DNA of 64,000 nucleotides from Pelovirga terrestris. Lineage in GTDB: Bacteria; Desulfobacterota; Desulfuromonadia; Desulfuromonadales; Geopsychrobacteraceae. Below the pieces are notes generated by a model. The model was given only the letters and a program-made list of their open reading frames with translations. It was not told where the DNA came from and did not search any database. Within the stretch, counting starts at the first letter, position 1. Every line of letters begins with the position of its first letter. Below are positions 1 to 64,000 of this stretch, piece after piece. The stretch is taken from the NCBI RefSeq assembly GCF_014773365.1, contig NZ_JACWUN010000002.1, positions 186,001 through 250,000 on the forward strand. The letters are read 5' to 3'. A program made the translations under genes and the position numbers.

Positions 1-1
1 G

Positions 2-796
2 GCGATAAAAGAATTGGACGAAAAAAACGACTTTCTGATTATCGAAGGCGCAGGTCATACCGGGGTCGGTACCGTTCTGGGGTGCAACAATGCTCATATT
101 GCCAAAATGACCGGAGCAACGGTTTTATTGGTTACCGGGGGTGGACTAGGGAATGTTATTGATAGCGCCCAGGTAAACATAGCACTTTTTCAAAAGGAAC
201 AGGCACGGGTCAAGGCCATTCTGATTAACAAGATTATCCCGGAGAAGCGTGAACAGACCCTGAAATATCTCGATATGGCCTTTGCCGATGAAGATATCAC
301 GGTGCTGGGCGGTTTTAATTATCAGCCGATTCTCGCCAATCCGACCATGCGTCGTATCGCCGGGGTGCTTGGGGTTGAACTAAAAGCCAACTACGACCAG
401 TCCCAGCGCATTATCCATCACGTTCAGATTGGTGCTGCCTCGGCCCAGCGGGTGGTTGAATTGTTGCGTGATTCTACCCTGGTTATCGTCAATAGCAGTC
501 GTGATGAATTGTTGGTGACCCTGTCCAACCTCTACCATCTTGATGAATTTCGCCCCAGGATTGCCGGCGTGGTGATCCCGGGATCGAGTGAGATCAGTCA
601 TATCACCATGAAAATCATCAACAGCAGTGGTATCCCTTACATGATTGCCAAGCGCACCTCATCAAAGGTGTTTGAAATGATCAGTGATGATGTTTCCAAA
701 TTGACCGTGGAAGACACCCATAAACTAAAGTTATTGACTGAGTTGGCCGAGAAAAGATTAAATTTTGAAGAGATTGATGCGTTGCTCGATACGTAG
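2..796 (+). CDS. DRTGG-domain protein with BioD-like P-loop fold (5' end cut off)
   Basis: The frame is open to the left edge, so the start codon and the P-loop (Walker A) lie outside the window. What is visible begins in the middle of a dethiobiotin-synthetase-like NTPase domain (IIEGAGHTGVG, then VLLVTGGGLGNVIDS and AILINKI), followed by a DRTGG-type domain in the last 110 residues (TLVIVNSSRDELLVTL, IAGVVIPGS, SSGIPYMIAKR). This architecture is known from the N-terminal half of long phosphotransacetylases and from stand-alone regulatory proteins; here the phosphotransacetylase catalytic domain is absent because the protein ends after DRTGG. The role is not established; nucleotide-sensing regulation is inference. 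A small GSU3473-type gene follows 82 bases downstream. Confidence 0.75.
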   Translation, partial: AIKELDEKNDFLIIEGAGHTGVGTVLGCNNAHIAKMTGATVLLVTGGGLGNVIDSAQVNIALFQKEQARVKAILINKIIPEKREQTLKYLDMAFADEDITVLGGFNYQPILANPTMRRIAGVLGVELKANYDQSQRIIHHVQIGAASAQRVVELLRDSTLVIVNSSRDELLVTLSNLYHLDEFRPRIAGVVIPGSSEISHITMKIINSSGIPYMIAKRTSSKVFEMISDDVSKLTVEDTHKLKLLTELAEKRLNFEEIDALLDT

Positions 797-878
797 ATTT
801 TATGCAGACAGGTGGTTTTTACTGCTGCTGCCGGCTGGAATCATTTGTGCGACTTTTACAATGGAGAAAAAATCAAGT

Positions 879-1070
879 ATGTTAATCCGGGTACGTTATA
901 AAGATGGTCGCATCGACCTGGTTCCCTCTGAAACCCTCGATGAAATGATTCTGATGAGTGACATCGAGCGGATTGAGCGTAACAACAGCTGGGTAGTGCT
1001 TGGTGAAGAACCGGTTCGCAGCACATTGCGTGGGCGTTATTACGGGTTGGGACAACAACGAAAAAAATGA
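879..1070 (+). CDS. small GSU3473-family-type protein (copy 1)
   Basis: A protein of 63 residues starting MLIRVRYKDGRIDLVP and containing the pattern hydrophobic core, acidic patch, NNSWVVLGEEPVR. I recognise it as the small protein family I recall as GSU3473, common in Geobacter relatives; function unknown. A second copy at 48790-48984 shares the layout MLI-V-Y-DG---V-----L---I------I--F-R--GWV-VG-DPVR. The start at 879 fits the family N-terminus and has GGAG twelve bases upstream; an in-frame ATG at 861 lies six codons further up but lacks a ribosome site. It is followed closely by lipB at 1081. Confidence 0.7.
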   Translation: MLIRVRYKDGRIDLVPSETLDEMILMSDIERIERNNSWVVLGEEPVRSTLRGRYYGLGQQRKK

Positions 1071-1080
1071 TGTGAACGAT

Positions 1081-1752
1081 ATGGCTGCAACCACTGCTAC
1101 TAGCGCCCCTTTGCTGCAGATTCAGGATTGGGGCGTACTTGTTTATGAGCAGGCCTGCGTCCGACAACAGGACATGGTGCAGGGGCTGTTGTCCGGTTGT
1201 GGTACCAACACCCTGGTGCTGACTGAACATCCAGCCACCGTCACCCTCGGTCGGCGTGGCGGCGAATCTGACTTGCGCTGTGCTGAAGAGACTTTTGCTG
1301 ATCGTGGTGTTATGCTCCAGCGGATCAATCGTGGAGGTCTGGCCACTGCTCACGAGCCCGGCCAGCTGGTGGTCTATCCGGTGGTGGAGCTGCCGGTCAG
1401 GGATCTGCGTCACTTTACCTCCGGCGTTCTTCAGGTTGTTGTCGACCTGCTCGCCCAGTATGCTGTGGTTGGGGAGTTGCGACCGGGCAATCCGGGGGTC
1501 TGGGTTAAGGGACGCAAAATCTGCAGCTTTGGTATTGCCCTGAAGCGTTGGGTGAGCTGTCACGGTATCGCCCTGAATCTCAATAATGATCTCTCAACCT
1601 TTGACCTCATTGTGCCCTGTGGGGTGCCTGACGAACAGGTGACCTCCCTGGTCCGGGAAACCGGCAAGCCGGTTGATATGCAGCAAATCAAAGAGCAGGT
1701 GGTGACGCTGTTCTGTCGGCAATTCGGTTATCAGCCGGTTTATGGGGAATAG
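1081..1752 (+). CDS. lipB: octanoyl-[acyl-carrier-protein]:protein N-octanoyltransferase LipB
   Basis: The enzyme transfers octanoyl groups from acyl carrier protein to lipoyl domains of 2-oxoacid dehydrogenases and GcvH, the first step of lipoic acid synthesis in the cytoplasm. The 223-residue product carries the LipB signature RGGLATAHEPGQ at 84-95, the conserved lysine K146 in GRKICSFG and the catalytic cysteine C180 in IVPCG, matching the Lys/Cys dyad of characterised LipB. The start at ATG 1081 removes an unconserved N-terminal extension; GTG at 1072 is a possible alternative. The stop codon TAG at 1750-1752 lies inside a run of G-tracts that also provides the ribosome site of the next gene. 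Confidence 0.93.
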   Translation: MAATTATSAPLLQIQDWGVLVYEQACVRQQDMVQGLLSGCGTNTLVLTEHPATVTLGRRGGESDLRCAEETFADRGVMLQRINRGGLATAHEPGQLVVYPVVELPVRDLRHFTSGVLQVVVDLLAQYAVVGELRPGNPGVWVKGRKICSFGIALKRWVSCHGIALNLNNDLSTFDLIVPCGVPDEQVTSLVRETGKPVDMQQIKEQVVTLFCRQFGYQPVYGE

Positions 1753-1773
1753 GGAGCGGGGAGTGGGGAGTGG
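1744..1773 (+). repeat. G-run tract over lipB stop codon (degenerate heptamer array)
   Basis: Four runs of three or four G separated by 3-4 bases (AATA, AGC, AGT) cover the lipB stop codon and the Shine-Dalgarno region of the next gene. The spacing satisfies the usual G-quadruplex pattern. It resembles the longer GGGTAGT arrays at other gene ends in this window, but units are irregular here. Confidence 0.6.
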
Positions 1774-1777
1774 AAAA

Positions 1778-2602
1778 ATGGTACGTAGTCTGGCTGGAAA
1801 AACACTCTTTATTACCGGTGCCAGTCGTGGCATTGGCCTGGCGGTGGCACTTAAAGCGGCAGCCGATGGAGCTAACATTGTTGTGGCGGCCAAAACAACA
1901 GAAGCTCATCCTGAGCTGCCCGGCACAATCTATACCGCTGCAGAACAGATTGTCGCAGCCGGTGGCCAGGCTCTTCCGCTGGCTGTTGATATCCGTGATG
2001 AACACCAGCTGCAGGCTGCGGTGGCAAAAGCCGTTGAGACCTTTGGCGGCATCGACATCCTGATCAACAATGCCAGCGCCATCTTTCTGGCCGGCGTACA
2101 ACAGACGCCGGTCAAGCGGTTTGACCTGATGCATCAGGTTAATGTGCGCGGCTCTTATCTGGCGGCCAGCTATTGCCTGCCGCACCTGCTCAAGTCACAT
2201 AATCCTCATATCCTGTCATTTTCACCTCCTTTGAACCTTGATCCCCGTTGGTTTAAACATCACCCCGGTTACACCATGTCCAAGTACGCAATGAGCCTCG
2301 CGGTTATTGGCCTTGCCGCCGAATATGGCGAACAGGGCGTGGCTGTCAATGCCTTATGGCCCAGGACCGTCATCGCCACCGCCGCTCTGGCCATGTTGGG
2401 TGGTATGGTCAAACCTGAAAATTGTCGTACTCCGGAGATCATGGCCGATGCCGCCTGGTATCTGCTCACACGTGACAGTAGCCATGCCAGTGGTCGCTTT
2501 TTTATTGACGAAGAGGTATTGGGTGAAGAAGGTATCAGCGATTTTAGTACCTATGCGGTTGCTGCTGACCAGCCCCTGTGCCCCGATCTTTTTTTGGATT
2601 GA
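1778..2602 (+). CDS. short-chain dehydrogenase/reductase, HSDL2-like
   Basis: A 274-residue classical-type SDR. The Rossmann cofactor motif TGASRGIG is at residues 13-20, the NNAS motif follows at about 90-100, and the YxxxK active-site pair is Y165/K169 in GYTMSKYAMS. The overall sequence (AAKTTEAHPELPGTIYTAA early, SPPLNLDPRWFKHH before the catalytic Tyr) matches the hydroxysteroid-dehydrogenase-like protein 2 subgroup, without the sterol-carrier domain of the animal homologue. The usual catalytic serine position before the Tyr reads SFSPP. Start at ATG 1778 is supported by GGGGAG just upstream. The substrate is unknown; an acyl or alcohol substrate is only inference. Confidence 0.85.
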   Translation: MVRSLAGKTLFITGASRGIGLAVALKAAADGANIVVAAKTTEAHPELPGTIYTAAEQIVAAGGQALPLAVDIRDEHQLQAAVAKAVETFGGIDILINNASAIFLAGVQQTPVKRFDLMHQVNVRGSYLAASYCLPHLLKSHNPHILSFSPPLNLDPRWFKHHPGYTMSKYAMSLAVIGLAAEYGEQGVAVNALWPRTVIATAALAMLGGMVKPENCRTPEIMADAAWYLLTRDSSHASGRFFIDEEVLGEEGISDFSTYAVAADQPLCPDLFLD

Positions 2603-2684
2603 TGATTAGATTAAAAGCGATGCATCTTTGCATGACTTCTGCTAGGATGACGCCCTTGTCAGTGTCAGGCTTAAGGAGAGGAAG

Positions 2685-3545
2685 ATGAATACAGATTTCC
2701 AGACCGTCGTCCGATCGGTCCGTGATTTACCACCAATGCCGGCGGTTGCCAACAAGGTTCTGGAGCTTTTGGGCGATCCAAATGTCAACTATAGTAAACT
2801 AGGTGAAGCCATCTCCAGTGATCCGGCAGTGTCTGCGCGTCTGCTTAAGGTTGCCAACTCAGCCTTTTACAGTATGAAGCGTCAGATCAAAACGATCGAT
2901 CACGCCATTGCCATCGTTGGTGAAAAAACCTTGCGCAGTCTGGTCCTGGCTGCCAGCCTCGAAGGAATCAGCAAATCCTACGGGTTGCTGGAAAAGCTGT
3001 TGTGGGAAGATGCCATGGGCTGTGCTATCGGCAGTCGTATCATCGCGCGCAAGTTTTCTTCCGCCGATCCGGAAGAAGCCTTTCTGGCCGGGCTGTTTCG
3101 CCACCTGGGAAAAATAGTGATGAATTACAGTGAGCCGGATAAATACCGTGCTCTGGTTGAGGCGGCTTACACTGAGGAGATGTCCCCCTCGGAAGTTGAA
3201 GCCCGTTTTTTTCCTTATGCCCACGAGGTGGTTGGTGCGGCAGTTTTGCACAAGTGGAATTTTAACCGCTCGTTGGTGATGACCGCACTGCATCATAAGG
3301 ATCTGGCTATCTCGCCGGATGAGGAAGAAGATGCAGAGCAGATGCTGCGCCTGGCGGCAACCGTCAACCTGGCCGGTTTTGTCTGTATGAAGCTTGGCAT
3401 TGGTCGTCGCCAGCCATTGGAAGATCTTGACGTGGCGCAATGTCCTGGTGCTATAGCGCTCAATCTTACGGCTGAACAGGTCGAGGGTGTGCTTGAGGAA
3501 ATTGACGAAGTTTTTAATGAAAACCGCGAGTTTTTCATTGGTTAA
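2685..3545 (+). CDS. HDOD-domain signalling protein
   Basis: A 286-residue single-domain HDOD protein. The N-terminus RDLPPMPAVANKVLELL and the following SSDPAVSARLLKVANSAFY are the family hallmark; the degenerate metal site reads FRHLGKIVMNY, so HD-type phosphodiesterase activity is not expected. HDOD proteins act as non-catalytic regulators of two-component and cyclic-dinucleotide signalling. No receiver or GGDEF domain is fused. The start has a strong GGAGAGG site and the gene is closed by an intrinsic terminator at 3574-3599, so it appears to be a single transcription unit or the last gene of one. Confidence 0.88.
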   Translation: MNTDFQTVVRSVRDLPPMPAVANKVLELLGDPNVNYSKLGEAISSDPAVSARLLKVANSAFYSMKRQIKTIDHAIAIVGEKTLRSLVLAASLEGISKSYGLLEKLLWEDAMGCAIGSRIIARKFSSADPEEAFLAGLFRHLGKIVMNYSEPDKYRALVEAAYTEEMSPSEVEARFFPYAHEVVGAAVLHKWNFNRSLVMTALHHKDLAISPDEEEDAEQMLRLAATVNLAGFVCMKLGIGRRQPLEDLDVAQCPGAIALNLTAEQVEGVLEEIDEVFNENREFFIG

Positions 3546-3573
3546 ATTATCGCCACCAATGTCAAGGAAATGG

Positions 3574-3599
3574 GGGAAGCAATATGCTTCCCTTTTTTT
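3574..3599 (+). terminator. intrinsic terminator after HDOD gene
   Basis: A perfect 7-bp stem (GGGAAGC/GCTTCCC) with loop AATAT, followed by seven T, lies 28 bases after the HDOD stop codon. Confidence 0.85.
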
Positions 3600-3623
3600 G
3601 TCCGGTTGGTTGCGGATCCTGTT

Positions 3624-4364
3624 ATGAAAAAGCGTCTCGATGTGATGCTCGTAGAGCGTGGTTTGGCTGCATCGCGCGAACGTGCTCGCGCGTTAATTCT
3701 TGCCGGTCAGGTTGTGGTTGATGATCACCGGGTCGACAAGGCCGGCCAGCAGATTGATTCGCAGGCTGATATCCGCTTGAAAACCGGTGATATCCCTTAT
3801 GTCTCCCGTGGCGGCCTGAAACTCGCTGGTGCCCTTGCCGCTTTTGACCTTCAGGTGGGTGGTCGTATCGCCCTGGACGTCGGTGCGTCCACCGGCGGCT
3901 TTACCGATTGTCTGCTGCAGCAGGGTGCCGTCAAGGTCTATGCTGTCGATGTGGGTTATAATCAACTGGCCTGGCAATTACGTGATGACCCCCGGGTGAT
4001 CAACCTGGAACGTTGCAACATCAGGCACCTGCAACCAGAACAGTTGGCAGATATCCCCGAACTGGCGGTCATCGACGCGTCTTTTATTTCGCTTTCAAAG
4101 GTCTTGCCCTGCACCTTGAGCCTGTTGAGCCCTGAAGCTGACATTATCGCCCTGATCAAACCCCAGTTTGAGGTGGGTAAAGGGCAGGTGGGTAAGGGAG
4201 GGATTGTCCGGGATGGCGCACTCCACGACCAGGTGGTGGAGCGCATCCGGTTGCTCGCGCTTGATTTAGGTTGCTGCGTCAAAGGAATTATTGAGAGCCC
4301 GGTGCTTGGGTCAAAAGGGAATAAGGAATTTCTTATCCACCTGCAAAAAAAAATGCAACTGTAG
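3624..4364 (+). CDS. TlyA-family rRNA 2'-O-methyltransferase (S4 + FtsJ domains)
   Basis: TlyA proteins methylate ribose 2'-OH of rRNA cytidines. The 246-residue product starts MKKRLDVMLVERGLAASRER, an S4 RNA-binding domain over about residues 1-60, then YVSRGGLKLAGAL and an FtsJ-like methyltransferase domain with the SAM motif ALDVGASTGGFTDCLLQQGA at about 87-106. DASFISL and KPQFEVGKG are further family motifs. I chose the ATG at 3624 because the S4 domain starts there; the frame is open 18 codons further up, but that stretch overlaps the terminator. Some TlyA-like proteins are annotated as haemolysins, which I consider wrong for this sequence. Confidence 0.88.
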   Translation: MKKRLDVMLVERGLAASRERARALILAGQVVVDDHRVDKAGQQIDSQADIRLKTGDIPYVSRGGLKLAGALAAFDLQVGGRIALDVGASTGGFTDCLLQQGAVKVYAVDVGYNQLAWQLRDDPRVINLERCNIRHLQPEQLADIPELAVIDASFISLSKVLPCTLSLLSPEADIIALIKPQFEVGKGQVGKGGIVRDGALHDQVVERIRLLALDLGCCVKGIIESPVLGSKGNKEFLIHLQKKMQL

Positions 4365-4446
4365 CCAATGCGGCAATGTCAAATGATTAGCTGTTGTCGC
4401 CGGTTTTTGCTAAAATGCCGTGTTTGAAAGAATATCTTAAAAAATT

Positions 4447-4602
4447 GTATCTGTTCAGCACCGGGCCTTTGAATTCTCTGTCAAGGGACGCGATTGTTTC
4501 CCGTTGGGTCATCCATGACCGCTTGTTGTCGCCGTCCATGGCGACAAAAACCCTTGCCACAGGATCCAACGGTCCTGCACCAAGGGCAGCAGCTGAATAA
4601 TC
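4447..4602 (+). repeat. dispersed hairpin element, copy A
   Basis: Starts with GTATCTGTTCAGCACCGG and ends with CAGCTGAATAA. The ends are imperfectly complementary (CTGTTCAGC with GCTGAATAA). A long inner stem pairs 4464-4489 with 4552-4577 allowing G-U pairs, and an inner hairpin TGTCGCC/GGCGACA caps it. Copies B (24263-24406, same strand) and C (24048-24110, opposite strand) share the ends; A and B also share the central 50 bases almost exactly. The element stops 32 bases before the HIT gene and points in its direction. It could be a non-autonomous mobile element or a structured 5' leader. Confidence 0.75.
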
Positions 4603-4634
4603 ACAAAACACTATTGTCAGAATAGAGGTGATCC

Positions 4635-4982
4635 ATGTCGTCTGATTGTCTGTTCTGTAAAATTGCTGCCGGGGATATACCGGCAACTGTCCGTTATCAG
4701 GATGATCTTGTTGTGGTGTTTGAAGATATCAACCCTCAGGCTCCGACCCATCTGCTCCTGATTCCACGCAAGCACATTCCAACTACCCTCGATCTGACCC
4801 CGGACGATAACGCGCTGGTGGGGCATGTTTTTCAGGTTGCCGCAAAAATGGCAACGGATCTAGGGTTTGCCGATGAGGGTTTCCGCATTGTCAACAACTG
4901 TAATCAGGCCGGTGGTCAAACCGTCTGGCATGTGCATTTTCACCTTCTTGGTCAACGGCAGCTGACCTGGCCTCCCGGTTAA
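4635..4982 (+). CDS. HIT-family nucleotide-binding protein (HinT-like)
   Basis: A histidine-triad protein of 115 residues, the standard length of HinT. It opens with DCLFCKIAAGDIPATVRYQDD, the branch signature, and closes with the triad HVHFHLL at residues 99-105 (H99, H101, H103), whose central histidine is the nucleophile. HinT enzymes hydrolyse purine nucleoside phosphoramidates such as aminoacyl-AMP. The ribosome site is GAGGTG a few bases before the ATG. The hairpin element copy A ends 32 bases upstream, so it may be transcribed as the leader of this gene. Confidence 0.93.
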   Translation: MSSDCLFCKIAAGDIPATVRYQDDLVVVFEDINPQAPTHLLLIPRKHIPTTLDLTPDDNALVGHVFQVAAKMATDLGFADEGFRIVNNCNQAGGQTVWHVHFHLLGQRQLTWPPG

Positions 4983-5057
4983 GTTGTGTCCATCCATACC
5001 CTTCTGGATGAACATAATCTAAGTTTCCAGCCGGAAACTACATGAAGTTGGTAAAAT

Positions 5058-6518
5058 ATGATGATCATGGTTGATGAAAAAACAGAACAACGCTTGATGC
5101 ATGACATTATGGAACTGCTGGTCACCCACTATGGCGCCGAGCTGACCGAAGATGTTCTAGATAGCGAAATTGCGCGCCTTGAGATGGCTCTTAGCGACGC
5201 CCGGGAATCCCATCGCGGACAGGTGCGCAAATCGGGCGAACCTTACATTTTTCACCCGTTACGAGTTTCTCATCTGGCGGCCCGGCATTGGATGGACTTC
5301 TCGTCGATTATCGCGGCGCTGCTCCATGACGTGGTGGAGGATACGCCGGTCACCCTGGAGCAGGTGCGGACCAAATATGGCGACGAGGTAGCTCATCTGG
5401 TCGATGGTTTGACCAAGGTCACCTCCGAATTAATGGGGCGTGACGATTTAAAAAAAGAAACCTACAAAAAAACCCTGCTGGTAGCCATCAGCGACATTCG
5501 GGTGTTGTGCCTGAAATTCTGGGATCGTATCGATAATCTGCAAACGATTGACGCATTACCTCTGCAAAAGCAAAAGTTGATTGCTGAGGAAACCCGAAGT
5601 GTTTATGTCCCTCTGGCGCGCCATCTGGGCATGGGTTATGTCGCCAATGAGCTGGAATCCCTGTCACATTCGCTGCTTTACCCCAAGCGCGCCAAACGCT
5701 ATCAGCAGGTGATTGCTCAGCTGCAGGAAGATGCTGCAGGCTATTTACGCCAGATTCGTGGCAAGATTCATGTCGCCTGCGAAAAACAGAAATTATCGGT
5801 GGTGGTAAAGGACCGCTGGCGCCCCTTTACCGTCCCTGCAGCACAGGAGATGGGGCGAGGCTTTGGTGCCCTGTTTACCCTGGAAGTACACGTCGACCGG
5901 ATGATGGATGCCTATCTGTTCCTCGGCCTTTTGCACAGTCTGTTTCCTCCGATTCCCGGCAAGCTGCGGGACCATTTGAATCAGACCTCACAGCATGGTT
6001 ATCTGGCCATCAAAACCACGGTCCAGGCTGAAGAGCAGCGCATGCGCGTTGAAATTACTACGCGCAAACTGGCGCGTTTTAATCAGGCCGGGGTGCTGGC
6101 GCCCGGCTTCCGTTTCCGTCACGATAACTTCCGGGCCTTGATGAAATCCTTGATGGATGGTGAATCAGCCTTTGACACCGAATCTCTGAAACTGGCGTCG
6201 GCAACGATCCAGGTTTATACCCCGCAAGGGGAGGTGCGTAAGTTGCCGGAAGGCAGCAGCGTGCTGGATTTTGCTTTCGATATTCACGATTCAGTGGGCC
6301 TTCATGCCCGTCGTGGCCACATTAACGGACGCATCCGCCAGCTGAAAACCCGACTGCTGGATGGCGATCAGGTGATGGTTGAAACGTCGCAGGAACCTGA
6401 AGTGTTGCCCAAGTGGCTGGAGTGGGCGATAACCCCGCGAGCGCGCAACAGTATCCGCCGTTATCTGCGCAACAAGGTGCGGGCAGCGCAAACCGAAGCA
6501 ACCAATGAAAAGGAGTAA
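5058..6518 (+). CDS. HD-domain RelA/SpoT homologue with eroded synthetase region
   Basis: The 486-residue product carries an N-terminal HD hydrolase domain with YIFHPLRVSHLAA and the metal motif ALLHDVVEDTPV (H90/D91), as in (p)ppGpp hydrolases, and a C-terminal TGS-like domain from about residue 385 (IQVYTPQGEVRKLPEGSSVLDFAFDIH). The segment between them has the position of a RelA/SpoT synthetase but only scattered similarity (PIPGKLRDHLNQTSQHGYLAIKTTV); the usual synthetase motifs are not evident. I infer a hydrolase-like or regulatory protein rather than an alarmone synthetase. The length is well short of full SpoT (about 700). ATG 5067 is a possible later start. A deacetylase gene follows after 3 bases. 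Confidence 0.8.
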   Translation: MMIMVDEKTEQRLMHDIMELLVTHYGAELTEDVLDSEIARLEMALSDARESHRGQVRKSGEPYIFHPLRVSHLAARHWMDFSSIIAALLHDVVEDTPVTLEQVRTKYGDEVAHLVDGLTKVTSELMGRDDLKKETYKKTLLVAISDIRVLCLKFWDRIDNLQTIDALPLQKQKLIAEETRSVYVPLARHLGMGYVANELESLSHSLLYPKRAKRYQQVIAQLQEDAAGYLRQIRGKIHVACEKQKLSVVVKDRWRPFTVPAAQEMGRGFGALFTLEVHVDRMMDAYLFLGLLHSLFPPIPGKLRDHLNQTSQHGYLAIKTTVQAEEQRMRVEITTRKLARFNQAGVLAPGFRFRHDNFRALMKSLMDGESAFDTESLKLASATIQVYTPQGEVRKLPEGSSVLDFAFDIHDSVGLHARRGHINGRIRQLKTRLLDGDQVMVETSQEPEVLPKWLEWAITPRARNSIRRYLRNKVRAAQTEATNEKE

Positions 6519-6521
6519 CTA

Positions 6522-7574
6522 TTGGTCCGTTTAGTCATGATCTTTGTCGTCTTTTGTCTGCTGATTCCGGTTGTACTTAGTGCCGGTCAGGTCAATTCAT
6601 TTATCTATCATCGTTTTGATGACGATCGTTACCCCTCGACCAACATTGCCGGTTCCATCTTCACCGAACAACTGGAGCATCTGCGGGAGCGTCATATTCC
6701 TGTGGTCTCTACCCAGGAGATTTCCGAACGGATTGCCCGCGGTGAGGCGTTGCCTGACCATGCAGCCATGATCACCGTTGATGATGCCTATCTGTCTTTT
6801 TATCAGGCCGGCATGCCGATTGTCCGTCAATTCGCGGTTCCGGTTTCCCTGTTTGTCAACACCGATGCGGTCGGAACCCCGGGTTATATGTCGTGGGATC
6901 AGATTCGTGAAGTGGCAGCACAGGGGGTCGAGATCGGCAATCATACCGCCAGCCATGCGTATCTGGTGGAAAAAATGGCGGGGGAAACCGATGCCCAGTG
7001 GCGCCGGCGTATTTATGACGACATATTATCAGCGCAGCAAGCCTTCGAACGTGAGCTTGGTTTTGCTCCGAATATCTTCGCCTACACCTATGGTGAATAT
7101 TCAGCAGAAATTATTGATATTGTAAAGGAGCTCGGCTTTATTGCTGCCTACGGCCAGCAATCCGGAGTGATTCACCAGCAGCATGATCCTTTTACCTTGC
7201 CGCGCTTTCCCATGGGCGGTCCATTCGCGACCCTCGCTGATTTCAAGTCGAAGGTGGCAATGAAAGCGCTGGTGGTCGCTGAACAGCACCCCGTCAATCC
7301 GGTTATTTTCGCTCCCGACACTGCGCCGGTACTGGATTTGTCCCTGCCCGATATTGCCGGCAGTGCCAGTCAATTTAACTGCTTTGCCCAAGGGGGGAAC
7401 CGCTGTAGTGTCACGGTCAATCAGGAGCGCGGTCCCGGTTGGTATCAGATCACGGCAGATGGGCCATTAAAGGGAAGACGTAACAAATACACCTTGACGC
7501 GGCAGGCACCGGAAGGGGGATGGCAATGGTTCAGTCAGCTCTGGATCAACGCCGACAATCCACCGCATAGATAA
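6522..7574 (+). CDS. secreted polysaccharide deacetylase
   Basis: NodB-type carbohydrate esterase family 4 protein of 350 residues. An N-terminal signal peptide (MVRLVMIFVVFCLLIPVVLS) predicts export. Metal and catalytic motifs are TVDDAY (D87/D88) and NHTASH (H141/H145), followed by FAYTYGEYS. The C-terminal 100 residues form an extra unassigned domain with a cysteine pair (FNCFAQGGNRCSV). The start codon is TTG at 6522, chosen because AGGAG lies six bases before it and the signal peptide follows directly. It is 3 bases after the RelA/SpoT homologue, so the two are probably co-transcribed. The substrate (N-acetylated surface polysaccharide) is inference. Confidence 0.85.
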   Translation: MVRLVMIFVVFCLLIPVVLSAGQVNSFIYHRFDDDRYPSTNIAGSIFTEQLEHLRERHIPVVSTQEISERIARGEALPDHAAMITVDDAYLSFYQAGMPIVRQFAVPVSLFVNTDAVGTPGYMSWDQIREVAAQGVEIGNHTASHAYLVEKMAGETDAQWRRRIYDDILSAQQAFERELGFAPNIFAYTYGEYSAEIIDIVKELGFIAAYGQQSGVIHQQHDPFTLPRFPMGGPFATLADFKSKVAMKALVVAEQHPVNPVIFAPDTAPVLDLSLPDIAGSASQFNCFAQGGNRCSVTVNQERGPGWYQITADGPLKGRRNKYTLTRQAPEGGWQWFSQLWINADNPPHR

Positions 7575-7664
7575 GACAGGTGTCCACCTAAAAACACGGA
7601 AATAACGAACGAAATCAAAGAAAATAGCCAAGGTTATTGCGTGGACCAGCAAGGATATTTCGGG

Positions 7665-8555
7665 CTATTCCTCTTTGCGCAGGTTGACGTTACTCAAGCG
7701 TTGCAGATTGTTTTGGCGGATCATCGCTTGAATTTCACGAATGTATTCTTCACCGCGAATGGAATAGTTCACCAGCCCCTCGGCTAACACCAGTCCGTCA
7801 GGATGCGTTTCACTGTTTTGATCTGCTCGCAAGTAGCGAAAGCTTTGATAGGCGTGGTGGGTGTTCAGGTTGTTGGCGTAGGATCGAACGGACTCATACA
7901 GATTGGGGAATTTGCGTACCTCATAAATCTCCCCTTCCGGGCGTCCCTCAGGGACAATTCCCTGTCCGGGAATAAAGGTCCATTGACCAAACAGGTTGTT
8001 GGCCGCCAGGCTGAAACGGGAGGTCCCCCAGGCCGATTCGTTGGCGGCTTGAGCCAGGGCAAGTTCGACCGGAATGATGTTCGCGCGGCGCAATAGAATC
8101 TCAATCGCCTGGTCAATGCCCTCCGCTTCCAGATTGACTTTATAACGGTCGGCGAGGGCGAGTAGAACGGTTGTCTGCTCCTGATCAAGAGCTCCGGTTG
8201 CGTCATATAGCTGTTGAATGGCTAACAACTGCTCGCGCTCAGCAAGAATTTCTTCATTGACCAGCAGGATCAGTGGCAGCATGATTTTAAAAAAGAACTG
8301 TTTGCGTGTTTTTGTCTCCGGGATGCGGTTTAAGTCTATCGGCATGCTATCGACGATCAGTGGCGGTACGCCATCATCAATCTGATCAAGTTGATAGTTG
8401 TAAAGCTTGAATGTTTCTTGCAGCCCCTGATATGATGGCACGCTCGTTTCGATCGCTTCCGTTCTCTGTGCAACCGGTTCGGTGTTGTCGCGGCAACTTG
8501 CCAGCAACAGCCCCAGCAGCAGGGTAATGAAGAGCAGGCTTGGTGTTTTCAACAT
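7665..8555 (-). CDS. Bax-like lipoprotein with glucosaminidase domain
   Basis: A 296-residue protein with a lipoprotein signal peptide ending in the lipobox LLASC, so it is likely anchored in an outer or inner membrane facing the periplasm. The central and C-terminal part carries LALAQAANESAWGTSRFS, NLFGQWTF and SYANNLNTHHAYQSFR, which match the Bax/glucosaminidase family that cleaves peptidoglycan glycan strands; the glutamate in ANESAWG is the expected catalytic acid. The ribosome site AAAGGAC precedes ATG 8555. It is convergent with the deacetylase and divergent from yjbQ. Confidence 0.85.
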   Translation of the reverse strand: MLKTPSLLFITLLLGLLLASCRDNTEPVAQRTEAIETSVPSYQGLQETFKLYNYQLDQIDDGVPPLIVDSMPIDLNRIPETKTRKQFFFKIMLPLILLVNEEILAEREQLLAIQQLYDATGALDQEQTTVLLALADRYKVNLEAEGIDQAIEILLRRANIIPVELALAQAANESAWGTSRFSLAANNLFGQWTFIPGQGIVPEGRPEGEIYEVRKFPNLYESVRSYANNLNTHHAYQSFRYLRADQNSETHPDGLVLAEGLVNYSIRGEEYIREIQAMIRQNNLQRLSNVNLRKEE

Positions 8556-8755
8556 AGCTGTCCTTTTTAAGTGGTGCTGGTTCGGCTATCTCTGCAATAT
8601 TGCCAAGACACAGCCCCAGATAAACACGATGAAACGGTAACGTTTCTTGGCCATCGTGGGAAAAAACAGAAGGACTTTATACCCAAGCTGATCGATTTAG
8701 TCAATGCAGCCTCATCTTCCGCTATGATAGCGGGACCATCGAGGCAGGAGGCGAC

Positions 8756-9175
8756 ATGAAAACCTATCGCAAAGAACTGGTTTTTGAAATTCCCACCCGT
8801 CGTGCTTTTGTCAATATTACCGCTGAGGTTGTTGATTGTATTGAACAGAGTCGAATTAACGAGGGACTGTTACTGTGCAACGCCATGCACATTACCTCCA
8901 GTGTGTTTATCAATGACCATGAAGCGGGACTGCATCAGGATTTCGAAGAGTGGCTGGAGGGGTTAGCTCCCCATGCGCCGATCAGTCGCTATCGTCATAA
9001 TGATACCGGCGAGGATAATGGTGATGCCCATCTCAAGAGAACCATCATGGGGCGTGAAGTCGTGGTTGCCATTACCGATGGCCGGCTCGATTTTGGTCCC
9101 TGGGAACAGATCTTCTATGGGGAGTTTGACGGCAGGCGACGTAAGCGGGTGCTGGTGAAAATTATTGGCGAGTAA
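8756..9175 (+). CDS. YjbQ family protein (UPF0047)
   Basis: A 139-residue protein of the YjbQ/secondary thiamine-phosphate synthase family. Visible motifs are [22 protein letters not shown] and a C-terminal [23 protein letters not shown], with the conserved histidines and acidic residues of the family trimer interface. Weak thiamine-phosphate synthase activity has been proposed for the E. coli member, but the physiological role is unclear. GGAGG stands directly before the start. A short reading frame in the upstream gap (8571-8759) overlaps this start and has no support. Confidence 0.92.
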
Positions 9176-9260
9176 CCGCCATACCCATTGATTTAAATAT
9201 GATATGCTGTGCCGGATGGAGTATGGGTTAGCGGGTGCTGGTTGCTATAAGTGAGACAAC

Positions 9261-9425
9261 ATGGAAACGATCAAAACAGCAAGCTTTGAATATTTGATCA
9301 GTCTGGCCAAGGAAAAACCCGAGGGCGGGTACCGCTTTGTTCTCGATGGTGCCGAGTATGACATTCAGGATGTGTTGGAGATTTCAGCCATTGCAACCAA
9401 ACATGGCTACATTGTGATTTATTAA
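9261..9425 (+). CDS. small hypothetical protein (54 residues)
   Basis: An open frame starting METIKTASFEYLISLAKEK and ending GYIVIY, located 26 bases before the ferritin-like gene. Composition looks coding (mixed charged and hydrophobic residues, no low complexity), and it fills an otherwise empty gap, but the ribosome site is weak (GTGAG). I do not recognise a family. Co-transcription with the ferritin-like gene is likely from spacing. Confidence 0.55.
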   Translation: METIKTASFEYLISLAKEKPEGGYRFVLDGAEYDIQDVLEISAIATKHGYIVIY

Positions 9426-9450
9426 ACCATACCTTGAAGGGAGGGAGTAA

Positions 9451-9948
9451 ATGTCAGATTTTGTTGAAGAGGCCGGCGTTGAAAAAAATGTGTGTTACAC
9501 CCTGGAAGTAGCGCTGGAAAAATCCATTGTGATGGAAGAGCGAGCCTTTCGTAATCTGCTGCATGCCGTCAGAATTGTCAAGGATCGTCAGGCAAAAGCG
9601 ATTCTGCGGGACGCCGCCAAGGAGGAACTCGGTCATAAAAACTTGATCGAGAATGCCCTGCTTGAAGGGCATGATAAGAACGCTTCAATCATGACCGAAC
9701 CATTATCAAGCATGAACCTTGATTATGTATATCAGCAGAAGGAGATTGCCCCTGACGCTGATGCCCGTGAATCACTGGCCTATGCCATTCACCTGGAAAA
9801 GCAGGCGGTCAAGTTTTATAAGGCTCTGATCGCCGGCTGCGAAGGCGCGCCAATGATGGACCTGTTCAAGCGCCTGATGGCTGATGAAACCCGCCACCTG
9901 CGGACGCTGGAAGACCTTTACGAGAAGATCTTTTTGACGGAGAATTAG
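9451..9948 (+). CDS. ferritin-like diiron protein (rubrerythrin-type helix bundle)
   Basis: A 165-residue all-helical protein. Two halves each supply metal-binding pattern: ALEKSIVMEERAFRNLL with KEELGHKNLIE, and AIHLEKQAVKFYKAL with MADETRHLRTLEDLYE. The spaced E/ExxH motifs fit a four-helix ferritin-like diiron site; there is no C-terminal rubredoxin domain, so it is not a classical rubrerythrin. A role in peroxide or iron handling in an anaerobe is inferred from the family. Start has GGGAGGG. The stop codon TAG is part of the repeat palindrome at 9943-9982. Confidence 0.8.
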   Translation: MSDFVEEAGVEKNVCYTLEVALEKSIVMEERAFRNLLHAVRIVKDRQAKAILRDAAKEELGHKNLIENALLEGHDKNASIMTEPLSSMNLDYVYQQKEIAPDADARESLAYAIHLEKQAVKFYKALIAGCEGAPMMDLFKRLMADETRHLRTLEDLYEKIFLTEN

Positions 9949-9982
9949 GTAGTGGGTAGTGGGTAGCTCCCACTACCTAATT
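9943..9982 (+). repeat. heptamer palindrome at ferritin-like gene end
   Basis: AATTAGGTAGTGGG at 9943-9956 and its exact reverse complement at 9969-9982 form a perfect 14-bp inverted repeat around TAGTGGGTAGCT. The left arm contains the stop codon of the preceding gene. The arms are made of the GGGTAGT heptamer found as long arrays elsewhere in the window. Confidence 0.85.
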
Positions 9983-9996
9983 TCCGATATAAGAAT

Positions 9997-10031
9997 AAAG
10001 GGTTCGGCTGCTACGGTCGGCCCTTTTTTTT
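9997..10031 (+). terminator. intrinsic terminator
   Basis: AAAGGGTT pairs with GGCCCTTT (two G-U pairs) around a 14-base loop, followed by further T. It closes the unit with the ferritin-like gene. The next 250 bases up to 10288 show no gene. Confidence 0.6.
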
Positions 10032-10288
10032 GTGCGTCGTTGTTTTTTGTTCCCAATGCTCAGATGAAGCGGACCATTGACCCATCATATGCAGCAGAAA
10101 AGCCAAATATGATGGGTATCTTTGCTGGATTTTACTGAGCCCTCCCCCCGCAGTTCTCAATTTAATCAATACAATCATGTAGATAGCATGTCTCTCGGGG
10201 TGTCATCCGCGGTGGCATGTTCGTTGCGCATATGGAGTGTTGATATATCTCGCGGAATGGTTTGGCTTTTATATTTAGGGAGGTTTTG

Positions 10289-11071
10289 ATGATGCCGCTA
10301 CAGTGGAAAAAATTCATTCGGCAGATTTTGAGGTGTTCAGCTCTGGTTGTCAGTCTGTTGGCTCTTGTGGCCTGCGGTGGTGGTGGGGGCGGTGGGGGCG
10401 GTGGCAGTTCCAGTGATCCCAGTGTTCCTGCAACTGATTTTGTATCCATCGTCCCAACCGCAAATCCAGGACCAGATCAGTATGTTGAAACGGGGCAAAT
10501 CGTTCAGCTTGACGCAAGCAGCAGCACCACCAGCCCAGTCGGCGGACTACTGACCTACAGCTGGGACATGAATTTGCCCGCCAACAGCAGCGCTGTTTTA
10601 TTAACCCCTGAAGAAGTTACTTCTTCCTTTACCGCTGACGTAGATGGGGTCTATGAAATCTATTTGACCGTTTTTGATGATGCTACCGGGGTAGCATCAG
10701 ATCCTGTAAAAACTATCATTATCAGTGAAAATAGTTACGTGTCATTATTTTCAATCGATGGCGATGGGAGCGCCTTATATGAATCGGCTGATGGAGTTTA
10801 TTATCTTACTGGATCACAGTTTTATGCCACCATTACAAATGATTCGGAATTAACCTTCAGAATCACAAGAGCAGAACTTTATAATGGAACTGAAGTTATT
10901 TCATTCACAGAAAATCAGGATTTTCTAGGAGGTTCGGAGTTTTCACCAGCAGAAAGCTTGATAGGGGTTTTTGTTTTAAATAAGATGATAAAAAATGATG
11001 GTTTCGAATTTAGATACTATATATCGAGTCCTGATACATCAGAAACGTTTATTGTAAGGTATCTATACTGA
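10289..11071 (+). CDS. lipoprotein with polyglycine linker and PKD-like domain
   Basis: A 260-residue protein with a lipoprotein signal peptide and lipobox ALVAC, immediately followed by a run of ten glycines and SSSD, a typical flexible linker of surface lipoproteins. The next 90 residues (NPGPDQYVETGQIVQLDASSS, TYSWDMNLPANSSAVL, FTADVDGVYEIYLTVFDD) have the pattern of a PKD/immunoglobulin-like domain. The last 100 residues are unassigned and AT-rich. Start at 10289 has AGGGAGG five bases upstream. It neighbours PEP-CTERM genes, so surface or matrix attachment is plausible; function unknown. Confidence 0.75.
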   Translation: MMPLQWKKFIRQILRCSALVVSLLALVACGGGGGGGGGGSSSDPSVPATDFVSIVPTANPGPDQYVETGQIVQLDASSSTTSPVGGLLTYSWDMNLPANSSAVLLTPEEVTSSFTADVDGVYEIYLTVFDDATGVASDPVKTIIISENSYVSLFSIDGDGSALYESADGVYYLTGSQFYATITNDSELTFRITRAELYNGTEVISFTENQDFLGGSEFSPAESLIGVFVLNKMIKNDGFEFRYYISSPDTSETFIVRYLY

Positions 11072-11194
11072 TATCGGAAAACAATAACTTAAATTTATTG
11101 TTTTGCTATGGTTGATCTAAATAAATCACATGCTAATTTAAATAAAATTAAAAATACCACTGTTTAAAAAGTACAACATGAACCGGAGGTCTAT

Positions 11195-11719
11195 ATGAAA
11201 AGAATTTTTTTAAGTTTGATGGTACTGTTGATTTTCAGTGTATCGGGAGCATTTGCTCTGAGTATCACTGATGATTACTATCTTGGGTCCATTGAGCGCA
11301 GTGATCCAGCAAGTCCTGCTAATGAAACGGCTTATGTAAATCAGCTCATCAGTATGGATGTCGATGCTCAATATTTAGAGCCGCTGAATCCTGTGTTCTC
11401 TCGTGTTTTCACTCGTTCAAGCAACGTGCTTGATCCTCTTCCTGAAGCAATTTTCTCTTACAAGGTAGAGCAACCCTTCGCCAGTTTGGGCTTTGTAGGC
11501 ATGACCGCTGACTACATATTGGGAAAATATGCAACTATTTCTCACGTCTGGGTTGTTAGTGGGCTAAGTGCTTTTTTTCTTCCTGGCAATATTGACAGAG
11601 ATCTATCGCACTACTCTGTGTTTAACAATACCCAGGCTGTCCCAGAGCCTGCAACCCTGTTGCTTTTAGGTGCAGGATTGGTAGGAATGGGCGTGTATCG
11701 TCGTAAGGTTAGCATTTAG
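11195..11719 (+). CDS. PEP-CTERM sorting domain protein 1
   Basis: A 174-residue exported protein. It has a signal peptide (MKRIFLSLMVLLIFSVSGAF), a middle region without recognised domain, and the PEP-CTERM signal VPEPATLLLLGAGLV followed by a basic tail YRRKVSI. In the XrtA system the exosortase cleaves near VPEP and the protein is sorted with exopolysaccharide; the matching EPS cluster is at 25-37 kb. N-terminus (ending FALSI) and tail resemble PEP-CTERM protein 2 at 12656, so the two are probably distant duplicates. GGAGG site upstream; intrinsic terminator downstream. Confidence 0.93.
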   Translation: MKRIFLSLMVLLIFSVSGAFALSITDDYYLGSIERSDPASPANETAYVNQLISMDVDAQYLEPLNPVFSRVFTRSSNVLDPLPEAIFSYKVEQPFASLGFVGMTADYILGKYATISHVWVVSGLSAFFLPGNIDRDLSHYSVFNNTQAVPEPATLLLLGAGLVGMGVYRRKVSI

Positions 11720-11748
11720 GGTTAATTGTTTCTTCCATAGCGAGACCT

Positions 11749-11781
11749 AAGTCCCGGCCATATCGGCCGGGACTTTTTTTT
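11749..11781 (+). terminator. intrinsic terminator after PEP-CTERM gene 1
   Basis: An 11-bp perfect stem AAGTCCCGGCC/GGCCGGGACTT with a 5-base loop, followed by a T run. Confidence 0.92.
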
Positions 11782-12171
11782 GGGCTAATTCTTCCAGACT
11801 GGGGAATGCGAACCGTTCCAAAAGGGCGTAACCCGATATGTCCTTCACGATTGTTGTCTTTGTTTTCAATAGAACAGCGTAATATAGAGATCTATTTGCC
11901 TTATGTTTACTTTGATTTGTTTACCCCGGTATTTTTTTCTTATGTGCTGTTTTTACATCTCAAGATGTCTCCGTTCAGCAGAATAAATACTTATAAAATA
12001 AGATAAAATAACATTTATCGCTACAGCTAGAAAAAAAAACAAAAGACGATAAAACATCGTTTGCATAATTATTTTCTTTTTGATATGTTTATAACAACGT
12101 TATATCGCAAATGTTTATCGAGGTATGCAGGGGTAGGTACAACAGCGAGCTTAGGGTGTGTGGAGGCGGTC
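11782..12171. other. AT-rich stretch without a supported gene
   Basis: About 390 bases of clearly lower GC than the surroundings. A frame at 11806-12006 exists, but its start has no ribosome site and its composition looks non-coding. Several AT-rich -10-like boxes and short dyads (ACGAT/ATCGT near 12050) are present; none is convincing alone. Confidence 0.5.
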
Positions 12172-12390
12172 ATGGACGTTCATTTGATCAAGGGTGTTTT
12201 TGCTGTATATGTGGTGGGCGTTGCGCTTATCCGCCTGCTGGATGACGAGGAACATTATTATCTGGCAGTGGTGAAAAAGGTCTGGGGGCGTAGCCAGGGG
12301 CTGACCCTCCACTTTATTGCCAATGTCTGTGTGCCAATGATTTTCGCTCTGGTTGCTTTTTCTCAGGGGTTCATCGCGATGGCGTCCTGA
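12172..12390 (+). CDS. small hydrophobic membrane protein (72 residues)
   Basis: Starts MDVHLIKGVFAVYVVGVALI after TGGAGG, giving a first hydrophobic segment (about 5-20); a second covers NVCVPMIFALVAFSQGFIAM near the C-terminus. The loop between them (DDEEHYYLAVVKKVWGRSQG) is charged. Two-helix inner-membrane topology is inferred. No family is recognised. It lies between two PEP-CTERM genes and is followed by its own terminator. The frame extends upstream to 12061, but the ribosome site favours 12172. Confidence 0.6.
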   Translation: MDVHLIKGVFAVYVVGVALIRLLDDEEHYYLAVVKKVWGRSQGLTLHFIANVCVPMIFALVAFSQGFIAMAS

Positions 12391-12395
12391 TAGCG

Positions 12396-12413
12396 TTGCC
12401 GAAAAACTTTACA
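12396..12413. promoter_or_regulatory. dyad motif copy 1 (diverged)
   Basis: TTGCCGAAAAACTTTACA, a diverged version of TGTCGGAAAATTTTACA, directly after the small membrane protein gene. Confidence 0.4.
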
Positions 12414-12420
12414 ATCGTTA

Positions 12421-12459
12421 AAAAAAGGTCGCGGGTCCTGAAGGGTCGCGGCCTTTTTT
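12421..12459 (+). terminator. intrinsic terminator
   Basis: AAAAAAGG and CGCG on the left pair with CGCG and CCTTTTTT on the right around GGTCCTGAAGGGT. It ends the small membrane protein transcript; the dyad motif copy 2 begins at its last T. Confidence 0.8.
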
Positions 12460-12475
12460 GTCGGAAAAATTTACA
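12459..12475. promoter_or_regulatory. dyad motif copy 2
   Basis: TGTCGGAAAAATTTACA, one base different from copies 3 and 4. Confidence 0.6.
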
Positions 12476-12521
12476 CTTTTGGCAAATCGACGCTTAATAC
12501 CTATCCATTTTGGTTTTTTTC

Positions 12522-12538
12522 TGTCGGAAAATTTTACA
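12522..12538. promoter_or_regulatory. dyad motif copy 3, candidate activator site of PEP-CTERM gene 2
   Basis: TGTCGGAAAATTTTACA, near-palindromic (TGT...AAAATTTT...ACA). It sits about 77 bases upstream of the sigma-54-like promoter at 12599, the usual distance for an enhancer-binding protein. In XrtA/PEP-CTERM organisms the response regulator PrsR is a sigma-54 activator; assigning this motif to PrsR is inference. Confidence 0.65.
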
Positions 12539-12598
12539 TTGTGAGTAGACGGTTGGCGAGAACGAGGTAAGTTCTTGTAAATACAGATAGTAAAATTT

Positions 12599-12614
12599 TG
12601 GCATGAGCTGTGCT
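12599..12614 (+). promoter_or_regulatory. sigma-54-type promoter of PEP-CTERM gene 2
   Basis: TGGCATGAGCTGTGCT matches the -24/-12 consensus TGGCAC-N5-TTGC: GG at 12600-12601 and GC at 12612-12613 are exactly ten bases apart. The expected start of transcription gives a leader of about 30 bases before ATG 12656. A half-site TAAAATTTT directly precedes it. Confidence 0.7.
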
Positions 12615-12655
12615 TATGTATCTGATCAAACAATAACCAGGCACAGGAGGCCGAT

Positions 12656-13210
12656 ATGAAAAAGATTTTAGTTAGTTTAGTGGCGATGATGTTTTTGGTA
12701 GTTCCGATGGCATTTGGTTTGAGCATCTATCCCGGCCTTGAATTAGATAAGGGCCCTAACCCCGCTATTTCTCCTGATAATAGCAATAGTGGACTTAAAG
12801 ATTATTTGTACAATAAATATGGGCTTGAGAATCCTCTTTATAAGAGCAATGTAGATGATGGTGAAGAAGGGCCTTTCATGGGCAGCTACAATACAGAATA
12901 TTTTAATTCTCCGTCGGATCCTACTGAAGCAACAATCTCTTGGGTAGGGCCGTATATTGTAGAAGCACCAGCTTATCTGGTTGTTAAGGATGGTCGTAAT
13001 TCCCCCTTTTGGTATCTGTTTGATTTGACATTTTTGGAATGGGATGGAACGGACGCTCTCGTATTAACCGGTTTTTGGTCTGATGGTAATGGTGCGATTT
13101 CCCACGTCGAATTATATGGAGCCAGATCAGAAGTCCCCGAGCCCGCAACCCTGCTTCTCTTCGGTGCCGGTATCGCTGGCCTGGCCCTGTATCGTCGTAA
13201 AAGAAGCTGA
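12656..13210 (+). CDS. PEP-CTERM sorting domain protein 2
   Basis: A 184-residue exported protein with signal peptide MKKILVSLVAMMFLVVPMAF and C-terminal VPEPATLLLFGAGIAGLALYRRKRS, the tripartite PEP-CTERM signal (motif, transmembrane segment, arginine-rich tail). The mature part is acidic and Asn/Gly/Pro-rich (DKGPNPAISPDNSNSG) with aromatic beta-type segments (YLFDLTFLEWDGTDALVL) and no recognised domain. Strong AGGAGG site. The upstream region carries a sigma-54-type promoter and repeated dyad motifs, so expression is probably controlled together with exopolysaccharide. Confidence 0.93.
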   Translation: MKKILVSLVAMMFLVVPMAFGLSIYPGLELDKGPNPAISPDNSNSGLKDYLYNKYGLENPLYKSNVDDGEEGPFMGSYNTEYFNSPSDPTEATISWVGPYIVEAPAYLVVKDGRNSPFWYLFDLTFLEWDGTDALVLTGFWSDGNGAISHVELYGARSEVPEPATLLLFGAGIAGLALYRRKRS

Positions 13211-13240
13211 TCTAAGCAGCAGCACATCATAACAACCTTA

Positions 13241-13269
13241 AAGCCCCGGCATAATGCCGGGGCTTTTTT
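13241..13269 (+). terminator. intrinsic terminator after PEP-CTERM gene 2
   Basis: AAGCCCCGGCAT pairs with ATGCCGGGGCTT, followed by T6. The dyad motif copy 4 overlaps its end. Confidence 0.92.
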
Positions 13270-13285
13270 GTCGGAAAATTTTACA
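13269..13285. promoter_or_regulatory. dyad motif copy 4
   Basis: TGTCGGAAAATTTTACA, identical to copy 3. No sigma-54-like box with correct spacing follows before htpG, so its target is unclear. Confidence 0.5.
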
Positions 13286-13371
13286 GTGTTGGAGTCGCGG
13301 TTGTTGTCATCCCTCTTGACAAAGCTGGTGGCTCTTTTTTATTTTTTGGTGGGCTAGAAATTGAAAAAACT

Positions 13372-13529
13372 AGATTCTGCGACTACGCTTCGCTCCGCGC
13401 AGAATGACATCAGGGTGATGCTCCAATGACAAGCGTCTGTGTGTCATCCTGCGCGTAGTCGCAGGATCCAGATGGTTGGCGGGGTGAAGGAAGGGCGACG
13501 GACAGGGCGACGCATGCATCGTCCCTACC
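13372..13529. repeat. dispersed palindromic repeats upstream of htpG
   Basis: ATTCTGCGACTACGC...GCGCAGAATGACA (13373-13409) recurs inverted as TGTCATCCTGCGCGTAGTCG (13442-13461), and AGGGCGACGCATGCATCG (13504-13521) is a separate short dyad. Similar interspersed repeats are widespread in bacterial intergenic regions. No gene lies in 13286-13640. Confidence 0.65.
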
Positions 13530-13640
13530 GGGTGTATGTTTTCAGCAAAAATATTCTGGATATGTTAGGCTCCCGCCTTCACTAATGGGATAAGTTCGAT
13601 CAGAATGATGATCAAAATTTTCAAGGAGGATTGAACCAAT

Positions 13641-15482
13641 ATGAGCAAGAAAGTCAAAAAAGAAGAAGGTCAGATTTCCATTCACACCGAGAATATTTTC
13701 CCCATCATCAAAAAGTGGCTCTACAGCGACAAAGATATCTTCCTGCGTGAGCTGGTTTCCAACGCGGTGGATGCTATCCACAAGCTGCAGAATGTCAACC
13801 TGCTGGAAGGGTTGCAGCTTTCCGACGAATACCAGGTCACTATCCATATCGACAAGGATGCCGGTACCTTAAGTGTTTCCGATAACGGCATCGGCATGAC
13901 CGCCGATGAGGTGCGCAAGTATATCAACCAGGTGGCGTTTTCCTCAGCGGAGGACTTTGTCGAAAAGTTCAAGGACCTCGAAGACAAAAACCAGATTATC
14001 GGTCATTTCGGGCTGGGTTTTTATTCCAGCTTCATGGTCGCTGAAACCGTGGAAATCCGCACCCTGTCCTACCAGAAAGAAGCGCAAGGGGTGCACTGGA
14101 TCTGTGAAGGGACCACCAGCTACAGCATCGAGGAAATCAGCAAGGATCAGCGCGGCACCGAGGTGATTCTGCATCTGAATGATGATGAGAAGGAGTTCCT
14201 CGATCCGGTCAAGGTGCGCGAACTGATCAAGAAATACTGCAACTTCCTGCCGGTCTCTATTTGTCTCGAAGGGGAGGAGGTCAATGACAAAAACCCCCTC
14301 TGGACCAAGGCTTCTACCGAGATCAGTGAAGACGAATACAAGGAGTTTTACCGCAAGCTCTACCCCATGTCCGATGATCCTCTGTTCTGGATCCATCTGA
14401 ATATCGATTACCCCTTTAATCTCAAAGGGATTCTCTATTTCCCGCGTCTGACCAATGAATTTGATGTCAGCCGCAGCCACATTAACCTGTTCTGCAATCA
14501 GGTGTTTGTTTCCGATAGCACACCGGAACTGATTCCGGAGTTTCTGACCCCGTTGCAGGGCGCTCTGGACGCCCCTGATCTGCCCCTGAATGTTTCGCGC
14601 AGTTACCTGCAGAATGAACCGCAGGTGCGCAAAATCCGTGAAGTAATCAGTGGTCGGGTCGCCGCGAAAATTGTTGACCTGGCGAAAAAAGATCCCGATG
14701 CCTTCGTGCCAATCTGGGAGGATATTCACTCCTTTGTCAAATACGGCATGATGCGTGAGGATAAATTTTACGATAAGGTCAAGGATCAGGTGATCTACCG
14801 GTCAACTGGTGAAAAGCGTTATACGACCTTGCCCGATTATCTTGAGCGTGGCAAAGAACAGCATGAAAACAAGGTGTATTACGCCAACGATGAGGGTGCC
14901 CAGGCGACCTACCTGCGCCTGTTCAAGTCGCAAGATTTAGAAGCACTGATCCTCGATGCTATGATCGACAATCATTTTATCCAGTTTCTTGAGTCGAAGA
15001 ACAAGGATCTCAAGTTCGAGCGGGTCGATTCTGATATCACCGAAAATCTGCTGGAGCACGATGCCTCCAAAAAGATTGTAACCGGTGAGGATAACCAGAC
15101 CAAGGAAGAGAAGATCGAAAAGATCTTCAAGGATCATCTCGACATCAAGGGCTTGCACATTCGCGTTGAGACCCTCAAAGATGAATCGGTTCCGGGAATG
15201 ATTCTGCTCAATGAGCAGCAGCGGCGCTTCAAGGAAATGACCCGGATGATGGGGCAGGGTAAAGAGATGCCCGACCTGTTTGCTGACCACACCCTGATGG
15301 TCAACACCGCCAGCCCGGCTATTGCCAAGGTGCTGGCTCTGGTTGACGACAACAACAGCGAAACCGCCAACATGCTGATCGACCAGATTTACGACCTCGC
15401 CATGCTCTCCCACCAGGCCATCAGCAAAGAACGCATGGCCGGTTTTATGGAGCGTAGTGGGAAGCTCCTTGGAATGATCTGA
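13641..15482 (+). CDS. htpG: molecular chaperone HtpG (Hsp90)
   Basis: Bacterial Hsp90 of 613 residues, the normal length. The GHKL ATPase domain shows FLRELVSNAVDAIHKLQ (Asn/Asp for Mg-ATP), VSDNGIGMTADEV and IGHFGLGFYSSFMVA; the middle domain contains DVSRSHINLFCNQVFV and LPLNVSRSYLQNE; the C-terminal dimerisation region includes MILLNEQQRRFKEMTRMM. It acts as a cytoplasmic ATP-dependent chaperone for client proteins. The start has AAGGAGG. No CIRCE element or clear heat-shock promoter is visible upstream; the gap holds dispersed repeats. A G-rich repeat tract begins two bases after the stop codon. Confidence 0.97.
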   Translation: MSKKVKKEEGQISIHTENIFPIIKKWLYSDKDIFLRELVSNAVDAIHKLQNVNLLEGLQLSDEYQVTIHIDKDAGTLSVSDNGIGMTADEVRKYINQVAFSSAEDFVEKFKDLEDKNQIIGHFGLGFYSSFMVAETVEIRTLSYQKEAQGVHWICEGTTSYSIEEISKDQRGTEVILHLNDDEKEFLDPVKVRELIKKYCNFLPVSICLEGEEVNDKNPLWTKASTEISEDEYKEFYRKLYPMSDDPLFWIHLNIDYPFNLKGILYFPRLTNEFDVSRSHINLFCNQVFVSDSTPELIPEFLTPLQGALDAPDLPLNVSRSYLQNEPQVRKIREVISGRVAAKIVDLAKKDPDAFVPIWEDIHSFVKYGMMREDKFYDKVKDQVIYRSTGEKRYTTLPDYLERGKEQHENKVYYANDEGAQATYLRLFKSQDLEALILDAMIDNHFIQFLESKNKDLKFERVDSDITENLLEHDASKKIVTGEDNQTKEEKIEKIFKDHLDIKGLHIRVETLKDESVPGMILLNEQQRRFKEMTRMMGQGKEMPDLFADHTLMVNTASPAIAKVLALVDDNNSETANMLIDQIYDLAMLSHQAISKERMAGFMERSGKLLGMI

Positions 15483-15483
15483 T

Positions 15484-15532
15484 TGGTGGGGAGTGGGTAA
15501 TGGGGAATAGGTAGTAGTGACAGGGGGGGGAC
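15484..15532 (+). repeat. degenerate GGGTAGT-type tract after htpG
   Basis: G-runs of 3-7 separated by AGT, TAAT, AATA and similar. It begins two bases after the htpG stop and its last G-run serves as the ribosome site of the four-helix-bundle gene. Confidence 0.7.
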
Positions 15533-15886
15533 ATGGAAAAGGGCCATGAAAAATTGGAAGCTTGGAAGCTGTCAATGCGTTTGGTTAAAGCTATATACGA
15601 CATGACTGCACATTTTCCAATTGAAGAGCGGTTTGGGTTGTCTCAGCAGATGCGCCGGGCAGCGATTTCTATACCATCAAATATTGCGGAGGGGGCTGCC
15701 AGGTATGGTAGTAAAGAATATGCTCATTTTATTTCTATCGCTCGAGGATCGCTTGCTGAATTGGATACACAGGTGAAAATTGCTGTAATGTTGGGGTTTT
15801 TACCATCGGAAAATTCTGTAGGCGAATTGAGTGATAGGGTCGGCAGATTGCTGACCGGACTTCATCGTAAATGGAAAAACCCCTAG
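15533..15886 (+). CDS. four helix bundle protein (S23/bAvd type)
   Basis: A 117-residue helical protein with the family pattern HEKLEAWKLSMRLVKAIYDM, FPIEERFGLSQQMRRAAISI, PSNIAEGAARYGSKEYAHF and ARGSLAELDTQVKIAVMLGF. Members are found as open frames in 23S rRNA intervening sequences and, more distantly, as the Avd accessory protein of diversity-generating retroelements. Here it is neither in an rRNA nor near a reverse transcriptase. The gene is bracketed by heptamer tracts in opposite orientation (15484-15532 and 15888-15927). The protein is basic in part, consistent with nucleic-acid binding, but the function of stand-alone members is unknown. Confidence 0.9.
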   Translation: MEKGHEKLEAWKLSMRLVKAIYDMTAHFPIEERFGLSQQMRRAAISIPSNIAEGAARYGSKEYAHFISIARGSLAELDTQVKIAVMLGFLPSENSVGELSDRVGRLLTGLHRKWKNP

Positions 15887-15887
15887 T

Positions 15888-15927
15888 CCCCACTACCCAC
15901 TACCCACTACCCACTACCCACTACCCA
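15888..15927 (-). repeat. CCCACTA heptamer array (G-rich on minus strand) at trmL 3' end
   Basis: About five exact heptamers on the plus strand as CACTACC. On the minus strand it reads GGGTAGT and supplies the last glycine codon and TAG stop of trmL. Confidence 0.9.
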
Positions 15928-16409
15928 AGCCTCCCCGTCTGCCGCAACGCCTCAAACAGAATAATCGCCGTCGCATTGGCCAGATTGAGACTGCGCACCG
16001 CCGGTGAAAAGATCGGGATGCGGATCGCCTGGTCGCCGACCGCTTCGATCATCTCTTCCGGCAACCCCATGGTTTCCTTGCCGAACACGATAAAATCACC
16101 CGCCGTAAACTGAACTTGTGTGTAGTTCTTCTGCGCTTTTTTCGAGGTGTACCAGAATCGGCCCTCGGGGAACTCCTGTTGGAGTTGTTCAAATGAATCC
16201 CAGCGTCGCAGCTTAACATGAGGCCAGTAATCAAGGCCGGCGCGACGCACCTGCTTGGCATCGATAGAGAACCCCAGCGGGCCGACCAGATGGAGCCAGC
16301 TGCCGGTCGCTGCGCACAGGCGGCCGATGTTGCCGGTATTGGGTGGAATTTCCGGTTCAATCAGGACAATATGGAAGGGTGGTGCGGAGGCTTGGTTAGC
16401 GTTTGTCAT
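15921..16409 (-). CDS. trmL: tRNA (cytidine(34)-2'-O)-methyltransferase TrmL
   Basis: SPOUT-class enzyme that methylates the ribose of the wobble base of tRNA-Leu isoacceptors. The product (about 162 residues) shows FHIVLIEPEIPPNTGNIGRL, LHLVGPLGFSIDAKQVRRAGLDYW, FVFGKETMGLPEE-like IVFGKETMGLPEE and IPIFSPAVRSLNLANATAIILFE, the TrmD/TrmL knot motifs. The start is uncertain: ATG 16409 lies just after the toxin stop codon, ATG 16421 overlaps it; translational coupling to the toxin gene is likely in either case. Its TAG stop is part of the adjoining heptamer array. Confidence 0.9.
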   Translation of the reverse strand: MTNANQASAPPFHIVLIEPEIPPNTGNIGRLCAATGSWLHLVGPLGFSIDAKQVRRAGLDYWPHVKLRRWDSFEQLQQEFPEGRFWYTSKKAQKNYTQVQFTAGDFIVFGKETMGLPEEMIEAVGDQAIRIPIFSPAVRSLNLANATAIILFEALRQTGRLG

Positions 16410-16413
16410 AGCT

Positions 16414-17031
16414 TTATTCATGTTCCAGGGTGTCGAGTACGATCTGTGCCCACTGGTTAATATTTTCCTGATAAATTTTGTGAACTTTTCCATCAACGGC
16501 ACGAAATAGCCTGGATGCTTTTTGTCCGTCGATGGAGTTGTCGTAAACGTAGGTGCGATCGACGAAGCGGGCAACGACTGCACAGTTAACGATAGATTTG
16601 CTGTAGCGACTGATAATCTTTTCGATCGGTACGGTATGGCCACCTTCCGTCACCCGTTGGGCAACCCTGGCGGCATTGATGGTTGGAGAGTTGGTCCCGA
16701 CGAAAAACAATCGAATAAAATAACCGGCGCGTTTGGCGCGGCGCAAAAAATCGACCTTGTTCGCAGCCGACATAACGGTTTCAAAGACCAGGCTGTTTTT
16801 TTGTTCAAGACACTGTTCGCGCATCCTGTCGGCCTGGTTGGCTGCTTTTATCGTCGCCTCGGTGGAATTCCAGTCCCCGTACACTTCCTGGGCAATATCA
16901 TCCGGGTTAACATAAATACACCCTTCACCGGCGACCCACTGGTGAAGACGAAGATCTTGTGTTAATGAGGTTTTGCCGGAACCGTTCGGCCCGGCGATGA
17001 CTACAATGACCGGTTGGTGCGTGGGTGGCAT
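16414..17031 (-). CDS. zeta-toxin-like P-loop kinase
   Basis: A 205-residue P-loop protein. Walker A is GPNGSGKT at residues 14-21; next come VNPDDIAQEVYG, SLVFETVMSAANKVDFLRRAKRAGY and RVAQRVTEGGHTVP, the layout of zeta-toxin/UDP-GlcNAc-kinase-like proteins in which an arginine-rich segment contacts ATP. Zeta toxins phosphorylate UDP-sugars and block peptidoglycan synthesis; substrate use by this chromosomal form is not known. It follows an XRE antitoxin-like gene with one base of overlap, antitoxin first, and precedes trmL. Confidence 0.8.
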   Translation of the reverse strand: MPPTHQPVIVVIAGPNGSGKTSLTQDLRLHQWVAGEGCIYVNPDDIAQEVYGDWNSTEATIKAANQADRMREQCLEQKNSLVFETVMSAANKVDFLRRAKRAGYFIRLFFVGTNSPTINAARVAQRVTEGGHTVPIEKIISRYSKSIVNCAVVARFVDRTYVYDNSIDGQKASRLFRAVDGKVHKIYQENINQWAQIVLDTLEHE

Positions 17032-17432
17032 CAGGCAACAGCCTTCTGGACCGCATCGCGCAAACTATTCATCAAGGTTTTATGAGCTTTTTGTGCCTTT
17101 CGGGTAGCCTTTAGAGCGACATCGTAGAGCAGGGCATCCATGTTTTCCGGGTTGGGCTCGACATCAGGGTTAAGCAGGTCGACAACCGGTACCTTGATTT
17201 TACGACCGGCGAAGAGATTGGCGGCCTGCTGATCGAAAAAAACAACCGGCGGTATACCAAATCTGGCAGTAAGTTTTTGAATGTGTCCTTTGGTGAGGCT
17301 TCGTTCACCGGACAGAATCAGAGAGACATAGCCTCTTGATCCGATCTCCTGGCGCAGGTCAGCGTAAGTCAGCCCACGACTTTTGATCAGGGCTTTCAGA
17401 GCAACAATCGCCGGATCTTTTGCTTTGGTCAT
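17031..17432 (-). CDS. HigA-like XRE antitoxin
   Basis: A 133-residue protein with a helix-turn-helix domain at about 25-75 (RGLTYADLRQEIGSRGYVS, LILSGERSLTKGHIQKLTAR, FGIPPVVFF), followed by a 55-residue tail (NMDALLYDVALKATRKAQKAHK) that is presumably the toxin-neutralising part. It overlaps the zeta-like kinase gene by one base. Start at 17432 is supported by GGAG and by the operator palindrome immediately upstream. Pairing an XRE antitoxin with a zeta-type kinase is unlike the classical epsilon/zeta pair and is known only in scattered systems. Confidence 0.75.
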   Translation of the reverse strand: MTKAKDPAIVALKALIKSRGLTYADLRQEIGSRGYVSLILSGERSLTKGHIQKLTARFGIPPVVFFDQQAANLFAGRKIKVPVVDLLNPDVEPNPENMDALLYDVALKATRKAQKAHKTLMNSLRDAVQKAVA

Positions 17433-17439
17433 TGAAGGT

Positions 17440-17470
17440 CTCCTTTGTTTACATATTGTAAACAAAGGAG
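17440..17470. promoter_or_regulatory. 13-bp palindromic operator of the toxin-antitoxin pair
   Basis: CTCCTTTGTTTAC-ATATT-GTAAACAAAGGAG is a perfect inverted repeat. It lies 8 bases before the antitoxin start and includes its GGAG ribosome site, so binding would repress the operon and the RNA hairpin could also mask translation. Confidence 0.8.
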
Positions 17471-17559
17471 CGCCGATGGTCAAGTTTGCTTTTGTCTTAT
17501 AACTTCACCCACGGTCTGACCACAGATGACTTTATTGACATTGCGCTAAGGGCGATTGG

Positions 17560-18876
<1,317 letters not shown>

Positions 18877-18974
18877 TTATCTATGTAGTAGGAAAAGCAA
18901 TATTAATTCTATAGCAGATAGATAATGAACCTGCAACTGGAATCTACGAAAGATTTATTTTACGGATATTGGAG

Positions 18975-19004
18975 AAAAAACAGGGCGCAATGAATTGCGC
19001 CCTG
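18975..19004 (-). terminator. intrinsic terminator of second MetY-type gene
   Basis: CAGGGCGCAAT pairs with ATTGCGCCCTG; on the minus strand the stem is followed by TTTTTT. It lies 70 bases past the stop of the gene at 19074. Confidence 0.75.
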
Positions 19005-19036
19005 ACATCAGGCACCAGTATGCGGGGTTATTATCG

Positions 19037-19061
19037 TAGGGGCGCGATTCATCGCGCCCAG
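19037..19061. repeat. short dispersed palindrome GGGCGCGAT/ATCGCGCCC
   Basis: A 9-bp perfect dyad preceded by TA and G, similar in sequence to the terminator stem at 18981-19004 and to the repeat at 13504-13529. Part of the interspersed repeat type seen in many bacterial intergenic regions. Confidence 0.55.
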
Positions 19062-19073
19062 TTTAATACGTCA

Positions 19074-20360
19074 TCAGTTTTGACTGACCCTCAACGCCTG
19101 CTCCACATCGGCAATAATATCGTCGATATGTTCAATCCCCACCGAGACACGGATCAGGTCAGGGGACACCCCGGAGGCGATCTGTTGTTCATCCGAAAGT
19201 TGACGATGGGTGGTGCTGGCCGGGTGGAGCACACAGGAACGGGCATCTCCGACATGCACGACCAGAGCAATCAATCGACAGGCCTCCATAAATTTGATAC
19301 CGGCGTCTCGCCCACCCTTGATGCCGAAGGTAAGAACACCACTGCAGCCTTTGGGCAGATACTCCCGGCCTAAGTCATAGCTCGGGTGACTTTTCAGCCC
19401 GGGATAGTTGACCCAGGTCACGCTTGAATGCTGCTGGAGGTAGGCCGCCAGGGCCAGGGCATTGCTGCAATGACGCTCCATGCGCAAGGGCAGGGTGGTT
19501 AATCCCTGATTAAACAGGAAGCTGTTTTGTGGAGCGGGGGTAGCTCCCAGGTCACGCATGTACTGAACGCGAGCTTTGACAATATAGGCCGCCGGGCCAA
19601 AGGTGTCCATGTAGCGCAGGCCGTGGTAACTGGAATCAGGCTCCGTCAGTTCCGGATATTTCCCCTCCCTGCTCCAGTCAAAGGTGCCACCGTCGACAAT
19701 CACCCCACCGACACTGGTACCATGACCGTCGATATATTTGGTCGCCGAATGCACCACAATATGGGCTCCGAGTTCCAACGGCTTGCACAGGTACGGAGTG
19801 CCGAAGGTGTTATCAATGATCAACGGGACATTCATCCGCTTGGCCAGTTCGCTGAATTTGGCAAAATCCAGGACGTTCAAGCCGGGATTCCCGATGGTTT
19901 CGGCAAACAGACAGCGGGTTTCCGGTCGAAAGGCCGCCTGCAACTCTTCCAGGGACGCCTCCGGGTTGACAAAGCTGACCTCGACCCCCATTTTAGGCAG
20001 GGTATTGGCAAACAGCGAATAAGTGCCGCCATAGAGGGTGCCGGTAGCAACCAGGTGCTGACCGTTGCGGCAGATATTAAGGATGGCCAGGGCTGATGCC
20101 GCCTGTCCCGAGGATGTCGCCAGGGCCCCGACGCCACCCTCCATCAGGGCGATTTTCCCTTCAAAGGCGGCGGTGGTGGGGTTACTGATGCGCGTGTACA
20201 TATGGTCGGGCAGTTCCAGATCAAAGAGCTTGGCCACATGGTCGGCACTGTCATATTTGTACGTGGTGCTCTGGCAGATCGCCGGGATGCGAGGTTCGGT
20301 CGGTCGGGGTTCATAGGTTCCCTGAACCGCCTGGGTTTCAATTTTCCAGCTTTTTTGCAT
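19074..20360 (-). CDS. O-acetylhomoserine sulfhydrylase/methionine gamma-lyase family PLP enzyme, copy 2
   Basis: A 428-residue paralogue of copy 1. Shared motifs are AICQSTTYKYDSADHVAKLF, MYTRISNPTTAAFEGKIALM, GTLYGGTYSLFANTLPKMGV and the PLP lysine in VVHSATKYIDGHGTSVGG. The two differ throughout, so the duplication is old. Without the substrate-binding residues modelled I cannot separate sulfhydrylase from a lyase role. AAGGAGG precedes ATG 20360 and a terminator follows, so it is probably transcribed separately from copy 1. Confidence 0.8.
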   Translation of the reverse strand: MQKSWKIETQAVQGTYEPRPTEPRIPAICQSTTYKYDSADHVAKLFDLELPDHMYTRISNPTTAAFEGKIALMEGGVGALATSSGQAASALAILNICRNGQHLVATGTLYGGTYSLFANTLPKMGVEVSFVNPEASLEELQAAFRPETRCLFAETIGNPGLNVLDFAKFSELAKRMNVPLIIDNTFGTPYLCKPLELGAHIVVHSATKYIDGHGTSVGGVIVDGGTFDWSREGKYPELTEPDSSYHGLRYMDTFGPAAYIVKARVQYMRDLGATPAPQNSFLFNQGLTTLPLRMERHCSNALALAAYLQQHSSVTWVNYPGLKSHPSYDLGREYLPKGCSGVLTFGIKGGRDAGIKFMEACRLIALVVHVGDARSCVLHPASTTHRQLSDEQQIASGVSPDLIRVSVGIEHIDDIIADVEQALRVSQN

Positions 20361-20525
20361 GGAATGCCTCCTTGAATAATGTCATTGTATGGGCAGGTTG
20401 GATTACTGGTTGATTAAACTGGTGAAAGACAGATACTAACAGAATGGATTTGAAAGCGAAATAAGCAAGGATGTCTACGTCTGACACTATTCTGATTTTT
20501 TTCAGGCAGATAAAGAGGAGGAGCC

Positions 20526-20891
20526 ATGACGGCCGGTTTTTATGACGTTGTGTTAACGGTTGCCCAGTGGAGTATTTTTACCCTTGAGTTACTGGGAATC
20601 GGCATCATCATGCTGTTTTCGCTTTACGCAACCTTCTATAATCTCAACCTGTTGATCAAAAAAGGGACGAGTGAGGAGCTGTTTCATAGTTATCGTCTGC
20701 AGTTAGCGCGGGGCATTCTGCTTGGCCTCGAATTCCTTGTCGCAGCAGATATTATCAAAACCGTAGCGGTTGAATTGACCTTTGCCAGTGTCGGTATGTT
20801 GGCGGTCATTGTTCTGATCAGAACATTCTTGAGCTTTGCCATTGAGATGGAGATGACTGGATGCCGACCCTGGCAGAAACAACAAAAATGA
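20526..20891 (+). CDS. DUF1622 membrane protein
   Basis: A 121-residue integral membrane protein with three hydrophobic segments (about 15-40, 60-85 and 90-110). The core HSYRLQLARGILLGLEFLVAADIIKTVAVELTFASVGMLAVIVLIRTFLSFAIEMEM (quoted here only for its key parts RLQLARGI, LEFLVAADII and RTFLSF) is the DUF1622 signature. Function unknown. Strong GAGGAGGAG site. It is 31 bases upstream of the RqcH gene, same strand. Confidence 0.88.
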   Translation: MTAGFYDVVLTVAQWSIFTLELLGIGIIMLFSLYATFYNLNLLIKKGTSEELFHSYRLQLARGILLGLEFLVAADIIKTVAVELTFASVGMLAVIVLIRTFLSFAIEMEMTGCRPWQKQQK

Positions 20892-20922
20892 TCGGGTAAC
20901 AGAAATGATCCGGGTTGCATAA

Positions 20923-22344
20923 ATGAAATATGCCCTGCTTAAAGAAATCATTACCGAACTGCAAACGCGGATCGCCGGGGCACGGATATCAAAAATCCAT
21001 CAGCCCGAAGCGGAGGTGCTGGTCCTGCGGCTATGGAACGGCACTGCTAACCTGCGGTTACTTGTTTCCGTCAAATCGGGTCAGCAACGTATTCACTTAT
21101 CTCAAAGAGAATGGCTTAATCCCCATCAGCCGCCACGCTTCTGCCAGTTGCTGCGCTCACGGCTCAGTCGAATCGACCGGGTGCAACTGGTCAATGATGA
21201 TCGGGTGGTACGGATTGACTGCCACGGACCTAAAGGCCCTTGTTTTTTGATGGTGGAAATGATCGGCACGATCGGCAATATGATACTGGTCGATCAGCAC
21301 GACATCATTATTGATGGGTTGAAACGCGATCGTGGCGTAGATTCGGGTCGGTTACTATTAGCGGGAAAAGCCTACAGTTATCCCGACAAACCTAAGGGGC
21401 CGATTGATCCGGCACAAGGTTCGGTGCCCCTGCCTGAAAATTTTACCTGCTGGAGTGATTATCTCGATCAACAGGGAAATGACCCGGCCGTCGTGCCTAC
21501 TCCACAGGGTATACAGCTGCGGCTGCGTCAGACAATTGTCCGTCAGCAAAAAAAACTCAACAAGCGTTATCACAAGATCAGTGCAGAGCTGGAGCGCCAG
21601 CAGCAGGCGCAAGAGGATAGAATCAGGGGTGATTTGCTTCTGGCGAATCTCCATCTGGTGAAAAAAGGGATGGAACAGCTAAGCGTAGCGAATATCTTTT
21701 CTGACCGGGCAGAAACGCTAGATATTCTTTTGGATACGCGCCTCTCCCCGCAGCAGAATGCCCAGAGCTACTTCAAAAAATACAAAAAAGCGGCACGAGG
21801 CGTCGACCACAGCCGGCGCCGGCACGCAGAAACTAAAGCCGAACTGCAGTGGCTGGACGAATTGCTCTATCAGTTGGACGATCACCCTGAGCCAGCCGAT
21901 CTGGAAGCCATCTATGCCGAGCTGGATGACGCCGGTCTGCTCAAGGGTCCTGACGAACACCATAAAAAACGCACCCGCCAGGCCAGCGCCCCGCAGGAAC
22001 TGGTCAGCCCTTCCGGAATCAAGGTCCTGCGCGGCAGAAATAATCAGCAAAACGATCAGTTGTCCGGGCGTCAGCTGAAAACCGGGGATCTCTGGTTTCA
22101 TGCCAACGGATGCCCCGGCGCCCATGTGGTGCTCAAAGCATCAACCGTCGCGGTGCCGGTAACCGCTGAGGATATCAGTTATGCCGCAAGCATCGCCGCC
22201 GGATATTCCAAAGCCCAAAACGATGCCAAGGTCGAGGTGATGATGGCTACCGCAGAGAGCGTATCACGCCCCAAGGGTGCTCGTCCCGGACTGGTAACCG
22301 TTAAAAAGTACCAGACCCTGATTGCAGCGCCTTTACGCCCCTGA
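20923..22344 (+). CDS. rqcH: NFACT protein RqcH (ribosome quality control)
   Basis: RqcH binds stalled 50S subunits with peptidyl-tRNA and recruits tRNA-Ala to add alanine tails. The 473-residue product has the NFACT-N domain (ARISKIHQPEAEVLVLRLW, with an Asp-Arg pair at D93/R94 aligned to the DR motif), a coiled-coil middle (LNKRYHKISAELERQQQAQE; FKKYKKAARGVDHSRRRHAE), and a C-terminal NFACT-R domain (GIKVLRGRNNQQNDQLS, LKTGDLWFHANGCPGAHVVL, YSKAQNDAKVEVMMATAES). It is shorter than the B. subtilis protein (about 570), the middle helices being trimmed. The old name fibronectin-binding protein is misleading. Confidence 0.88.
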   Translation: MKYALLKEIITELQTRIAGARISKIHQPEAEVLVLRLWNGTANLRLLVSVKSGQQRIHLSQREWLNPHQPPRFCQLLRSRLSRIDRVQLVNDDRVVRIDCHGPKGPCFLMVEMIGTIGNMILVDQHDIIIDGLKRDRGVDSGRLLLAGKAYSYPDKPKGPIDPAQGSVPLPENFTCWSDYLDQQGNDPAVVPTPQGIQLRLRQTIVRQQKKLNKRYHKISAELERQQQAQEDRIRGDLLLANLHLVKKGMEQLSVANIFSDRAETLDILLDTRLSPQQNAQSYFKKYKKAARGVDHSRRRHAETKAELQWLDELLYQLDDHPEPADLEAIYAELDDAGLLKGPDEHHKKRTRQASAPQELVSPSGIKVLRGRNNQQNDQLSGRQLKTGDLWFHANGCPGAHVVLKASTVAVPVTAEDISYAASIAAGYSKAQNDAKVEVMMATAESVSRPKGARPGLVTVKKYQTLIAAPLRP

Positions 22345-22372
22345 TCCCCTTGGATGGATGAGATTTTTTTTG

Positions 22373-22401
22373 TTGCAAACAAAAAATTCCTTTGTTATAA
22401 C
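22373..22401 (+). promoter_or_regulatory. sigma-70 promoter of tRNA-Leu
   Basis: TTGCAA and TATAAC with 17-base spacing, ending 15 bases before the mature tRNA 5' end; a GC-rich GTGCGCAC lies between, as is common for stable RNA promoters. Confidence 0.75.
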
Positions 22402-22416
22402 GTGCGCACGTTTCGC

Positions 22417-22503
22417 GCCGAAGTGGTGGAATTGGTAGACACGCTAGGTTCAGGGTCTAGTGGGCGTAGGCCCGTGGGAGTTCGAGTCTCCCCTTCGGCA
22501 CCA
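22417..22503 (+). tRNA. tRNA-Leu (anticodon CAG)
   Basis: The acceptor stem is GCCGAAG/CTTCGGC, discriminator A, encoded CCA. The D-arm contains GGTGGAATTGGTAGACAC, the anticodon stem CTAGG/TCTAG encloses loop TTCAGGG (anticodon CAG), the long class II variable arm TGGGCGTAGGCCCG follows, and the T-loop is GTTCGAGT. The tRNA-Leu modification enzyme TrmL is encoded nearby at 15921. Confidence 0.97.
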
Positions 22504-22509
22504 AAAAAC

Positions 22510-22533
22510 AGACCGCGAAAGCGGTCTTTTTTT
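22510..22533 (+). terminator. intrinsic terminator of tRNA-Leu
   Basis: AGACCGC-GAAA-GCGGTCT with a GNRA-type tetraloop, followed by T6-7. Confidence 0.93.
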
Positions 22534-22542
22534 GTTCGTTGA

Positions 22543-22652
22543 CCCACTACCCACTACCTACTACCCACTACCCACTACCCACTACCCACTACCCACTACC
22601 CACTACCCACTACCCACTACCCACTACCCACTACCCACTACCCACTACCCAC
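22543..22652 (-). repeat. long CCCACTA heptamer array (about 15 copies)
   Basis: About fifteen tandem heptamers, one with a single change (CCTACTA). On the minus strand they read GGGTAGT and begin one base after the TGA stop of malic enzyme. G3 tracts spaced by four bases satisfy the G-quadruplex pattern many times over. The translated frame across the array is low-complexity and not a gene. Confidence 0.95.
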
Positions 22653-22653
22653 A

Positions 22654-24000
22654 TCAATCCCCATCCCAATGTTTAATCACCCCTGATTCCAGCGCCGCCC
22701 GTTCAACCGCAGCCGTTACCTCTTTGTGAACGTCAGGGTGGAGCAGGGATGGCACCAGTTCGTGCTCTTCAGCATGACGGGCGATGCACTGGGCCGCTGC
22801 GATTTTCATCTTGTTATTGATTCTGGTTGCACGGACGTTGAGGGCGCCCCGGAACAGACCGGGGAAGGCGAGGGCGTTATTGACGCTTTTACCATCGGCA
22901 GCGAAGGATGCACCGACCTGCATGGCAAGTTCCGGTTCGATTTCCGGATTCGGGTTGGACAGGGCCAGAATAACCGACCCTTTACGCACCATCTCCGGGG
23001 TGATCAAACCCGGTCGCCCGGTCGTTGCAATAACAATGTTGGCACGTTGCATGACCTCTTCAAGGGTTCCTTCTTTGCCGCCGGCAGCAACCAGGCGCTC
23101 GCGGGCATTGCTGTCGATGTCGGTGCCGATGACCTTTTTTACGCCGTAGGAGAGCAGTAGTTTGCTGATTCCCATCCCCGCCGCCCCCAGTCCTATCATC
23201 CCGACCGTTGCCTGCTTGAGCATCATGCCTGAGAAGCGGGTTGCGTTAAGCAAGGCAGCCAGGACAACAACTGCGGTGCCATGTTGGTCGTCGTGCATGA
23301 CCGGGATGTCCAGCTGGGCATCAAGCACCTCCTCAATCAGAAAACACTCAGGGGCTTTTATGTCTTCAAGCTTGATTGCGCCAAAAGTCGAAGCAATGTT
23401 CAGAACCGTATCAATAATAACCTGCGGATCGTGGCTCTGGATCAGGATAGGCACGCCACTGACCCCGACCAGATGATCAAACAATACCGCCTTGCCTTCC
23501 ATCACCGGCATCCCCGCCACGGCACCTATGTCACCCAGCCCAAGGATCGCCGTACCATTGGTGACAATGGCAACCTGATTCGGGATAGATGTGTATTTGT
23601 TGGCCAACTCCGGTGAACGCTGGATGTCCTTGCAAATGGCAGCGACACCGGGGGTGTAGATCTGGCGAACGTCGGTAATGGTTTCAATCCGGACGCGGCT
23701 GCGGGTAGCGATTTTGCCGCCCTCGTGAACCTGATGAACCAGATCGATCAGATCTTCAACGATAATTCCTTCAAGCTTTGAAATAGCCTCAACAAGCTCA
23801 TCAAACTGTTCTTCCGAATCAACATAAACCACAATTTCACGGGTATTGTGAGTGCGGCCAACGCGCACCAGGTGAATGTCGCCAACACTGGCATTATTCT
23901 GGGCAATGGCATTGGTTACGCTGGATAAATGGCCAGGCTTGTCCTTAAGCATCAGACGCAGACATTTAGCAATTTTTCCAGCACCTTTTTCGATATCCAT
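22654..24000 (-). CDS. NAD(P)-dependent malic enzyme with N-terminal ACT domain
   Basis: Oxidative decarboxylation of malate to pyruvate. The 448-residue product starts with an ACT-like regulatory domain (about 1-80: CLRLMLKDKPGHLSSVTNAI), then the malic domain (RQIYTPGVAAICKDI, VTNGTAILGLGDIGAVAGMPVMEGKAVLF, PVMHDDQHGTAVVVLAAL) and the Rossmann domain (VGMIGLGAAGMGISKLLL, VIGTDIDSNARERL, ALSNPNPEIEPELA). ACT domains suggest amino-acid control. CGGAG lies upstream of the ATG. Hairpin element copy C ends 47 bases before the start, in the same direction. Confidence 0.93.
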   Translation of the reverse strand: MDIEKGAGKIAKCLRLMLKDKPGHLSSVTNAIAQNNASVGDIHLVRVGRTHNTREIVVYVDSEEQFDELVEAISKLEGIIVEDLIDLVHQVHEGGKIATRSRVRIETITDVRQIYTPGVAAICKDIQRSPELANKYTSIPNQVAIVTNGTAILGLGDIGAVAGMPVMEGKAVLFDHLVGVSGVPILIQSHDPQVIIDTVLNIASTFGAIKLEDIKAPECFLIEEVLDAQLDIPVMHDDQHGTAVVVLAALLNATRFSGMMLKQATVGMIGLGAAGMGISKLLLSYGVKKVIGTDIDSNARERLVAAGGKEGTLEEVMQRANIVIATTGRPGLITPEMVRKGSVILALSNPNPEIEPELAMQVGASFAADGKSVNNALAFPGLFRGALNVRATRINNKMKIAAAQCIARHAEEHELVPSLLHPDVHKEVTAAVERAALESGVIKHWDGD

Positions 24001-24047
24001 GTTATCTCCGTTAGTTTGAAAATTTAGCCCTGAAGGAAAAAATAATC

Positions 24048-24110
24048 GTAACTATTCAGCTCTATCCTTGCGCATAGCCATAGGATCCCCGACCCGGTGC
24101 TGAACAGATC
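24048..24110 (-). repeat. dispersed hairpin element, copy C (short form)
   Basis: Read on the minus strand it begins GATCTGTTCAGCACCGGGTC and ends AGCTGAATAGTTAC; the ends pair perfectly over nine bases (CTGTTCAGC with GCTGAATAG, one G-U). The central hairpin of copies A and B is missing; a small stem ATCCT/AGGAT remains. It lies upstream of malic enzyme, in its direction. Confidence 0.7.
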
Positions 24111-24262
24111 AAATAATCATCGGTATGTGTCCATCTGGACCCGCCGGATGAAGGCAAATCCGGATTTACCTTAAGTTCTGCGAAAAGATAACAAAAAAAA
24201 ATGAAAAAAAATATTCATTTGCTCCCCCCAGTCAGATTTCTGTCAGATATGGTTCATATAAT

Positions 24263-24406
24263 GTATCTGTTTAGCACCGGATCGGGGTTCCTATGTCAAG
24301 GGACGCATTTTCGTCATCCCTGACCGCTTGTTGTCGCCGTCCATGGCGACAAACACCCTTGCCACAGAAACCCCGACCCTGCGCAAGGACAGTGGTGAAT
24401 AGTTAC
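24263..24406 (+). repeat. dispersed hairpin element, copy B
   Basis: Begins GTATCTGTTTAGCACCGG, ends TGAATAGTTAC. The left inner arm (GGATCGGGGTTCCTATGTCA onward to AAGGG) pairs with the right arm ending in AACCCCGACCC. A TATAAT box ends one base before the element, so it may be the start of a transcript. It leads to the receiver-like gene 60 bases downstream. Confidence 0.75.
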
Positions 24407-24465
24407 CATATAATAATCATTATTTGCTGTTGTTTATTCCGGGCAACCAGGATGAGGAGTTCAGT

Positions 24466-24846
24466 GTGCAAGAAAAAACCGCTTTATTGCTGGATGATGA
24501 CGTAGAACATCGTCAGCAGATGATGGAAGTTCTGACATCAATGGGCTATGTGGTTCATATGTTTGCCAACCCGATATCCTATATGTTGCGACGTGAGGGG
24601 CATTTTTGCTCTGAGAACAAACACTGCTTCGATCTGATCCTGGTCGGAAACCGGTTGCCGGGGATGAGCGGGATCGATTTTTTGCAGCGCCTCAAGCGCG
24701 GTGGTTGCTGTTTGCCAGATCATTATAAGGCGGTCTTCTGTAGTGACTTATCGCAAGAGCAGCAACAACAAATAACGGCCCTTGGTTGCTGTTTTTTCAC
24801 AAAACCGACATCACCCGAAGACATCAGAGCCTGGCTTGATACATAA
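24466..24846 (+). CDS. degenerate receiver (pseudo-response regulator) protein
   Basis: A 126-residue single receiver domain. The acidic pocket (ALLLDDDVEHRQ, D10-D12) and the conserved lysine (FFTKPTSPEDI, K113) are present, but the phosphoacceptor aspartate, expected just before xRLPGMSG, is glycine (LILVGNRLPGMSG, G61-N62). It therefore cannot be phosphorylated in the normal way. Start GTG 24466 is supported by GAGGAG; the frame also continues upstream to a TTG at 24424. No output domain. It precedes the exopolysaccharide cluster by 257 AT-rich bases without a gene. Confidence 0.8.
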   Translation: MQEKTALLLDDDVEHRQQMMEVLTSMGYVVHMFANPISYMLRREGHFCSENKHCFDLILVGNRLPGMSGIDFLQRLKRGGCCLPDHYKAVFCSDLSQEQQQQITALGCCFFTKPTSPEDIRAWLDT

Positions 24847-25103
24847 GGGGTTGGTGTCTTTTGTCTCTGTTTCGTCCTACCTTGTTTCAATCAAGCCCGT
24901 TGTTATATATTCTAATAATTAGCTTATTTCATGCGATTTCACCCTCATTGAGTTGGGTTTGCATGCTTGGGTTGATTGTTCTCTTGCTTTTTGTTCGCAT
25001 TCTGCTACATTTAATGAGTGATTGATTTTATCTATTCATGAAGCAGATTGTGAAAATATAGTAAACCAAATGAAAACAATAATTTAGAAAAAAAGGGGGC
25101 TAA

Positions 25104-27740
25104 ATGAAATATCTGCTTGTTCTATTCACTTTTAGTTTGCTCATGGCCTGTTCTAGCCAGACGCCTCAGGAGCTTGTTGCCGAAGGTGACCGGCTTATGG
25201 CTGAGGGTAACGTCCGCGGGGCCATTGTGCTTTATAGAAATGCCCTGGAAAAGGACGCCAATGATCTGACTGCCCGTACTGGTCTGGCTTCAGCCTACCA
25301 GGAAAGTGGCAGCCTGGACCTGGCTGAGCAGGAGTTGCAAAAAGTGTTACTGCAAAATCCCTCCTCCCATGGCATTCTACTCCAGTTAGCTGCTATTGCT
25401 ATTGATAATGGTGATCCGCAAAAGGGTTTGGCTGAAATTGAGCGTTTCCATTCAGTCCTTTCTCCCACCGCTGAATCTTTAACCCTTCAGGGGCGAGCTT
25501 ATGGCGCCTCTGGAGATCTCGTTGAAGCAGAAAATCTATTCAATCAAGCTGTTGCCCTCAATTCTTCTTATGCCCCGGCCCATCTGAATCTGGCGAAAAC
25601 CTACTTGCAGCGCAACGACATCGTGCGTGCTGAGCAGCGCTTGCGCGAAACGATTGCTCTTGATGATCGTCAGTTTGAGGCCTATTTCTTGTTAGCTCCG
25701 CTGGTAACTGCCAGGGGCGACATTGAAAACGCCCTGCAGCTTTACCTGGATCTGGTAGCGGTTGAGCCGCGTCAGCATTATGCCCTTTATATGGCCGGCA
25801 TTTTACAGCTAGATATGGGCGATTTTGCCGCTGCCGAAAAAACTGTTGCGCAGCTTGGCAGTACATTTCCAGACCGTCCTGAAGGCTCTCGGTTAAAAGG
25901 GATGTTACATTATCGTCAGGGTAACTACGATGATGCCAGGGTCGCGCTCGAGCAGTCACTACGCAGTGAGCAGCATCCGCTGACCTTTTTGTTTCTGGGC
26001 TTAAGTCATTATTCCCTGGAGCGTTATGAACTGGCTCTCAATCAGTTTCAGAATGCCCTCGATATCAGCCCCGAGTTTGAGCGCGCGCGGGTGCTGGTTG
26101 CCCTGACCTTGCTCAAGCAGGAACGCGTTGATGATGCCATTACCCAGATCCAGAGGGTTGTGCGCGACAACCCCAACAATGCCTATGCGCGAAATATTCT
26201 TGGTAGCGCTTTGCTTGCTGCCGGTCAACTTGATCGCGGCATGGCCGAACTGGAGGCGGCAACCAACCTCGATCCGACGCTGGTAGAGGCTCATCTGCAG
26301 CGTGGTGCGGTACGTTTATCGCAGGGAGAGCTTAATGCCGGCGAAGAAGATCTCATCCGGGCTTTGCATATGTCTCCGGAATTGCTTAATAGCCGACTGA
26401 TGCTGGTGACCCACTATCTGCGTCAGAAAAATTATCCGGCGGCCATTGATACCCTCAATGAAGGGATGAACGACACGCCGCAGGATGCGTTGCTCAATAA
26501 TTATCTGGCCGCAGCTTATTTCTCCCAGAATCGTCCGCAGCAGGCCATCGCCGCACTGCAGGCTGCCATAGCCGCCAACCCCGAGTACCTGACTCCTTAC
26601 TTTAATCTGGCCTCTTACTATGCATCGCAATCCGATTATGATCAGGCCCTGCAGCAGTTTCTACAAGTCATCGAGCGTGATGGAAGCAATTTAAGAGCCT
26701 TGCTGGGCAGCGCCGCCATCTACAATGTGCAAGGTCGCAATGACGATCTTGAAGCCGCTTATCGCCGGGTTGAAGCGACAGGAACTGAGCAGGGTTTCGT
26801 CGCCACCGCTCAATATCGCCTGCGTCAGCGTGACCAGCTGGCGGCTCTGACGGTGGTTGATCGTGGCTTGCAGCTCCATGGCAACTCTGCCCCTTTAATG
26901 GAAATCAAGGGTGCGTTACATCAACAGCAAGGAGAACTCGGCGCTGCTGAAGCAGCCTTTGCCGGTCTGGCATCCGTCGCCCCGGAGCGTGGTAATACCC
27001 TGTTGTGGCGCCATTACATGAGTAATAACCAGCGCGATAAAGCCGTTGAGCTGGTCGATGATCTGCTCCGTTCGCAATCCGGGCAGGAATATCCCTATCT
27101 GCTGGCGGCCTCCCTGCATCTGGCGTCAGGGGATACCGATACCGCCACCAATCTGCTTCAACAGGGAATCAGCAGGCTGCAGCGACCTTCACGTCTGCAG
27201 TTGCAGCTGGCCACCATTTTCGAACAATTGCAGCAGGTACAGCGGGCAGAGCAGCTGTATCAACGCATTCTCAGCTCCGATCCGACCTTTGCTCCGGTAC
27301 ACGTTGCGATGGGCACCCTGGCAGAGCGGCGTGGCAACAAGGGCGCTGCTCGTGATCATTATCAGGAGGCCCTCAGTCACGACCGCGACAATGTGATTGC
27401 CCTGAACAATCTGGCCTACATCATGGCCGACAATTTCGGTGAGGATCGACAGGCCCTCGATTACGCCATGCGCGCATACCAGTTGCGTCCCAATGACCCG
27501 CGCATCATGGATACCCTCGGGTACATCCTGGTCAAAAATGACCGCGCACAGGATGCACTCAACCTGTTGCAACAAGCCCATCTGTTGCTCCCGGATATCC
27601 CGGTGGTGGCTATTCACCTTGCTCAGGCCAAAATGGCTCTGGGCGATCAAGAGGAGGCCCGCTCCTTGCTGGAACAAGTCCGCGACAATGCATCAGCAGA
27701 GGATGCGGCAACCGCTAGAAGAATATTGAATCAACTCTAA
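25104..27740 (+). CDS. prsT: XrtA/PEP-CTERM system TPR lipoprotein PrsT
   Basis: An 878-residue lipoprotein (lipobox LLMAC) made of TPR repeats from about residue 20 to the end, with repeating patterns such as GAIVLYRNALEKDANDLTAR, APAHLNLAKTYLQRNDIVRA and ALNNLAYIMADNFGEDRQAL. This size and position at the head of an exopolysaccharide cluster match PrsT, a periplasmic scaffold thought to help assemble the export machinery. Four bases separate it from the glycosyltransferase gene, so it starts a long operon. A ribosome site AAGGGGG precedes it. Confidence 0.9.
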   Translation: MKYLLVLFTFSLLMACSSQTPQELVAEGDRLMAEGNVRGAIVLYRNALEKDANDLTARTGLASAYQESGSLDLAEQELQKVLLQNPSSHGILLQLAAIAIDNGDPQKGLAEIERFHSVLSPTAESLTLQGRAYGASGDLVEAENLFNQAVALNSSYAPAHLNLAKTYLQRNDIVRAEQRLRETIALDDRQFEAYFLLAPLVTARGDIENALQLYLDLVAVEPRQHYALYMAGILQLDMGDFAAAEKTVAQLGSTFPDRPEGSRLKGMLHYRQGNYDDARVALEQSLRSEQHPLTFLFLGLSHYSLERYELALNQFQNALDISPEFERARVLVALTLLKQERVDDAITQIQRVVRDNPNNAYARNILGSALLAAGQLDRGMAELEAATNLDPTLVEAHLQRGAVRLSQGELNAGEEDLIRALHMSPELLNSRLMLVTHYLRQKNYPAAIDTLNEGMNDTPQDALLNNYLAAAYFSQNRPQQAIAALQAAIAANPEYLTPYFNLASYYASQSDYDQALQQFLQVIERDGSNLRALLGSAAIYNVQGRNDDLEAAYRRVEATGTEQGFVATAQYRLRQRDQLAALTVVDRGLQLHGNSAPLMEIKGALHQQQGELGAAEAAFAGLASVAPERGNTLLWRHYMSNNQRDKAVELVDDLLRSQSGQEYPYLLAASLHLASGDTDTATNLLQQGISRLQRPSRLQLQLATIFEQLQQVQRAEQLYQRILSSDPTFAPVHVAMGTLAERRGNKGAARDHYQEALSHDRDNVIALNNLAYIMADNFGEDRQALDYAMRAYQLRPNDPRIMDTLGYILVKNDRAQDALNLLQQAHLLLPDIPVVAIHLAQAKMALGDQEEARSLLEQVRDNASAEDAATARRILNQL

Positions 27741-27743
27741 GGG

Positions 27744-29114
27744 GTGCAGCGCATGATCAGACCATCGTTTCTGCTGCAGCTCAGTGATACCTTTCTGGCT
27801 GTGGTCTGCCTGATGCTGGCGCATTATCTGCGTTATGGTCGATTGAGTAGCGAGACCCTGATATTTGAGGGTGGAATATTTAAGCTGGCCTCTTACGTGG
27901 TTGTTGTTATTACCATTTCCTATCTGTTTAACCTCTATGAGTTTCAACAGTTTAACGAGCTGTGGAGGGTTGCTGCCAAGATTGTTTTTGCCCTGACCGT
28001 CTCTCTTCTTGCTCTGTCAGCGTTGTTTTATATCCTTCCCGGCCTCGGTTTCTGGCGCGGCGTTTTACTGATCAGTTTACTGCTGTTTGGTTTTTGCCAA
28101 ATACTGGTGCGCTGGTTGATCCGAAAATTCTCGCGGGTGTCTTTTTTTGCTAACCGGGTATTAATCGTTGGTGCCGGCTCCCTGGCCAAAAAAATTTCCG
28201 AGATTGTGCCGTCCGATCACAACATGCACAGCTATACCCGTTTTGTTGCCTGTACTGATAAGGTTCCCGTTGTTGACCCGGACCTGATTGTCGGCCATAT
28301 CAATGACATTGACCAGATAATCCTTGATTATCGTCCGCAAAAAATGGTCATCGCCCTGACCGAACGGCGCGGAAACCTGCCGCTTAAGGAGATCATGCAC
28401 AGTAAATTGCGTGGCGTCGAAGTGTACGATGCTGCCGCTTACTATGAGCATGTCAGCGGCTGTCTGATGATCGAAGAAATGCATCCGAGTTCTTTTATCT
28501 TCAATCAGCGCTTTCGCATGACTCCATTTATGCGCAGTTATAAACGCTTATTTGACGTTGCCTTGTCGGGAACAGGTTTGCTGATAACCGCTCCTTTTTT
28601 TCCTTTTATTGCCCTGGCAATCATCATCGATTCAAAGGGCCCGATTTTTTACAAGCAATTACGTGTTGGTGAAAATGAGTATGAATTTTTCGTTTATAAA
28701 TTTCGCAGCATGAGCGACGGCGCAGAAAAAAAATCCGGCGCGGTGTGGGCCCAGAAAAATGATCCACGCGTTACCCGGGTCGGTCAATTCATGCGTAAAA
28801 CCCGTATCGATGAGATCCCCCAGCTCTACAATGTGCTTAAGGGGGATATGAGTTTCATCGGTCCGCGACCCGAACGCATGACCTTTGTCGAGCGGTTGAA
28901 AGAGTCGATCCCCTTTTATTCAACCCGACACTTCGTCAAGCCGGGGGTGACCGGCTGGGCCCAGGTACGTTACCCCTATGGCGCATCCGATGAAGATGCC
29001 CTGGAAAAACTGCGTTATGATCTTTATTACATCAAGAATTATTCTATTGCGCTCGACTTCAAGATTATTCTTGATACCATTCGTGTTGTTACTTCAGGTT
29101 TTGGCGGGAGATAA
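27744..29114 (+). CDS. XrtA-system undecaprenyl-phosphate sugar transferase
   Basis: The initiating glycosyltransferase of exopolysaccharide synthesis: it moves a sugar-phosphate from a nucleotide sugar to undecaprenyl phosphate. The 456-residue protein has four N-terminal transmembrane helices, a Rossmann-like middle (VLIVGAGSLAKKISEIV), and a C-terminal bacterial sugar transferase domain (YKRLFDVALSGTGLLITAPF, KFRSMSDGAEKKSGAVWAQK, RKTRIDEIPQLYNVLKGDMS, FIGPRPERM, YYIKNYSIALDFKIILDT). It corresponds to the PEP-CTERM-associated transferase type. It is followed by the export protein gene after 3 bases. Confidence 0.92.
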   Translation: MQRMIRPSFLLQLSDTFLAVVCLMLAHYLRYGRLSSETLIFEGGIFKLASYVVVVITISYLFNLYEFQQFNELWRVAAKIVFALTVSLLALSALFYILPGLGFWRGVLLISLLLFGFCQILVRWLIRKFSRVSFFANRVLIVGAGSLAKKISEIVPSDHNMHSYTRFVACTDKVPVVDPDLIVGHINDIDQIILDYRPQKMVIALTERRGNLPLKEIMHSKLRGVEVYDAAAYYEHVSGCLMIEEMHPSSFIFNQRFRMTPFMRSYKRLFDVALSGTGLLITAPFFPFIALAIIIDSKGPIFYKQLRVGENEYEFFVYKFRSMSDGAEKKSGAVWAQKNDPRVTRVGQFMRKTRIDEIPQLYNVLKGDMSFIGPRPERMTFVERLKESIPFYSTRHFVKPGVTGWAQVRYPYGASDEDALEKLRYDLYYIKNYSIALDFKIILDTIRVVTSGFGGR

Positions 29115-29117
29115 AAA

Positions 29118-29909
29118 ATGAAAATTTTTGGATTTACATGGGTTTTTGTTCTGGTTGTATTGATGACAACCGCAGCTGCAGAAGACTATCGCATCGGCAG
29201 CGGTGATGTGCTGGAGGTTTCGGTCTGGGGCGTCCCTGAGATGAGTCGTACGGTGACCGTACGTCCGGACGGAAAAATTACCTTGCCGGCGGTGGGGGAT
29301 GTGGTGGCCGACGGTATCGCGCCGATGGTGTTGAGCCGCCATATCGCGAAAGTTATTGAAGGCTACGTGAAACAGCCGGTGGTGACTGTTTCGGTACAGC
29401 AGATTCGCAACAACCGGGTGTATGTCATTGGTGGCAGCGTTTCACGGGTGGTTGATATGACCAATCAGATGACCCTGCTCAAGCTGCTCAGTGAACTCGG
29501 CGATTTCAGCCGTGCCGATTTGCGCCGCGCTTACCTGTCGCGTAACAATGAAAAGATCAATGCTGATTTTTTCGCGCTTTATTTCCGTGGTGATTTGAGT
29601 CAGGACGTCGCGATCCAGGCCGAAGACATCATCTATATCCCGAGCAACATGACCAATATTGTCTATGTGCTTGGCGCGGTTAACAATCCCCAGCCGATTC
29701 AGTATGTTGAGGGGATGCGGGCGCTGGATGCCGTCCTTGGTGCCGGCGGTTTTTCCGATTTTGCCCGTGAAAACTCGGTATCGATTATTCGCGAAGGGGG
29801 GGAGCGGATCAATATCGATCTGCGTAAAGTGCGCCGAGGTCGTGATATTGAAGAAAATGTTCAGTTACGTCCCGGCGACTATCTCATCGTTGATGAAAGT
29901 CTCTTTTAA
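29118..29909 (+). CDS. XrtA-system polysaccharide export protein (Wza-like)
   Basis: A 263-residue exported protein with signal peptide MKIFGFTWVFVLVVLMTTAA. It carries the polysaccharide export domain (DYRIGSGDVLEVSVWGVPEM, RPDGKITLPAVGDVVADG, VVTVSVQQIRNN) and two SLBB domains (VYVIGGSVSRVVDM; VYVLGAVNNPQPIQYVEGMR). There is no lipobox cysteine, unlike Wza, so outer-membrane attachment must be by another route, which is usual for this subgroup. It works with the downstream chain-length protein and beta-barrel. Confidence 0.9.
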   Translation: MKIFGFTWVFVLVVLMTTAAAEDYRIGSGDVLEVSVWGVPEMSRTVTVRPDGKITLPAVGDVVADGIAPMVLSRHIAKVIEGYVKQPVVTVSVQQIRNNRVYVIGGSVSRVVDMTNQMTLLKLLSELGDFSRADLRRAYLSRNNEKINADFFALYFRGDLSQDVAIQAEDIIYIPSNMTNIVYVLGAVNNPQPIQYVEGMRALDAVLGAGGFSDFARENSVSIIREGGERINIDLRKVRRGRDIEENVQLRPGDYLIVDESLF

Positions 29910-29924
29910 AGGTTAGTAAAACGA

Positions 29925-31463
29925 ATGAAAGACACCCTTAAGCAAATATTTAGTTTTCTGCAGGCCCTCTATCGCTATAAGTATCTGTTTGTTGCCGTAA
30001 CACTGCTGGTGATGACGGCTATCGGTATCTACAGCCTTACCCTGCCCAAGATTTATCGCGCTGATACCACGGTTTTTATCGAAAGTAATGTGATTGACGA
30101 ATTGGTGCGCGGTATCGCCATCACCCCAAGCATGGAAGATCGGGTGCGGGTGCTACAGGCCGCCATGCTCAGCCGCGACATGATCATCAAGACCCTGGTT
30201 GAGCTCAACTCCAACATCCTGACCCGCAGTGAAGCGGCGCAACAGGAATATATTTCAGCATTACAAAGCCGTACGCGCATCAATGTTACTCGACAGATGG
30301 ACCGCTTTACCGTCTCAATCGATGATCCCGATCCCCAGTTTGCCCACCGTTTTATCAACTCGTTGGTTGGAATCTATATCGAAGAGAGTCTGTCTTCCAC
30401 TCGCGCAGAGACCTTTGGCGCCGGCCGATTTTTACAGGAACAGCTTGATTCCTTCAAAATCCGCCTTGAAGCAGCCGAGGACCGGATCATTGAGTTCCGG
30501 AACAACCAGGGGATCTTTTTTTCCGTCGATGAGGCCGGGACCCTGGCCGCTATCCGGCAGATGATGAATCAGGTCGAAGACATTGAACTGAATCAGGACA
30601 CCCTGCGTGCCCGCCAAACGCAGTTGACCGAACAACTGAAAAATACCAGTCCCACCATCGACATGGTCAGCGAGGCAGCAGAGAGCAATCGCGTCATGGA
30701 GATGGAAAATCGTCTGAGCAATCTGTTGCTGCGCTATACGGAAAACTATCCGGAGGTGGTGCGGCTCAAGTTTGAGATTGAAGCCCTCAAACAGCGCATG
30801 GAAGATCCGGCAACCGCACAGCTGGAGCGTGGCGGCACGCGGATGACCACCACGAACCCGCTGCACCAGCAATTGCAGAGTCAACTTTATGAGGTGGAAT
30901 CGGAATTGTCATCGCTGGAGGCGCGTAAGCGCAATCTGCAGCAGAATATCCGCACTCGTGAACAAGAGTTGCAGGAAATTCCGGAAGCGCAGAAAGAGTT
31001 GGGCATCCTTATTCAGGAGCGAGATTCCTACCGCACCATTTATAATGATCTGCTCTCGCGGATGACCAAATCAGAAGTCTCGACCCAGATGGAGGTGGCA
31101 AACAAGGCTTCCACCTTCCGCGTCATCGACCCCGCCGTGCTGCCCCGGGCACCGGTTTCGCCGGACATGCTGCGCATGTTGCTGCTGGCTGTTGCCGGGG
31201 GCTTCGGTTGTGGCCTGGGGTTGGTTTTTCTGATCGAGAACATGGACAGTCGTGTCCGTGATGTCGGTCTGCTTAATGATCTCGGTGTCGAGGTGCTGGC
31301 CGTTGTCCCGAATATTTCTGATCCGGCAGTCCTCAAACGGCGCTTTTACAGAGATGTCGTACTTGTTGGCGCCTCCGGTATCTATCTTATTGCCTTTATC
31401 GGAGTGTTTATCTTCTCCGATCAGATCATCCCCCTGGTGACCTCCTTGATGACAGGTTATTAA
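29925..31463 (+). CDS. XrtA-system chain-length determinant protein (Wzz/PCP)
   Basis: A 512-residue inner-membrane polysaccharide co-polymerase. Transmembrane helices lie near residues 17-38 and 485-505, flanking a large periplasmic part with coiled coils (FKIRLEAAEDRIIEFRNNQG; RNLQQNIRTREQELQEIPEA) and the GNVR-like segment with RDSYRTIYNDLLSRMTKSEV. The proline-rich region before the last helix (VIDPAVLPRAPVSPDMLRML) is typical. The ATP-hydrolysing kinase part is on a separate gene directly downstream, as in Gram-positive and XrtA systems. Confidence 0.9.
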   Translation: MKDTLKQIFSFLQALYRYKYLFVAVTLLVMTAIGIYSLTLPKIYRADTTVFIESNVIDELVRGIAITPSMEDRVRVLQAAMLSRDMIIKTLVELNSNILTRSEAAQQEYISALQSRTRINVTRQMDRFTVSIDDPDPQFAHRFINSLVGIYIEESLSSTRAETFGAGRFLQEQLDSFKIRLEAAEDRIIEFRNNQGIFFSVDEAGTLAAIRQMMNQVEDIELNQDTLRARQTQLTEQLKNTSPTIDMVSEAAESNRVMEMENRLSNLLLRYTENYPEVVRLKFEIEALKQRMEDPATAQLERGGTRMTTTNPLHQQLQSQLYEVESELSSLEARKRNLQQNIRTREQELQEIPEAQKELGILIQERDSYRTIYNDLLSRMTKSEVSTQMEVANKASTFRVIDPAVLPRAPVSPDMLRMLLLAVAGGFGCGLGLVFLIENMDSRVRDVGLLNDLGVEVLAVVPNISDPAVLKRRFYRDVVLVGASGIYLIAFIGVFIFSDQIIPLVTSLMTGY

Positions 31464-31467
31464 TAGT

Positions 31468-32289
31468 ATGAGTCGTATTGAAGAAGCGTTGAAAAAAGCC
31501 GCGCAACAGCGCAAGCAGAGTCGCGAGGAACAGGCTGATACCGTGCCCCAAACCCCAGCGCCTGCATCCCTCAAGCGAAAAGTGAGTGCCCTGCTTGATG
31601 TGGTTCCCCTGAAGATTAACCACTTGATGCTGGCCACCGCCCGTGATGAAAAAACGGCCGTAGTTGAGGAATATAACAAACTCCGTTCAACCCTGATTGC
31701 CCTGACCAGCGGTGAAAAACCCCTGAATACGTTGATGGTGACCAGTACCGTCAGCGAAGAGGGGAAGACCATGACGGCCCTGAATCTCGCCATCTCTTTG
31801 GCCAAAGAGCATGATCATACGGTCCTGCTGGTTGATGCCGATTTGCGTCGTCCATCGATTCATCGCTATCTCGACATCCAGCCGGAGGTCGGGCTGGTTC
31901 ATTGCCTGCGTGACAACCTGCCGATTGAACAAGCGCTGATCAAAACCGGCGTCGGTAAACTGGTCGTTCTGCCTGCCGGCGAGGCCATCAAGGAACCCGT
32001 GGATCTGTTGTCCTCAGGCCGGATGAAAGCAATTGTCAAGGAACTCAAGCAGCGCTATCCAGACCGTTATGTGATTTTTGATACCCCCCCGGCCTTGCCT
32101 TTTGCTGATGCCGGAGTGCTGGCGGGGTTGGTCGATACCACCTTGTTTGTCGTCCGCGAAGGCAAGGCCAAGCTGGAAGATATTGTCGAAACCCTCGAAG
32201 AATTCAAGCGTCATCATCTGCTCGGGGTGGTCTTTAACGATGCTCACAGCTTTGTCAATCGACAGAGTTATTACTATGGTAACTATTAA
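31468..32289 (+). CDS. XrtA-associated tyrosine autokinase (CpsD/Wzc-kinase type)
   Basis: A 273-residue cytoplasmic BY-kinase. Walker A is TSTVSEEGKTMTALNLA, Walker A' is VLLVDADLRRP and Walker B is YVIFDTPPALPFADA. The C-terminus SYYYGNY is the tyrosine cluster that becomes autophosphorylated. In these systems the kinase partners with the chain-length protein (preceding gene) to control polymer length. The start lies 5 bases after the preceding stop; some of the alternative frame of the next gene overlaps its end but is not used. Confidence 0.92.
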   Translation: MSRIEEALKKAAQQRKQSREEQADTVPQTPAPASLKRKVSALLDVVPLKINHLMLATARDEKTAVVEEYNKLRSTLIALTSGEKPLNTLMVTSTVSEEGKTMTALNLAISLAKEHDHTVLLVDADLRRPSIHRYLDIQPEVGLVHCLRDNLPIEQALIKTGVGKLVVLPAGEAIKEPVDLLSSGRMKAIVKELKQRYPDRYVIFDTPPALPFADAGVLAGLVDTTLFVVREGKAKLEDIVETLEEFKRHHLLGVVFNDAHSFVNRQSYYYGNY

Positions 32290-32311
32290 ATCATTAAGTG
32301 GGGATAACATC

Positions 32312-33559
32312 ATGAAAACATTGAGATTTCTTGCTTGTTTGCTGGTAGCGGCGGTAAGCTTGATGATCACCCCGGTTGCCTGGTCAGCGATTGACATCAC
32401 CCCACGTTTCAGCCTGGCGCAGGAATACAATGACAATATTTTTCTGCGTGAATCCAACCGTGAAAGTGACTGGATCACTACAATAGAACCGGGATTATCT
32501 CTTGGCTACAACCAGCGCTCCATCGATCTCGCCCTTGATTATTCCCTGCGCTATCGGTTGTACCAAAACAATACCTCAGAAGATCAGGATCAATTTCGCG
32601 ACGTCCAGCGCGGATCTGCCAACCTGTTGTTGTTCCGTGGTCGACCCTTTACCTTGCGCACCACCGGCACCATCAGTCGGGAAACCTTGAATGAGCGTGA
32701 TCGCGATCTCGAATACAATGATACGGTCGATCGTTCAACCGTTTATCGGTTATCAGTCACCCCTGAGTATCGCTTGCGTCTGGGGCCCACCACCTCAGCG
32801 ATCTTCGGTTACAGCTTTAATCTGGTCGATTACGCGGATCGCAGGGGAGATGATTACATCGAGCATCAGGGGCGGGTCACCCTTAATCGCAACCTGACTG
32901 CCAACCTCGATATCTGGGCCCGCTACCAGTACACTGTGCATGACAATGATGACGACCTGGAGGACTATGATCGTCATGCCGCTACTGTCGGTGGGGATTA
33001 TCGGCTCGGAGCACGTACGACCCTGTCTGCAACGGTTGGTCGCACCTGGATCGAATATGACCTTGGTGATGAAACCGACAGCAGCATCTGGTCAATGGAT
33101 CTTAGCTATCGGCTCAGTGAAGCCATCCAGGCAACCCTGGCCTACAGTCAGGATTTTACCATGACTGCTATTGACGGTTTGTCTCGAACCCGCGAGGGTA
33201 GCTTTACCCTGGTTTATACGCCGCCGAAGGTCAGTGCGCGCACCCAGTTGTTCTGGCGCGAACTTGACTATCAGCGGCAGAACCGTATTGATGAATCCTA
33301 CGGGGTGCGCCTGTTGATTGACCGGCAGCTTGGACGCTCATTGACAGCCGGGATGAATGCCGGGTATGAACATTTTGATAATAAAGATTCGGCGACGGAT
33401 GAACAAATTCATCGCTACACCCTTGGCGGCACCCTCGGCTACGAATATCGACGTTTTAATCTGTCCCTTTCTTATCGTCACCGTTACAACGATTCCGATC
33501 TCAACGGTCGTGACTATCGCAACAACATTATTACCCTTCGAGGAACATTACGGTTTTAA
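32312..33559 (+). CDS. PEP-CTERM-system outer-membrane beta-barrel protein
   Basis: A 415-residue protein with signal peptide MKTLRFLACLLVAAVSLMIT and then alternating amphipathic strands rich in aromatic and charged residues (FSLAQEYNDNIFLRES, LDYSLRYRLYQN, FNLSLSYRHRYND) ending in an aromatic-terminated last strand (ITLRGTLRF). This fits the outer-membrane porin-like component of XrtA clusters, possibly the export channel. The start ATG 32312 has GGGGA upstream. The next gene begins 2 bases after its stop. Confidence 0.87.
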   Translation: MKTLRFLACLLVAAVSLMITPVAWSAIDITPRFSLAQEYNDNIFLRESNRESDWITTIEPGLSLGYNQRSIDLALDYSLRYRLYQNNTSEDQDQFRDVQRGSANLLLFRGRPFTLRTTGTISRETLNERDRDLEYNDTVDRSTVYRLSVTPEYRLRLGPTTSAIFGYSFNLVDYADRRGDDYIEHQGRVTLNRNLTANLDIWARYQYTVHDNDDDLEDYDRHAATVGGDYRLGARTTLSATVGRTWIEYDLGDETDSSIWSMDLSYRLSEAIQATLAYSQDFTMTAIDGLSRTREGSFTLVYTPPKVSARTQLFWRELDYQRQNRIDESYGVRLLIDRQLGRSLTAGMNAGYEHFDNKDSATDEQIHRYTLGGTLGYEYRRFNLSLSYRHRYNDSDLNGRDYRNNIITLRGTLRF

Positions 33560-33561
33560 TT

Positions 33562-34734
33562 ATGTATACAAAGTTTTTTGATTTAAGCGCCAAACCTTTT
33601 GACTTGCTGCCCAACCCGCAGTTTCTTTATTTAAGCAAAGGCCACCGCAAGGCCTTGAGCTATCTGCAATATGGTGTGCAGGAGCGGGCCGGCTTTTCCC
33701 TCCTCACGGGTGAAGTTGGTTCAGGGAAAACCACCATTTTAAGGGATATCATTAATAAAATCAGTGGAGAAATGTCGTTGGCCATGGTGTTTAACACCCA
33801 AGTTGATGGACATCAGTTGATCGCCCTGATTAATGATGATTTCGGGCTGAAGACTGAAGGTAAAGACAAGGTTCAACTGATCAACGAACTCAACGACTTT
33901 CTCCTTGGTGAAAATGCCGCCGGTCGCCAGGCCATCATCATTATCGACGAAGCTCAGAATTTAAGCGAAGAAGCCCTCGAAGAAATTCGGCTGCTCTCCA
34001 ATCTCGAAGCCGACAGCTTCAAACTGGTGCAGATTATTCTCGTCGGGCAACCGGAGCTTAAGCAGATCATTGCCCGTCCCTCACTGCGCCAACTCCGTCA
34101 ACGCATCAGCATCAGTTGCCATTTAAACCCTCTCAATCGCGAAGAAATCGAGGAGTATATCCTGCATCGCCTCGGCACGGTCGGTAAGCGTGACTGTGTC
34201 ACTTTTGAGGAGGGGGTTTTTGATGGCATTTTTAAATTCAGTGGCGGTATTCCAAGACTGATCAATCTGATCTGTGATTTTCTGATGCTTTCCGCCTTTG
34301 TCGAAGAAACCCGCAATGTCGATAGGGATATGGTTCAAGATGCAATCAATGAGCTTTCCTTTGAAGATACACAGCTGGACGAAACTGAAGAGCGGGGAGG
34401 GGCTGCAGCTGGAAAGAGTGTCTCGCCGGCGCGGCGGATCTTCACCGGCTCAAGCCTTGACGACCGGGTCGCGCGGATTGAAGAAAATTACGCGAAAATC
34501 AGTGCTGCCCGCGCGGAAAACGAGGCGATTATTGAACGTTTGTCGAGCCAGGGAAGTATTATAGAGTATCTGATCAATCAGCAGCAAAAGCAGTATATCA
34601 AGATTGAGGATCAACTGAAAAGGATCTCCTCCCAGGTCGAGCGCTTACGCCAGGCCGTCCTGACCGACAACCGCCGGGTCGCCGATCCGGATATCATCAA
34701 GCTCGAATCGGTTGTGTGCAAGGATAATGGGTAG
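33562..34734 (+). CDS. XrtA-associated ExeA-like AAA ATPase
   Basis: A 390-residue cytoplasmic ATPase starting MYTKFFDLSAKPFDLLPNPQ, the typical ExeA/GspA-type N-terminus. Walker A is GEVGSGKTTI and Walker B IIIIDEAQNLSEEAL; the sensor region contains LRQRISISCHLNPL. After about residue 270 follows an acidic and Ala-rich region and a predicted coiled coil (RVARIEENYAKISAARAENE). XrtA clusters regularly carry this ATPase; its partner is unclear. The last codon GGG and stop TAG belong to a heptamer array. Confidence 0.9.
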   Translation: MYTKFFDLSAKPFDLLPNPQFLYLSKGHRKALSYLQYGVQERAGFSLLTGEVGSGKTTILRDIINKISGEMSLAMVFNTQVDGHQLIALINDDFGLKTEGKDKVQLINELNDFLLGENAAGRQAIIIIDEAQNLSEEALEEIRLLSNLEADSFKLVQIILVGQPELKQIIARPSLRQLRQRISISCHLNPLNREEIEEYILHRLGTVGKRDCVTFEEGVFDGIFKFSGGIPRLINLICDFLMLSAFVEETRNVDRDMVQDAINELSFEDTQLDETEERGGAAAGKSVSPARRIFTGSSLDDRVARIEENYAKISAARAENEAIIERLSSQGSIIEYLINQQQKQYIKIEDQLKRISSQVERLRQAVLTDNRRVADPDIIKLESVVCKDNG

Positions 34735-34905
34735 TTGGGTAGTGGGTAGTGGGTAGTGGGTAGTGGGTAGTGGGTAGTTAACCCTTCATGGCGTACGCTT
34801 TACAGTTCACGGCCTTAAACAAATGACACCGCGAAGCGGTAGACATCGCTTTAGCGATGGACCAATCACGCCGCCCTGCGGCAGACAGCGCGAAGCGGTA
34901 GACAA
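34729..34905 (+). repeat. composite repeat module 1 (GGGTAGT array plus hairpin units)
   Basis: 34729-34778 is an array of GGGTAGT (about six copies) containing the ATPase stop. It is followed by degenerate heptads (TACGCTTTACAGTTCACGG) and then short hairpins ACCGCGAAGCGGT, ATCGCTTTAGCGAT, GCCGCCCTGCGGC and GCGCGAAGCGGT, mostly linked by AGAC and CAAATGAC. The last CAAATGAC supplies the start codon of the epimerase gene. Confidence 0.85.
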
Positions 34906-35847
34906 ATGACAAATGACAAATTAAAAATTCTCGTAACCGGTGGTGCCGGTTTTATCGGTTCACATCTGGTGGATCTCCTGTTATCGCAGAATCACCAGGT
35001 CGTGGTTCTTGATAACTTCAGCACCGGGAAATTAGATAATCTCCCCAGTGCTGATCGAGGGCTGAGCATTGTCAATGGCGATATCCGTTACAGCGATACC
35101 GTCGAACAGGCAGCAACCGGCTGTGATGCCATTGTTCATCTGGCAGCAGTGGCCTCGGTTCAAGCTTCTGTCGAGGATCCCTGCGGTACCCATCAGGTCA
35201 ACCTGGTCGGCACCCTCAATCTGCTCGAAGTGGCTAAAAAGCAGGGAATCAAGCGTTTTGTCTATGCTTCTTCCGCGGCTGTGTATGGCGATACGAACGA
35301 GTTGCCGGTCAGCGAAGCGACTCAGCTTAATCCCCTGACCCCCTACGCTGCCGACAAGCTTGCCGGCGAATACTACATCGACTTTTATCGCCGCCAATAC
35401 CATCTCAAGCCCGTCATTTTCCGTTTTTTTAATATCTTTGGCCCCCGGCAGGACCCATCATCTCCTTATTCCGGGGTCATCAGCATCTTTCTTCAGCGGG
35501 CACAGGCCAACCAGCCGATCACTGTCTTTGGTGATGGTGAGCAGACCCGTGACTTTGTTTATGTCGCTGAGCTGGTCCGTCTGCTGGAACAGGCTGTCAC
35601 TACGACCGAACCTGCAGCTATGCCGATGAATGTCGGCAACGGCAAGCAAACCAGCCTCAATCAACTGCTGGCCGCTATCCAGGATTTTTCAAGTCATCCA
35701 TTGGATATCCGCTACAGCAACCCCCGCAGCGGAGATATCCGTTATTCCTGCGCCGACAACCAGCGAGTCAGAGAGCAGATGGGGTTTCACAACCAATATC
35801 CAATCGCCGACGGGTTGAAACGTACCTGGGAGTGGATGAGAGAATAG
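34906..35847 (+). CDS. NAD-dependent nucleotide-sugar epimerase (extended SDR)
   Basis: A 313-residue extended SDR of the UDP-hexose 4-epimerase type. The cofactor motif is TGGAGFIGSHL near the N-terminus; AAVASVQASVEDP, YASSAAVYG and the catalytic PYAADKLAGEYY (YxxxK) follow, then FRFFNIFGPRQDP and GDGEQTRDFVYV. It would supply an epimerised UDP-sugar (glucose or GlcNAc) for the polysaccharide. The start ATG lies in a repeat (CAAATGACAAATGAC); no ribosome site is visible, and the gene is separated from the cluster by that repeat module. Confidence 0.88.
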   Translation: MTNDKLKILVTGGAGFIGSHLVDLLLSQNHQVVVLDNFSTGKLDNLPSADRGLSIVNGDIRYSDTVEQAATGCDAIVHLAAVASVQASVEDPCGTHQVNLVGTLNLLEVAKKQGIKRFVYASSAAVYGDTNELPVSEATQLNPLTPYAADKLAGEYYIDFYRRQYHLKPVIFRFFNIFGPRQDPSSPYSGVISIFLQRAQANQPITVFGDGEQTRDFVYVAELVRLLEQAVTTTEPAAMPMNVGNGKQTSLNQLLAAIQDFSSHPLDIRYSNPRSGDIRYSCADNQRVREQMGFHNQYPIADGLKRTWEWMRE

Positions 35848-36014
35848 TGAGCAGTAAGCAGTAAGCAGTAAGCAGTAAGCAGTAAGCAGTTACCGCTCAC
35901 GGCTCACCGTTCACGGCTTACGTTTTTCAACAAATGACGCCGCTTTAGCGGCAGACAAATGACAAGGGACACCGCGAAGCGGTAGACAAAGGACGCCGCT
36001 CTAGCGGCAGACCA
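35848..36014 (+). repeat. composite repeat module 2 (AGCAGTA array plus hairpin units)
   Basis: The epimerase TAG abuts six AGCAGTA heptamers (35848-35890), then four GCTCACG-like heptads, then three units of GCCGCTTTAGCGGC, ACCGCGAAGCGGT and GCCGCTCTAGCGGC, each linked by AGACAAA or similar and ATGAC. The last ATGAC is the deacetylase start. The AGCAGTA unit carries TAA in every frame after three copies. Confidence 0.85.
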
Positions 36015-36878
36015 ATGACCATTACTAACTATCTTACCATTGACGTTGAAGATTACTTCCATGTCTCAGCATTCGAGAACATCTCGCCACCGGAAACCTG
36101 GGGGACGCGTGAGTGTCGGGTTGAGGGCAATACCGATCTGATTCTTGCTATTCTCGATGAAAACAACACCAAAGCGACCTTTTTTATCCTCGGCTGGGTG
36201 GCTGAACGCTACCCTCAGCTGACCAAAAGCATAGCTGCCCGTGGTCACGAAATAGCCTGTCACGGTTATCTCCATCAACGCGTCGCCCTGATGGAGCGCG
36301 ACACCTATCGCCAGGATATCCGCCGCGCCAAAGCCCTGCTCGAAGATCAGAGTGGTCAGGCGGTCAACGGTTATCGCGCACCCAGTTATTCTATTACCCG
36401 CCGGACCTGCTGGGCCTTTGATGAGCTGATTGATGCCGGTTTCACCTACGATTCCAGCATTTTCCCCATGCATCACGACTTTTACGGCATTCCCGATTGG
36501 CCCCGTTTTGCCGGCTATGCCGTCAAGCAAGGCGAGCAATGGCTGGCGGTCGACGCTATAGCTGCCGGTCAGCAAGGGATCCGTGAAATACCTATCACCA
36601 CCCTGGATCTCGCCGGCAAAAACCTTCCCATTGCCGGTGGCGGTTATTTCCGTCTGCTTCCGTACCATATCACCCGCTGGGGTTTGAAGCAGATCAACAA
36701 CAAAGAGCAGCAACCCTTTGTCTTCTATATCCACCCCTGGGAATTCGATCCGCGCCAACCCCGCATGGCAGGTGCAAAAATGAAAAGCCGCTTCCGTCAT
36801 TACCTTAACCTTGATCGGACAGAAGCACGCTTCCGGGCATTGCTGCGGGATTTTAAGTTTGGACCGATTGGAGACTGA
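36015..36878 (+). CDS. XrtA-system polysaccharide deacetylase (DUF3473 type)
   Basis: A 287-residue cytoplasmic-looking NodB-type deacetylase without signal peptide. It begins YLTIDVEDYFHVSAFE, the family start; metal ligands are in TIDVEDY and CHGYLHQRV, then NGYRAPSYSI, and FYIHPWEFDPRQP with the C-terminal part typical of this PEP-CTERM-linked type. In complete XrtA clusters the deacetylase precedes a FemAB-like protein, an AMP-ligase and exosortase A; here those are absent and a Wadjet operon follows at 36995. The start codon comes from the repeat module. Confidence 0.9.
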   Translation: MTITNYLTIDVEDYFHVSAFENISPPETWGTRECRVEGNTDLILAILDENNTKATFFILGWVAERYPQLTKSIAARGHEIACHGYLHQRVALMERDTYRQDIRRAKALLEDQSGQAVNGYRAPSYSITRRTCWAFDELIDAGFTYDSSIFPMHHDFYGIPDWPRFAGYAVKQGEQWLAVDAIAAGQQGIREIPITTLDLAGKNLPIAGGGYFRLLPYHITRWGLKQINNKEQQPFVFYIHPWEFDPRQPRMAGAKMKSRFRHYLNLDRTEARFRALLRDFKFGPIGD

Positions 36879-36994
36879 ACAGTAAGCCCCTGACCCCTGA
36901 GAAATTTTTGTCGTTGGCAGGGATATTCAGGCTGTTCAGGTTGAAGGGTGGATTCTGGGAGTGATGTAAGGATCTGATTGTCGGAAACAACTTT

Positions 36995-38944
36995 ATGGAA
37001 AAAATCATCAATTCGTTAAAAAACCTGACCCTTGAAGACCTGCGCGAATGGGCCGGCAGTAAAATCTATAACCGTGGCAAAGAGTATATCGCCGGCGTGT
37101 CACAACTCTCTCGCCTTGAAGACGGTACCTTGGTGGCCTGGGTTTCAGGTACGGATGAATATGCAACATGGGTAAGACATGTGAAAGACGGCGAGTTTGA
37201 TCATGACTGCACCTGTCCGTATGATGACTACGGACCCTGTAAACATTCAGTAGCTGTATTGTTGTCGGCTTCGCAATTGTTGACACGTGGACAGAATATA
37301 CCGTTGCTTGATCGTGATGATGAGCTGTACCAGGAGGCTTTCGATGCGGAAGCGGGCGGTTGGCTTGCTAAAGAGAATGCTGATGACGAGGTTGCGGAGC
37401 CCTGTGGTCTGAAAAAGGGTCGCTCATCCCAATTGGAGTCGATGCTGGCTGAGAAAAGTCATCAAGAGCTGCTGGCCTTGCTGGTTGATCTGGCTCTTGA
37501 TGTTCCCGATGTGTCTCGTCGCCTGCACGATATAATGCGTCTTGAACGTGGAAACGTCGACCAGGTTGTTCGGACCCTGCGTAGGGAAATCAGACGATTG
37601 ACCGCCGAGGAGGTTTGGTTTAATCACTGGCGAGATGAGGGGAATCTGCCTGACTACAGCCACGTTGAAGAACAGCTCGAGGCACTTCTGGCAAAAGGAT
37701 ATGCCGATGCTGTCCTGGAGTTGGGTGAAGAACTGTGGAATCGGGGTATTGTTCAGGTCGAAGAAGCACATGATGAAGGCGAGACGGCCCTGGCAATTTC
37801 TTCTTGCCTTGCCGTAGTGTTGCGCGCTCTGCCGGCAACATCACTCGGTCCGGCGGATCAACTGTTGTGGCGTATTGATCATGAATTGAAGGATGAATAT
37901 GGCTTGTTGGATGGAGTTGGTGCCATAGCGACGGACCACAACTATAACCTTGACGACTGGCATCAGGTGTCATTGACATTAAGGGAATGGCTTGATCATT
38001 GCGACAAGGCAAAACCAGACAGATGCTCAGCGCGTTACCAGCGCACCAGAATTGTTAACTGGTTAAAAACGGCCTACCAGTGTGGCGGTGAACCTGAAAA
38101 AATCATCCCCTTGCTGGAGCAGGAAGCCGATCTTTGCCGCAACTATGATGTGCTGATTAAATTCTTGCTGGATGCCGGGCAGCATCAGTCCGCCCGGCAC
38201 TGGTGTATTCACGGTTTTAAGCAAACGATAGCCGATGCTCCGGGCATTGCTGCGAGCTTACAGAAAGAGCTACGGTTACTGGCTGAAAAAGAACAGCGAT
38301 ACGATCTGGCCGCAGCTTATCTTGCGGAAGATTTTTTTGACCAATCTTATGAGTCAACATACCTTGATTTGCGGCAGATGGCAGAAAGAATCGGGGCATG
38401 GTCTGCAGTTCGCACAGCTATTCTTGATTATCTGAATACGGGAGTTAGCCCATCTTCAGACAAGGGTCAATTGAATTGGCCTTTGCCTGAGCCGGAGGTT
38501 AAGAAACCCCCTGCGGTTAACACAATAAAATACAAACGTTTCCCCGATTGGGAAACGTTAATCGATATTGCCATTCTCGAACATCGTCATAACGATGCCG
38601 TGTCAATTTACCAGGAAATGATTAAAGTGCAGGGCAGGGGGAGGCTGATCGATGGAAAACTGGCTCAGGCTGTTGCCGAAAGTCATCCGGATACGGCTTT
38701 GCAGATCTGGCTATCCATATCTAAAGGGTTGATCGCTGAGGTAAAACCCAAAGCCTATGAAGAAGCGGCAAAGTATTTACGTCGGATGCATCAGGTTTAC
38801 CAAAGAACGGATCGTCTGTCTGAATGGACATCGCTGCTGCAACGCTTACGGATAGAACACAAGGCTAAACGGAGGCTCATGCAGGTGTTGGATGGATTGG
38901 AAAAAAACCGCAAACTTGTCGGCCCACAGATGGAAATCTTTTGA
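36995..38944 (+). CDS. SWIM zinc-finger protein, first gene of the Wadjet operon
   Basis: A 649-residue protein. The SWIM motif CxCx(n)CxH is complete in CTCPYDDYGPCKHS (C72, C74, C82, H84), preceded by NRGKEYIAGVSQLSR and the beta-segment LVAWVSGTDEYATWVRH typical of SWIM proteins. The remainder is helical with TPR-like helices (QYQRTRIV region, LKFLLDAGQHQSARHWCIHG, LIDIAILEHRHNDAVSIYQE), probably a protein-binding superhelix. SWIM fingers bind DNA or protein. Only three bases separate its stop from jetA, so the five genes look like one operon. Its role in Wadjet is not known to me; association elsewhere would need testing. Confidence 0.85.
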   Translation: MEKIINSLKNLTLEDLREWAGSKIYNRGKEYIAGVSQLSRLEDGTLVAWVSGTDEYATWVRHVKDGEFDHDCTCPYDDYGPCKHSVAVLLSASQLLTRGQNIPLLDRDDELYQEAFDAEAGGWLAKENADDEVAEPCGLKKGRSSQLESMLAEKSHQELLALLVDLALDVPDVSRRLHDIMRLERGNVDQVVRTLRREIRRLTAEEVWFNHWRDEGNLPDYSHVEEQLEALLAKGYADAVLELGEELWNRGIVQVEEAHDEGETALAISSCLAVVLRALPATSLGPADQLLWRIDHELKDEYGLLDGVGAIATDHNYNLDDWHQVSLTLREWLDHCDKAKPDRCSARYQRTRIVNWLKTAYQCGGEPEKIIPLLEQEADLCRNYDVLIKFLLDAGQHQSARHWCIHGFKQTIADAPGIAASLQKELRLLAEKEQRYDLAAAYLAEDFFDQSYESTYLDLRQMAERIGAWSAVRTAILDYLNTGVSPSSDKGQLNWPLPEPEVKKPPAVNTIKYKRFPDWETLIDIAILEHRHNDAVSIYQEMIKVQGRGRLIDGKLAQAVAESHPDTALQIWLSISKGLIAEVKPKAYEEAAKYLRRMHQVYQRTDRLSEWTSLLQRLRIEHKAKRRLMQVLDGLEKNRKLVGPQMEIF

Positions 38945-38947
38945 TTC

Positions 38948-40396
38948 ATGCCTTTTGATTTCACTACATTGGAACTGTTGCGGGCAAATCACCCGGCCTG
39001 GCGTTTGCTGCGTGCTCAGCATGCGCCGTTGGTCGCGAGTTTTTTGCAGCGGGTTTTTATCGTACCTAATGAGCGGGTCATGGCTCAGGCCGACCTGGTT
39101 GAGGCGCTTGAGGATGAACTCTTTGCCTTGCGCCAACAGCTGGGCGGCGATGTTTTTCCCGGATCAGCCCAGAGCTATCTGAATGACTGGGCCGACAATG
39201 ATAAGGGGTGGTTGCGCAAGTTTTATCCAGTGGGCACAGATGAGCCTCATTTTGATCTGACTCCGGCGACGGAAAAAGCCCTGACCTGGCTGGAGAGTTT
39301 GACGGAACGTTCTTTTGTCGGTACAGAATCGCGCCTGCTGACCCTGTTTGATCTGTTGCGGCAAATGAATGAGGGGAGTCAGGATGATCCGCAACTGCGC
39401 CTGGCAGAATTGCAGAAGCGCCGCAATGAGATTGACGCGGAAATGGCTCAGGTGATGGCGGGAAACATCCCGCTCCTCGATGAAACGGCGTTGAAGGATC
39501 GTTTTCAGCAGTTTCTGCAGCTGGCGCGTGAGCTGTTGACCGATTTTCGTGAGGTGGAGCACAACTTCCGCACCCTCGACCGCCGCGTACGTGAACGCAT
39601 TGCCCGGTGGGAGGGGGCTAAGGGCGCCTTACTCGAACAGATTATGGGGGAACGGGATGCCATTGCAGATTCGGACCAGGGTAAAAGTTTTCGCGCTTTC
39701 TGGGATTTTCTCATGTCTCAGTCACGCCAGGAAGAACTGAGCCGACTGCTTGAACAGGTTCTGGCGTTACCGCCAATCCTTGAGATGCGCCCGGATATCC
39801 GATTACAGCGGGTTCACTACGACTGGCTGGAAGCCGGGGAGCATACCCAACGAACGGTAGCGCGCCTGTCCGAACAATTACGCCGATTTCTTGATGACCA
39901 GGCGTGGCTGGAGAATCGGCGGATTATGGATATTCTCCACAGTGTTGAAAGCCGCGCCCTGGATTTACGGGAGCATCAGCCGGTGGGGCATTTTATGCCC
40001 CTGTCCGACACCAGCGTTAGCGTTGACCTGGCGCTGGAAAGGCCGCTCTATCGCGCCCCATTTAAGCCGGTGATTTCTGATCTGGTAATGGATGAAGGGG
40101 ACGCTGATGTTGACGCGGCTATCCTTTATGCCCAGATTATTGTTGACCGTGCGGAATTGACTGACCATATTCGCCAGGCGCTGAAGGGGCAACATCAGGT
40201 CAGCCTTGCCGAGGTGGTTGCCCGCTATCCGCTGCGCCATGGACTGGCCGAACTGGTGGCTTATCTGCAACTAGCTGGTGACGGGCCTGATACCGTGGTT
40301 GATGATGAGGTTGAGGATCACATCAGCTGGGAAGCAGATGACGGAGTTGTGCGGAGGGCGAGTCTGCCACGGATAATCTTACTGAGGAACCAATGA
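38948..40396 (+). CDS. jetA: Wadjet anti-plasmid protein JetA (DUF3375)
   Basis: A 482-residue protein of the DUF3375 family, the kleisin-like JetA of type I Wadjet. Visible markers are the N-terminal LLRANHPAWRLLRAQHAPLV, ADNDKGWLRKFYPVGTDEPHFDLT and the helical middle with RSFVGTESRLLTLFDLLRQM. JetA and JetB bridge the JetC motor. Wadjet complexes extrude DNA loops and cleave small closed circular DNA. It overlaps jetB by four bases (ATGA). Confidence 0.93.
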   Translation: MPFDFTTLELLRANHPAWRLLRAQHAPLVASFLQRVFIVPNERVMAQADLVEALEDELFALRQQLGGDVFPGSAQSYLNDWADNDKGWLRKFYPVGTDEPHFDLTPATEKALTWLESLTERSFVGTESRLLTLFDLLRQMNEGSQDDPQLRLAELQKRRNEIDAEMAQVMAGNIPLLDETALKDRFQQFLQLARELLTDFREVEHNFRTLDRRVRERIARWEGAKGALLEQIMGERDAIADSDQGKSFRAFWDFLMSQSRQEELSRLLEQVLALPPILEMRPDIRLQRVHYDWLEAGEHTQRTVARLSEQLRRFLDDQAWLENRRIMDILHSVESRALDLREHQPVGHFMPLSDTSVSVDLALERPLYRAPFKPVISDLVMDEGDADVDAAILYAQIIVDRAELTDHIRQALKGQHQVSLAEVVARYPLRHGLAELVAYLQLAGDGPDTVVDDEVEDHISWEADDGVVRRASLPRIILLRNQ

Positions 40397-41028
40397 CAGA
40401 TAATATACAACAGGATCGTGCCGAGTCGGGCAACCCTCCCTACGAACTGTCATTGGTCGTGGTGCCCTTGCTCAAAGGGGTGGTTTACCGCGATGAGCAA
40501 CAGGGGTTGTGGAACTCCTTATTGCAGATGCAGGGCAGCGTTCAGGATTATGTCGCTGTTATCGGCCTGGAACTGATCGTTGATGAAGCGGAAGGCTATG
40601 CCTTTTTACGCTCCCGACCGGAAACAGATGAGGATGATACCATAGCTGTTCCGCGATTAGTTGCCCGGCGTCAACTGTCGTATCCTGTCAGTCTGCTGTT
40701 GGCTCTGTTGCGTAAAAAATTGGCTGAGTTCGACGCTCACGGTGGGGAAACTCGTCTCATCCTTTCCCGGGAAGAGGTAGTGGAGTTGATCCGCATTTTT
40801 CTGCCTGAGGGCAGCAACGAGATCAAATTAATTGATCAGGTGGATGCGACCCTGAACAAGATTGCCGAACTCGGCTTTGTTCGGCGCCTGCGCGGGCAGG
40901 GACAGATGATTGAGGTCCGCCGGATCATCAAGGCCTATGTCGATGCCCAGTGGCTTGCCGACTTTGATCAACGCTTGGCTGAATATCAGCAGCAATTAAG
41001 CGGTGCAGCGGAGGGGACCGATGAGTGA
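40393..41028 (+). CDS. jetB: Wadjet protein JetB (DUF4194)
   Basis: A 211-residue DUF4194 protein, the KITE-like subunit of type I Wadjet. The core contains [36 protein letters not shown] and [20 protein letters not shown], and winged-helix-like segments toward the C-terminus ([20 protein letters not shown]). It binds JetA and regulates the complex. It overlaps jetA by four and jetC by eight bases. Confidence 0.93.
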
Positions 41029-44000
41029 AAACCTGGAGCTGGAATTTATCGGCGACGATCAATTGGCCGGATTCCGCTTGCATCGTCTTGAAGTTTTCAA
41101 CTGGGGCACCTTCGACGGGCGGGTCTGGACCTTGCGAACCGGGGGCAAGAACGCCCTCTTAACCGGTGACATCGGTTCCGGTAAATCAACCCTGGTCGAT
41201 GCCGTTACCACCCTGCTGGTGCCGAGTCATCGGGTTGCCTACAATAAAGCGGCCGGGGCCGATAGCCGCGAGCGCTCATTGCGTTCCTATGTGCAGGGTT
41301 ACTACAAATCCGAACGTCAGGAAGCCCTTGGTAGTACCAAGCCGGTTCCCCTGCGTGATACCAATTGCTATTCGGTCATCCTCGGGGTTTTTCACAATGC
41401 CGGTTACAACAAAACCGTGACCCTGGCCCAGGTCTTCTGGACCAAGGACGCCAATGCCCAACCGGCGCGGCTGTACGTGGCCTGCGAAGGTGATCTTTCC
41501 ATCAGTGGCAACTTCTCCGGTTTCGGCAGCGAGATCGGTGGGCTGCGTAAGCAGCTTCGCGCCGCCGGCGTGGATTTGTTCGAGAGCTTTCCTCCCTACG
41601 GTTCCTGGTTTCGGCGCCGTTTTGGGATCAATAATGACCAAGCCCTGGAACTGTTTCATCAGACCGTGTCCCTTAAATCGGTAGGTAATTTGACCGATTT
41701 TGTTCGCAGCCACATGTTGGAGGCGTTTGACGTAGCGCCGCGCATCGTTGCCTTGATTGGCCACTTTGAGGATCTTACCCGGGCTCATGAGGCCGTTTTA
41801 AAGGCCAAGCATCAGGTTGAGATGTTAGAACCCCTGGTGGCCGATTGTGATCGCCATCAGCAACTGTCCCAATCCGCTGAAAATCTACGCGGTTGTCGCG
41901 ATGCCCTGCGCCCCTGGTTTGGCCGTTTAAAATTGAGCTTGCTGGAAAAACGCCTGATAACCTTAAATGAGGATCTAAATCGTCATCAGTCGGCAATTGC
42001 CGGGCTGGATAAACAGCGCCTTGATGACCAAGCGCAGGAACGTGAATTGCGCCGCAATATTGCTGAAAATGGTGGTGATCGCATTGCCGCTATTGGTGAG
42101 GAGATTCGTCGTCATCAGGAAGAGCTTGACCGACGTCGCCAAAAAGCCCGACGCTACGAAGACCTTCTGCTTCTAGTGGGAGAGTCGGCGCCATCGACAA
42201 TAGAAGATTTCAGTCGGTTACGGGCGCAGGTCTCGCAGCAACGGCAAAATGTAGAGGATGCAGAAATCCGCGTTCAGAACGATATCAATGAGGCGGGTGT
42301 TTTCTTTGCCCAGGGGCGTGGTGAGTACGACCAGCTCAAAACCGAAATCAGCGGCTTAAAAGCGCGCAAGAGCAATATTGATGAAAGGCAGATCAGCCTG
42401 CGACGTTCTCTGGGCAAGGCGCTGAATCTGCCGGAAGCTGAGATGCCTTTTGCCGGTGAGTTGTTGCAGGTCCGTGAGGAAGAACGCTCATGGGAGGGTG
42501 CGATTGAGCGGTTGCTGCATAACTTTGGTTTGTCGTTGCTGGTTCCTGATGCTTACTATACCCAGGTCGCCCAGTGGGTTGATCAAACTCATTTGCGGGG
42601 ACGACTGGTGTACTTCCGCGTCCGTGATGTCAAACGTGGCGAACTGCCGACCCTTCACCCCGATTCCCTGGTGCGTAAACTGCTGGTCAAGCCTGATTCC
42701 CCCTTTTACGACTGGCTTGAACAGGAAGTAGCCCACCGCTTTGACCTGGCCTGCTGTCTCACCCAGGAGCAATTTCGTCGCGAAAAGCGCGCCGTTACAC
42801 CTGCCGGACAGATCAAGGCGCCGGGAGAACGTCATGAAAAAGATGACCGCCACCATCTCGATGATCGTAGCCGTTACGTGCTGGGATGGAGTAACGCCGA
42901 AAAAATCGCGGTCCTTGAAGCCAGGGCCAAAAAGCAGGAAGACCACCTGGCGGAACTAGGTAGTCGCATCGGTGCTTTGCATCAGGAGCAGTCAAAGCTC
43001 AAAGAACGTCTGCAAACCCTGTCCAAGCTTGGAGAATATGAGGACTATCGTGAGCTGGACTGGCAACCTGTCGCTGTTGCCGTCGCCCGGCTGGAAACGG
43101 AAAGGCAGGAACTCGAAGCGGCATCCGATCTGTTAAAGACCTTGACGGATCAGCTGCACAGGGTTGAAAAGACCATCAGCGAAATCGAGCAAAAACTTAA
43201 AGATCGCAATGATCAGCGCGCCCGCACCGAACAAAAAATCAGTGATGCCAAAGCCTTGCAGCAACAGTCTCAGGTGTTGCTGGTCGATCTGCCCGACGCT
43301 ACCATGCGGCGTTTTTCGATCCTTGAAGAGCTGCGGGAAGAAGCTCTGGGCAGTCATCAATTAACGGTTGAGTCTTGCGACAATCGTGAACGGGACATGC
43401 GCGACTGGTTGCAGACCCGGATTGATGCCGAAGACAGAAAGCTTAGCAAGTTGGGTGAAAAAATGATCAAAGCCATGGCGGAATACAAGAAAGAGTGGCC
43501 ACTTGAAACCCGCGATGCCGATGTCAACATTGCCGCCGGATCCGAATTCAGAACGATGCTGAAACAGCTTCAGGCTGACGATCTGCCGCGCTTCGAAGGT
43601 CGTTTCAAGGAGTTATTAAATGAAAATACCATTCGTGAAGTAGCAAATTTCCAATCGCAATTAGCTCGCGAGCGCGAAACCATCAAGGAGCGGATAGCCA
43701 GGATCAACGAATCCTTGACCCAGATCGACTACAATCCGGGGCGCTATATCAGCCTTGAGGCCCAGCTGACCCTAGACGCTGAGGTCCGGGAATTTCAGAG
43801 TGAGCTGCGCACCTGCACCGAGGGGACACTGAGCGGTTCACAGGACACCCAGTATTCAGAGACCAAGTTTCTCCAAGTAAAAAGAATCATTGAGCGCTTC
43901 CGTGGGCGCGAGGATTACTCCGATCTGGACCGCCGCTGGACCGCCAAGGTGACCGATGTGCGCAATTGGTTCGTCTTTGCCGCCGCCGAACGCTGGCGCG

Positions 44001-44386
44001 AAGACGACAGCGAGTATGAACATTACGCCGACTCCGGTGGTAAGTCGGGTGGGCAGAAAGAAAAACTCGCCTATACGGTACTGGCGGCCAGCCTCGCCTA
44101 TCAGTTCGGACTCGAATGGGGAGCAATCCGCTCGCGCTCGTTTCGTTTTGTCGTCATCGATGAAGCTTTCGGCCGAGGATCTGACGAATCGGCCCAGTAT
44201 GGCTTGCAGCTTTTTTCACAACTCAACCTGCAACTGTTGATTGTTACCCCACTGCAGAAAATCCATATTATTGAACCTTTTGTCGCCAGCGTTGGTTTTG
44301 TTTACAACGAAGAGGGCAAGGCTTCGGTTCTACGCAATTTAAGTATCGAGGAATACCGTGCTGAAAAGCAGAGGCTCAAGGGATGA
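41021..44386 (+). CDS. jetC: Wadjet SMC-like ATPase JetC
   Basis: A 1121-residue SMC-like motor subunit. N-terminal Walker A is GDIGSGKS (49-56); the C-terminal half has the ABC signature [10 protein letters not shown] (from 1009) and Walker [16 protein letters not shown] (from about 1043). Two long coiled-coil stretches lie between, around a hinge region. ATP-driven loop extrusion brings plasmid DNA to the JetD nuclease. Start at ATG 41021 has GGAGGGG and overlaps the jetB stop by eight bases; an earlier frame start at 41003 is unlikely. Confidence 0.95.
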
Positions 44387-45585
44387 AGTGGACCACGCCG
44401 GCTGATCTGAAGGCGCAAGTAAGGCGGTTGTGGGATCGTGGTCTGTTGCTGTCGGTCATGGTGAGCGGGGAGGAGGGTTTTCCCCGGCGCCTTACCCTTA
44501 AAGGACCAAATTCACGCCAGTTGAGTGACTCCTTTGCCGAGGTCAGGAGCTGGATTGGCCGTTTGACCGCTGGGTCCGGAACCTACCGGATTGAATGGCG
44601 CCGGATCAATCACCCGGTCCTTGGTGGTAACGACATACCTTGCGCGATCTGGGTCGATACGTTGGCCGATGCTATTGAGTTGATTGACAAGGGTCGTTGT
44701 GTAGGAACGTTTCGTACACTGGTGGCATTGACCAGCCAACAGCAACCCGAACTACTCCCCTGGCTTGCACGACGACCGCTGAAAGCTCTTGAACTTGAAG
44801 CCGTCTGGCCACAACTGCTGAATGTGGTTGCCTGGCTGAGAAAGAATCCGCGCCCGGGTATCTATTTGCGCCAGATCGATCTGCCAGGTGTCCACAGCAA
44901 ATTCATTGAAGAGTATCGCGGCATTTTGACGGAATTATTCGATCTGGTTGTGCCTGAGGATGCGATCGATGCCAGGTTTTCAGGCAGCGGCGGGTTCTGT
45001 CGGCGTTATGGATTTCTGGACAAGCCGGTGCGGGTGCGTTTTCGCTTGCTGGATCCAGACCTCCCTTTATTGCCGACGCGATCTGATCAGGATCTTGTTG
45101 TCACGCAAGCAGCCTTTGCTGACCTTGATCTACCGATTTCAACGGTGTTTATTACCGAAAATGAAATCAACTTTCTTGCCTTTCCGCAGGTCGCCGGGTC
45201 GATGGTGATTTTTGGTGGTGGATACGGGTTTGCCAATCTGGTTGCGGCATCCTGGCTGCAGCGAAAACATATCCACTATTGGGGCGATATCGATACCCAC
45301 GGTTTTGCCATTCTTCACCAATTACGCCGCCAGTTCCCGCACGCTGAATCACTGTTGATGGATCGATCGACCTTGATGGCACACCAACCTGTATGGGGTA
45401 CTGAAGCCCAGCCTAAAATAGCGAATTTGTCGGGGCTGAATCAGGACGAAAACAGTCTCTATCAGGAATTGTGCACCAATACATTGGGTAGTTCGGTTCG
45501 TCTGGAACAGGAAAAAATAGGCTATCAATGGCTTATTGAGCGACTGAGACAAGGGTTTGGCCATCTAGTACCCTGTAACTCGTAG
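44383..45585 (+). CDS. jetD: Wadjet nuclease subunit JetD (DUF3322/DUF2220)
   Basis: A 400-residue topoisomerase-VI-like nuclease. The C-terminal Toprim-like domain has the acidic motif [13 protein letters not shown] (257-269, with the catalytic Glu) and GDIDTHG (D302, D304), the metal-binding residues needed for DNA cleavage in type I Wadjet. The N-terminal DUF3322 region (about 1-170) contains [20 protein letters not shown]. No residue of the nuclease centre is missing, so the system looks active. Its last 21 bases are part of a 15-bp inverted repeat shared with the subtilase end. Confidence 0.93.
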
Positions 45586-45654
45586 GATCGTAAGATTGCG
45601 CAGAGATTTTGTGTGCCAGCAAGATGAGAAAGATTATGGGTTACAGGGTACTAG
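45565..45654. repeat. 15-bp perfect inverted repeat at the Wadjet/subtilase boundary
   Basis: CTAGTACCCTGTAAC (45565-45579) recurs as its exact reverse complement at 45640-45654. The left arm is inside the jetD coding end, the right arm abuts the subtilase stop codon. There is no T-run, so a terminator is unlikely; a mobile-element scar or regulatory RNA structure is possible. Confidence 0.7.
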
Positions 45655-47547
45655 TCATGGCGCCGATGATGACATGACCTTAAAACGCACCACGGCGCTC
45701 TCACTGACCCCACCCCGACCATCATTGACGACAACTTTCCAGTAGTAGGTGCCTGCGTTTAGCGGCCCGATGGTTTGACTGAAATCGTAGGCGGTCGTTT
45801 GTGGACTGTCGTTGCTTCCGCTCCCCCCGCCCCCGCAGGAAATCAACCACACCAGCAAAAAAGGGATAAACATTGTTACGATGAGTTTCCCTGGTCGTCG
45901 TGATCGGGCTATACCAAATAACGACAGTCCAACAAAGGTCGTGGCAAAACCGTAAGTACCAATATCAAGAGGGCTGTTCAGGTAGGGATTATCAGCAACA
46001 ACGACAACATAATAAAGTTCATCGCCATCTTGGTCTGTTGCTTCTTCCCAGGCCAGGGTAATGGTGTCGGTTGTAGAGAAAATGGTATCCGCTGTCGGGA
46101 TAATAGTTCGTGGCGCTGAGGGTGGGGTATTGCCGGCAATATCGGGTAATACCTTGTTTTCGATCAGGTTGAGCGCGTTCGCCACATTGAGAAGTCCAAA
46201 ACCATAGGCATCATCTGCCCCGGGGGGACCAAGATCGGTTGCGGAATATTTCAGTGCCAGGTCAATTTCAGTAACGCCAAGGGTAAGTCCGAGGCTGTTT
46301 GCCGCACTCAGCAGCAATGCCGCAGCGCCGGTAACATGAGGAGCAGAAAAAGAAGTGCCTGAAACCTGCTGATAGGAAGTGGTATCCCCACTACCGCTCG
46401 CTGCTACTTTGATCGCTATGCCGGGAGCAACCAGATCAGGGTAGGTGAAGTCCTCCGGACAGGCGGATGGACCACGTGAACTGAACCCGGCGATCGTATT
46501 ATCCGGCCAGGTTGCTCCGACGGAAAAGCTTTCAGGATAGTTGGCAGGGCTGACGCTGGTTGCTGCATCCGGCCCGTTATTGCCGGCTGCAGAAACAACG
46601 AAGATTCCGGCGGCTTTTATGGTTTGGATGGCCGTACGCAAATGATAGATACTGCTCCCGGAACCAAAGCTAGACAAGCAGTTTCCTGCTTCATCATCAA
46701 ACCCCCAGGAGTTGTTAATAACTGCCGGTGCCCGCTCCGGGTTACCACCAGGGCTTAGTACCCACTGCAATGCTTCAATGATATAGGAGAGATTTCCAGT
46801 GCCATCGTCACGAAATAATTTTGCTGCTATCAGGCTGGCTCCCGGAGCCATGCCAATCGTGCTGCCACTGTGATGGCCACCGAGGGCAACGCTGGCAACG
46901 CCGGTACCATGGTAGCCGCCAAAATCATAGGGTTCAGTGCTGCCATTATAAGGGTCAAACCAGTCCCCGGCGTCACCGCGCCACCTCCCGGCCAGATCGG
47001 GATGCTCAATATTTACGCCTGAGTCAAGGATAGCAATAGTAATGCCTCTACCATCATAGCTTCGTTGCCACAGCAACGGCGCACCGGTTCGTCCAATATT
47101 CCACTCCGCTGAGCTGGTATCAGCGTCGCGATGCGATGGCAACTGGACTTCTTCATCAAGGGTAATTGCCTCAACGTAAGATAGAGTAGCCAGTTCGGCG
47201 AGAAGTTCAGGCGATACAGTCAATGCCATGGCATTGACAAGCCATAGGGGGCGGGCAGAAGTTAGGTTGCGTTGGCTTAAAAACTGATTAAGCGGTCTAC
47301 CGTTCTTTTCGGAGACAGATGTTAATTCCCTGACGATCTCGCTACGTTGCCGAGGCCCGAGTCGTTTGGCGAGCATGACCGGGGTTTCATCGGTCGTTAA
47401 GCTTATGATGACCGAAATGGACTCTGAAGGGGTGCGATCCAGTACTGATTGAAGTTTTGGCGAGATGACTTCAGCAGTAACGGTCAGTGGTGAAGAGACC
47501 GTCAGCAGAAGGCCCAGAATGGCTGATAAAATGAGTTTTACCGGCAT
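45655..47547 (-). CDS. S8 family subtilisin-like serine protease
   Basis: A 630-residue exported protease with signal peptide MPVKLILSAILGLLLTVSSP, an inhibitor-I9-like propeptide (about 30-130) and a subtilase domain with the catalytic triad D175 (AILDSGVNIEHPD), H213 (GYHGTGVASV) and S399 (SGTSFSAPHVTG). The C-terminal region looks like a fibronectin-III-type domain interrupted at about 530-585 by a hydrophobic stretch and a Cys-polyGly segment (LISCGGGGSGSN), after which the last strands (GTYYWKVVVNDGRGG) continue. I chose the ATG at 47547 because the signal peptide follows; an upstream start at 47601 lies over the htpX terminator. Confidence 0.88.
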   Translation of the reverse strand: MPVKLILSAILGLLLTVSSPLTVTAEVISPKLQSVLDRTPSESISVIISLTTDETPVMLAKRLGPRQRSEIVRELTSVSEKNGRPLNQFLSQRNLTSARPLWLVNAMALTVSPELLAELATLSYVEAITLDEEVQLPSHRDADTSSAEWNIGRTGAPLLWQRSYDGRGITIAILDSGVNIEHPDLAGRWRGDAGDWFDPYNGSTEPYDFGGYHGTGVASVALGGHHSGSTIGMAPGASLIAAKLFRDDGTGNLSYIIEALQWVLSPGGNPERAPAVINNSWGFDDEAGNCLSSFGSGSSIYHLRTAIQTIKAAGIFVVSAAGNNGPDAATSVSPANYPESFSVGATWPDNTIAGFSSRGPSACPEDFTYPDLVAPGIAIKVAASGSGDTTSYQQVSGTSFSAPHVTGAAALLLSAANSLGLTLGVTEIDLALKYSATDLGPPGADDAYGFGLLNVANALNLIENKVLPDIAGNTPPSAPRTIIPTADTIFSTTDTITLAWEEATDQDGDELYYVVVVADNPYLNSPLDIGTYGFATTFVGLSLFGIARSRRPGKLIVTMFIPFLLVWLISCGGGGSGSNDSPQTTAYDFSQTIGPLNAGTYYWKVVVNDGRGGVSESAVVRFKVMSSSAP

Positions 47548-47583
47548 CGACAGTCTTCTCGTTATTTGATCTGAAGCGTTTGC

Positions 47584-47631
47584 AGAAAAAAATACAGACA
47601 ACCCAGAAAAGCTTTGGGTTGTCTGTATTTT
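47584..47631 (-). terminator. intrinsic terminator of htpX
   Basis: A 17-bp perfect stem (AAAATACAGACAACCCA) with a 9-base loop. On the minus strand it is followed by a run of T, so it ends htpX transcripts and separates them from the subtilase gene. Confidence 0.9.
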
Positions 47632-47656
47632 ATAGCAAGGCTAAAGGATGTTGTCA

Positions 47657-48541
47657 CTATACCATGCGCTTAAGGGCTTCGATGCGCTCATCAAGGGGAG
47701 GATGCGTTGTGAATAAACGCTTGATTCCCAGCCCTTTGGCGCCGGAAATACCAAATGCGGCAATTTGCTCCGGCAGTTGTGCCTGGCCGCTGTTGCGCTT
47801 GAGCTTTTCCAGTGCTGCAATCATTTTTTCCCGACCGGACAAGCGTGCCGCTCCCGCGTCCGCACGGAATTCTCGTTGGCGACTGAACCAGAAGACGATC
47901 ACACTGGCCAGGATACCGAACACAATCTGGGCAACAATCGAAGTGATAAAGAACGCCGGGCCGTGGCCACGTTCGGTTTTAAAAACAACGCGGTCAACAA
48001 AATGACCAACAACCCGTGACAGGACAATAACAAAGGTATTCACTACCCCTTGAATCAGCGCCAGGGTGACCATGTCGCCGTTGGCAACGTGACTGACTTC
48101 ATGCGCCAGAACCGCTTCAGCTTCATCACGGGTCATGGACTGCAAAAGGCCGGCACTGACTGCCACCAGGGCGTTGTTGCGTCGCATGCCGGTGGCAAAG
48201 GCATTAATTTCCGGAGCATTATAAATTGCCACTTCCGGCATGCCGATGCCGGCAATTTCCGCCTGCTGCTTCACTGTCTGCAATAGCCAGGCTTCAGCCT
48301 CATTGCCGGGGGTGGTAATCACTTTGGCACCGGTCATCCGCTTGGCAACAAATTTGGACATAGCCAGGGAGATAAAGGCACCGCCGAAACCGAATACCGC
48401 CGCGAAGATGAGCAGATTGGTCATGTCCAGACCGACACCCTGCTCGTCCAGCATGCTGCCCACACCGAGCAGGTTCAAGACAATGCTCAAAACAAAAATA
48501 ATGGCCAGGTTGGTTGCAATAAAGAGTAATACACGCTTCAT
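47657..48541 (-). CDS. htpX: membrane zinc protease HtpX
   Basis: M48 family membrane protease for damaged membrane proteins. The 294-residue protein has two N-terminal transmembrane helices ([38 protein letters not shown]), the zinc motif [13 protein letters not shown] and two further hydrophobic segments ([34 protein letters not shown]), then the third ligand in [13 protein letters not shown] precedes the ATG at 48541. In many bacteria it is a heat-shock or envelope-stress gene. Confidence 0.94.
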
Positions 48542-48789
48542 AACTGCTTGTTCCTCCATATAAATAATGATTTAACTAACGTTAGTTGTTCAGTTTTTTG
48601 ATTTTTTGGGACGTAGCAACAAAAGCATAATGACAAAGTTTACAATCCGTTATTATGCGTTATCTGTCAAAGGTGTCAAGGTAAACCGGTCATGTTGCAA
48701 ACGATATATTCAACCGCATAAGAGGGACGCCTGGTTCCAGGAAAATCTGCTATAATGTCGAAAGGGATATTTAGAAGTGGAGGATTATC

Positions 48790-48984
48790 ATGCTGATTGT
48801 GCCGATTGTTTATGAAGATGGAATGATGGATCAGGTTGATCCCCAGAGTCTTCAAGTCCTTATAGAAGAAGAAATGATCGTCAAGTTTCAGCGTGGCGAA
48901 GGATGGGTCTATGTCGGAGTAGACCCGGTTCGCACAAAACAAAGACCTGACTATCCTGGACCCGAGCGTCGCCACATGCACTAA
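48790..48984 (+). CDS. small GSU3473-family-type protein (copy 2)
   Basis: A 64-residue protein beginning MLIVPIVYEDGMMDQVDPQS, with RGEGWVYVGVDPVR and the end PGPERRHMH. It is the second member in this window of the family I recall as GSU3473 (copy 1 at 879-1070). GGAGG stands upstream. About 48685-48760 is non-coding upstream sequence. Function unknown; small size and charged C-terminus suggest a binding protein. Confidence 0.75.
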   Translation: MLIVPIVYEDGMMDQVDPQSLQVLIEEEMIVKFQRGEGWVYVGVDPVRTKQRPDYPGPERRHMH

Positions 48985-49013
48985 GTCTGGTCTCTATAGC
49001 TTCGGCTGCTCCG

Positions 49014-49874
49014 TTACGGGAGCAGACGGGTCAGGCGAAAATGATAATTGCGTAACACTGACATGACCCGGGTACGCTGTTCCTGGCCCATGCGCAACAG
49101 GATTTTTTGTCCGGCAGACAAGTTTTCCAGGGTCGGGTCGGCGTAGGTGTAGTTCACCGAGGGGCGCTCCAGCGCCAGTGGATCATCAGGATTCGGTGTT
49201 TCCAATAGATGAGCAAGTACGTAAACCAGTCGATCATTGAAATAGGCGTTGGGGTAACCCAGCTGTTGATAGGCGGTTTGCAGCAAAGGATAAAGATAAA
49301 CATAGACCCTGATCACCGTATCGGGGTTGGTATGCTCCAGTAGATCGAGATAAGGAGCATAGCGCTGGTAGTTCTCCGGCGAAATCCGCAGACGCTCTTC
49401 CTCTCCCGCCGCGACAAAGCCTCCTTCCGGAAATTCAAAGGGGATGTGAGCCAGTGGCAGCTTCTTTTCCGGCAGGTTGTTGATGGTCAGTACCAGGCGC
49501 TGGATAAAGCTGTTCACAATCACCAGGTTACTGAAATAACGACCGCCGAGCAGACCGGTCAGGGCCTGATCGACCAGGGCGTCACTCTGCCCAATGGCCG
49601 GCAGAGATTCAGGCAGGTCTCCGAGCGGGTCATTCAGCGGCGACGGTGAGACCTCGGCAATCGGTGGTTGTTCTGCAGGGGAGAGCTCCGGTGCCGGTAC
49701 GCTGTCCGGCACCGGATAGCGTACCACCGGGCGCTTGAGTGGCTCCTGCAAGGGGTCCAGAATCTCTGGCTCACTGACGATGAGATCATCGACGCGACTG
49801 TGGAAATAGATCGATAAGCCAAAGGCAATAATCACAGCCAGCAGAAAATAGATGATCAGGTTAGTCGTTTTCAT
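49014..49874 (-). CDS. DUF3014 membrane-anchored protein
   Basis: A 286-residue protein with one N-terminal transmembrane helix (LIIYFLLAVIIAFGLSIYF), a proline-rich stretch (about 45-85) and a C-terminal DUF3014 domain from about 95 (DALVDQALTGLLGGRYFSNL, VNSFIQRLVLTINNLPEKKL, NYQRYAPYLDLLEHTNPDTV). The domain would face the periplasm. Function unknown. Start at 49874 places the transmembrane helix at the N-terminus. It probably shares a transcript with the Imm27-like gene upstream (gap 108 bases). Confidence 0.82.
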   Translation of the reverse strand: MKTTNLIIYFLLAVIIAFGLSIYFHSRVDDLIVSEPEILDPLQEPLKRPVVRYPVPDSVPAPELSPAEQPPIAEVSPSPLNDPLGDLPESLPAIGQSDALVDQALTGLLGGRYFSNLVIVNSFIQRLVLTINNLPEKKLPLAHIPFEFPEGGFVAAGEEERLRISPENYQRYAPYLDLLEHTNPDTVIRVYVYLYPLLQTAYQQLGYPNAYFNDRLVYVLAHLLETPNPDDPLALERPSVNYTYADPTLENLSAGQKILLRMGQEQRTRVMSVLRNYHFRLTRLLP

Positions 49875-49982
49875 GAACTCGTCTTTTCTGAGATGGGTAA
49901 AAAGAACGACCATGACATTGCTGAAATGCCTCCAGCTGATTGACAGGGTAGGCCTCCCGTGCAAGTGCGTGATGGCGTGCCA

Positions 49983-50279
49983 TTAGCCGAAGATTGTTGC
50001 CGCCTGCTCGGTACTGATTTTTTCCAGGGCAGGTGGCCCGCCGTCTGCCATCTGCGGGGCAACCAGCCAGTAATGCCAGAGACTGTTGTCAGCCGGATAA
50101 CGGTACAGCATTCCTCTCTCGGTGTCTCCCTGCTTGACCAGCTCCAGACGATTGGCGATCAGCCACTCAATCCGCATCCAGCCTGAGTCCTTCTCGACCC
50201 GGCTGCCAAGATCAAGCCAGAAACCTCGTATCATGGTGGTTTCCGGTGTTAATTCATAGTCTGTCAGTTCGATGTCCAT
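49983..50279 (-). CDS. Imm27-like immunity protein (orphan)
   Basis: A 98-residue protein whose C-terminal half (RIEWLIANRLELV, GMLYRYPADNSLWHYWLVAP, ADGGPPALEKISTEQAA) follows the Imm27 pattern RIEWL...YxDP..GRYWELTYPQS..HGGGPPxL. Imm27 proteins protect against polymorphic toxins. No toxin with a PT-repeat or RHS domain is visible in the window, so it is an orphan. Alternative: a general GGPP-type fold unrelated to immunity. Confidence 0.7.
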   Translation of the reverse strand: MDIELTDYELTPETTMIRGFWLDLGSRVEKDSGWMRIEWLIANRLELVKQGDTERGMLYRYPADNSLWHYWLVAPQMADGGPPALEKISTEQAATIFG

Positions 50280-50570
50280 TATTGTTGTTTGCCCGTTTGT
50301 TCAGAGAGATTGATTTTGGCCTTTAAAAAGTGTGGCCAGGATTCAGTCAATGCGCCAGTCAATTGGGAATCGCCAGTTTGACTATTCGCACATCAAATTT
50401 AACGGTTCTATTGTAGCGAAAATAAACCGGCAAAAGTAGTATAAATCACAATGACCCGGTTGTCGTTGATATCCCTCAGATTTGAATCTGTATCGGTTAT
50501 GTGGTACTTCTGACATGGTATCTTCCGCCTGATTTTTCCTGTCATTCCTCTTTATCTCGAAAGAGCTATC

Positions 50571-53231
50571 ATGGTTAACAGTATTGCCCAGCAGGTTGTT
50601 GCTGCTGTTGCAGGAGGGGCGGTCGTGTTGACCGCAAACAAGCGACTGTTCCGATATCTGCGGACAGTTTACGATCGTTCTATGGCCGAGAAGGGGGTCC
50701 TGGTATGGCCAGGTGCGCGTATTTTCCCCTATGCAACCTGGCTGCAGCAGGGTCTAGACAGCCTGGGCGAAAGTCGTCGTCTGCTGGGCACTTATCAGCA
50801 ACATCACCTGTGGGAAAATTGTATTTCCGCTACGACCCGTGGCTCAGCTCTGGAGCTGATGAATCTTGATCGCACTACCGACACGGCGGTGCGTGCCCAT
50901 AATTTGTTGAGCGAGTACGATCTGACTACGGAATTCTGTGATTTAACCGCTGACCAGCACATGTTCTGTGCCTGGCGCAGCCAGTATTTGCGTATATGCG
51001 AAGAATACCGCTGGCTCGATGAGGGGGGACTGTCAATCCGGGTTCTTGATGCCTTTGCCCAAAGGCAGTTGCCTCTGCCGCAGAAGATACTGCTGGTTGG
51101 CTTTGATCAACTCCCGCCGGGTATCATCAGACTTAAAGCGCTGATGAATGAGCGTGGCTTCCCATGCAATGAACTCGATATGAGCCAGGCACCAGAGGGG
51201 CGGGTTGTGCGTTTTGCCGCCGCCGATGAAGATGATGAAACCCAGCGGATGGCACGCTGGGTCCGCTTGTTGCTGGAGCAGGGGGTTGAGTCAATTGGTG
51301 TTGTGGTTCCCGATCTCCAGCGCCGCCGTGCGCAGATTGAACGCGCATTAAGGCAGCAGATCGATCCGCTTGCGGCAGTAAGGTTTGACGAAACCAGTTT
51401 ATTCGGACTTTCCCTCGGTTCTCCTCTGGCGCAACAGGGGGTTATTGCTGCCGCCCTGGCGTGTCTCGACATCCAGCCACAGATGACGATGGATCGGATT
51501 TCTTACCTGTTGCGAACCCCTTTTGTCAGCGGCAGTCAGCAGGAGGCTGATCGCCGTGCCCTGTTTGACCGGCGGTTGAGGTCATTTCAACAGCAGCAGT
51601 TCAGTCTTCCTGCCTTGCTGCGCCTGGCTAAGGGGTTCGGCGGGTTGGGTGTTTTTGAGGGGTTGCTGTCTGGTCTGATGAATATTCATCAGCAGGCGGT
51701 GACGGCAGAAGAGTGGGCCGATCTATTCGCTGCTGAGCTCAAATCCAGCGGCTGGCCCCAGGGCGTGCCACTGTCGAGTGTCAGTTATCAAGCAGTAAGC
51801 GCCTGGTATGACAAGGTCCTGACTCGCTTTGCAGCGGTGGATCCAACCGCGAAAGTGTTTGAACGCAGTCGGGCCGTGCGGATCGTCCGGAGAATCGCCA
51901 CCGAGACGGAATTTCAGCCGCAACGGGCGAGCGGGCCGGTGCAGGTGGTCGGGCTGCTGGAATCGTCGGGGCTGCATTTCGATCACCTCTGGGTGATGGG
52001 CCTGGATGCCGCTACCTTGCCGGCTTATCCCCGCCCTAACCCCTTCATCCCTTTTCGGCTGCAGGATGAAATGCAGATGCCCCATGCCGGTTTTTCCCGG
52101 GAACTGGAGTTTGCCGGACAGGTTGTGTCACGGTTGCGCTGTGCTGCCGGCAATATTGTGTTCAGCTATCCCCGGCGTAGCGGTGACACCGACTTGAGCC
52201 CAAGTCCTTTAATTGAGGACATCGAACGGGTTGACGCCTTGCCCCTGGCTGAGTGTGCCGATTTGCCGTACCGGATGCAAACCATGGGTGCAGAACTCGA
52301 ACCCTGGCAGGATGACCAGGGGCCCTCATTGTCTTCCCACCAGTCCAGCGGTGGCACCCGTTTATTGCAGGATCAGGCCCATTGTCCTTTTCGTGCTTTT
52401 GTTCATCATCGTCTTGCCGTACGCCGTTTTGATCAGGCTGCAGCCGGACTGTCACCCCTGGTACGCGGCAATCTGCTGCATCTGGTTCTGCAGGAGGTGT
52501 GGCAACGGTGGGGCAGTCAACACCATTACCTGCATTTAACCGCTGCTCAGGTGCAAGAGGACATTAACTCGGCAGTTGACAAAGCCTTGGCGGCCGGATT
52601 AGGCGCAGAACCTGAATGTCATCAACAGCTTTGTCTGTTGGAAAAACAACGTCTGGTCAGACTGGTGAGCGAATGGCTTGAAAACATCGAGAGCCGGCGT
52701 GAGCCCTTCACCGTTGTCCAGATTGAACAGAATCTTCAGGCCAAGATTGGTCCGTTGGAGTTGACCTTGACGGTTGATCGTGTCGATGAGGTGGTCGGGG
52801 GTGAGCGTATCATTATTGATTATAAAACCGGCAGTGCCATGAATATTGCCGACTTTTTAACCGAGCCGTTAATTGAACCGCAGTTGCCAAGCTACGCCGT
52901 TGTCGGGGACGAAAAAAAGGACCGGGTCCAGGGGATTGTGGTTGCGCTGGTCAAGGCGGGTCAGTGCCGGTTAAAGGGGATCACCAGTGACGATGATCTG
53001 TTGGCTAAGGTACGCTCCGTGGCCGCCTTGCCAAAGGCCCGGGAACTCGGCATCAGTGACTGGACCACCCTGGTTGATTTCTGGCACCGGCAACTCGATC
53101 AGCTTGCCACCGACTTTGCTGCCGGAGTTGCTGCAGTCAAACCCTTCGACCCGCTTAGAAGCTGTCGCTATTGTGATCTGCCCGGACTGTGTCGCATCGG
53201 TGATATTGACCAGGAGGGGATCAATGAGTAG
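50571..53231 (+). CDS. AddB-like nuclease subunit (PD-(D/E)XK with iron-sulfur cysteines)
   Basis: An 886-residue protein, homologue of the second subunit of AddAB/RexAB-type double-strand-break repair nucleases. The C-terminal PD-(D/E)XK motif is IIIDYKTG (about residue 747), and four cysteines fit a 4Fe-4S cluster (C605 in HCPFRAF; C865-x2-C868-x5-C874). The N-terminal half is helicase-like but lacks an evident Walker A, as is usual for AddB. It is followed by the UvrD-type subunit, overlapping by 8 bases. Confidence 0.87.
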   Translation: MVNSIAQQVVAAVAGGAVVLTANKRLFRYLRTVYDRSMAEKGVLVWPGARIFPYATWLQQGLDSLGESRRLLGTYQQHHLWENCISATTRGSALELMNLDRTTDTAVRAHNLLSEYDLTTEFCDLTADQHMFCAWRSQYLRICEEYRWLDEGGLSIRVLDAFAQRQLPLPQKILLVGFDQLPPGIIRLKALMNERGFPCNELDMSQAPEGRVVRFAAADEDDETQRMARWVRLLLEQGVESIGVVVPDLQRRRAQIERALRQQIDPLAAVRFDETSLFGLSLGSPLAQQGVIAAALACLDIQPQMTMDRISYLLRTPFVSGSQQEADRRALFDRRLRSFQQQQFSLPALLRLAKGFGGLGVFEGLLSGLMNIHQQAVTAEEWADLFAAELKSSGWPQGVPLSSVSYQAVSAWYDKVLTRFAAVDPTAKVFERSRAVRIVRRIATETEFQPQRASGPVQVVGLLESSGLHFDHLWVMGLDAATLPAYPRPNPFIPFRLQDEMQMPHAGFSRELEFAGQVVSRLRCAAGNIVFSYPRRSGDTDLSPSPLIEDIERVDALPLAECADLPYRMQTMGAELEPWQDDQGPSLSSHQSSGGTRLLQDQAHCPFRAFVHHRLAVRRFDQAAAGLSPLVRGNLLHLVLQEVWQRWGSQHHYLHLTAAQVQEDINSAVDKALAAGLGAEPECHQQLCLLEKQRLVRLVSEWLENIESRREPFTVVQIEQNLQAKIGPLELTLTVDRVDEVVGGERIIIDYKTGSAMNIADFLTEPLIEPQLPSYAVVGDEKKDRVQGIVVALVKAGQCRLKGITSDDDLLAKVRSVAALPKARELGISDWTTLVDFWHRQLDQLATDFAAGVAAVKPFDPLRSCRYCDLPGLCRIGDIDQEGINE

Positions 53232-56200
53232 TGCCGACCAGCAACAGCGACTCCAGGCCATCGACACTAATATTTCCTGTATTGTTCAGGCCCCGGCCGG
53301 TTCAGGAAAGACCGAGCTGCTGATCCAGCGCTTGTTGGCATTGCTGGCCGTGGTCGACAAGCCTCAACAGATTCTGGCAATCACTTTTACCAATAAGGCT
53401 GCTGCCGAAATGCGCCGGCGTTTGCTTGATGCCCTGGACCAGGCCAGGACGGCACCCCAACCACAGGCGGAGCACGAAGCCCTGACCTGGCGTCTGGCGC
53501 GCCAGGCCCTGGAACGCCAGGGGGAGAGTCTGCTGCTGAATCCTGCCCAGTTGGCGATTCAGACGATTGACAGCTTCTGTGCCACCATTGTTCGTAAGAT
53601 GCCTTGGGTAACGCGTTTTGGTGGCATGCCGGATATGAGTGATGACGCGTCGGAACTGTACGAGGCGGCAGTAACCCAGCTCCTCGCCCAACTGGAACAG
53701 CCGGGCCCGGTCAGTGATGCCTTGAAGATTGTCCTTGAACATCTGGACAACGACATGGCCGTAGTGCAGCGTATGCTCATCGGCCTCCTCGCCCGGCGCG
53801 ATCAGTGGCTCAGACACTTGACCAGCGATAAACATCAGCTCCACCGTGAGCTTAATGCCGGTCTTGAACGTATCTGTAATGAACATCTGGAGCAGGCACG
53901 TCAGAGTATCCCCGCTCCCCTGGTATCTGAACTGCTGGCCTGTGTTAATTTTGCCGCTCATCACTGCTCTGACGATTCCGCCATTGCCCATTGGCGGGTT
54001 CAGGAGGTGCTACCGCCGGCCACCATGGAACAAATGCCCTTGTGGTTGGGGCTTGCTGATTTGCTGTTAACCAGTTCCGGCACCTTGAGAAAGTCATTGA
54101 ACAAAAATGTCGGCTTTCCTGCAGGTCATCACTACAAAAAAAACAAACAGGGAATGGTCGACCTGTTGCAACAGTTTGAACGGGTCCCTGATCTGGCCGA
54201 CGCGTTCCTGCGGGTGCGTTCCCTGCCGCAGCAACTCTACGGCGCTCAACAGTGGCAACTGCTGGATGCTTTGTTCGATCTGTTGCCGCGCCTGGTAGCT
54301 CAGCTGTGGCTGGTGTTTCGCTCACGCGGTCAGGCCGATTTCACCGAGATTGCTCTGAAGGCGAATACGGCTCTGGGGGCTGCTGATCATCCAAGCGAGT
54401 TGCTGTTGCAGCTGGATTATCAACTGCAACATATTCTGGTAGATGAGTTCCAGGATACCTCGCGTTTGCAGTATCAGTTGTTCAGTACCCTGACTGCAGG
54501 ATGGACCGCTGGCGATGGTCGGACCCTGTTTCTGGTCGGTGATCCAATGCAATCGATTTATCGTTTCCGTGAAGCCGAGGTCGGGCTGTTTCTCCATAGT
54601 TTTAAAGGATCTTTCGGCAACGCCGATGTGCCGCTGACTCCCTTGCGCCTATGCTGTAATTTCCGTTCGCAACAGGGGATTGTCGACTGGGTCAATCAGG
54701 CGTTTACCACCATCTTTCCACCCCGGATGGATGTCACTACCGGTGCCGTTCCGGTGGCCACCGCACAGGCCGTCAAACCGGCACTGGCCGGCAACGCGGT
54801 CCAGATTCACCCCTTTGCAGAGGTAGATGATGGCGCAGAGGCCGAGCGGATTGCCGCTATTATTGCCGCTGCCCAGGACCGGGATCCGCACCAGACCATT
54901 GCTGTCCTGGTGCGTGGCCGTAACCATCTGCGCCAGTTGTTACCGTTGTTGCGTCAGCGAAATATCGCCTACCAGGCTAAAGACATCGATCGTCTTGAAG
55001 CTCGCCCGGCAGTGCTTGATATCGTTCACTTGACCCGCGCGCTGCTTCATCGCGGCGATCGCCTTGCCTGGACCGCGGTTCTCAGGGCACCCTGGTGCGG
55101 CCTGACCCTGAACGATCTGCATCACCTCTGTGACGATCCCCATGAACGTACCATCCCCTCCCGGTTGGCAGAGATGACAGTCATTGCGCGCTTAAGTGAC
55201 GATGGTCGTCGCCGTCTGGAACGGGTTTGGCCTGTCCTCCAGCGGGGGATGAAAGCCAGATCCCAGTTGCCATTGCGCGATCTGGTTGAAGGCTGCTGGG
55301 TCGCTCTCGGAGGCCCGGTGGGGCTGGCAGAAAATGTTATGACAGATATCAATCTGGTTTTCGCGCTGATTGAGGAGCTCGATCAGGGGGGAGACCTCGC
55401 GGAGATGGAACAATTGACAAGGCGTTTACAGCAGCTTTATTCCCCTCCCGACAGTCGCGCGAGCGGCAACCTTCAGATCATGACGATCCATAAAGCCAAG
55501 GGTCTGCAATTTGATACCGTCATCCTGCCCGGTCTGGGGAAGAAAACCCGCAGCTCCGATGCTCCTTTGTTGCGCTGGCTTGAACATCCGGAACATGGCC
55601 TGCTACTGGCTCCGGTGAGTGCTCGAGGCAGCCGGGAAAAAGACCTGGTCTACCAACTGGTAGCTCACCTCGAGGCGTGTAAGGACGATTTTGAGAATGC
55701 GCGGCTGCTCTATGTTGCCACCACCAGGGCCATCCGTCATCTGCACCTGCTCGGACACGCCCAGATGGATAAAAATGGGGAACTGCAGCCGGCGTCAGGT
55801 TCCTTGCTGGAAAAACTCTGGCCCCAGGTTGGCCATGCCTATCAGCAACTTGATCTCTCGGCAGATCCGGTCGTAGCTGAAGATCGGCTGGTCAGATCCC
55901 AGCGTTTGAAGAGTTCGTGGACGTTGCCGGCCTCTGCTGAGGTCCCACTGATCTCCCTGCCTGCCGAAAAAACGGCTTCCATGTCCGCTGCCGAGAATCT
56001 GGTTGATACCCTTTACAGTGGCTGGGAAAAATCGCTGTATCGCCATGTCGGTACCCTGGTCCATCAGATTTTTGAACGTATTACCCAGACCGGTAGCGGT
56101 GTCTGGAACGATGTGGACGAGAATCAACGGATGGCAGGGATCAAGCAATCGTTACGCGGGTTAGGTGTCAGACAGAAAGATCTGGCCGAAGCGACCCAAA

Positions 56201-56565
56201 AGGTGATAGAGGCTGTTGACCGAACATTGGCAAGTTCACGCGGAACATGGTTGTTAGCCTCCTATCTTGATCAGGCCGCAGAGTTGCCTCTCAGTGGATT
56301 TAACGATAAGCAATTGATCCATGCGGTCATTGACCGGACCTTCGTCACTGACGGTTTGCGCTGGGTGATTGATTATAAAACCAGCACTCCGGCGCCGGGA
56401 GAAAAACTAAAAGATTTTTTTCAGCGTGAAGGATCGCGCTATCAACCGCAACTGCAGATATATGCAGAACTGATGCAGCGCTTTGATCCGGATCATCGAG
56501 TCCAGGCGGCCTTATATTTTCCTCTGGTGGATGGCTGGCTGGAAATCGATACCACAAAGGGTTGA
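53224..56565 (+). CDS. AddA-like UvrD helicase-nuclease
   Basis: A 1113-residue superfamily 1 helicase. Walker A is APAGSGKT (23-30), motif Ia ITFTNKAAAEMRRR, motif II DEFQDTS (from 407), motif III VGDPMQSIYRFREAE, motif V TIHKAKGLQFDTVILPG and motif VI RLLYVATTRA. The C-terminus adds a RecB-type nuclease (VGTLVHQIFERI; motif VIDYKTS near 1049). With the AddB-like partner it should process double-strand breaks for RecA loading. The start ATG overlaps the preceding stop by eight bases, after GGAGGGG. Confidence 0.93.
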   Translation: MSSADQQQRLQAIDTNISCIVQAPAGSGKTELLIQRLLALLAVVDKPQQILAITFTNKAAAEMRRRLLDALDQARTAPQPQAEHEALTWRLARQALERQGESLLLNPAQLAIQTIDSFCATIVRKMPWVTRFGGMPDMSDDASELYEAAVTQLLAQLEQPGPVSDALKIVLEHLDNDMAVVQRMLIGLLARRDQWLRHLTSDKHQLHRELNAGLERICNEHLEQARQSIPAPLVSELLACVNFAAHHCSDDSAIAHWRVQEVLPPATMEQMPLWLGLADLLLTSSGTLRKSLNKNVGFPAGHHYKKNKQGMVDLLQQFERVPDLADAFLRVRSLPQQLYGAQQWQLLDALFDLLPRLVAQLWLVFRSRGQADFTEIALKANTALGAADHPSELLLQLDYQLQHILVDEFQDTSRLQYQLFSTLTAGWTAGDGRTLFLVGDPMQSIYRFREAEVGLFLHSFKGSFGNADVPLTPLRLCCNFRSQQGIVDWVNQAFTTIFPPRMDVTTGAVPVATAQAVKPALAGNAVQIHPFAEVDDGAEAERIAAIIAAAQDRDPHQTIAVLVRGRNHLRQLLPLLRQRNIAYQAKDIDRLEARPAVLDIVHLTRALLHRGDRLAWTAVLRAPWCGLTLNDLHHLCDDPHERTIPSRLAEMTVIARLSDDGRRRLERVWPVLQRGMKARSQLPLRDLVEGCWVALGGPVGLAENVMTDINLVFALIEELDQGGDLAEMEQLTRRLQQLYSPPDSRASGNLQIMTIHKAKGLQFDTVILPGLGKKTRSSDAPLLRWLEHPEHGLLLAPVSARGSREKDLVYQLVAHLEACKDDFENARLLYVATTRAIRHLHLLGHAQMDKNGELQPASGSLLEKLWPQVGHAYQQLDLSADPVVAEDRLVRSQRLKSSWTLPASAEVPLISLPAEKTASMSAAENLVDTLYSGWEKSLYRHVGTLVHQIFERITQTGSGVWNDVDENQRMAGIKQSLRGLGVRQKDLAEATQKVIEAVDRTLASSRGTWLLASYLDQAAELPLSGFNDKQLIHAVIDRTFVTDGLRWVIDYKTSTPAPGEKLKDFFQREGSRYQPQLQIYAELMQRFDPDHRVQAALYFPLVDGWLEIDTTKG

Positions 56566-56647
56566 TTTTAGCCATGATGTCGCTGACTTGCCGGCATGTT
56601 GTCAGTTGCTGACGGTCTTATCCGCTGCCCTGTTGACGGATTCGGTG

Positions 56648-57124
56648 TTAATGAAGTGCGCCGATGGTAGCAGGGCTGAGTAGATTGCCGGTCATGTAAC
56701 GTTGGCGCGGGTCGATGTTGACGAGTTTTTTCATGGCTTGGGATGCCAGATGCAGACGAAAGGTGGAGCAGGGATCTTTGACCAGATACAATTCTACGGT
56801 TTTTTTCATAGACCCGATGCGCAGTTCGGTTTCAATGCTGTAACACCAGTGACGGGTACCATCTGCTGCGGTTAACTGACGACGATTTTTTGCTGTTGCT
56901 ACTGAATAAACTTCGATATCGGTATTTTTCTGGATCGGATTGACACCAAAACTGATCAACAGATCCTCGCCTTCCTTAAAGGTGGTAAAGTCGAAAATAT
57001 GCAGCAGGGATATCTGGCTGTTCATATCGATTTGTGCCTCAATCGCCGGTATTTTCAGTTGTGGAAAGGCGACCCATTCACACCAACCAACATCAACCAG
57101 CAATGAATGCTTAGCTCTCTTCAT
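56648..57124 (-). CDS. retropepsin-like protein with lost DTG motif (RimK-linked Zn_protease type)
   Basis: A 158-residue protein with the pattern VGWCEWVAFPQLKIPAIEAQ, followed by the active-site segment IDMNSQISLLHIFD, GVNPIQ, RRQLTAADGTRHW and YMTGN near the end, the layout of the pfam05618 family. Family members have DTGA at the catalytic site; here D33 is kept but the next residues are MNS, so proteolysis is doubtful. Start at 57124 has GAGGG; another ATG is at 57136. It is convergent with the AddA-like gene. Confidence 0.7.
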   Translation of the reverse strand: MKRAKHSLLVDVGWCEWVAFPQLKIPAIEAQIDMNSQISLLHIFDFTTFKEGEDLLISFGVNPIQKNTDIEVYSVATAKNRRQLTAADGTRHWCYSIETELRIGSMKKTVELYLVKDPCSTFRLHLASQAMKKLVNIDPRQRYMTGNLLSPATIGALH

Positions 57125-57361
57125 ACGTACCCTCATAGAATGGGTTAATGTTTAGCCCAATCTATTGACGCCGGTAAAAAAAGTAAATAATTCTAATATT
57201 AATTTCAAATCGTTCACCGATTTACGTATCGGTGTCGACTTCGGGTCAGATTTTGGTTTTTTAGGAAATTTGTTGAAAAATATGCTGGTTTTAATTGACT
57301 CTGCCGATATAGATCACTGATACTGAAATTAATGAACTCTTAATAATTTTGGAGTGTGTCC

Positions 57362-59728
57362 ATGTCTGGAATGGTCAGATTTTTTTTGATTGTTGTTGCT
57401 ATCATCAGTATTTTGTTAGCGGCTCTGGCTGTTCTGATACAAACCCAGCTGACACCGGAGCGGGTGCGTACAACATTTTTGCCGATGGTGGAAAAACAGT
57501 TTGGGCGTACTGTCGCCATTGGTGACATTGACATCGGTATTTTTTCCGGCGTGACAGTTGCTGATCTGAGTATAGAGGAAGCTGATTCCTCGGATCTGTT
57601 TGTCGTGGTGAAAACCGCACGTCTGACGTATCGGCTCTGGTCGCTACTCAAGGGACAACTGGATATCAGCGAAATTTTCCTGGATGGGCCGGAGATCACC
57701 ATCATCCGTTATCCTGACGGTCGTTTCAATTTTTCCACCCTGTTAAGTGAAAACCGGCAACAGACTCAGACCGGCCCGGACCAGGGTTCTGATGCGCACA
57801 ACCCGCAGGAGTCTCTGTTTGAGCTGCTGATCCAGCGCATTACCATGCGTAACGGACAGATTCTTTTTATTGATCGTTTTATTAATCCTACTGCTCCATT
57901 TCGCTACAGCTTCAGTAATCTGAACTTAAGCGCTAAAGACATTTCTTTCAGTGGCAGTTTTCCCCTTGATATTTCCATGGTATTGAATCAATCACAGGTT
58001 CATTTGTCGGCACAGGTCGACCTGTCACGTCAAAGCGGTAACGCCGCGTTGCGGGTGACCCCTCTGGATTTGGTTCCCTTCGCTCCTTACTACCGCAACC
58101 AGCTTCCCGGTCCCTTGGGCAGTGCCCAACTGGAGGTCAATCTTGACCTCGACTGGACCCCCGAGCGTTTGCTGTCTCGTGGTAAGGTTATTCTGAATCA
58201 GGTTGATATGGTGTTGCGCGACCTGCCGGATTTGCCGTTGCGCGGGGTTCGTATCGCCACCGATTACTCAATACGTTATGATATCCCTCGGCAGTTGCTT
58301 GATATCTCGACCGCGTTGTTGAATTACAATGACATTAAAACCTCCTTACAGGGGAATATTGATCTGACCGGTGCCGGCCCCCAGTTTGATCTTCAGGTTG
58401 TTCTTGATAAAGCCGATCTGCGTCACAGCATCCAAAGTCTGCCGCACAACCTCACCCGACAATTACAACCCTACAGCCCGGCGGGTGAATTAACGGTTCA
58501 CTTGCGTCTTTTGGGGCCACTAAGCGCTGCTGACAGGCTGGTTCATTCGGCCCGTATCAGCCTCAATCAGGTCCAGGCAACGGTAGGTCATCTGCGTACC
58601 GGCTTAAACGGTGATATTGCTTTCGCCCAGAACCGGCTAACCTCGGACAATCTGCTGCTAAAGGGGGGAGACCAGCAGGCGCAGCTGGTTTTTAACCTGA
58701 CAAATATTATGACGCCACCGATCAAGGGTACCTTTGCCCTGTCCTCACGGGAATTGAATCTGAACCGGCTTTTGCCGGCAGAACAGGAGCATTCCCAACC
58801 TTCCGCTTCTCCCGGACCTCCCCCCTTGCCGGCACAGGAACCCGGTCCTTTCGATCTGCCCTTTGATGTTAGTGGGACGGCAACGGTTGACCGCTTGTTG
58901 TACCGGCAACTGACGATGTCACAGGTCGATGCTGCGCTCAGTCTGAAAGATAATCGGCTGACCCTTTCACCCCTGAGGGGCCGCATTGGCGAAGGACAAT
59001 TCACTCTCGACTCATCCGTTGATCTGGGGGTCGCGGGATTCAGCTATGAAGGGCAGGCAGAGGTGGCTCAACCCGATCTGGCTACCCTGATGAGTGGAAT
59101 TTTTCCAGCGGCCAGCCAGAAAGCCAGCGGTCGGGTGAACTGGGTTAACAGCTTTTCCGGGCGCGGTACCATGACGGATAATCTGCTCAAGGCACTGCAG
59201 TTGGAGGGCGAAATCCAGTTGTTCCAGGGAACGATCAGTGGCTTTGCCTTGCTTGATCAGGTGTCCTGGTTTCTTGACAGCCCGGATCTGAAAAATTTGT
59301 CATTCCGTGATGTTAAGGGTAGTTATCGGCTCAAGGATGGTAAGGCGCTGATTGACAGTCATTTCGATGGGAACCAGGTGACTATGACTCCGAAAGGGAG
59401 TATCGGTGTCGATGGCACGGTCAATCTGTCGTTGGCCACCCGCCTGGCACCTGACATTCTCAGGCGCATGGGAGCTTCCGAGCGCTTGAAACAGGCTTTT
59501 GTTGACAGCAGTGGCTGGGGGGTCCTGCCGCTGGAAATCGGTGGCAGTCTAACCAGCCCGCAGGTTCGATTCGATACCGGGGCGCTGGAACAGCAGGCCC
59601 TTGACCAGGTCAGATCTGAAGCGTCGGACCGCTTGTTGGAAAAGCTGTTGCCGGAGGTTGAGGGGGAAAGCAGGGAGTCGATGAAAAAACTGCTGGATAA
59701 TACCCTGAAGCGCTTGCGTCCTCAGTAA
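57362..59728 (+). CDS. AsmA family protein (large)
   Basis: A 788-residue protein with one N-terminal transmembrane helix (MVRFFLIVVAIISILLAALA) and a long periplasmic region of beta-rich repeats (LDISEIFLDGPEITIIRYPD, FNFSTLL; GMVKPENC-like motifs are absent), ending in the C-terminal AsmA_2 segment (SWFLDSPDLKNLSFRDVKGS, YRLKDGKALIDS, LATRLAPDIL). AsmA proteins belong to a bridge-like lipid-transport superfamily linking inner and outer membrane. GGAG seven bases before the ATG supports the start; GTG 57356 is less likely. Confidence 0.88.
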   Translation: MSGMVRFFLIVVAIISILLAALAVLIQTQLTPERVRTTFLPMVEKQFGRTVAIGDIDIGIFSGVTVADLSIEEADSSDLFVVVKTARLTYRLWSLLKGQLDISEIFLDGPEITIIRYPDGRFNFSTLLSENRQQTQTGPDQGSDAHNPQESLFELLIQRITMRNGQILFIDRFINPTAPFRYSFSNLNLSAKDISFSGSFPLDISMVLNQSQVHLSAQVDLSRQSGNAALRVTPLDLVPFAPYYRNQLPGPLGSAQLEVNLDLDWTPERLLSRGKVILNQVDMVLRDLPDLPLRGVRIATDYSIRYDIPRQLLDISTALLNYNDIKTSLQGNIDLTGAGPQFDLQVVLDKADLRHSIQSLPHNLTRQLQPYSPAGELTVHLRLLGPLSAADRLVHSARISLNQVQATVGHLRTGLNGDIAFAQNRLTSDNLLLKGGDQQAQLVFNLTNIMTPPIKGTFALSSRELNLNRLLPAEQEHSQPSASPGPPPLPAQEPGPFDLPFDVSGTATVDRLLYRQLTMSQVDAALSLKDNRLTLSPLRGRIGEGQFTLDSSVDLGVAGFSYEGQAEVAQPDLATLMSGIFPAASQKASGRVNWVNSFSGRGTMTDNLLKALQLEGEIQLFQGTISGFALLDQVSWFLDSPDLKNLSFRDVKGSYRLKDGKALIDSHFDGNQVTMTPKGSIGVDGTVNLSLATRLAPDILRRMGASERLKQAFVDSSGWGVLPLEIGGSLTSPQVRFDTGALEQQALDQVRSEASDRLLEKLLPEVEGESRESMKKLLDNTLKRLRPQ

Positions 59729-59775
59729 CGGTTGGCGGCGCAACCACTCGGCAAGCTTTTTTAGGTCAAGTCAAC

Positions 59776-59813
59776 AGCAGCCGGGAGAGGCAATTCCCGG
59801 CTGCTTTGTTTTA
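59776..59813. terminator. intrinsic terminator between AsmA gene and glutathione reductase
   Basis: AGCAGCCGGGA pairs with TCCCGGCTGCT over 11 bp, followed on the plus strand by TTGTTTT. It can serve both convergent genes. Confidence 0.82.
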
Positions 59814-61187
59814 TCTGGTGATGGAACGGGTTTTACTGCGCATGGTAACGAATTCTTCAGCGCTGGTTGGATGAATGCCGACGGTCTGATCGAACATCGT
59901 CTTGGTGGCTCCTGCCTGTAGGGCCACGGCAATCCCCTGGATAATCTCTCCGGCACCTTCGCCGACCATATGGGCACCGACCACCCGGTCACTGTCTGCG
60001 TCAACAATCAGTTTCATCAGATAGCGTTCGGTTGTATCAGCCAGGGCCTGCTTGAGGGAACGGAACTCGGTGGAGAAGATGTCGATCCGGGGGTAATGAT
60101 CCCTTGCCTCTTCCTCGGTTAAACCGACGGTGCCGATGTTGGGTGAACTGAAAACCGCGCTGGGGATCAACGCGTAGTTTAGCCGGGCTTTTTGGTCACG
60201 GTACAGGCGATCGACCAGGTTCATCGCTTCAGCCAGAGCGACAGGGGTCAGTTGCAGGCGGTCGATGACATCGCCCAGGGCATAGATGGACGGCACATTG
60301 GTCTGAAATCCGTCATTTACCTTGATGGCACCGCGCTCATCGAGTTCCACCCCCACCCCTTCAAGACCAAGCTGAGCGGTGTTGGGACGGCGGCCGGTCG
60401 CCGCCAGCACCATATCGGTTTCAAGAGCAGAACTATCAGTAAAGGTTACCTGCAAAGCGCCATCGGCGGTTTTTTCTATCCGTTGCGGTTGACAGTTAAA
60501 GCGCAGATCGATCTTTTTTTTGCGCATCTGGTCAGCGACGTAACTGCAGATTTCCTGATCAAAGCCACGCAAAAACAGCTCACCCCGATAGGCCTGGGTA
60601 ACCGCAACTCCGAGGCCATGAAAGATGCCGGTAAATTCGGTTGCAATATAGCCCCCACCAACAATCAGGGCGCGTTTCGGCAGGGTTGGCAGGGCAAATA
60701 CCTGATCAGATACGATCATCAGGTCACTGCCCGGAAACTCCGGCACGTAGGGGCGCGCGCCGGTGGCAATCAGGATCCGTTCAGCGCTGTAGCTGGTATC
60801 GGCGACCGTTACCTCATGCTTGCCGGTAATGGTCGCCTTGCCCCTGATCAGCGTTGCTCCTGCTTTGCTTAACATTCCCTCTAGGGCGCGATTGGACCTG
60901 ACAATGACCTTGTCCTTGTTCTGCTGCAGGCGCTGCCAGTCAAAGGAGGGACGTTGGCTGCTAAAACCAAAACCGGCAGACTGGACAAAAGCGGAACCAT
61001 ATTCAGCGGCATGGACGTAGAGCTTTTTCGGGACACAGCCCAGATTGACACAGGTGCCACCGGTGCGATCCTGCTCAGCAACGGCAACCCGCACCCCCAG
61101 CGCGGCCGCCATGCGGGCGGCCCTGACGCCGCCTGAGCCGGCACCAATGACAAACAGGTCGTACTGATATTGATGGTTTTCGTTCAT
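59811..61187 (-). CDS. gor: glutathione-disulfide reductase (or close NADPH disulfide reductase)
   Basis: A 458-residue FAD enzyme. The FAD motif is GAGSGG (15-20), the redox disulfide is C46/C51 in GGTCVNLGCVPKK, the NADPH motif is GGGYIATEFTG with the arginines of the adenine pocket (QAYRGELFLRGF), and the catalytic His-Glu pair is HPTSAEE near the C-terminus. These features fit glutathione reductase better than dihydrolipoamide dehydrogenase, which uses NAD. The disulfide actually reduced in this organism is inference. Confidence 0.85.
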   Translation of the reverse strand: MNENHQYQYDLFVIGAGSGGVRAARMAAALGVRVAVAEQDRTGGTCVNLGCVPKKLYVHAAEYGSAFVQSAGFGFSSQRPSFDWQRLQQNKDKVIVRSNRALEGMLSKAGATLIRGKATITGKHEVTVADTSYSAERILIATGARPYVPEFPGSDLMIVSDQVFALPTLPKRALIVGGGYIATEFTGIFHGLGVAVTQAYRGELFLRGFDQEICSYVADQMRKKKIDLRFNCQPQRIEKTADGALQVTFTDSSALETDMVLAATGRRPNTAQLGLEGVGVELDERGAIKVNDGFQTNVPSIYALGDVIDRLQLTPVALAEAMNLVDRLYRDQKARLNYALIPSAVFSSPNIGTVGLTEEEARDHYPRIDIFSTEFRSLKQALADTTERYLMKLIVDADSDRVVGAHMVGEGAGEIIQGIAVALQAGATKTMFDQTVGIHPTSAEEFVTMRSKTRSITR

Positions 61188-61201
61188 ATTAGGCACCCTG
61201 G

Positions 61202-62590
61202 TTATCCCACTTCATTGTATTCACGAATACGAAATTGAACCCCGAGTTTGTTTGCCAACTTTTCGCAAGCCCCGATATCGATCCCCGGATAGGTGACCAT
61301 GGTCGCGGTTACGTCAGGAATATGGTCCTTAGCCAGACGCAAAAACTCGCTAACCGCGGCAAACGATTGTTCGCCAAAGCGGGATTGGCAGAGATTCTGA
61401 TAGGTTGTCGCATCAGCAGCGTTGAGTGATACGGAGATAGCGTCGATCAGCCCGTTTAGCTCAGGTAAAATGTTACGGCCATGCACCAGGTTGGCCTGGC
61501 CATCAGTGTTGATCCGGATACGACAACCCTGTTCTTTAAGCCGCCGGGCTACAGTCAGGATCAGATCGAGACGCAACAGCGGCTCGCCATAGCCACAGAA
61601 AACGATCTCGTGATAGGGAGCCGGATCTCCAATGGCCGCCATCACTTCATCGACATCCGGTTCGTGATCCAGTTTAAGCTCGTGTCCTTTGACGACAAAA
61701 TCGTTGAATTTGGCGCAGAAGATACAGCTATTGGTACAGCGGTTCGTGATATTGAGATAAAGCGAATCGCGAATCTGATAGGCGATGGTTGCAGCGGTTT
61801 CAATGGTACCGATGCCAAACAGATCGTAACAGTTGCGACTGGTAATACGAGCAACATCAGCTAACGTTAAGCCCTTTATTTTTGCCAGGGTTTCGGCAGG
61901 GTGAAGCAGGTAAGCGGGTTCATTGCGTTTGCCCCGATACGGTTGCGGCGCCAGATAGGGGCAGTCCGTTTCAAGGAGAATTCGCTCTAAGGGCAACCGG
62001 CGCAGCATGGCGCGGACCTCATCATTTTTTGGATAGGTAATCGCTCCGGTAAAGGAGAGATAAAAGCCCATATCCATGCATTTATGAGCCATTACCAGGT
62101 CGCCGCTGAAACAGTGCAGGACGCCACCCACTTCAGAAGCTTTTTCCTCAGCAAGGATGGTCAACACGTCCTCGTGGGCATCGCGGTCATGAATGATGAC
62201 CGGCTTGTCTATTTCTCTGGCGAGCTGGATCTGGCGGCGAAAAGCCTGTTGCTGGATGTCGGCAGGGGCACGATTACGGTAATAGTCGAGACCGATTTCA
62301 CCAACGGCAACAACTTTCGGCTGTTGCGCAAGGTGGCGTAATTGGGTCAGGGAGTTATCATCAAGTCCTGGCGCATCGTGTGGATGGAAACCGACAGCCG
62401 CATACAGAGGTTCATAGCGGGAGGCCAGATCGACATTGATCACAGAGCTTTGCAGATCACAGCCGATAGAGAGGATATAGCGCACACCAGCGCTCTGAGC
62501 AGCCAGGATGACCTGTTCCAGATCTTCAGCAAAGCGACTGTTGTCGAGGTGAGCGTGGCTGTCGATCAGTTTGGGGGTAGCATCAGTCAT
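61202..62590 (-). CDS. TatD-family deoxyribonuclease fused to radical SAM domain
   Basis: A 462-residue fusion. Residues 1-262 are a TatD metallo-hydrolase with the HxH motif (HAHLDN, 12-14), E98 (GEIGLDYY), H134, H159 and D209 (LLETDCPYLAP). Residues 265-462 are a radical SAM domain with CTNSCIFC (C285, C289, C292) and GYGEPLLRLD. This arrangement is a known but uncommon type. A role in DNA or RNA repair or in a small-molecule pathway is not established. It precedes gor and lies just upstream of metG on the same strand. Confidence 0.9.
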   Translation of the reverse strand: MTDATPKLIDSHAHLDNSRFAEDLEQVILAAQSAGVRYILSIGCDLQSSVINVDLASRYEPLYAAVGFHPHDAPGLDDNSLTQLRHLAQQPKVVAVGEIGLDYYRNRAPADIQQQAFRRQIQLAREIDKPVIIHDRDAHEDVLTILAEEKASEVGGVLHCFSGDLVMAHKCMDMGFYLSFTGAITYPKNDEVRAMLRRLPLERILLETDCPYLAPQPYRGKRNEPAYLLHPAETLAKIKGLTLADVARITSRNCYDLFGIGTIETAATIAYQIRDSLYLNITNRCTNSCIFCAKFNDFVVKGHELKLDHEPDVDEVMAAIGDPAPYHEIVFCGYGEPLLRLDLILTVARRLKEQGCRIRINTDGQANLVHGRNILPELNGLIDAISVSLNAADATTYQNLCQSRFGEQSFAAVSEFLRLAKDHIPDVTATMVTYPGIDIGACEKLANKLGVQFRIREYNEVG

Positions 62591-62616
62591 GGTTATTTGC
62601 TCAACAGATAGAAATG

Positions 62617-64000
62617 TTACTGGGTTTCAATGCGTGGAAACATCGGTGTAGCTTTATCAATAGTGGTACCCGCTGTCAGGCGCACGGAAAAATCAAACTC
62701 CTCGGTGTGCAGAGAACTGGTCTCGCGTCCAAGCAGCGTCAGAATCTTTTCGGCGGTCTCGGGCATGAACGGGGTAATGAGCAACGCAATTACCCGTAAG
62801 GAATCGATCAGATTATACATGACGGTGCCCAACCGCTGTTGTTGTGACGGATCTTTAGCCAGGGTCCAGGGGGCGGTATCGTCGATATATTTGTTGCCGG
62901 CTGAAATCAGTTCCCAGATGACAATCAATGCCTTGTTGAAGGCCATTTCGTTGAGCAGCGCATCAGATTTGCGGACGGTTTCGCTGAATATATCGACAAA
63001 CCTGTCATCGATGGCTTCAGCCACGTCGGCTTGTGGCAATGTGCCACCGAAATACTTTCCAAGCATGGCGGTGGAACGGCTGACCAGATTACCGAGATCG
63101 TTAGCCAGGTCGGAGTTGATACGGCCGATCAGGGCGCTGTGGGAAAAATCACCGTCCAGTCCGAAGGGGACCTCGCGCAATAAAAAGTAGCGAATGGTGT
63201 CGACCCCGTAGGTATCAGCCAGCATATGGGGTTCAACCACATTGCGCAGACTCTTGCTCATTTTCTGTCCTTCAACCGTCCACCAGCCGTGGGCAAAAAT
63301 CTGCTGCGGTAGAGGAAGACCGGCGGCCATCAGAAAGGTTGGCCAGTAGACGGTATGAAAGCGCAGGATGTCCTTGCCAATAACATGCACAGCCGGCCAG
63401 AAGGTGGCAAACAGCTGATTCTGATCCTCGGGATAACCCAAAGCGGAGATATAGTTGGTGAGGGCATCAAACCACACATAAATAACGTGCTTCTCGTTGC
63501 CCGGTACCGGGATCCCCCAGGAAAAAGAGGTGCGGGAAATCGACAGGTCCCGCAGACCTTCACGAACAAAGCTTAGAATTTCGTTGCGCCGTGATTTGGG
63601 TTGAATGAAGTCGGGGTTGGCCTCGATATGGGCCAGCAGTTGCTCCTGATATTTACTCATGCGGAAAAAATAGGATTCTTCCTTGAGTTTGGTGGTTGCA
63701 CGACCACAGTCAGGGCAGTTGCCGTTAATCATCTGGGTCTCGGTCCAGAAGGTCTCGCAGGGGGTGCAGTACCAGTCCTCGTATTCGCCGAGGTAGATAT
63801 CCCCCTTGGCCTCAATGGTTTTAAATTGTTCCTGAACCGTGTGTTTATGCCGCTCCTGGGTGGTACGGATAAAATCGGTATGGGAAATATTGAGTTTATC
63901 CCAGAGCGCCTGAAAACGCTTGACCACCCGATCAGCCAGCTCAAGCGGGGTCTCGCCATTGGTCTTGGCTGCCGCTTCCACTTTTTGCCCATGCTCATCC
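62617..64000 (-). CDS. metG: methionyl-tRNA synthetase (5' end cut off)
   Basis: The frame runs off the right edge, which carries the upstream part DEHGQK that belongs before KVEAAAK. Visible are the zinc-binding cysteines (CTPCETFW and CPDCGRAT), the KMSKS signature in GQKMSKSLRN and the anticodon-binding helical domain ending FPRIETQ. No C-terminal EMAP-II domain follows. It charges tRNA-Met. TatD-radical SAM gene starts 26 bases after its stop codon. Confidence 0.95.
   Translation of the reverse strand, partial: DEHGQKVEAAAKTNGETPLELADRVVKRFQALWDKLNISHTDFIRTTQERHKHTVQEQFKTIEAKGDIYLGEYEDWYCTPCETFWTETQMINGNCPDCGRATTKLKEESYFFRMSKYQEQLLAHIEANPDFIQPKSRRNEILSFVREGLRDLSISRTSFSWGIPVPGNEKHVIYVWFDALTNYISALGYPEDQNQLFATFWPAVHVIGKDILRFHTVYWPTFLMAAGLPLPQQIFAHGWWTVEGQKMSKSLRNVVEPHMLADTYGVDTIRYFLLREVPFGLDGDFSHSALIGRINSDLANDLGNLVSRSTAMLGKYFGGTLPQADVAEAIDDRFVDIFSETVRKSDALLNEMAFNKALIVIWELISAGNKYIDDTAPWTLAKDPSQQQRLGTVMYNLIDSLRVIALLITPFMPETAEKILTLLGRETSSLHTEEFDFSVRLTAGTTIDKATPMFPRIETQ

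Follow-up and report, generated by a model that had tools for sequence, protein, structure and literature searches.

Seven-base tandem arrays behind stop codons in Pelovirga terrestris, its sister species and other bacteria

Why do several genes in one stretch of a bacterial genome end in arrays of a seven-base unit that are G-rich on the coding strand? Bacterial heptamer repeats have been noted before, without an established cause. The window analyzed here comprises 64,000 nt, positions 186001-250000 of contig C22, in a genome of 3.1 Mb.

Arrays at gene ends in the window

The seven gene-end arrays described in the initial annotation were all present at about the positions claimed when the sequence was re-examined and scanned for repeats (Table 1). 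Each of them begins a few bases before to a few bases after the stop codon, as had been stated, and coding-strand G-richness was confirmed, with G over C in all seven. The presence of TAG in the array or at its edge also stood as a phenomenon, although the count was five rather than four (lipB, ferritin-like, trmL, ATPase and epimerase). The stop of htpG and malic enzyme is TGA, immediately before the array. Near-perfect period 7 was found at five of the seven ends (ferritin-like, trmL, malic enzyme, ATPase and epimerase); the lipB and htpG runs were degenerate and received no Tandem Repeats Finder call in the window scan. The window contained 24 occurrences of GGGTAGTGGG, where 0.10 were expected.

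Pfam supported the identities of the genes as lipoyl ligase, ferritin/rubrerythrin-like protein, HSP90, SpoU methylase, malic enzyme, AAA ATPase and epimerase. In lipB, SpoU methylase and epimerase, where the stop lies inside the array, the domain reaches the profile end or falls at most one residue short of it, and the SpoU_methylase domain of the trmL-like gene is complete to that end. Therefore, these enzymes are not truncated by the array. At the gathering score, Rfam gave no match at the arrays, and its only match in the window was a tRNA at 22417-22500.

Table 1. Heptamer arrays and neighboring features at gene ends, in window coordinates
Feature	Position	Strand	Remarks
lipB-end GGGGAGT-type run	1744..1773	+	degenerate; contains TAG stop 1750-1752
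Ferritin-like gene-end period-7 array	9948-9966	+	near-perfect; TAG stop 9946-9948
Ferritin-like end hairpin, short GGGTAGT arm and inverted copy	9949..9983	+	directly 3′ of TAG stop 9946-9948
htpG-end G-run heptamers	15484..15520	+	degenerate; 3′ of TGA stop 15480-15482
trmL-like SpoU methylase-end GGGTAGT array	15889..15927	-	5.6 copies; provides TAG stop 15921-15923
Malic-enzyme GGGTAGT array	22542..22652	-	15.9 copies, near-perfect period 7; begins 1 nt past TGA stop 22654-22656
Malic enzyme gene ahead of the array	22654..24000	-	ORF and Pfam malic, Malic_M, ACT
AAA ATPase-end GGGTAGT array	34728..34778	+	about 7 copies; TAG stop 34732-34734 within
Epimerase-end AGTAAGC (AGCAGTA) array	35846..35890	+	at TAG stop 35845-35847; near-perfect period 7
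Inverted pyrimidine-rich heptamer arm, TACCGCT CACGGCT CACCGTT CACGGCT..., then TTTTT	35891..35922	+	pairs with the epimerase array

Placement and strand in the genome and in other bacteria

Contigs C22 and C11 were taken whole (638 kb) as a unit-blind sample, with an array threshold of 19 nt and with genes called in this analysis by a codon-scored caller trained on these two contigs. Period 7 accounted for 25 tandem arrays, periods 14, 21 and 28 being treated as multiples of 7, and the next basic period for four at most (period 9). A third-order Markov sequence of equal length (638 kb) contained no array at period 7. None of the 25 arrays lay inside a called gene; 13 started no more than 10 nt from a sense stop, and the mirror position, an antisense stop, had none. 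When place and strand were randomized within the same gaps (2000 trials), 1.5 arrays on average, and never more than 5, fell near sense stops, against the 13 observed. With stretches found by unit pattern added (threshold 21 nt, one duplicate removed), 19 of 39 own arrays were at a sense stop and one was mirrored. Near starts, the 25 arrays gave none antisense and one sense (a GACAAAT array). A chance origin was rejected on the excess of GGGTAGTGGG, the dominance of period 7 and the stop-placement test.

A genome-wide scan for GGGTAGT arrays of at least 17 nt returned 14. Seven had their start within 10 nt of a sense stop, and another two followed such a stop at distances of 15 and 19 nt. One array was mirrored, antisense and 3 nt from a stop (C3:17695), and four lay in a toxin-antitoxin island more than 100 nt from a gene end. 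Placement is thus not random with respect to stops and strand, as the initial annotation had expected, but the window shows a stricter pattern than the genome as a whole.

The GC skew after the stop was near zero at array-free ends. The bias therefore comes with the array, and local composition was rejected as the cause of the G excess. At two gaps, C11:73845-73984 and C11:84070-84130, convergent genes have one array each on opposite strands. As each array stands behind its own gene within one gap, replication direction is excluded as the source of the strand bias. Array-bearing ends were convergent in 7/13 cases, versus 107/525 of the others. We also considered whether array-bearing genes are more highly expressed; their codon score (median 0.21, n = 10) did not differ significantly from that of other genes (0.18, n = 473; P = 0.11), and this candidate was set aside.

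The units in the own genome include GGGTAGT, GGGGAGT, GGGGACT, AGTAAGC, GGTGAGC and GTAGGTA, among others. Most have period 7 and an excess of G over C on the coding strand in common. The pattern RGTRRGN, frequent in the genus, covers many of them, although in three genomes of the order its reversed control was frequent too. No stop triplet occurs in GGGGAGT or GGGGACT. GGGTAGT and GGGGAGT carry G-tracts, whereas AGTAAGC, GGTGAGC and AGTGAGC, found at equivalent places, do not.

The set from other bacteria was collected by exact match to a 31-nt array and comprised at least 113 stretches from at least 80 other assemblies. Among the matches listed were Planctomycetota, Bacteroidota, Acidobacteriota, Cyanobacteria, Campylobacterota, Proteobacteria, Spirochaetes, candidate phyla and others, with isolates such as Zoogloea ramigera NBRC 15342 and Marinospirillum alkaliphilum DSM 21637. 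A 24-nt array occurred in three of the 60 nearest genomes, all of one genus, the own genome included. Among the matches listed, 41 of 109 intergenic GGGTAGT arrays began within 10 nt of a sense stop against five mirrored at an antisense stop, or 34 against five of 75 when counted by assembly. In the listed stretches, other G-skewed heptamers, which had not been selected for, were at a sense stop in 14/46 cases with none mirrored, and low-skew heptamers were at stops in 0/13. Period 7 provided 200 arrays in these stretches, a number that includes the arrays used as bait, and the next basic period 13. The bias in position and strand is real in the own genome and across many phyla, as had been proposed from the window.

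Part of the overlap of stop and array is trivial, because an open frame entering a GGGTAGT array must end there; the stop lay wholly inside 25 of the 41 stop-anchored GGGTAGT arrays among the matches listed. As a full account this effect was rejected: the stop straddled the array or lay outside it in the other 16 of 41, and in 8/14 cases with other units, in the listed stretches. A second excess was seen near starts. GGGTAGT arrays stood 11-60 nt from antisense starts in 15/33 cases and from sense starts in 3/31 (listed stretches), and none of the 109 arrays among the matches listed had a sense start within 10 nt.

A simpler first gene caller had drawn 19 ORFs on the C-rich strand through arrays, several of which stood immediately in front of a gene. 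Once codon-scored, only 6 of 115 GGGTAGT arrays in the listed stretches were inside a called gene, with five antisense ORFs entering the array, and antisense reading was rejected as a rule. Within some genes, the C-rich strand of an array is part of the reading frame and encodes (TTHYPLP)n: L139:5611-5646, in a Peribacteraceae assembly, where the gene, named by eye, resembles the carbamoyl-phosphate synthase small chain, and L092:4447-4532 and 5765-5839, in two long ORFs of a spirochaete.

Sister species and two-armed sites

We compared the own genome (G000) with three sister species of the genus (G001, G002 and G003). At the malic-enzyme end, G000 has 16 copies and G001 about two between the same flanks, which favors local expansion or contraction; G003 has eleven copies of GGTGAGC and G002 one related heptamer. 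The lipB end is written in three units in three species: the GGGGAGT type in G000, GAGTGAT passing into GTAAGCA in G003, and AGTGAGC in G002. Gradual change of the unit inside a single array was seen in this lipB array of G003 and from GGGTAAT to AGTAAGC in G002 (L248). Length also varied between species (trmL end, 39 nt in G000 and 25 nt in G003; C22:9992, 103 and 33 nt; C44, 64 and 55 nt). The htpG orthologue of G003 also has heptamer-like runs, in degenerate form. No array was found at the orthologous stop of the ATPase in G001 or G002, nor at C11:299416 in G001 or G003, where G000 has one, and the epimerase gene had no orthologous match in the sister species.

Fourteen site-by-species comparisons were fixed beforehand from G000: malic enzyme in three species, trmL and htpG each in G003, ATPase in two, the 84067/84130 pair in three, C11:299416 in two and the ferritin-like end in two. 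Seven had an array, one had two copies and six had none, the single related heptamer of G002 at malic enzyme being scored as none and species without an orthologous match being uncounted. The lipB, C22:9992, C44, C3:92245, C3:17695, C44:163679 and C11:73845 sites are biased towards presence, because they were found through array matches. Where both species have an array, orthologous ends are often written in a different seven-base unit. This argues against a role that depends generally on the G-tract or on the stop triplet.

AGAATAY heptamers, partly with inverted arms, occur at gene ends of G001 and G002 (L167, L187, L253 and L264) where G000 is G-rich, so the species differ in their main heptamer. 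Contrary to the strand rule, one gene-end array is antisense, and it is so in three species (G000:C3:17689-17732, G003:C11:70597-70650 and G001:C53:3277-3307); each site thus inherits its own orientation. Arrays of the AGTAAGC type were located at or beside contig ends of G003 (C16, C17, C49 and C51; L240, L241, L244 and L245). Draft assemblies may therefore break there and undercount arrays.

The C11 gap 84067/84130, where both convergent genes have an array, one per strand, consists, in G000 and G003, of a G-rich arm and a C-rich arm joined by TTTT. The same arrangement is built of AGAATAY heptamers in G002, and in G001 up to the contig edge. The predicted folds in G000, G003 and G002 had energies of -51.6, -43.4 and -34.2 kcal/mol and z-scores of -11.3, -7.2 and -7.6, against shuffles that, here as for the other folds, keep single-base composition only. 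Hairpins were also predicted at the epimerase (-25.8 kcal/mol, z -2.7) and ferritin-like (-19.1 kcal/mol, z -4.4) ends; the latter is built of different heptamers in G000 and G001 and is missing in G003. Paired arms despite a different unit favor either selection on the hairpin or a copying process that keeps the arms alike.

An inverted arm downstream of the array was found in 5/23 own arrays and, in the listed stretches, in 7/37 GGGTAGT arrays at stops, 4/63 elsewhere and 9/41 with other units; upstream, the same classes gave 0/23, 0/41, 0/62 and 1/44. Duplex energies with z below -3 showed the same side (downstream versus upstream: own, 5/25 and 0/25; and in the listed stretches GGGTAGT at stops, 8/37 and 1/41, GGGTAGT elsewhere, 7/65 and 3/63, and other G-skewed units, 9/42 and 2/45). 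A duplex match at malic enzyme was discounted, as its segment extends into the neighboring tRNA gene. In the C11:73845-73984 gap the two arms match neither in length, with 111 and 23 nt in G000 and 58 and 86 nt in G003, nor in unit. A hairpin with a U-tract occurs at the epimerase, at C11:301846 and at the ferritin-like end of G001, whereas the 84067/84130 hairpin has none. By a simple scan, an intrinsic-terminator-like site followed 1/13 array-bearing ends and 47/252 others; a terminator behind the array was rejected as a rule, with only one such end. The RNA structure suggested in the initial annotation is thus supported at some ends, as a predicted hairpin of two inverted arms, but these are a minority of sites.

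Possible origins and known heptamer repeats

The reading that we favor, tentatively and at somewhat less than even confidence, is that these are heptamer microsatellites that expand locally at the 3′ ends of genes and in some cases form the 5′ arm of a 3′-end hairpin. Slippage would locally lengthen and shorten small seeds beside the stop. At some ends the array would be the 5′ arm of a two-armed hairpin, the purine-rich arm first and the pyrimidine-rich arm second, and this hairpin may serve as a 3′-end structure, often between convergent genes, that is maintained for pairing rather than for sequence. The strand rule would then follow, since the arm that meets the stop would be the 5′ arm. 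Long one-armed arrays such as that of malic enzyme might be products of slippage that have little function in themselves. As the inverted arm occurs only at a minority of arrays and the arms at C11:73845 are unequal, we hold the two layers separate: the slippage-driven microsatellite is well supported, and we infer a 3′-end role of the hairpin at part of the sites.

This account is favored by the dominance of period 7, the stop and strand bias, two versus 16 copies at one end, the three lipB units and the hairpins retained through unit change. The opposite arrays of convergent genes, the downstream bias of inverted arms and the convergent excess among array-bearing ends point the same way. Against it, most arrays have no inverted arm, a terminator-like site follows few ends, and six of the 14 comparisons showed no array. 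The account does not explain the excess of GGGTAGT arrays near antisense starts, and it is the G-skewed arrays that stand at stops (low-skew ones 0/13, listed stretches), which pure pairing does not require.

The nearest rival, a rather unlikely one, is transcription-coupled expansion without function, in which R-loops at stops provoke slippage and the arrays are near neutral. RNA left bare behind the last ribosome, if G-rich and C-poor, would re-anneal to the template and expose the coding strand to slippage. G over C is indeed common to the stop-anchored units and low-skew units were never among them (0/13, listed stretches); the bias accompanies the array, array-free ends having near-zero skew; and opposite arrays in one gap each follow their own gene. 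However, the codon score of array-bearing genes was not significantly higher (P = 0.11), and R-loops predict neither hairpins kept through unit change nor the excess near antisense starts. The opposite arrays remove replication direction, and the unit swaps remove quadruplexes and stop fail-safes, as general causes; the testable questions that remain are whether expansion depends on transcription past the stop and whether paired arms are selected. We consider it doubtful that the arrays are one 3′-end element of many phyla, fixed in phase (7 nt), stop-codon place, G-over-C strand and, where two-armed, pairing but free in sequence, with whole-unit replacement per species at orthologous ends.

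An RNA or DNA G-quadruplex acting at the 3′ end, suggested in the initial annotation, appears quite improbable. GGGTAGT and GGGGAGT have the G-tracts, and a fold model that allows quadruplexes lowered the energy at three sites (malic enzyme, -17.7 to -28.6; trmL, -6.3 to -13.4; the G000 array pair at C11:73845-73984, -40.6 to -104.7). Rehm et al. (PMC4692102) showed quadruplexes of related heptamers in vitro. The idea survives as predicted folds of GGGTAGT and fails as a general cause: orthologous and paralogous sites carry AGTAAGC, AGTGAGC, GAGTGAT or AGAATAY, which have no G-tracts, and malic enzyme of G001 is in a two-copy state.

A mobile or horizontally spread array inserted at gene ends, also among the early suggestions, is very improbable. 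It would account for the same heptamer at many sites in many phyla, and differing units at one orthologous site could mean re-insertion. At the malic-enzyme end, however, targeted insertion is contradicted by the same flanks around about two copies in G001, and the gradual passage from one unit to another inside a single array (lipB of G003; L248 of G002) also speaks against it. The least probable of all is a stop fail-safe, in which TAG in every frame would end readthrough: GGGTAGT offers this, and the stop is wholly inside 25 of 41 arrays among the matches listed, but GGGGAGT, without a stop triplet in any frame, and other stop-free units stand at stops too. With stop-free GGGGAGT and tract-free AGTAAGC at the same places, neither the fail-safe nor the quadruplex can be general.

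Heptamer microsatellites that expand locally and are partly paired, as we prefer to see these arrays, are of a kind already described but little studied; what is added here is the swapping of units and their distribution across phyla. The short tandemly repeated repetitive (STRR) heptamers of cyanobacteria form arrays between genes, as here. Intrinsic terminators and REP-like palindromic 3′-end elements also place a hairpin between the stop and the next gene, often a convergent one. Unlike them, the arms here are heptamer arrays, the U-tract is present at some sites only, and the sequence is replaced between sister species.

The closest likeness is to the G-rich heptamers GGGAATC of Xanthomonas and GGGGA(C/T)T of Nostoc (Rehm et al. 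2015, PMC4692102). These stand on the coding strand at stop codons, some overlapping the stop, and form inverted pairs between convergent genes; their place is conserved and their length changed between two Xanthomonas species. A second rule puts heptamers upstream of genes on the non-coding strand, and the role of the repeats is left open. The present arrays share the intergenic heptamer, the coding strand within 50 bp of the stop, stop overlaps, convergent inverted pairs, upstream arrays on the non-coding strand, and the same gene context in sister species with changed length. The over-represented intergenic unit corresponds to our 25 arrays in 638 kb, none in a called gene; the stop rule to 13/25 own arrays and 41/109 in other phyla (matches listed), all within 10 nt; and the convergent pairs to C11:73845-73984 and 84070-84130. 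GGGNATC was not matched here, but GGGGACT is one of the Nostoc units. Differences from the repeats as described there are that not every unit here has a G-tract (AGTAAGC, GGTGAGC and AGTGAGC at equivalent places), that one genome holds several units, that units are replaced at orthologous ends, and that many phyla are involved. The preference of those repeats for four units was not seen here among arrays of 19 nt or longer; the lengths of own GGGTAGT arrays in that range, 19 to 124 nt, showed no peak at 28 nt.

The TAACTGA direct repeats of Beggiatoaceae (MacGregor 2015, PMC4679880) are likewise intergenic heptamers of distant phyla, and one of their strands carries stop triplets. Most of them precede a start codon by a few nucleotides and are oriented towards it, whereas the present arrays have other units and follow stop codons (0/109 within 10 nt of a sense start, matches listed). 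Among the matches listed, a literature search returned no report of GGGTAGT arrays of this kind.

Two other repeat features were seen beside the arrays. The toxin-antitoxin island (G000:C11:301000-308000; L230:1000-8000) has Phd/YefM, MazE/PemK, PIN, HigBA-like and YafQ-like genes separated by long shared repeats that contain GGGTAGT, GGTGAGC and GGGGACT arrays, one of them as a hairpin with GTTTTT. We suspect it to be a candidate integron-like cassette array. A second dispersed repeat, ACAAATGAC with GCCGC..GCGGC palindromes, lies behind heptamer arrays at window positions 34890-35000 and 35930-36019 and is found again behind gene ends of G003 and G002.
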